Positions 1 through 19,733 of a stretch of DNA of 19,733 nucleotides are shown here, piece after piece; positions within the stretch are counted from its first letter, which is position 1; the number at the start of each line of letters is the position of its first letter. The DNA comes from Syntrophaceae bacterium UBA7544 (GTDB lineage: Bacteria; Desulfobacterota; Syntrophia; Syntrophales; Smithellaceae): positions 4,537 through 24,269 of the forward strand of contig DLME01000004.1 of NCBI GenBank assembly GCA_002479215.1, given 5' to 3'. A model generated the notes under the pieces. It was not told the DNA's origin, did not search any database, and saw only the letters and a list, made by a program, of their open reading frames with translations. Both the position numbers and the translations under genes were made by a program.

Positions 1-826
1 TCGCTCCGGCAAAAGCAGCCTTGGGCACAAGGCCGATTAATTCGGACTCCAATATCTCGATGCCGCGCTCGGTCGCCAACGTTTCTACCTCATCATAAAT
101 AGCTTTAAGCGGCATTTTTTTACAATTGGTCAGGTTTATCGATACCTGAGCGATACCGCGGCTTTTCAAAATAACACCGATTGCCCGTACATGCTTCAAA
201 CCGCCGCTTTTTTCCCTGATTTGCGAGGCTATTTTTTGCGCCAGCCTCAAATCAGCGCACTCCAGATTGATATTATAGGCGACCAACAGTTCCCTCGCCC
301 CCACAGCAGTTGCGCCCGACCGCGCGTTAAATTCCGGTTTTCCGACGTCGGGAGCGTCTTCCCGGTTGGTCATTTTCCTGGCCAGGGCCTCATAACCGCC
401 GCGACGAACGTCGGCCAGTTCGTTTCGCCAGGGCACCATCGCCGCGTGGCCATAAAAATACACCGGGACACCGAAACGCTCATATAACTGACGCCCAAAG
501 ATGTGCGCTAAATCAACTGCGTCCTTCATCCGTGCTTTCGCCAGCGGTATAAAGGGCACGACATCGACCGCCCCTAATCGCGGATGCACTCCGGCCTGTC
601 TGCGCATGTCAATAAACTCCAGAGCCTTGCCGCAAGCGGCGAGTGCGGCTTCCAATACATCTTCGGGCTTTCCTAAAAAAGTAAAGACGCTCCGATTATG
701 ATCGGCATCTCCGCTGAAATCGATCAGCCGCACGCAGGGGAACGATTTGAAAACCTTCGCAATGGTTTTAATTATTTTTTGATCGCGTCCTTCGCTGAAA
801 TTCGGCACGCACTCGATAATTTTCAT
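1..826 (-). CDS. ftcD: Glutamate formimidoyltransferase, 3' end cut by window edge
   Basis: Transfers the formimino group of N-formimino-glutamate to tetrahydrofolate, at the end of histidine breakdown and feeding one-carbon units into folate. The 275 visible residues begin MKIIECVPNFSEGRD, the family's N-terminal signature. They contain DADHNRS (41-46) and AGVHPRLGAVDVVPF (78-92); the His at about 81 matches the catalytic histidine of the transferase domain. GARELLVAYNINL (176-188) opens the second subdomain. About 25 residues may be missing at the C-terminus. The start codon lies 2 nt after the stop of the upstream phosphatase gene, so the two are probably cotranscribed and translationally coupled. 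No cyclodeaminase domain or histidine-degradation gene is visible, so a stand-alone role in one-carbon metabolism is likely (inference). Confidence 0.9.
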   Translation of the reverse strand, partial: MKIIECVPNFSEGRDQKIIKTIAKVFKSFPCVRLIDFSGDADHNRSVFTFLGKPEDVLEAALAACGKALEFIDMRRQAGVHPRLGAVDVVPFIPLAKARMKDAVDLAHIFGRQLYERFGVPVYFYGHAAMVPWRNELADVRRGGYEALARKMTNREDAPDVGKPEFNARSGATAVGARELLVAYNINLECADLRLAQKIASQIREKSGGLKHVRAIGVILKSRGIAQVSINLTNCKKMPLKAIYDEVETLATERGIEILESELIGLVPKAAFAGA

Positions 827-828
827 TT

Positions 829-1473
829 TTATACCTGATAAATTTTTACTTTTGGTAATTCCAGGCAAGTAAGTTTTCCGCCATAAACAGCGCCTGTATC
901 AATGCCTATCTTGTTCTCCATGATTAAAGGATTACTCATAGGAGTGTGGCCGAAAATGACCCGTCTGCCGAAATCATAATCCGAATCAATAAACTTATAC
1001 CGCACCCAGAGTAAATCATCTATTGTCTGTTTGTCTATCGAAATTCCGGGTATTAAGCCGGCATGGACAAATATATAATCCTTTGTCTGGTGATAGGGCA
1101 AAAGCGATTGGAAAAATAGCAGATGCGCTTCAGGTATTTTTTCTTTTCTTTCACCTGTCGTATCGGAAAGCTTGATACCATAATCAGACAAAGTGTGTTT
1201 GCCGCCGTTGCATAAATACATTTCTTCGTCCTCATCTTCCAGATAATTCAAAAGCATTTGCTCATGGTTGCCTAAAAGACAGATGACATTTTTAAATTCT
1301 TTCTTCAATTGGAGTACATTATCAACAACATCCCTGTTGGAACTTCCCCGGTCAATATAATCTCCAATGAAGATAAGCGTATCTTTCTGCGGGTCGGCCG
1401 CGATAAGCCCGATCAGTTCACGGAGCTTTTGAACGCAGCCATGAATGTCACCGATGGCAAACATTTTATTCAT
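829..1473 (-). CDS. PPP-family metallophosphatase (Ser/Thr phosphatase or ApaH-like)
   Basis: A 214-residue cytoplasmic phosphoesterase carrying every metal-binding motif of the PPP superfamily: GDIHG (8-12), GDYIDRG (37-43), GNHEQ (68-72), HAG (137-139) and FGHTP (174-178). The closing IGIDTGAVYGGKLTCLEL (189-206) is typical of bacterial PrpA/PrpE-like protein phosphatases and of symmetrical Ap4A hydrolases. The sequence does not separate protein dephosphorylation from dinucleoside polyphosphate hydrolysis. GAGG lies 4-5 nt before the chosen ATG; a second in-frame ATG at codon 4 is less well placed. It starts 26 nt after the ftsY stop and ends 2 nt before ftcD, so it sits inside the smc-ftsY transcription unit. 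Confidence 0.9.
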   Translation of the reverse strand: MNKMFAIGDIHGCVQKLRELIGLIAADPQKDTLIFIGDYIDRGSSNRDVVDNVLQLKKEFKNVICLLGNHEQMLLNYLEDEDEEMYLCNGGKHTLSDYGIKLSDTTGERKEKIPEAHLLFFQSLLPYHQTKDYIFVHAGLIPGISIDKQTIDDLLWVRYKFIDSDYDFGRRVIFGHTPMSNPLIMENKIGIDTGAVYGGKLTCLELPKVKIYQV

Positions 1474-1499
1474 GACACCTCGCCGAAATATTATACAAG

Positions 1500-2426
1500 T
1501 TAATCGAAAAGCGCCGCGACGAAATCATTACTGTCAAAAGCGCGTAAATCATCCAAACTTTCACCTACTCCAACATAGCGAATAGGTAAGGAAAACTCAC
1601 TTGCAATTCTTATTATTACGCCTCCTTTAGCTGTTCCATCTAATTTGGTCAAGACAATGCCGGTTATGCCGATTTCTTCCTTAAACATTTTTGCTTGGGT
1701 AACGGCGTTTTGACCGGTCGTTGCGTCGAGAACCAGTAATATTTCGTGTGGTGCACCAGCCATCTCCTTATCGGCGACTCTTTTTACCTTTTTGAGCTCT
1801 TCCATCAAATTCACTCTGGTGTGCAGACGTCCGGCCGTATCCACAATGACAACTCCGGAATACCCACTTTTAACCTTACCTAGAGCGTCAAAAACAACTG
1901 CGGCGGGGTCGGCATTCATTTTTTGTTTGATAACCGGCGCGCCCGCGCGCTTACCCCAAATCTCCAATTGTTCTATCGCGGCCGCCCGAAAAGTATCGGC
2001 CGCGACAAGCATTACTTCATGGCCATCTTTGTGCAGCAAATTAGCCAATTTCCCGATAGTGGTGGTTTTACCGCTGCCATTTACTCCAACAATCATAATT
2101 ACATAAGGCTCTCCTTTGGGGATAGCCAAAGGTTTCTCCATCTCCCGCAAAATCGCGACCATTCGTTCCCGCAAAACCGTTTTTATTTGCCGGGTGTCGC
2201 CGAGTTCCCGGCGATTAATCTTTTCTTTAACATCGTTAATCAAGTCGTGAGTGAATTGCGGACCCATATCCGCCGTAATCAACAATTCTTCCAGCTCTTC
2301 GAATAGTTCCTTGTCCAGAGATTTTTTGCCGAAAAGGAGATGATCCAGGTTTTTCGCCAGAGCGTCGTGCGTTTTCGTAAGCCCTGTCTTTAATTTTTCC
2401 AAAAAAACGTTCTTTTCCATAGACAT
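1500..2426 (-). CDS. ftsY: Signal recognition particle receptor FtsY
   Basis: SRP-receptor GTPase that docks ribosome-SRP complexes at the inner membrane for cotranslational insertion. From the start I prefer (308 residues) it is essentially an NG domain. The N helices are residues 1-100, then GVNGSGKTT (P-loop, about 114-122), DTFRAAA (144-150), DTAGR (196-200) and TKLDGTAKGG (260-269), closing with GVGESLDDLRAFD. The reading frame stays open to 2612, but those 62 upstream codons lie partly in a dispersed palindromic repeat and do not resemble FtsY. ATG at 2426 or 2420 is therefore more credible, although the ribosome binding site is weak (purine-rich AAGAAAG). The long acidic A domain of enterobacterial FtsY is absent, as in many bacteria. 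It follows smc, a common linkage. Confidence 0.93.
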   Translation of the reverse strand: MSMEKNVFLEKLKTGLTKTHDALAKNLDHLLFGKKSLDKELFEELEELLITADMGPQFTHDLINDVKEKINRRELGDTRQIKTVLRERMVAILREMEKPLAIPKGEPYVIMIVGVNGSGKTTTIGKLANLLHKDGHEVMLVAADTFRAAAIEQLEIWGKRAGAPVIKQKMNADPAAVVFDALGKVKSGYSGVVIVDTAGRLHTRVNLMEELKKVKRVADKEMAGAPHEILLVLDATTGQNAVTQAKMFKEEIGITGIVLTKLDGTAKGGVIIRIASEFSLPIRYVGVGESLDDLRAFDSNDFVAALFD

Positions 2427-2516
2427 AACTTTCTTAGCCTTGTTAGTTAATAACGGTTTTTTGTTCGGAAGTAAAGGAATGATGCGTGAGAAAAAAGCAT
2501 CAGGCAATTTTTTCCC

Positions 2517-2642
2517 GATGACTTCGTAAAAAGCTTCAGAGGCAAGGCGCGCGAAACCTGAGAAATGAGGTCTACTTTTATGTAGGTCGCAGTGACGAAA
2601 GATGAAGCTCAACGCCGCATATGAACTTTTTACGGAGTCATC
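2517..2642. repeat. MITE-like palindromic repeat between smc and ftsY
   Basis: A 126-bp element bounded by imperfect terminal inverted repeats: GATGACTTCGTAAAAAGCTTC at the left, and at the right a sequence whose reverse complement begins GATGACTCCGTAAAAAGTTC. The interior contains a CTAC/GTAG mini-hairpin and the motif CACTGCGACCTAC. From memory, near-identical elements are dispersed in intergenic regions of Geobacter, Syntrophus and relatives, which would make this a non-autonomous mobile repeat. It begins 11 nt after the smc stop and contains no plausible gene. It could fold as a large hairpin in the smc-ftsY transcript and may affect read-through or mRNA stability (inference). Confidence 0.75.
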
Positions 2643-2652
2643 AAGGGATGGA

Positions 2653-5600
2653 TTAGTTCAGATTGACTGATACCAGAGAAGAAATACCGTGTTTCTGCAT
2701 GGTCACGCCGAAAAGCGTATCGGCAACTTCCATGGTGGTCTTATTGTGCGTAATCATGACGATCTGGGATTTTTGCGCGACATCTTTGATTAAATTATTA
2801 AAGAGGTTGGTATTGGCGTCATCCAGTGCAGCATCAACTTCGTCCAGAACCAAAAACGGAGAGGGACGGTGCATTAAAATGGCGAAAATAAGGGCGACAG
2901 CCGCCAGCGATTTTTCACCGCCGGAAAGCAAACTAACGTTTTGCGCTTTTTTGCCGGACATTTGGATATCAATATCCACGCCTGTTTCCAGTAAATCGTT
3001 TTCGTCGGTCAAGAGCAGTTCTCCGCGGCCGCCCGGAAATATATGCGCGAATACTTCTTTAAAGCACGTATTGATGGCGGCAAAGGTATCGGCAAATCTT
3101 GTGCGGGAAATTCTATTGATTCGGGTAATCGTTCTTTGCAAAGTATTCAGGGAGGAATTCAAATCTGAAATTTGTGTTGATAAAAATTGATAACGCTTAT
3201 CCAGTTCTTCATATTCATTGAGGGCAAGCAAATTAACTTCGCCAAAACCATCTATTGTTTGCTTATCCTTTTCCAGCACAGAGCTCAACTCTCCCACTTT
3301 TTCTTCCTCAACCTTGGTAAAGGCGGAAAACATACTTTCCCAATCAACGTTGTATTTTTCTCTAATCGCTCTGGTCAAATTATCGGCATTTAAGGCTACT
3401 TCCCGGCATTGGATTTCCATATCATTTATTTTCTGGCGTAAATCATCAAGCTTCTTTTTGGTTTCTCTGATTTCATTTTCTTTTGCTTTCAGTTGCACAT
3501 CTTCATTGCTCTGTCCCGCCTTCTTCTCGGAAAGGACTGTTTCTTGCGCCTCAAAACCGCGATAGAGTTCCTGGAGATTCTCTTGTTCCGTTTCTATAGT
3601 TTTGGCTAATTCGTCCAACTGCTTGTCGCAGGAAACTATTTCTTCCTCTTTGGTCAGAATTTCATTCTCGATAGATTTAATATCGTTTTGCAGTCTTAAA
3701 ATTGTGCGCAAATCGGCTTCTTTTTTTTCATCTAAAGAAGCCAATTCGATTTTTTTGCCGGTTAAATAGCGTTCTTGTTCATCAATGGCTGCCCGGGATT
3801 GTTCCTTCTCCGCGTTGAAAGAAGAAATAATTTCGTTTATTTCTTTTTCTTCTTCATCTTTGCGTGAAATATCGGAGTTAATTTGTTGCATCTTTTCCAA
3901 GGCTTCGGTTTCTTCCGCTTTAATATTTTGCCGGTTGAACTCCAAAGCGGCGAGTCTTTGCTTCGTTGTGGTCATTTCATCTTCAAACCGTTCATTGTCT
4001 TTTTTTCTGCTGTTAATATCGATTTCCAGCGAGTGAATGCCGGCTTTTATTTGGCCGATTTCCTCTTCCCACTGGGCAAGTACTGACGCAAGTTTACTTT
4101 TTCGTCTTGTTTCCGCATCCAAATTGGAATTGAGCGCCGATAATTCATTTTCCAGCTCGGCAATTTCTCTTTTTGTGGATAAAAGACTTTTTTCCACCGC
4201 TGCCCCGCTGCCGCCGCTTAATACTCCCTGCGGGCTGATAAGATCGCCCTCCCGCGTGACAAACGTTCCTCGGAAACCGTTTTTCTTCCAAAGAGATAAG
4301 CCGCTTTCAATTGTGGGTATCAGTAAAACATCGCCCAAAAGACAATCGGCAATTTTTTTAAAGTCCTCTGTAACTTTAATTTTTTGCAGTAAGGGCTCCG
4401 CTTCCTGGGGATGATTGGCGCTGATTAATTCCTCGTTATAGCTTCTTGCTTCCACCGGCACAAAACTGCCCCTGCCCAATTGATAGTTTTTCAAATAGTC
4501 AATTGCCCACACCCCGTCTTCCTGGCTTTTTACTATAACATATTGCAGTTTTTCCCCCAGCACTGCTTCCACAGCCGCTTCATATTCCCGGGGGACATTG
4601 ATATGGTCAGCCACAACGCCGTAAAACTTATCGCGGCTTTCCTTATTTTCGATGATTGCCTTAATCCCTTCATTGCCCCACTTATAGGATTCCTGAAATT
4701 CTTTAAGGGAATTTAAACGGGAGAACTTAGAGCCGATTTCTTCCTTAATTTGAGCGATCTTTTCCTCGGTTAACTGTAAATCTGATTTAGACTTTTCGAT
4801 TTCGCCTGATATTGCCTCTCTTTTTTCTTCCAATTGATGGATTTCTTCGCTACCGTTTATTAGACCTTCGTTTACTGATTGTAGCCTGCCGGTTAAATCA
4901 GCCAGCTTCCTTTTGCCCTCATCGATTTCCCGGCTTTCTCTTTCTTCGCGCTTTTTTAAATCCTCAATATTTTTGCCGAGGCTGGAAATCATGTTTTTGA
5001 GTTTGGCTTTTTCCGTAACAACATCGATGTATAAGATTTTCTTTTCTTCCAGCTGGTTATTTATTTCTTTATCCGCATTGATCAGTTCCTGAACTTTTTG
5101 TCGGCCTTCGTCATGTTCTTTTTTGAGGGCAGTAATCGAGCCTTCCGCTTTCGTTACACTTTCCCGCATATTTTTAATTTCGGCATCTAAACCCGATGTT
5201 TTCGTTCGCAGTTGTTCGATTTCCACCAGATCTTTTTTCTTGCGTTCGGAGAGGTCGGTTATCTGATGGCGGGCGAATTCGATATTTTTTTCTTTGATAC
5301 TGATAGTGTTTTTTATTTCATAGATCTCTTGCTGATTTTTGGCAATGGCTTCTTCGTTTTCCAAAAGCTTCGTTTTGAGCTCTTCCAAAGCCGATTCTTT
5401 GGCTTCGAGATTGGCGCGAATGCCTGATTCCTGATTTTGCATTTCATTGCGCCGGGCTTGCAAGGAAGAGCCTTTTTCGAAAAGCTCGGTATATCCTTGC
5501 AGGGCAAGCGTCAATTCCGTTTCTTTAATGCGCTCTTTTATAACCTTGTATTGTTCCGCTCTTTTGGCCTGCCGGGAGATGGCGTTGAGTTGCGATTTTA

Positions 5601-6201
5601 CTTCCTTAATAATATCGTTGAGCCGCAGCAAATTTTGTTTGGTTGCTTCCATTTTACGGACTGCGGCATCTTTGCGGCTTTTGTATTTGGATACTCCGGC
5701 GGCATCTTCAATATATAATCTTCTATCCTCGGGCTTGGCTTCGACAAGGCTCGCCACGTTTCCCTGTTCGACCAGGGAATAGGTTCTCGCGCCGACGCCG
5801 GTGCTCATGAAAAATTCTCGAACATCCAGAAGTCGGCAAGGAACCCGATTGAGATAGTATTCACTTTCGCCATCGCGGATAACTTTGCGGGAAATTGATA
5901 TTTCACTCAATTCGGAATAATTGCCGGGAAAGGTTTGTCCGTTGGCAGCCAGAGTCATGGTGACTTCCGCCATACCTACGCCTTCCGATTCCTGACTGCC
6001 GTTAAAAATAACATCGTCCATTTTTTTTCCGCGCAGGATTTTGACCCTCTGTTCACCCATTACCCAGCGGATGGCGTCAACGACATTGGACTTTCCACAG
6101 CCGTTAGGCCCAACGATAGCTGTGATGCTTTCGGAAAAATCCAAAACGACCTTGTCGCGAAATGATTTAAACCCCAGTATTTCCAGTTTCTTTAAATTCA
6201 T
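2653..6201 (-). CDS. smc: Chromosome segregation protein SMC
   Basis: Chromosome-condensing ATPase that works with ScpA and ScpB to organise and segregate the nucleoid. At 1182 residues it has the usual full length. The N-terminal head begins MNLKKLEILGFKSFRD with Walker A GPNGCGKS (31-38). Long heptad-rich coiled coils cover roughly 170-500 and 680-1010, flanking a hinge near 510-680 that contains VVADHINVP, AVEAVLGEKL and the GGSGAA segment. The C-terminal head has the ABC signature LSGGEKS (about 1092-1098) and Walker B FLVLDEVDAAL (1116-1126). The promoter at 6237-6265 places the 5' end of the mRNA about 30 nt upstream of the ATG. ScpA and ScpB are not in the window. Downstream genes ftsY, phosphatase and ftcD follow on the same strand. 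Confidence 0.97.
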   Translation of the reverse strand: MNLKKLEILGFKSFRDKVVLDFSESITAIVGPNGCGKSNVVDAIRWVMGEQRVKILRGKKMDDVIFNGSQESEGVGMAEVTMTLAANGQTFPGNYSELSEISISRKVIRDGESEYYLNRVPCRLLDVREFFMSTGVGARTYSLVEQGNVASLVEAKPEDRRLYIEDAAGVSKYKSRKDAAVRKMEATKQNLLRLNDIIKEVKSQLNAISRQAKRAEQYKVIKERIKETELTLALQGYTELFEKGSSLQARRNEMQNQESGIRANLEAKESALEELKTKLLENEEAIAKNQQEIYEIKNTISIKEKNIEFARHQITDLSERKKKDLVEIEQLRTKTSGLDAEIKNMRESVTKAEGSITALKKEHDEGRQKVQELINADKEINNQLEEKKILYIDVVTEKAKLKNMISSLGKNIEDLKKREERESREIDEGKRKLADLTGRLQSVNEGLINGSEEIHQLEEKREAISGEIEKSKSDLQLTEEKIAQIKEEIGSKFSRLNSLKEFQESYKWGNEGIKAIIENKESRDKFYGVVADHINVPREYEAAVEAVLGEKLQYVIVKSQEDGVWAIDYLKNYQLGRGSFVPVEARSYNEELISANHPQEAEPLLQKIKVTEDFKKIADCLLGDVLLIPTIESGLSLWKKNGFRGTFVTREGDLISPQGVLSGGSGAAVEKSLLSTKREIAELENELSALNSNLDAETRRKSKLASVLAQWEEEIGQIKAGIHSLEIDINSRKKDNERFEDEMTTTKQRLAALEFNRQNIKAEETEALEKMQQINSDISRKDEEEKEINEIISSFNAEKEQSRAAIDEQERYLTGKKIELASLDEKKEADLRTILRLQNDIKSIENEILTKEEEIVSCDKQLDELAKTIETEQENLQELYRGFEAQETVLSEKKAGQSNEDVQLKAKENEIRETKKKLDDLRQKINDMEIQCREVALNADNLTRAIREKYNVDWESMFSAFTKVEEEKVGELSSVLEKDKQTIDGFGEVNLLALNEYEELDKRYQFLSTQISDLNSSLNTLQRTITRINRISRTRFADTFAAINTCFKEVFAHIFPGGRGELLLTDENDLLETGVDIDIQMSGKKAQNVSLLSGGEKSLAAVALIFAILMHRPSPFLVLDEVDAALDDANTNLFNNLIKDVAQKSQIVMITHNKTTMEVADTLFGVTMQKHGISSLVSVNLN

Positions 6202-6236
6202 AAATTATCTTTAACGCATTGGTAAAAGTTTGTAAA

Positions 6237-6265
6237 ATACTAACAAAAGAACTTTCCTTTGTAAA
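6237..6265 (-). promoter_or_regulatory. Predicted sigma70-type promoter of smc
   Basis: Read on the minus strand: -35 TTTACA (6260-6265), a 17-nt spacer, then -10 TAGTAT (6237-6242), leaving a leader of about 30 nt before the smc ATG. Each box has one mismatch to consensus and the spacing is ideal. It would drive the smc-ftsY-phosphatase-ftcD unit. The prediction rests on sequence alone. Confidence 0.6.
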
Positions 6266-6588
6266 GAAAAAATACAACAAAATGTGGTAATGAAATATTG
6301 ATACCACAATATATAGTACTTTGATCTTTTTTGCCTTTTTTCTGGAGTTTCTCGTTCACAGGACAATTTTATAGACGGAAATGTGCCTGATAACGTTAAT
6401 TTTGCGGTTAAAAAGCATGTCCAATCTACGATGAAGATTGCGTCTTAAATTATATATTATTTTCAGGAATCCATCTCATATAGCAGAGCACAATGCAAAT
6501 AAAAAGTTTGTTTATATGCCGATGAATGAGAATTGACATAATACGATATGCAATATGTGCTACTGGGTACCTCTTAATTAGCGATGGT
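6266..6588. other. Intergenic region between ccsA end and smc promoter, no gene seen
   Basis: AT-rich spacer. I find no reading frame with coding character, no tRNA and no strong stem with a U-run on either strand. TTGACA occurs at about 6534 on the plus strand but has no well-placed -10 box. No intrinsic terminator for ccsA is evident. Confidence 0.5.
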
Positions 6589-7437
6589 TTATGATTTGAG
6601 ATAGCTGTGTAAACCGGGAAGATAATTCACTCCCAGATAGGTGAACAAAATAGATACGAAGCCGATAAGGGCAAGCACGGCCAGACGTTTTCCGCGCCAG
6701 CCCCGGACATACCGGGCATGCAACATAATTGCGTAGATGAGCCAGGTGATGAGGGACCATGTCTCTTTAGGGTCCCAACTCCAGTAAGAGCCCCAGGCGT
6801 AATGAGCCCAGATGGAACCGGTCATGATTCCGATGGTGAGAAAGATAAAACCAAGAGCGATACTCTGATAAATTAATGCATCAAGCATTACCAGAGACGG
6901 GAGCTTTCCCAGAAAGCCGGAAGGCTTTTCTTTATCACCCTTTTCCATGTTTTTCAGCAGGTAAAGCAGGCCGCAGCCGAAGGCGACGGTAAACGCGGCG
7001 TAACCCATAAAACAGGTTACGACGTGGCTTGTCAGCCAATTGCTTTGCAGAGCTGGGATGAGGGGCTCGATGCGATTGCTGATATCGGGCGAGATGGATG
7101 CATAAGCCATGGCCAGAAAGGCTATGGGTACGGCAAAGACGCCTATGCTTCTATTTTTGGTGCGCCATTCAACGACCAGATAAATCAGAATAATTGCCCA
7201 CGCAAAGAAAATCATGGATTCAAAAAGGTTGGAGAGGGGCACGTGCCCCATTCCCCGATCATAGGAGGCTTTCCACCTTAAAAGCAGGGCGATCGTTTGT
7301 GCCGCGAGTCCCGCCCAGGCTAAAAATGAAGCGGCGCGTCCCCAGAATTCTTTTCCGAAAATCATCCTGAAAAGATATAAGACAAAAGAAGCAAAATAGG
7401 CAAAAGTCACCCCGCTTAAAATCATCAAGTGGTTCAT
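6589..7437 (-). CDS. ccsA: Cytochrome c biogenesis protein CcsA/ResC (heme handling)
   Basis: Multi-spanning inner-membrane subunit of the system II (Ccs) cytochrome c synthase, which exports heme and ligates it to apocytochromes c outside the membrane. The 282 residues contain about eight hydrophobic segments and the diagnostic tryptophan-rich heme-binding motif WGSYWSWDPKETWSL near the C-terminal third; the family's conserved histidines include the one in SHVVTCFMGY. An in-frame open stretch extends 10 codons upstream, but the ATG at 7437 has AGGAG 8 nt before it and overlaps the resB stop as ATGA, so it is the likely start. The tight coupling with resB supports the assignment. It fits an anaerobe using multiheme or other c-type cytochromes. 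Confidence 0.94.
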   Translation of the reverse strand: MNHLMILSGVTFAYFASFVLYLFRMIFGKEFWGRAASFLAWAGLAAQTIALLLRWKASYDRGMGHVPLSNLFESMIFFAWAIILIYLVVEWRTKNRSIGVFAVPIAFLAMAYASISPDISNRIEPLIPALQSNWLTSHVVTCFMGYAAFTVAFGCGLLYLLKNMEKGDKEKPSGFLGKLPSLVMLDALIYQSIALGFIFLTIGIMTGSIWAHYAWGSYWSWDPKETWSLITWLIYAIMLHARYVRGWRGKRLAVLALIGFVSILFTYLGVNYLPGLHSYLKS

Positions 7438-8819
7438 GCTTTCAACTCCTGACCGATCCGTTTGCACAAATTATCGATTTGCTGCTGTAGTACGGCGCTA
7501 TTGCGGTTGCTCCGGCCGGCAACACTGATGCGGATTTTTGTTCCTTCTTGTTCCATCCGCACCCAAAAGCGTTGATGCGACCAAAAAAAGACGATCATTA
7601 GACCGGCAACCATAAGTGCCCCTCCCACCGCAACGAGGAGAACGCCGGGATCACTAACGACACGCAAACCGGTGTAGTATTGTTGCTCGATCCGGTTAAG
7701 CGAAAACACCAAAGGTTTAAAAAGGCCGGGATTGAAAATAGGTACTTGCGATAACAGGCCGGGATTTGCTGTTTTGATCTCGTCGATGTTTTTAAAAACC
7801 CAAAACTGGACATCCTTTTGCGGTGAAGTGATCCTCAGTTTTACTGCCGGTCCCAGCTCCATAATATTTTCTTCAACACGCAAGACAACGGCCTTGGCTT
7901 TGCTTTCCGGCAAGTCAAGTGTATCTCCCGCTGCCAGAACTATTTCTCTGCTTTTATTGCGGCTGATTGTATATGTAATTATAGCCTTGATTTCCGGCGC
8001 TGTGCCGTAACTGGACTGATAGAAGCGCAGCCCCTCGAAGGTGATGGGATGATTAACCAATAGAGATCCCCGGTGCGCCACTTGTCCATTTTTGATAAAG
8101 CTCAAATCGGAGCGGTAAGTTTTTGGTGCGCCGTTTTCGTAAAATTCAACGGTAAATTTATCGCAGCGTACTGAAAAATCAAGCGGGTGTGTTCCTTTCC
8201 CTCCTGCGAGATTTACAACATTAATGGTTTCTCCTTCTTTGATGTTGATATCGGCCGCCAAACCAAAGATAGAGCCGATGATAGCCCCCGCAATCATCAG
8301 CAGAACGCTCAGGTGAACCGCGTAAACGCCAAAAAGAGAAAAGCGCCCTCGTTCACCATAAAACACATGCCCTTTTTTTGTATCAATTTTTCGGACGGAC
8401 CCATATTTTGCCTTGAGATATGATTCGACAGCCAGGCTGACCGTGGATTTTTCTTTATTTGCAATGATGATCTGATTCTGAGGGAGATTATCAAAGATGC
8501 CCGCCGGTTCCGGGAAATAGGGAGCTTTGTATTGCTGGAGTGATGCAGGGAAACGGTTTATGGAGCAAATGATCAGGTTGAGTGATAAAAGCCCCATCAG
8601 GGCATAAAATAGCGGCGAATGATAAAGGTCGGACAATCGAAAGAAAAAGAAAACTTTGGCTGTCCCTAGTGAGAGTTGCTGCACAAATTCCTGAGCCGCC
8701 TCCTGTGGTGGAAGAAAGGTGGCTATAATGAAGATAAGGACAATTAGAACCAGAAGGACAATTGTCAGTTTTACGGACGAAAAAAATGACCACAGAGGGT
8801 TTGGCTTCTTCAGCAACAA
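7434..8819 (-). CDS. resB: Cytochrome c biogenesis protein ResB (Ccs1), TTG start
   Basis: Partner of CcsA in system II cytochrome c maturation. The 461 residues show the ResB layout. There are two N-terminal membrane segments (about 16-36 and 68-90) and a third near 165-190. A large extracytoplasmic domain follows, with phrases typical of the family such as GSLLVNHPITFEGLRFYQSSYG. A last membrane segment lies near 395-415, followed by a short cytoplasmic tail. No ATG fits: the frame opens with tandem TTG codons (8819 and 8816) behind AAGGAG, so a TTG start is inferred; the second gives the better spacing (about 8 nt). A promoter lies just upstream, and the stop overlaps the ccsA start by 4 nt. 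Confidence 0.93.
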   Translation of the reverse strand: MLLKKPNPLWSFFSSVKLTIVLLVLIVLIFIIATFLPPQEAAQEFVQQLSLGTAKVFFFFRLSDLYHSPLFYALMGLLSLNLIICSINRFPASLQQYKAPYFPEPAGIFDNLPQNQIIIANKEKSTVSLAVESYLKAKYGSVRKIDTKKGHVFYGERGRFSLFGVYAVHLSVLLMIAGAIIGSIFGLAADINIKEGETINVVNLAGGKGTHPLDFSVRCDKFTVEFYENGAPKTYRSDLSFIKNGQVAHRGSLLVNHPITFEGLRFYQSSYGTAPEIKAIITYTISRNKSREIVLAAGDTLDLPESKAKAVVLRVEENIMELGPAVKLRITSPQKDVQFWVFKNIDEIKTANPGLLSQVPIFNPGLFKPLVFSLNRIEQQYYTGLRVVSDPGVLLVAVGGALMVAGLMIVFFWSHQRFWVRMEQEGTKIRISVAGRSNRNSAVLQQQIDNLCKRIGQELKA

Positions 8820-8846
8820 AGGTTCTCCTTATTCACGGTATTTTTT

Positions 8847-8875
8847 TGAATATCATCTAATATCTTTCGTGTCAA
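8847..8875 (-). promoter_or_regulatory. Predicted sigma70-type promoter of resB-ccsA
   Basis: On the minus strand a perfect -35 TTGACA (8870-8875) is followed after 17 nt by -10 TATTCA (8847-8852), about 28 nt before the TTG start of resB. It lies directly downstream of the dapA terminator, so resB-ccsA appears to be an independent unit. Confidence 0.65.
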
Positions 8876-8895
8876 AGAGTACGTCATATTAAAAC

Positions 8896-8928
8896 AGAAG
8901 CCCGGTGGAAAAATTCCATCGAGCTTCT
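8896..8928 (-). terminator. Intrinsic terminator of dapA
   Basis: On the minus strand AGAAGCTCG-A-TGGAA pairs with TTCCA-C-CGGGCTTCT (one A/C mismatch, one T-G pair) around a short T-rich loop, followed by GTTTTAAT. It lies about 20 nt after the dapA stop. The plus-strand reading has a shorter U-run. The arm GCCCGGTGGAAAAATTCC occurs again at 10403-10420. Confidence 0.75.
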
Positions 8929-8948
8929 TTGTATTATCTCGATCCCTG

Positions 8949-9854
8949 TTAGCCCTTTAAAATTCCGAACTGGATCAGGGTATCACGCAAAATTTGGCGA
9001 TTCTCCGGCCGGAGGGGAACCAGCGGCAGACGAAGCTTTCCGGCTGGGAGCCCCATCATCGTCAGGGCTTCTTTGACCGGAACCGGATTGGTCTCAATAA
9101 ACAATGCCTTCACAACCGGTAGCGTCTGGAAATGAATCTCCCGCGCCTCATTGATTTTTCCCGCACGGAACAATTTTATCATTTCCCGATATTCCTTGCC
9201 AATAACATGAGCTACCGCTAAGATTCCTCCATCTCCGCCCAGAGTCAGCATCGGAAACGTCAGCGCGTCTTCTCCGGAGAGGATATAGAATTTCTTTTTG
9301 CTCACTCGCGTGGCTCGCATAATATCCATCGTAATCATCATATCGCCACAGGCATCTTTCATCCCAATGATATTGTCTATCTGGGAAAGCGCGATCATTG
9401 TTTTTGCTTCAATTAGCCGCGCCGACCTTGATGGAATATTATAGATAAAAAGCGGGAGCTTTGTGGACGTTGCTATTACTTCGAAATGCTTTAACAGCCC
9501 ATCCTGCGTGGGTCTGTTGTAATAGGGGCATACCTGCAGGCTTGCGGAGGCTCCGCTGCCCTCGGCATGCTTGGTCATCTCTATAGCTTCTTTGGTGCTG
9601 TTGGAACCGGTTCCGGCCATCACCGGCACGCGCCCTCTGGCTTCCTTAATCACAACCTCGATTACTCTGGCGTGTTCCTGGTGATCTAGAGTGGGGGATT
9701 CTCCGGTCGTTCCGCAGGGGACAATGCCATCGCATCCCACTTCTTCGATATAATAATTGACAAGTTTACGCAGTCCTGCCTCGTCGACCGACAGGTCGTC
9801 TTTAAAGGGTGTAATTAGGGGTATATGGCATCCAGCCCAAGATGTTGTCTGCAT
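8949..9854 (-). CDS. dapA: 4-hydroxy-tetrahydrodipicolinate synthase
   Basis: Condenses pyruvate with aspartate semialdehyde, the first committed step of lysine and meso-diaminopimelate synthesis in the cytoplasm. The 301 residues form the expected TIM barrel with the catalytic set visible: GTTGES (48-53) with Thr49/Thr50, Tyr112 in YYNRP, Tyr138 in YNIPSR, Arg143, and the Schiff-base Lys166 in GMKDACGD. These sit five residues later than in E. coli DapA (Lys161). The start has a strong site, AAAGGAG, 6-7 nt before ATG. No other lysine gene is adjacent. It ends in a clear terminator, and upstream is a 417-bp palindromic element that may separate the gene from, or supply, regulatory signals. 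Confidence 0.96.
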   Translation of the reverse strand: MQTTSWAGCHIPLITPFKDDLSVDEAGLRKLVNYYIEEVGCDGIVPCGTTGESPTLDHQEHARVIEVVIKEARGRVPVMAGTGSNSTKEAIEMTKHAEGSGASASLQVCPYYNRPTQDGLLKHFEVIATSTKLPLFIYNIPSRSARLIEAKTMIALSQIDNIIGMKDACGDMMITMDIMRATRVSKKKFYILSGEDALTFPMLTLGGDGGILAVAHVIGKEYREMIKLFRAGKINEAREIHFQTLPVVKALFIETNPVPVKEALTMMGLPAGKLRLPLVPLRPENRQILRDTLIQFGILKG

Positions 9855-10038
9855 ATGTTCTCCTTTCTGTTTTAATTACACGGTTATAGTTTTTTGTAAG
9901 GTTGTTTCGAATATCACGGGTATGAACCCCAATCCGAGCTTGGGGTTCATACCCTCCGCTTTGCGGGATTGTTCAACTAGCCAATTCCGACATGTGACCT
10001 TTAGGTTATGCGCTGCGCTTTCGGAATTGGAGTTTCAC

Positions 10039-10069
10039 AAAAAAAAGCCATGGGGCTTACCCATGGCTT
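10039..10069 (-). terminator. Strong intrinsic terminator in centre of the palindromic element
   Basis: On the minus strand AAGCCATGGG pairs perfectly with CCCATGGCTT around a 5-nt loop (TAAGC) and runs into eight consecutive U. No U-run exists on the plus strand, so the signal is directional. It lies about 25 nt after the stop of the 31-codon ORF and about 185 nt before the dapA start. It therefore either ends a short transcript or attenuates transcription towards dapA. Confidence 0.8.
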
Positions 10070-10093
10070 CAAGGAAGGTATATTTTATAGGCA

Positions 10094-10189
10094 TTAACGC
10101 ATACACGTCCTCAAAACAATGGGTAGCCCCATTTGTTTGACTCCTTGCTTTTTACCCATGTTTCTTCTAGCTACTGAGAGGACGTTCAT
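10094..10189 (-). CDS. Possible 31-residue basic peptide (small ORF in element)
   Basis: Starts MNVLSVARRNMGKKQGVKQM and ends RTCMR; it has about eight Arg/Lys and no acidic residue. GGAG lies 7 nt before the ATG, inside the right arm of the palindromic element, and an intrinsic terminator follows the stop. Promoter-less ORF, RBS and terminator thus fill exactly the non-palindromic centre. The RNA also folds: ACGTCCTC at its start pairs with GAGGACGT near its end, and ATGGG-GCTA-CCCAT is an internal hairpin. It may therefore be a structured noncoding RNA, or a leader peptide, rather than a protein gene. I recognise no family. Confidence 0.3.
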   Translation of the reverse strand: MNVLSVARRNMGKKQGVKQMGLPIVLRTCMR

Positions 10190-10433
10190 TGTGAGACTCC
10201 AATTTCAAAAACGAAGTGCATTGAAATTTGCAAGTCGAACAATCCCGCGTTGTAAGCGGAGGGTATGATACCCCGCCACGTGAGGCGGAATTATGGTCCA
10301 GGGCTTGCCCTGGGGTTCATACCCGTGATTAATTTTCCTGTTCGAACTTGTTTGACTTAAAGAAAACACAAATTACTTATTCTGTCAAATTATTTCCTAA
10401 AGGCCCGGTGGAAAAATTCCGCGTGGGCAGAAA

Positions 10434-11168
10434 TTAATTAATGGCAAAGGCGCGTAAGTCATTTTTGATATAGTATTTTGCGCCGTATTTAGTTAAAAGC
10501 GTTTCCGCATCATAAAGGAATTTACGCCAGTTCACTGTTTTTTCATATTCTTTCATGTGGTTTAATTTTCCTACTTTCCAGAATCTCACATACTTGTGAG
10601 CCTTTCTAATCACAGCAAGTGCTTGAACCGGATCAATGACTGGCTCAAGGCTAACCCAAGTAAAAATGCCAGCTTTATGTGCATTTTTGAGAATTTCCAG
10701 TCGATCATTTACTGATGAGGCATTAGGTTCCCATTGTCGCCGCTTATCATCATTTATGAAACTAAGTGTGATACCAAGGTGAGTATCGGCCTTCTTCATT
10801 ATTTCAATGTCATCTTGAATTAGATCAGCACAGCCTTTTGTCAGTATTTGACTTCTCAAACCATACTTATGAACAATCTCTAAGGTTTGTCTAGTTAAGC
10901 GCTTTTTACGTTCAAGTGGTTGATAAGGGTCACTTAGAAAACAAAATAGAATGCGCCTCGAATCGCCTCGTAATTTCCATGCGTCTTTTTCAAAAAGTTC
11001 AACGACTCTTTGTCTTGGCTCAGCTTTTGCGTGCCATTTTTCACCGGTCGTACGCATACAAGCGGGCGCATAGCAATACCGGCATCCATGGGTGCATCCA
11101 CGATAAAGATTGCACGCCAGTTCGGAGTATTCCCTTGCGCGACCTTTGGGTTCGTAGACGACGTTCAT
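10434..11168 (-). CDS. SPL-like radical SAM protein, partner of TcmP
   Basis: A 244-residue radical S-adenosylmethionine protein. CTHGCRYC (Cys25, Cys29, Cys32) is the CxxxCxxC cluster-binding loop, in the context NLYRGCTHGCRYCYAP that resembles the spore photoproduct lyase/Rv2578c-like group; extra Cys19 and Cys37 flank it. ILTKG, LSFIND and SLEPVID follow as later barrel strands. It is shorter than true spore photoproduct lyases (about 340 residues). The ATG overlaps the stop of the upstream tcmP-like gene as ATGA, so the two are translationally coupled. From recall, TcmP proteins are named for such three-Cys partners. The substrate is unknown; nucleic-acid repair or modification is a guess from the family. 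A terminator-like hairpin (10403-10428) lies just beyond the stop. Confidence 0.85.
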   Translation of the reverse strand: MNVVYEPKGRAREYSELACNLYRGCTHGCRYCYAPACMRTTGEKWHAKAEPRQRVVELFEKDAWKLRGDSRRILFCFLSDPYQPLERKKRLTRQTLEIVHKYGLRSQILTKGCADLIQDDIEIMKKADTHLGITLSFINDDKRRQWEPNASSVNDRLEILKNAHKAGIFTWVSLEPVIDPVQALAVIRKAHKYVRFWKVGKLNHMKEYEKTVNWRKFLYDAETLLTKYGAKYYIKNDLRAFAIN

Positions 11169-12259
11169 TTGTTATCTCCATTGAAAAGTTCAATTGTTTC
11201 TGCGTCTAGCTTTCGCCATGCATCATATGAAATATGGAACTTTTGCTTTGGCAACTTATTGGTTTTGACTAATGTGCTCAAAGCATCCCTTGCATGTGCT
11301 GGAAGTATACCATTTTGTAATACAAAAAGATAAATATCTTTGTTTGTTTTTAAATGATTTTCAAGCAACTGCTTTTCAAGTTCTTTTTCAAAAAATGCAA
11401 TCTTAGTAGGTTTGTCAAATTCTGAGAATAGCGATGGTTGTACAGGATCAATACCATCTTTATCGATATCAAAATTTGCATCTCCGCCACGACGCCATGC
11501 AACTTGCAGAAATTTATCTATGCCAAGGGGGTGACTGGAACCAAAAACGAGGCCATATACATTTGCACCCTTCTTAATTGAAAATGAGCCTAAGAAATAT
11601 TGCAAACCTTCCGGTATCCAACGTCGATAAGCATTAGCTAAAATGCGATGCACATTGGTTCCATTCATACTTGAAAGATCATCGTCGTTAGCAGGTACAT
11701 ACTTTCTAATTTCAGGTTGATCTTTAAACCTATTAATTATGGCGGATGAAATAAAAAATATAAAGTCAGTCATGGGCAGTCGAACAATGTTTTGAAAGAT
11801 AGATTGTGTGATTTGTTGTACACCGCTTTGATCCAAAAATAAAAGGTTTGCGGTTTTGGTATTCATAAGGGGTTTCCATTTGTCGAATGCATGATGAAAA
11901 TCCTTCTGACTCGATATAAATTCAACTTGTTGCAAAGAAGCCCTTTGCTCTTCAATACACTTAGATAAAGACTTAAATTTATCAGAATCATATTCATTAA
12001 AATAAACTATGATTTTTACTTTCAGGTTGTTGTTTTGATGCAAAGCCTTGCAAATTTCATCACAGGTAATAAGTGGGCTCCCTGAATTACCATTAATATC
12101 GATACCTGGACCGGCAAAAAAATCAAAAATCTGCAATCTATCTATATATGATGCAGGGATGAAAACAGGAAGCCACTCACGTAAATATTCTCTATATAGT
12201 TCCAGCTTGTCTTGTGTGCTTTCGTCAAAAGGCTTTAAATGAAGATCGTGTCTAGGCAT
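11165..12259 (-). CDS. tcmP: Three-Cys-motif partner protein, TcmP family
   Basis: A 364-residue protein with the layout of the TcmP family. The N-terminus begins MPRHDLHLKPFDESTQDKLE, followed by FDFFAGPGID (45-54), which looks like an S-adenosylmethionine-binding motif I, then FNEYD (87-91) and FLDQSG (141-146) at the place of a catalytic loop. The family usually has FxDPxG-like residues there, so QSG is a variant. A small predicted helical or winged C-terminal domain (about 300-360) ends the protein. AAAGGA precedes the ATG by 8-9 nt. Its base composition is clearly more AT-rich than dapA and ftcD, suggesting acquired DNA. It is coupled to the downstream radical SAM gene. The biochemical role of the family is not established as far as I know. 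Confidence 0.8.
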   Translation of the reverse strand: MPRHDLHLKPFDESTQDKLELYREYLREWLPVFIPASYIDRLQIFDFFAGPGIDINGNSGSPLITCDEICKALHQNNNLKVKIIVYFNEYDSDKFKSLSKCIEEQRASLQQVEFISSQKDFHHAFDKWKPLMNTKTANLLFLDQSGVQQITQSIFQNIVRLPMTDFIFFISSAIINRFKDQPEIRKYVPANDDDLSSMNGTNVHRILANAYRRWIPEGLQYFLGSFSIKKGANVYGLVFGSSHPLGIDKFLQVAWRRGGDANFDIDKDGIDPVQPSLFSEFDKPTKIAFFEKELEKQLLENHLKTNKDIYLFVLQNGILPAHARDALSTLVKTNKLPKQKFHISYDAWRKLDAETIELFNGDNK

Positions 12260-12434
12260 GGCATTGATCCTTTTGTTTTAAGAAATCAGTGTTGTATAAT
12301 CTATTTGGGAAAGTTTTAAATGTTCACTAAGCTAGAAATTCAATTTACAATGACCCAATAACCTGAAGGTCACACGTATCATAAATTCCGGATGTTCAAC
12401 AGAAAAATCCAAGGGATATTTCACGATTAAGTCT

Positions 12435-13220
12435 CTATTTTTCGCTGAATTTCGGTTTACGTTTTTCAACAAATGCATTAAGACCTTCTTGCCCGTCAGA
12501 ATGATTTGCGCAGTCAGAGAGGCCTTCTCTTTCCAATTCTAAATGTGATTCAAATGAATTATTAAAAGAATCAGTAAGTAATTTTTTAGACCAGCCAAAA
12601 GAGTGGAGTGATCCTTTTGCCAGTATGTTCAGCATATTAATTGATTCTTCCAATGCCTTTCCGTCATCAACAACTTTGGTTACCAAGCCCCACTCTAATG
12701 CCTGATGTGCAGAAATCGGATTATCGAAGGCAGCAATTTCTAAAGAACGGGCAAGACCTACAATTCTTGGCAATATAAAGGTACCACCACCGTCAATACA
12801 TAATCCGTTGGAAGTATACGCCTGTCTTAAAATTGCTGATTTTTCTATTATCCGGAAATCACAGGCTAAAGCTAAGGAGAAACCTGCTCCCGCGGCTATC
12901 CCGTTGATTGCGGCAATGACCGGTTTCTTCATTCTTCTGATTTCCACAATAGCCAAATGTAGTTGTGAGGCGAGTGTGTGGAAAGATGCCCCTTTTTTTT
13001 CAGCAAACTCCACAGCCCACTTTAGATCTCCTCCGGCGCAAAACGCTTTTCCCTTACCGGTAATTATAATGCCTCTTACAGAATCATCTGTTGCTAATTT
13101 TATAAGCGTAATTGCTAACTGGGTAATCATTTCCAGATTGAAAGCATTATAAGCTTCCAGTCGGCTTAAGGTTACCTCAGTGAAAATTCCATGTTTCTTT
13201 ATTTCTACCAATGAACTCAT
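12435..13220 (-). CDS. Enoyl-CoA hydratase/isomerase family protein (crotonase)
   Basis: A 261-residue crotonase-fold enzyme acting on an acyl-CoA. The oxyanion-hole regions are AFCAGGDLKW (59-68) and NGIAAGAGFSLALACDFRI (106-124). The two catalytic glutamates of true hydratases are not apparent: the first position lies in GAGFSLA and the second in TSNG. Instead Asp143 in NGLCIDGGG aligns with the aspartate used by PaaG-type and related enoyl-CoA isomerases, so isomerisation or another crotonase chemistry is more likely than hydration (inference from family knowledge). AAGGAG lies 5 nt before the ATG. It begins 61 nt after the selenoprotein gene on the same strand and may be cotranscribed with it. 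No other beta-oxidation gene is nearby. Confidence 0.9.
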   Translation of the reverse strand: MSSLVEIKKHGIFTEVTLSRLEAYNAFNLEMITQLAITLIKLATDDSVRGIIITGKGKAFCAGGDLKWAVEFAEKKGASFHTLASQLHLAIVEIRRMKKPVIAAINGIAAGAGFSLALACDFRIIEKSAILRQAYTSNGLCIDGGGTFILPRIVGLARSLEIAAFDNPISAHQALEWGLVTKVVDDGKALEESINMLNILAKGSLHSFGWSKKLLTDSFNNSFESHLELEREGLSDCANHSDGQEGLNAFVEKRKPKFSEK

Positions 13221-13281
13221 ATTTTCTCCTTAACAACAAAACCACATAATCAAATCACCTGATGACCAATGCGCCAATCCA

Positions 13282-13788
13282 TTACGATTTGTTTTGTGAC
13301 GCCAATGACTTGAGATAATCGATTAGCATTAACGTGTCTGTTGCCACTAAACGGCCGATCGGTCCCGTACTGTAAACGGCGCCTTCGATGGTGCCACCCG
13401 GTTTGATAATGAAGCCGGTTGCATGGAGGAACAATTTCTTATCATCGTAGAAGGCCCCGGTCATACCGGCAAATTCTTTTGCATCCATGCCGTATGCCAA
13501 CGGGAAGGTCAGTTTACGGCGTTCAACCATCTTTTGGGCATCTTCCAGTTTATCCACCGAGGCTCCGATAATTTTGATGCCTTTTTCACTGAATTCGTTA
13601 AGACGTCCCTGAAAATCAGCTAACTGCTGATGGCAGAATGGTCACCAGCGTCCCCGGTAAATCAGCAAGACACACCAGGTTTTGCCGTCCTTCTCGGGCA
13701 GGGTCAACGCTGTGCCGTCGGTAAGCTTGAATTCCATCTTTGGGAAAAGGTCGCCACTGTCAAATTTCTTCACTTCTGTCTGAGCCAT
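13282..13788 (-). CDS. Selenocysteine-containing peroxiredoxin-like protein (UGA read-through)
   Basis: An AhpC/TSA-type thiol peroxidase of 168 residues if the in-frame TGA at 13642-13644 is decoded as selenocysteine. Before it: MAQTEVKKFDSGDLFPKMEF and VLLIYRGRW. After it, without a frame change: PFCHQQLADFQ, IKIIGASVDK and TGFIIKPGGTIEGAVYSTG. The family's usual motif is YRGxWCPxC, so the TGA replaces exactly the first, peroxidatic cysteine, giving a U49-P-F-C52 redox pair. A SECIS-like hairpin lies 16 nt downstream. AGGAGG sits a few nt before ATG 13788; an in-frame ATG at 13857 has no family match upstream. Standard gene callers will split this into two fragments. SelA, SelB and tRNA-Sec genes are not in the window. 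It would detoxify peroxides, presumably in the cytoplasm. Confidence 0.9.
13615..13631 (-). promoter_or_regulatory. Bacterial SECIS element of the selenoprotein gene
   Basis: On the mRNA, AUCAGC pairs perfectly with GCUGAU around the loop AGUUA, the loop starting 16 nt after the UGA. A lower CUG/CAG stem extends it below a small internal loop. The second loop base is G. Bacterial SECIS rules as I know them ask for a G in the first two loop positions and a spacing of about 16-37 nt, so this fits. Confidence 0.75.
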
Positions 13789-13931
13789 AATTTCCCTCCT
13801 TTGCGCATCGCTTGTTTTAAAAAATTCCTTCCAAATACAGTGCCGCAGGTGGAGCATTTATTTCTGGTGAGTTCGGCTCTATTTTACCTACTTATCCTCA
13901 ACTTTCAGGTCAGAATTGAAGTGATATTACC

Positions 13932-13966
13932 ATTCAAAATCATGTTCCTTCAAGTTGAAAACATTT
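13932..13966. repeat. Direct repeat copy A beside diguanylate cyclase gene
   Basis: The core AAAATCATGTTCCTTCAAG continues TTGAAAAC. It matches 16272-16306 in the same orientation with 30 of 35 positions identical. The copies bracket the diguanylate cyclase gene, about 2.3 kb apart. Confidence 0.6.
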
Positions 13967-13996
13967 GAATAGGTCAATGCGATTAGTATCGCATCT

Positions 13997-16228
13997 TCAG
14001 GCCTTTTTATAGAGCTGGTATCGGGCTCGCCCCGCTTGCTTGGCTTGATACATGGCGATATCAGCATTTTTCAGGAGCATACCTTCATCTGTTCCATCAT
14101 GGGGATAGACAGCGATGCCGATGCTCGTTGTCACAACGAGTTGATGGGTGTCTATGAGGAAGGGCTTACAAAAACTGTCAACGATCTTTTGTGCAACCTG
14201 GATCGCATCTTCTCTTGCCTTCAGGTCAGGAATTATCAGCACAAACTCGTCACCACCGAAGCGCGCAACGGTATCACTCTTCCTCAGCGCTGCGCTTAGC
14301 CGCTCTGCCGCTGCTTGGAGAAGGATATCCCCGACATCATGGCCCAGGGTGTCATTCACGCCCTTAAAATTGTCAAGGTCGAGCATCGCGATTCCTACTT
14401 TTTTTTGATTCCTCTGGGCCTGGGCCAAGGCAATACCCAAGCGATCGGAGAAGAGCTTTCGGTTGGGAAGACCCGTCAGGGAATCATGGAAGGCCATCTG
14501 CTGGATCTTTTCCTCTAAGTGCTTGCGCTCGGTGATGTCGCGCGAGATGCCTCGGAATCCGATGGGTTTGCCTTCCGCATCCTTGATAAGAGATGCAGAC
14601 AATTCGGTAAACGCCATAGTTCCGTCTCTTTTCTTATATTCGAAAGCAAATCCCTTAACTGGTTCCCCTGTTATGTAGATTCCACTGAAGATCTGATATA
14701 ATCTTTTAGCTTCTTCTTCACTTGTATAGGCCCTGTTGTTCTTACCGAGCAATTGCTCTCTGGGAGTTCCGACAATTCTGCACTGCGCATCATTAACAAA
14801 GGTAAACGTACCAGTAAGGTCTATCTCAAAATAGCCGTCCTCGATATTTTCAATAATGGTTCGGTATTTCTCTTCGCTCCGGTGCAGCGCCTCCTCCGCC
14901 TGCTTGCGTTTAGTGATGTCCCTAAAGGTCACCACCGCTCCCATGACCTTGCCGTCCCTGCTGATCGGCATGCTGGAATATTCAACGGGGAAACTGCTGC
15001 CGTCCTTGCGCCAGAGCACCTCCTCCACACGGCTTTCGGTAGCCTTAGTGTAGGAAGCATACATGGGGCACTCTTCCATCGGGTAGTTGGAGCCGTCCTT
15101 GTGGGAATGGTGGATGAGAACGTGCACCCTTTGGCCTAACATCTCTTCTTCGGCAAACCCAAGCATGCGCAGGGCGGCGGGGTTGACGAAGGTCAACTGC
15201 CCCATGGTATCGACCCCTAATATGCCCTCTCCGGCTGCATGAAGTAACAAGCGTTTGCCCTCTTCACTCTGCCGAATAGCCTCTTGGGATCGGTCTGTTA
15301 AATAGAGAATGCCTGCAAAGACTATAATTAAAAAGCATACGAAAATCGTTGCTAGAATGCCGGTCAATTTGTAAATCCAGATTCGATCTGTCGGGGTCAG
15401 AAGCACAATCGACCATCCGTCGCTGTCAATCACCTTTCTAGAGACGAAATAATCCTTTCCTTCTAAAGTAACTTCCGTACCATCGGCAATCTCCTTTTTT
15501 AAAAAAACGTCTTCAGAGAGTTTATTGCCGAATTGCTGGGAAGCAATCAATTTTTCTTGTGCTGTTTTGTTCAGCGGCCAGAAACTTTTTAGAACCATTG
15601 CCGGCTTGCTGGACAGAAAAATAATGCCGTCCGGGCTGATGAGAAAGCAAAAGGAGAATTTTCTGAAAAAGATCCCCATATCGTCAAGATCCTTTTTCAT
15701 CGCGACCACGCCAAGCACTTTACTCAGACGATTCTGAACCGGGTAGCTGGCATAGAAACCCCTCTTTCCGGAAGTAATGCCCAGCGCAAAATAATGACTT
15801 AGTTGGCCTCTGGCCGCTTCCTGAAAATAAGGACGAAAACGATAGGATTGCCCTACAAAGCTGTCCGGATCTTTACGGTTGGAGGATGCCACAGTCATGC
15901 CATCGGCATCCATCAGGTAGGACACGGAAGCGTTTAAAGCGGAATTGTATCTGTCTAACGCGCTATTGGCATGTTCAATATCCTGATCCCTTTTGGATAT
16001 TAGTGCGGGAGCGATCCAGGGAGAACCGGCCAGGGATTTAACGGCCGCTTCGACGTTTGCGAATGTTGAGGATACATAGGTGGACAGGGTTAATACTGAA
16101 GCTCGGCTTTCTCCGATGATTTCCTGCCGGGCTTTATTACCGAGATAGTCCGTGGCAAGCCAGCCGGCAACAGCAACGATCAATAGAAGAATCATCGGTG
16201 ATGAATAAACAAAACGTCTTTTATTCAT
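13997..16228 (-). CDS. Membrane diguanylate cyclase: DctB-like Cache, two PAS, GGDEF
   Basis: Makes cyclic di-GMP in response to an external signal. Domains in 743 residues: membrane segment 9-28; periplasmic double-Cache domain to about 283, with SFVGQSYRFRPYF, YFALGITSGKRGFY and a downstream SYPV that closely recall the C4-dicarboxylate sensor DctB; second membrane segment 286-310. PAS 1 spans about 324-447 and ends DITKRKQAEE, PAS 2 about 450-570 and ends DITERKHLEE. The GGDEF domain opens FHDSLTGLPNRKLF and has an intact RFGGDEF (GGDEF at 658-662). RKSD five residues before GGDEF is the inhibitory I-site, implying product feedback. The frame also allows TTG two codons earlier; ATG with GAGGG 9-10 nt upstream is preferred. 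There is no EAL domain. A carboxylate ligand is a family-based inference. Confidence 0.95.
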   Translation of the reverse strand: MNKRRFVYSSPMILLLIVAVAGWLATDYLGNKARQEIIGESRASVLTLSTYVSSTFANVEAAVKSLAGSPWIAPALISKRDQDIEHANSALDRYNSALNASVSYLMDADGMTVASSNRKDPDSFVGQSYRFRPYFQEAARGQLSHYFALGITSGKRGFYASYPVQNRLSKVLGVVAMKKDLDDMGIFFRKFSFCFLISPDGIIFLSSKPAMVLKSFWPLNKTAQEKLIASQQFGNKLSEDVFLKKEIADGTEVTLEGKDYFVSRKVIDSDGWSIVLLTPTDRIWIYKLTGILATIFVCFLIIVFAGILYLTDRSQEAIRQSEEGKRLLLHAAGEGILGVDTMGQLTFVNPAALRMLGFAEEEMLGQRVHVLIHHSHKDGSNYPMEECPMYASYTKATESRVEEVLWRKDGSSFPVEYSSMPISRDGKVMGAVVTFRDITKRKQAEEALHRSEEKYRTIIENIEDGYFEIDLTGTFTFVNDAQCRIVGTPREQLLGKNNRAYTSEEEAKRLYQIFSGIYITGEPVKGFAFEYKKRDGTMAFTELSASLIKDAEGKPIGFRGISRDITERKHLEEKIQQMAFHDSLTGLPNRKLFSDRLGIALAQAQRNQKKVGIAMLDLDNFKGVNDTLGHDVGDILLQAAAERLSAALRKSDTVARFGGDEFVLIIPDLKAREDAIQVAQKIVDSFCKPFLIDTHQLVVTTSIGIAVYPHDGTDEGMLLKNADIAMYQAKQAGRARYQLYKKA

Positions 16229-16271
16229 GCGCAAGATCCCTCAGTCAGGTAAAACTACATCGGAGTTTACG

Positions 16272-16306
16272 ATTTAAAATCATGTACCTTTAAGTTGAAT
16301 ACCTTT
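16272..16306. repeat. Direct repeat copy B beside diguanylate cyclase gene
   Basis: The core AAAATCATGTACCTTTAAG continues TTGAATAC, with five differences from copy A. It lies about 45 nt before the cyclase start codon, in its probable leader or promoter region. Confidence 0.6.
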
Positions 16307-16451
16307 TTCCCGAAATAATCTCAGACAGGCATCTACGACAGTATTGTCGTAAAAAGTTCTTCTATTGTTTTCAATCTCTTTATTAATAAATTTGCCTTTC
16401 AAATATATTATAATGTATTTTAATCAATTTTAATTAAAAAAATAATTATTC

Positions 16452-16745
16452 TCATTTCAGAAAAATCGCTTCGCCTTCAACGAACAACTTTCCTCTTGAG
16501 AGCTCATTAATGATGACATTTAGCGTAGTAATTTCGTCATTGAAGGTAATAATTAACAAACCATGCCCCTTATTTTTATACCTCTTGACGCCTTTAGTTT
16601 TTTTTAAGATTGCCCCTATTCTAACATCTGCGTTACAATCGGCACAGCCAGATAAATTTAATTGGACAACTCTATCCTTTGCAAAAGCCATTGAAGGAAC
16701 GGCAAAACAAACAAATAATAAAATGATTTTAATAATTTTTTTCAT
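16452..16745 (-). CDS. Secreted HMA-like (MerP-type) small metal-binding protein
   Basis: A 97-residue protein. MKKIIKIILLFVCFAVPSMA followed by FA is a clean signal peptide with a likely cut after AFA (residue 22). The mature part starts KDRVVQLNLSGCADCNADV: Cys34 and Cys37 form the CxxC of a heavy-metal-associated domain at the end of the first strand, and the remaining 75 residues fit one beta-alpha-beta-beta-alpha-beta unit. A periplasmic soft-metal carrier, like MerP, is the simplest reading; a thiol-redox role cannot be excluded. GAGGAAGAG directly precedes the ATG; an in-frame ATG 16 codons earlier would spoil the signal peptide. No metal transporter or regulator lies next to it. Confidence 0.7.
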   Translation of the reverse strand: MKKIIKIILLFVCFAVPSMAFAKDRVVQLNLSGCADCNADVRIGAILKKTKGVKRYKNKGHGLLIITFNDEITTLNVIINELSRGKLFVEGEAIFLK

Positions 16746-16789
16746 CTCTTCCTCTTCAAGTGTTTTATAATTAGTAATTTGGATTTTTA

Positions 16790-16860
16790 TCATATTATCG
16801 AGGAAATAGCATTAATGATTTTGATGTGAAGTCCTGCATTTTCGTCGAGGTTGACGATTT
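16790..16860. repeat. 71-bp direct repeat, copy 1
   Basis: Matches 17708-17779 at roughly 78% with one gap. The best conserved stretch is GAAGTCCTGCATTTTCGT followed by AGGTTGACG. The two copies flank the 130-residue membrane protein gene. Neither strand of the repeat has a convincing conserved reading frame. Confidence 0.65.
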
Positions 16861-16907
16861 GCGGATAACAAGAAAGATATATGTAAAAATTCTATCTCCC
16901 GATTTTT

Positions 16908-17036
16908 TCAGCTCGCCCAATCGGCAGAATCAAGGCAGTGATGGACTTTAGTATCACAATCCGCATAGCAGTCCTTGATCACGACGCAGCAATAGCCCAA
17001 GGTCATCAGTGTGACGAAGTGTCGAATAGAGGTCAC
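16908..17036 (-). pseudogene. Remnant of an isochorismatase-like cysteine hydrolase
   Basis: Forty-two codons from a GTG that overlaps the stop of the 130-residue protein (GTGA). The peptide contains VTSIRHFVTLMTLGYCCVV and IKDCYADCDTKVHHC. This resembles the region following the catalytic cysteine of isochorismatase-family hydrolases, where VRxTxxDAxxxGYxVVVxxDCxAD..xxVH is usual. The N-terminal two thirds of such a protein (normally about 180-200 residues), with its catalytic Asp and Lys, is absent. It is therefore a truncated relic or a chance-coupled small ORF. The match is by eye only. Confidence 0.4.
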
Positions 17037-17425
17037 TCCCGATTGTTTTCATTGTGGACATCAGATTTTAAGAGGAATGGCAAGCGACTGGCAGCAAAGA
17101 AAAACACAAAGGATATAAAAATGCTAATGCCGGCTACTGTGAAGGCGAGTGATTTTCCATGCCATAATCCGACAAACCAACGACTGAAATCATCAGTAAT
17201 CACAGCTGCTTTTCCACCATAAAGTTCCAAATCACGCCTATACATCCTGGAATCTTCAGGCCTAATCGGATAAGCAGATCCATCTATTATTTCGTAACCC
17301 AACACGCTTTCTGAATCATCCCCAGCTGACTGATAAATCATGATGGCACTACCCAAACCAACCAACATGATAATGGCGCCGATGAGGATAAGGCTTTCGC
17401 GCAGATGTGCAACTTTTCGTTTCAT
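17033..17425 (-). CDS. Small membrane protein with two transmembrane segments, function unknown
   Basis: A 130-residue protein I cannot place in a family. There are hydrophobic segments at about 12-32 (LILIGAIIMLVGLGSAIMIY) and about 93-115 (SLAFTVAGISIFISFVFFFA). Between them is a soluble stretch of about 60 residues with several Tyr/Arg (YEIIDGSAYPIRPEDSRMYR), probably outside the membrane given the basic N-terminus MKRKVAHLRE. AGGGA lies about 5 nt before the ATG. Residue composition and RBS argue for a real gene. It sits between two copies of a 71-bp direct repeat and overlaps an isochorismatase-like remnant at its stop. Confidence 0.65.
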   Translation of the reverse strand: MKRKVAHLRESLILIGAIIMLVGLGSAIMIYQSAGDDSESVLGYEIIDGSAYPIRPEDSRMYRRDLELYGGKAAVITDDFSRWFVGLWHGKSLAFTVAGISIFISFVFFFAASRLPFLLKSDVHNENNRE

Positions 17426-17707
17426 ATTGTCCCTGTTGTTACTGTTATATCTCTATAATAGTTTGATTCATCATAACGAAAAATTTATCCCGTTTCCAGC
17501 CTCTCTTCTCAAAAAAATCCCTGATGATTACCTGTTGATTTAAAAAAACTAACGGGAGCCGTATCGGAGTCGAGTAGACCGGTTTCTCCCAATACTACAG
17601 GTTGTAGATTTGTCTTTTCCCTTTTTTAGCCTTGTTCCCGACGGCGCTACATGATTTCAACTATGCGCGAGTTGGCCCCCGGCCACTCACAGAATAGTGC
17701 AAGCATA

Positions 17708-17779
17708 TCATAATTGTTGAGGAAAAAACATCAATGCTTTCGGATTGAAGTCCTGCATTTTCGTTAAGGTTGACGCTTT
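17708..17779. repeat. 71-bp direct repeat, copy 2
   Basis: Same orientation as copy 1, about 920 bp away. It contains GAAGTCCTGCATTTTCGT and then AAGGTTGACG. It is followed closely by CAGGAAGAAG, which also begins the short repeat at 18609. Confidence 0.65.
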
Positions 17780-18026
17780 GTTGCTTTCAGGAAGAAGCAA
17801 ATGCTACTTACACCTACAAGTCAACAACCATGGTGGATGAATAAAATATTTTAAGGATTTGCGTTTGCAATAATTGATTTGCAACGTGCGGATCAGCGAT
17901 GGCTGAAAGCTGTCCGGTGGATGCCTTGGTTAGCATTTCTTCTCATCGAAACCCCAGTGATAAATATTAATTACCTTCCAATTCATACTGCAAGATATTC
18001 GAACAAGTTTTTCATCTTTTCCAACT

Positions 18027-18051
18027 AAGAAGTGCTTGCTGAAAACAGCTA
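18027..18051. repeat. 25-bp direct repeat, copy 1 (AAGAAGTGC type)
   Basis: AAGAAGTGCTTGCTGAAAAC followed by AGCTA; 24 of 25 positions match 18612-18636. It lies just downstream of the stop of the 93-residue membrane protein gene. Confidence 0.6.
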
Positions 18052-18071
18052 TTTAGCCATAACCGTCAATT

Positions 18072-18353
18072 CTATTTTTTTGCCAGCTGTCTTGCCCAAA
18101 GTGTCAGCCAGATCACGACAAATAGTATCATTCCACAGCCGAGTTTATATGTCACCATTGCCCACAGCCAGATAGTACGAATTTCCGCCCAAGTAAAGCC
18201 TTTACCCCAGAGGCAAAGCATTCCTTCTGGCTGTCTGTTCATGATCAGCCAATAAGCAAGCCATTGAATCAGCAGAATACAATAGGCGATTAACAAAGTC
18301 CACCATCCAGCCACTGCCGCAGACCGCACTTTCTTTGTAAATATTTCATCCAT
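18072..18353 (-). CDS. Small tryptophan-rich membrane protein, function unknown
   Basis: A 93-residue protein with membrane segments at about 17-38 (WWTLLIAYCILLIQWLAYWL) and 63-88 (WAMVTYKLGCGMILFVVIWL), joined by a short loop with NRQPEGMLCLWGKG. Both ends are basic or mixed and probably cytoplasmic. It has eleven tryptophans and two cysteines (loop and second segment). GAGGAG lies 7 nt before the ATG, which supports translation. I recognise no family. It is bracketed by two copies of a 25-bp direct repeat, suggesting movement or duplication of the segment. Confidence 0.65.
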   Translation of the reverse strand: MDEIFTKKVRSAAVAGWWTLLIAYCILLIQWLAYWLIMNRQPEGMLCLWGKGFTWAEIRTIWLWAMVTYKLGCGMILFVVIWLTLWARQLAKK

Positions 18354-18468
18354 ACTTTTCTCCTCTATCTTTTTGTTTTAATTTATTCATAAGCTACAGT
18401 TAAGTCAATGGCGGAATTACTTTATTTTATCACTATTTTTATTTATAGTCTTCATTACAGAGGTTGCA

Positions 18469-18594
18469 ATGAGCATTGATTCCCAAAGTTTCCCAAATTT
18501 AAAATTGCGTTCAAATAGGATATTTATTTGCAGCGTTCTTTTTCTGGACATTGTCGAATATTCCAAGAAATGTTGCGTCTACCGGAAAACTTGA
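18469..18594 (+). pseudogene. 5' remnant of an adenylate/guanylate cyclase gene
   Basis: Starts at ATG with GAGG 5-6 nt upstream and encodes 41 residues beginning MSIDSQSFPNLKLRSNRIFI and going on CSVLFLDIVEYSKK. VLFLDIVEYSK is characteristic of the start of class III cyclase catalytic domains, where the Asp binds metal. After KK the frame runs into CCVYRKT and a stop, so the rest of the roughly 150-residue catalytic domain is missing. The break coincides with sequence leading into the 25-bp repeat at 18612-18636, consistent with a deletion or rearrangement there (inference). Confidence 0.5.
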
Positions 18595-18611
18595 GAAATC
18601 TCTCTTACAGG

Positions 18612-18636
18612 AAGAAGTGCTTGCTGAAAACACCTA
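18612..18636. repeat. 25-bp direct repeat, copy 2 (AAGAAGTGC type)
   Basis: AAGAAGTGCTTGCTGAAAAC followed by ACCTA. With flanks it also resembles 17787-17822, which shares CAGGAAGAAG and ACACCTACAA but has a diverged centre. In one frame it reads QEEVLAENTYK; whether that is meaningful is unclear. Confidence 0.6.
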
Positions 18637-18639
18637 CAA

Positions 18640-19200
18640 AGTAAGGGGTTTAATATACGCTAATGATTCATGATTTCCAATTGAAAGTTGGTATTTATTG
18701 CAAATAGACAGAACCAAAATTAAGTGAGAATGCCCCCGGTAATTACACCGAATTGCAATTAACGGTAGTTTATCGCTCTAATTAGGAGAACAGGAACTAT
18801 CTTTTCTGTTTCCGTAATAATTCTAATATATACTGAGGGCGTGACTCTTTCTCTTTTAGCTTCCAAAGGGGATAAGATCATTTTAAGTTTTACGAAAATT
18901 GTTTTGCCATTCATCCCTGCCCATAAAGCAGGATATTGTGGCAGTTTTCGTAAACTCATCTGCATGGGTACTTTTTATTCAGTTGGATACCTCAGATTGG
19001 ATATATCCTTCCCATTTTTATGGGAAGGAATTTGCTACTCTACAATACCAATTATTAAATATTCTATCATATTAAGTGATTACATTTTTTTACTCATTTC
19101 TGGTATATTTTTTGCGTTTTATTCCTGCAGTCATATGGAGGTGATTATTAGGAGAAATAGAAAGTTTAATCCTTTTAATGGCCGCGATTATCCAGTAATA
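18640..19200. other. AT-rich region without recognisable gene
   Basis: Open frames exist on both strands (18841-19227 plus, 18759-18965 minus), but neither gives a recognisable protein and neither has a good ribosome binding site. TCCTTCCCAT and ATGGGAAGGA form a perfect 10-bp stem with a TTTT loop at 19006-19029; no U-run follows on either strand, so it is not a standard terminator. Confidence 0.5.
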
Positions 19201-19230
19201 TTGCGTGAAATTGCATTACCTGTGTAATAT
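19201..19230 (+). promoter_or_regulatory. Possible promoter of the efflux adaptor gene
   Basis: TTGCGT (19201-19206), 18-nt spacer, TAATAT (19225-19230), about 54 nt before the first ATG of the adaptor. Box match is moderate. Confidence 0.35.
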
Positions 19231-19283
19231 GAATATGCTTTGACCTCACGGATCATTAAGCGGTAGACCCGTAAACCGTAGAG

Positions 19284-19733
19284 ATGATTATTATGCGACG
19301 AAAAGTTAGAATCATGTTCCTAGCAGTTATAGTGCTTGTCGTGATCAGTGGTTTTGGTGTGTGGTCATTCTGGTCCACGGGAAAGAAGGTGCCGACGTAC
19401 CGCACGATACCGGTGAAACGGGGCGATCTGGTGGCTACAATCAGCGCAACGGGCACGGTTGAGCCGGAGGTAGTAGTGGATGTTGGTGCTCAAGTTTCGG
19501 GGTTGATTAGCACTTTCGGCAAGGACAAACACGGGAAAGCAATTGACTACGGCTCGGTTGTAAATGTGGGTACGGTGCTGGCCAATATTGACGATTCGCT
19601 TTATGCCGCCGCCGTGGATACTGCTAAGGCCCAAGTCCAGCAGGCTGAGGCTAATAAGATCAGTGCTGACGCCAACGTTCTTCAGATGAAAGCAAAATTG
19701 CTGCAGGCCCAGCAGGACTGGGGTCGGGCGCAG
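19284..19733 (+). CDS. HlyD/MacA-type periplasmic adaptor of an efflux pump, 3' end cut by window edge
   Basis: The first 150 residues of a membrane-fusion protein that links an inner-membrane transporter to an outer-membrane channel. Its N-terminus MIIMRRKVRIMFLAVIVLVV is a basic stretch plus one membrane anchor (about 10-28). PVKRGDLVATISATGTVEPE (about 43-62) begins the membrane-proximal and lipoyl parts. After it come VDVGAQVSGLIS, VNVGTVLANIDD and the start of the coiled-coil hairpin (AKAQVQQAEANKISADAN). An insertion near GKDKHGKAIDYGS between lipoyl strands resembles MacA-like adaptors paired with MacB ABC transporters, but an RND partner is possible. A second in-frame ATG at 19293 is an equally plausible start; RBS signals are weak for both. 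It is the only confident gene on the plus strand. Confidence 0.85.
   Translation, partial: MIIMRRKVRIMFLAVIVLVVISGFGVWSFWSTGKKVPTYRTIPVKRGDLVATISATGTVEPEVVVDVGAQVSGLISTFGKDKHGKAIDYGSVVNVGTVLANIDDSLYAAAVDTAKAQVQQAEANKISADANVLQMKAKLLQAQQDWGRAQ

Follow-up and report, generated by a model that had tools for sequence, protein, structure and literature searches.

A gene split at an in-frame UGA codon in a Syntrophales genome very probably encodes a peroxiredoxin-like UxxC selenoprotein

Introduction

Bacterial selenoproteins are named by their domain together with the motif that holds selenocysteine (Sec, U), and under this convention, as given in excerpts of PMC9312934, the combination of PF00578 with UxxC denotes the Prx-like thiol:disulfide oxidoreductase, a predicted selenoprotein. 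A PF00578 UxxC family is also listed as predicted in excerpts of PMC13188914 and PMC9312934, with WP_010940744.1 as the listed example. Selenoproteins of this kind were reported from Syntrophus aciditrophicus and Geobacter (PMC1794560, in an excerpt), and marine forms were divided into Prx-like 1, 2 and 3 (PMC2398784, likewise in an excerpt). According to a figure legend of PMC1914089, Sec does not occupy the same position in the TxxU family as in the UxxC family, and a passage of PMC1088965 terms the UxxC motif thioredoxin-like.

Here we describe a gene from Syntrophaceae bacterium UBA7544, located in a stretch of 19,733 nucleotides that was analysed as a whole (the window). The gene is cut in two by gene finders and very probably encodes one redox enzyme, with the internal stop codon read as selenocysteine. 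By the definition of PF00578 plus UxxC, and judging from its sequence, it is a member of the known, predicted Prx-like thiol:disulfide oxidoreductase kind.

Results and discussion

Gene structure and reading frame

The gene lies on the minus strand (13282..13788) as a single 168-codon frame that runs from an ATG start (13788..13786) to a TAA stop (13284..13282), and its sole interruption is the TGA at codon 49 (13642..13644), the predicted Sec codon and first residue of the UxxC motif (UPFC, in the context YRGRW-UGA-PFC). An AGGAGG six nucleotides upstream of the ATG (13795..13800, minus strand) is the likely ribosome-binding site. Listing of open reading frames under table 11 yielded 71 amino acids up to the TGA and 91 amino acids from a downstream GTG; no frameshift or second stop was found in the window's gene. 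The first-pass annotation, which had described two same-frame segments parted by TGA alone, was therefore borne out, with 168 residues on read-through. Its claim of a family match on both sides of the TGA also held: the joined protein matched PF00578 (AhpC-TSA) with 75.1 bits and PF08534 (Redoxin) with 47.6 bits, above the Pfam gathering cut-offs of 26 and 26.6, each in one stretch across the TGA. An Rfam search of the window returned nothing at gathering scores.

Conservation of the UGA codon and distribution of the gene

The gene was found in seven of the 155 genomes searched in the order (the window's own included), and all seven keep the TGA. A search of 395 genomes of the phylum, again including the window's own, gave eight matches, seven of them with TGA; the eighth covers residues 85-161 only and does not reach codon 49. 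The search of named genomes recovered 116 relative-encoding stretches, and the best 80 loci were kept, of which 30 carry TGA and 50 a Cys codon; the search patterns for the named TGA loci imposed amino acids around the motif, not codons. Taken together, the 87 loci (80 named plus the seven from the order) have TGA in 37, TGT or TGC in 50 and no other codon at this site. This alignment of UGA with Cys is a mark of bacterial selenoprotein genes, and it gives a favourable answer to the question, raised at first pass, of whether homologues have Cys or U at position 49.

Among 122 homologue proteins of at least 150 amino acids (alignment-query search, best 120 of 1471 matches listed), 105 have Cys at the site and 17 have Trp, with no other residue. 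The window's protein as query retrieved 102 proteins, only 14 of them full length (11 with Trp and three with Cys at codon 49); 86 of the 88 short entries start past the TGA, at codon 50 or later. One of the Trp proteins, P0015, is almost the same protein as that encoded by L020, a locus with TGA in its DNA, and we infer that Trp stands for TGA in the other Trp entries as well; the use of code 4 in these databases looks like an automatic choice of the gene caller. With 88 of the 102 entries short, databases often represent this branch without its active site, and curation of a dedicated model would put many annotations right.

The TGA form carries labels from Thermodesulfobacteriota, Myxococcota, Pseudomonadota, Verrucomicrobiota, Actinomycetota, Nitrospinota, Acidobacteriota, Methylomirabilota and Gemmatimonadota; these nine phyla are labels of genomes that are nearly all MAGs, and single ones may be wrong. 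For example, L039 comes from a MAG titled Bordetella parapertussis, and its gene groups with betaproteobacterial MAGs; this label looks doubtful. The gene is rare and patchy within the phylum, and it was not found in the six other genomes of the same genus that were searched, a distribution that suggests transfer and loss. A quick tree of 130 rows requires the Sec/Cys label to change at least ten times, and two of these changes are forced by well-supported branches; the branch would therefore be suitable for examining why Sec is retained or lost.

No conserved gene neighbourhood was found among the 30 TGA loci: the two largest groups of neighbouring open reading frames are frames on the gene itself, and no other group occurs in more than three loci. 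Elsewhere in the window, two adjacent genes (10434-12259, minus strand) form a pair resembling the TcmP type: one encodes a radical SAM protein that matches DUF5131 below threshold, and the product of the other has a GMT-like wHTH domain. The frame at 16452-16793 (minus strand) encodes a small protein that looks exported, carries a GCADCN motif and had no match in Pfam.

SECIS-like hairpin and codon choice

A SECIS-like hairpin (13615..13631, minus strand) starts 10 nucleotides past the TGA, with the stem strands AUCAGC (13631..13626) and GCUGAU (13620..13615) enclosing the loop AGUUA (13625..13621). The 6-bp hairpin reported at first pass is thus present, but the 16 nucleotides given as its distance separate the TGA from the loop, and the stem begins at 10. 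Taken by itself the hairpin is unremarkable: its folding z is -0.45, and among 400 synonymous recodings of the window's gene 4.8% had six of six pairs at that place and 24% had an equally good SECIS-like stem anywhere. In view of this z value and the 24% chance of an equal stem, we rejected the hairpin as stand-alone proof.

The hairpin goes beyond chance because it is conserved across the TGA loci. At least five of the six pairs form in all 37 TGA loci, the window's included, versus one of 50 Cys loci, which has exactly five; all six form in 26 of 37 and in none of 50, respectively. Mean pairing was 5.70 of six pairs in the TGA loci (synonymous null 3.81) and 2.12 in the Cys loci (null 1.96). 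Among the 34 distinct TGA sequences, 95.1% of pair cells are standard, and both-side changes occur in three of the six pairs, with compensation, for example, from G-C to A-U in L105 and from A-U to G-C in L028, L040 and L041. The covariation score and the share of paired cells were each reached by none of 500 shuffles; the number of further pair types was equalled by 145 of 500. When the partner strand was slid, no more than 50% of cells were paired and at most one pair changed on both sides, although the covariation score, 0.160 in register, was still 0.123 after a slide of one column. The outermost pair is unformed in ten of the 34 distinct rows, and its A/G-U/C association was not significant (p 0.13).

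Codon choice within the hairpin points in the same direction. Leu56 is UUA or UUG in all 35 TGA loci with this residue, versus 105 of 540 for Leu in the remainder of these genes; likewise Ala57 is GCU in 33 of 36 (62 of 500 elsewhere) and Gln55 is CAG in 36 of 36 (93 of 142 elsewhere). The Cys loci have no such excess (Leu56 UUR 14/40, Ala57 GCU 0/17, Gln55 CAG 18/30). The p-values of these comparisons (about 1e-24) are overstated, as the loci are related. We read the hairpin codons as chosen for RNA reasons, which is the strongest sign for selenocysteine at the predicted site. Conserved hairpin, covariation and codon signature together correspond to the SECIS stem-loop of a bacterial selenoprotein gene.

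Selenocysteine machinery

The presence of selA, selB, selD and selC in the same genome had been named at first pass as a check on recoding, and all four were found. The window's genome (93.8% complete) has matches to selA (600 bits), selB (335 bits, running off a contig end) and selD (383 bits), and a tRNA-Sec with anticodon UCA and G73-CCA (72.8 bits). The selD match (L018, G000:C71:4292-5212) itself has an in-frame TGA, and SelD of this genome is probably a selenoprotein too.

Across genomes, selA exceeded the cut-off in 26 of the 30 genomes with the TGA form and in six of the 20 Cys genomes tested out of 50 (Fisher p 7e-5, overstated by the relatedness of the loci). Within the order, co-occurrence with selA is uninformative, as 137 of the 155 genomes have it; G088 lacks selA and G077 lacks tRNA-Sec over the cut-off, and each has the other two parts. 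Two of the four TGA genomes without selA (L033, L037) have SelB and tRNA-Sec over the cut-off. The other two, the actinomycete MAGs of L028 and L040, carry the TGA gene and its hairpin with none of selA, SelB and tRNA-Sec over the cut-off, and this is the main unexplained point against recoding. The contigs that carry these two genes are 4.1 and 6.4 kb long and were possibly mis-binned.

The conserved TGA, the hairpin, its codons and the machinery strongly support the first-pass proposal of true recoding, and UGA 49 is very probably recoded as selenocysteine and not a nonsense mutation. In the proposed mechanism, SelB carrying Sec-tRNA(Sec) would be placed by the downstream hairpin with its AGUUR loop, and the ribosome at UGA codon 49 would insert selenocysteine. 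The product would be a thioredoxin-fold, peroxiredoxin-like selenoprotein with a thioredoxin-like Sec49-x-x-Cys52 site, and we consider this explanation as a whole to be highly probable.

Active site and proposed chemistry

The TGA had been placed at the peroxidatic Cys of peroxiredoxins in the first-pass annotation, an assignment that proved wrong by three residues. In five alignments to solved peroxiredoxins, codon 49 falls on Thr and Cys52 (TGC, 13633..13635, minus strand) on the Cys of FTPVC; against L175, a TGA protein of a relative with FTPVU, codon 49 again falls on Thr and Cys52 on its Sec. When L162, a TGA protein of the Bcp type, was aligned, a gap fell inside the motif, and this comparison gives no information on the Sec position. 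The predicted Sec49 is therefore at the Thr position of PxxxTxxC, where it forms a thioredoxin-like UxxC, and Cys52 occupies the peroxidatic position. The first-pass interpretation was supported in part: recoding stood, the placement at the peroxidatic Cys did not, and the PF00578 UxxC type is already listed, as predicted (excerpts of PMC9312934 and PMC13188914).

The second residue of the motif, Cys52, and Arg146 (codon 146, 13351..13353, minus strand), which aligns with the Arg of the GR in solved peroxiredoxins, are both invariant in a 45-row alignment, and Arg146 corresponds to the conserved Arg by which peroxiredoxins are recognised. We take the PxxxTxxC motif together with the counterpart of Arg146 to be the peroxiredoxin active site. 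The Pro and Thr of this motif are absent, and Arg45 and Sec49 stand in their places.

A selenol/thiol redox function is probable for this arrangement of residues. Sec49 as selenolate would most likely attack an oxidised substrate, either a disulfide or a peroxide; the resulting intermediate would be resolved by Cys52 through a Se-S bond, and the enzyme would be returned to the reduced state by a thioredoxin-type donor. A disulfide is slightly favoured over a peroxide as the main substrate, since the protein lacks the Pro and Thr of peroxiredoxins. Some peroxidase activity would also be plausible because Cys52 and Arg146 keep their peroxiredoxin positions, and the same recoding could even serve an enzyme that is chiefly a peroxidase, with Cys52 peroxidatic and Sec49 a resolving selenol. 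The alignment of Cys52 and Arg146 with the peroxidatic Cys and GR of solved peroxiredoxins, and their invariance, are what such an enzyme would have; however, the replacement of Pro and Thr by Arg45 and Sec49, and the thioredoxin-like designation of UxxC (PMC1088965, in the passage cited above), make this possibility rather doubtful.

Alternative readings of the UGA codon

The window's genome includes a second tRNA-Sec-like gene (G000:C5:29923-30018; L002 1501-1596) that scored 59.3 bits against tRNA-Sec, has anticodon UCA with U73, and was not called by ARAGORN. Similar second tRNAs occur in L146-L154 and L156, from genomes of the same genus and family, and at least two tRNA-Sec matches (E <= 1e-9) occur in 18 of the order's 155 genomes, counting that of the window. 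U73 is present in 12 of the 13 second-type sequences that were read, the exception being L155, an ordinary G73 tRNA-Sec; two second-type tRNAs, both in G001, have the anticodon GCA. Excerpts of PMC7609411 describe selC* tRNA-Cys, some with UCA, in Syntrophobacterales and Desulfobacterales. The second tRNAs resemble this type in combining U73 with UCA or GCA, but the window's reads as 7/5 and the selC* form in those excerpts as 8/4. By its sequence features, the second UCA tRNA is perhaps a selC*-type tRNA-Cys. A selB gene adjoins the second tRNA in one of 12 stretches (L156), which is not from the window's genome.

These observations bear on a reading in which the second tRNA would insert Cys at UGA 49, either always or part of the time, to give a CxxC protein. 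The UCA anticodon and U73 of a tRNA in the very same genome, the described UCA-bearing selC* tRNA-Cys of Syntrophobacterales and Desulfobacterales (PMC7609411, in excerpts) and the commonness of Cys homologues would suit it. However, the six other genomes of the order with the TGA gene have one tRNA-Sec match (G076, G078, G088, G096, G118) or none (G077) at E <= 1e-9, with a weaker second match of 49.8 bits in G088; no second selB was found in the 10 kb around the second tRNA in the window's genome; the 7/5 form departs from the 8/4 form of selC*; and the hairpin and selA association fit Sec. We consider Cys decoding highly improbable, and the second tRNA, which does not track with the gene across the order, is not favoured as its decoder.

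A broader proposal would join these elements: the YRGxWUPxCxQQLADFQ proteins would be a separate, undescribed subfamily with a fixed coding/SECIS cassette across nine phyla, and the second tRNA would let Sec or Cys fill the UGA according to selenium supply. This combination is very unlikely; if true, the gene would carry its own means of alternating between a selenol and a thiol form of the enzyme. With two UCA-anticodon tRNA genes in the genome, the identity of the inserted residue is directly testable.

An accidental TGA in a peroxiredoxin-like pseudogene or truncated gene would be in keeping with the split of the frame under table 11, the absence of the gene from the six other same-genus genomes searched, and the damaged appearance of a relative, L104, which has two in-frame TAG codons in addition to the TGA and is a decaying copy or the product of assembly errors. 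Such a nonsense mutation is nevertheless extremely improbable, given the recurrence of this TGA at 37 loci whose labels span nine phyla, the codon and hairpin signature, the intact frame of the window's gene, and signs of purifying selection. Past the TGA, dN/dS against L101 is about 0.20 (dN 0.103, dS 0.513); in the other three comparisons, which were more distant, dS had reached saturation or could not be computed. To judge by this ratio, the gene downstream of the TGA is under purifying selection.

Translation of UGA as Trp (code 4), suggested by the 17 Trp entries among the 122 full-length proteins (best 120 of 1471 matches listed), deserves practically no credence, as the remaining 105 have Cys, TGG occurs at none of the 87 loci, three of the ten larger open reading frames of the window end in TGA, and the genome has Sec machinery.

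Comparison with known selenoprotein families

With selenocysteine insertion as the preferred reading, the described proteins nearest to the window's gene can be compared in turn. The Sec-containing peroxiredoxin PrxU (TxxU, NF040737) belongs to the same fold family by profile similarity, but its Sec lies three residues later, at the peroxidatic position, and the window's protein scored 28.5 bits against a cut-off of 270. The SelL-related redox protein (NF040769) is related by profile, with the motif region aligned, and the score was 31.9 bits against a cut-off of 120. No NCBIfam model passed its cut-off for the window's protein (best 41.7 bits of 211) or for the four branch members tested. Peroxiredoxin-like Cys proteins with YRGxWCPxC, from Alphaproteobacteria, Chloroflexota and other groups, are homologous, with CxxC at the same place and, in the named loci, about 28-48% identity; in contrast to the TGA form, they have a Cys codon, no conserved hairpin and no excess of UUR and GCU at codons 56-57.

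Two further TGA-containing AhpC-TSA genes, both without an AGUUR loop, were observed in genomes of the same order: L169 (1396-1911, minus strand) with RGFIUPYC (UxxC) and L173 (1447-1944, plus strand) with RGFSUPFA (UxxA). L169, from the one-contig genome G072, is a UxxC PF00578 protein and is perhaps the reported Syntrophus UxxC protein. Its score against the SelL model (66 bits) is higher than that of the window's protein and below the cut-off of 120.

The passages of the selenoprotein literature covered here do not name the YRGxWUPxCxQQLADFQ branch. The window's gene has in common with the Prx-like thiol:disulfide oxidoreductases the PF00578 domain, the UGA first in UxxC, occurrence in deltaproteobacterial Sec users and the existence of Cys homologues. 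Within that kind, the branch may merit a name of its own, because L169 shares only 21% identity with the window's protein across 80 residues and its predicted hairpin is of another form.
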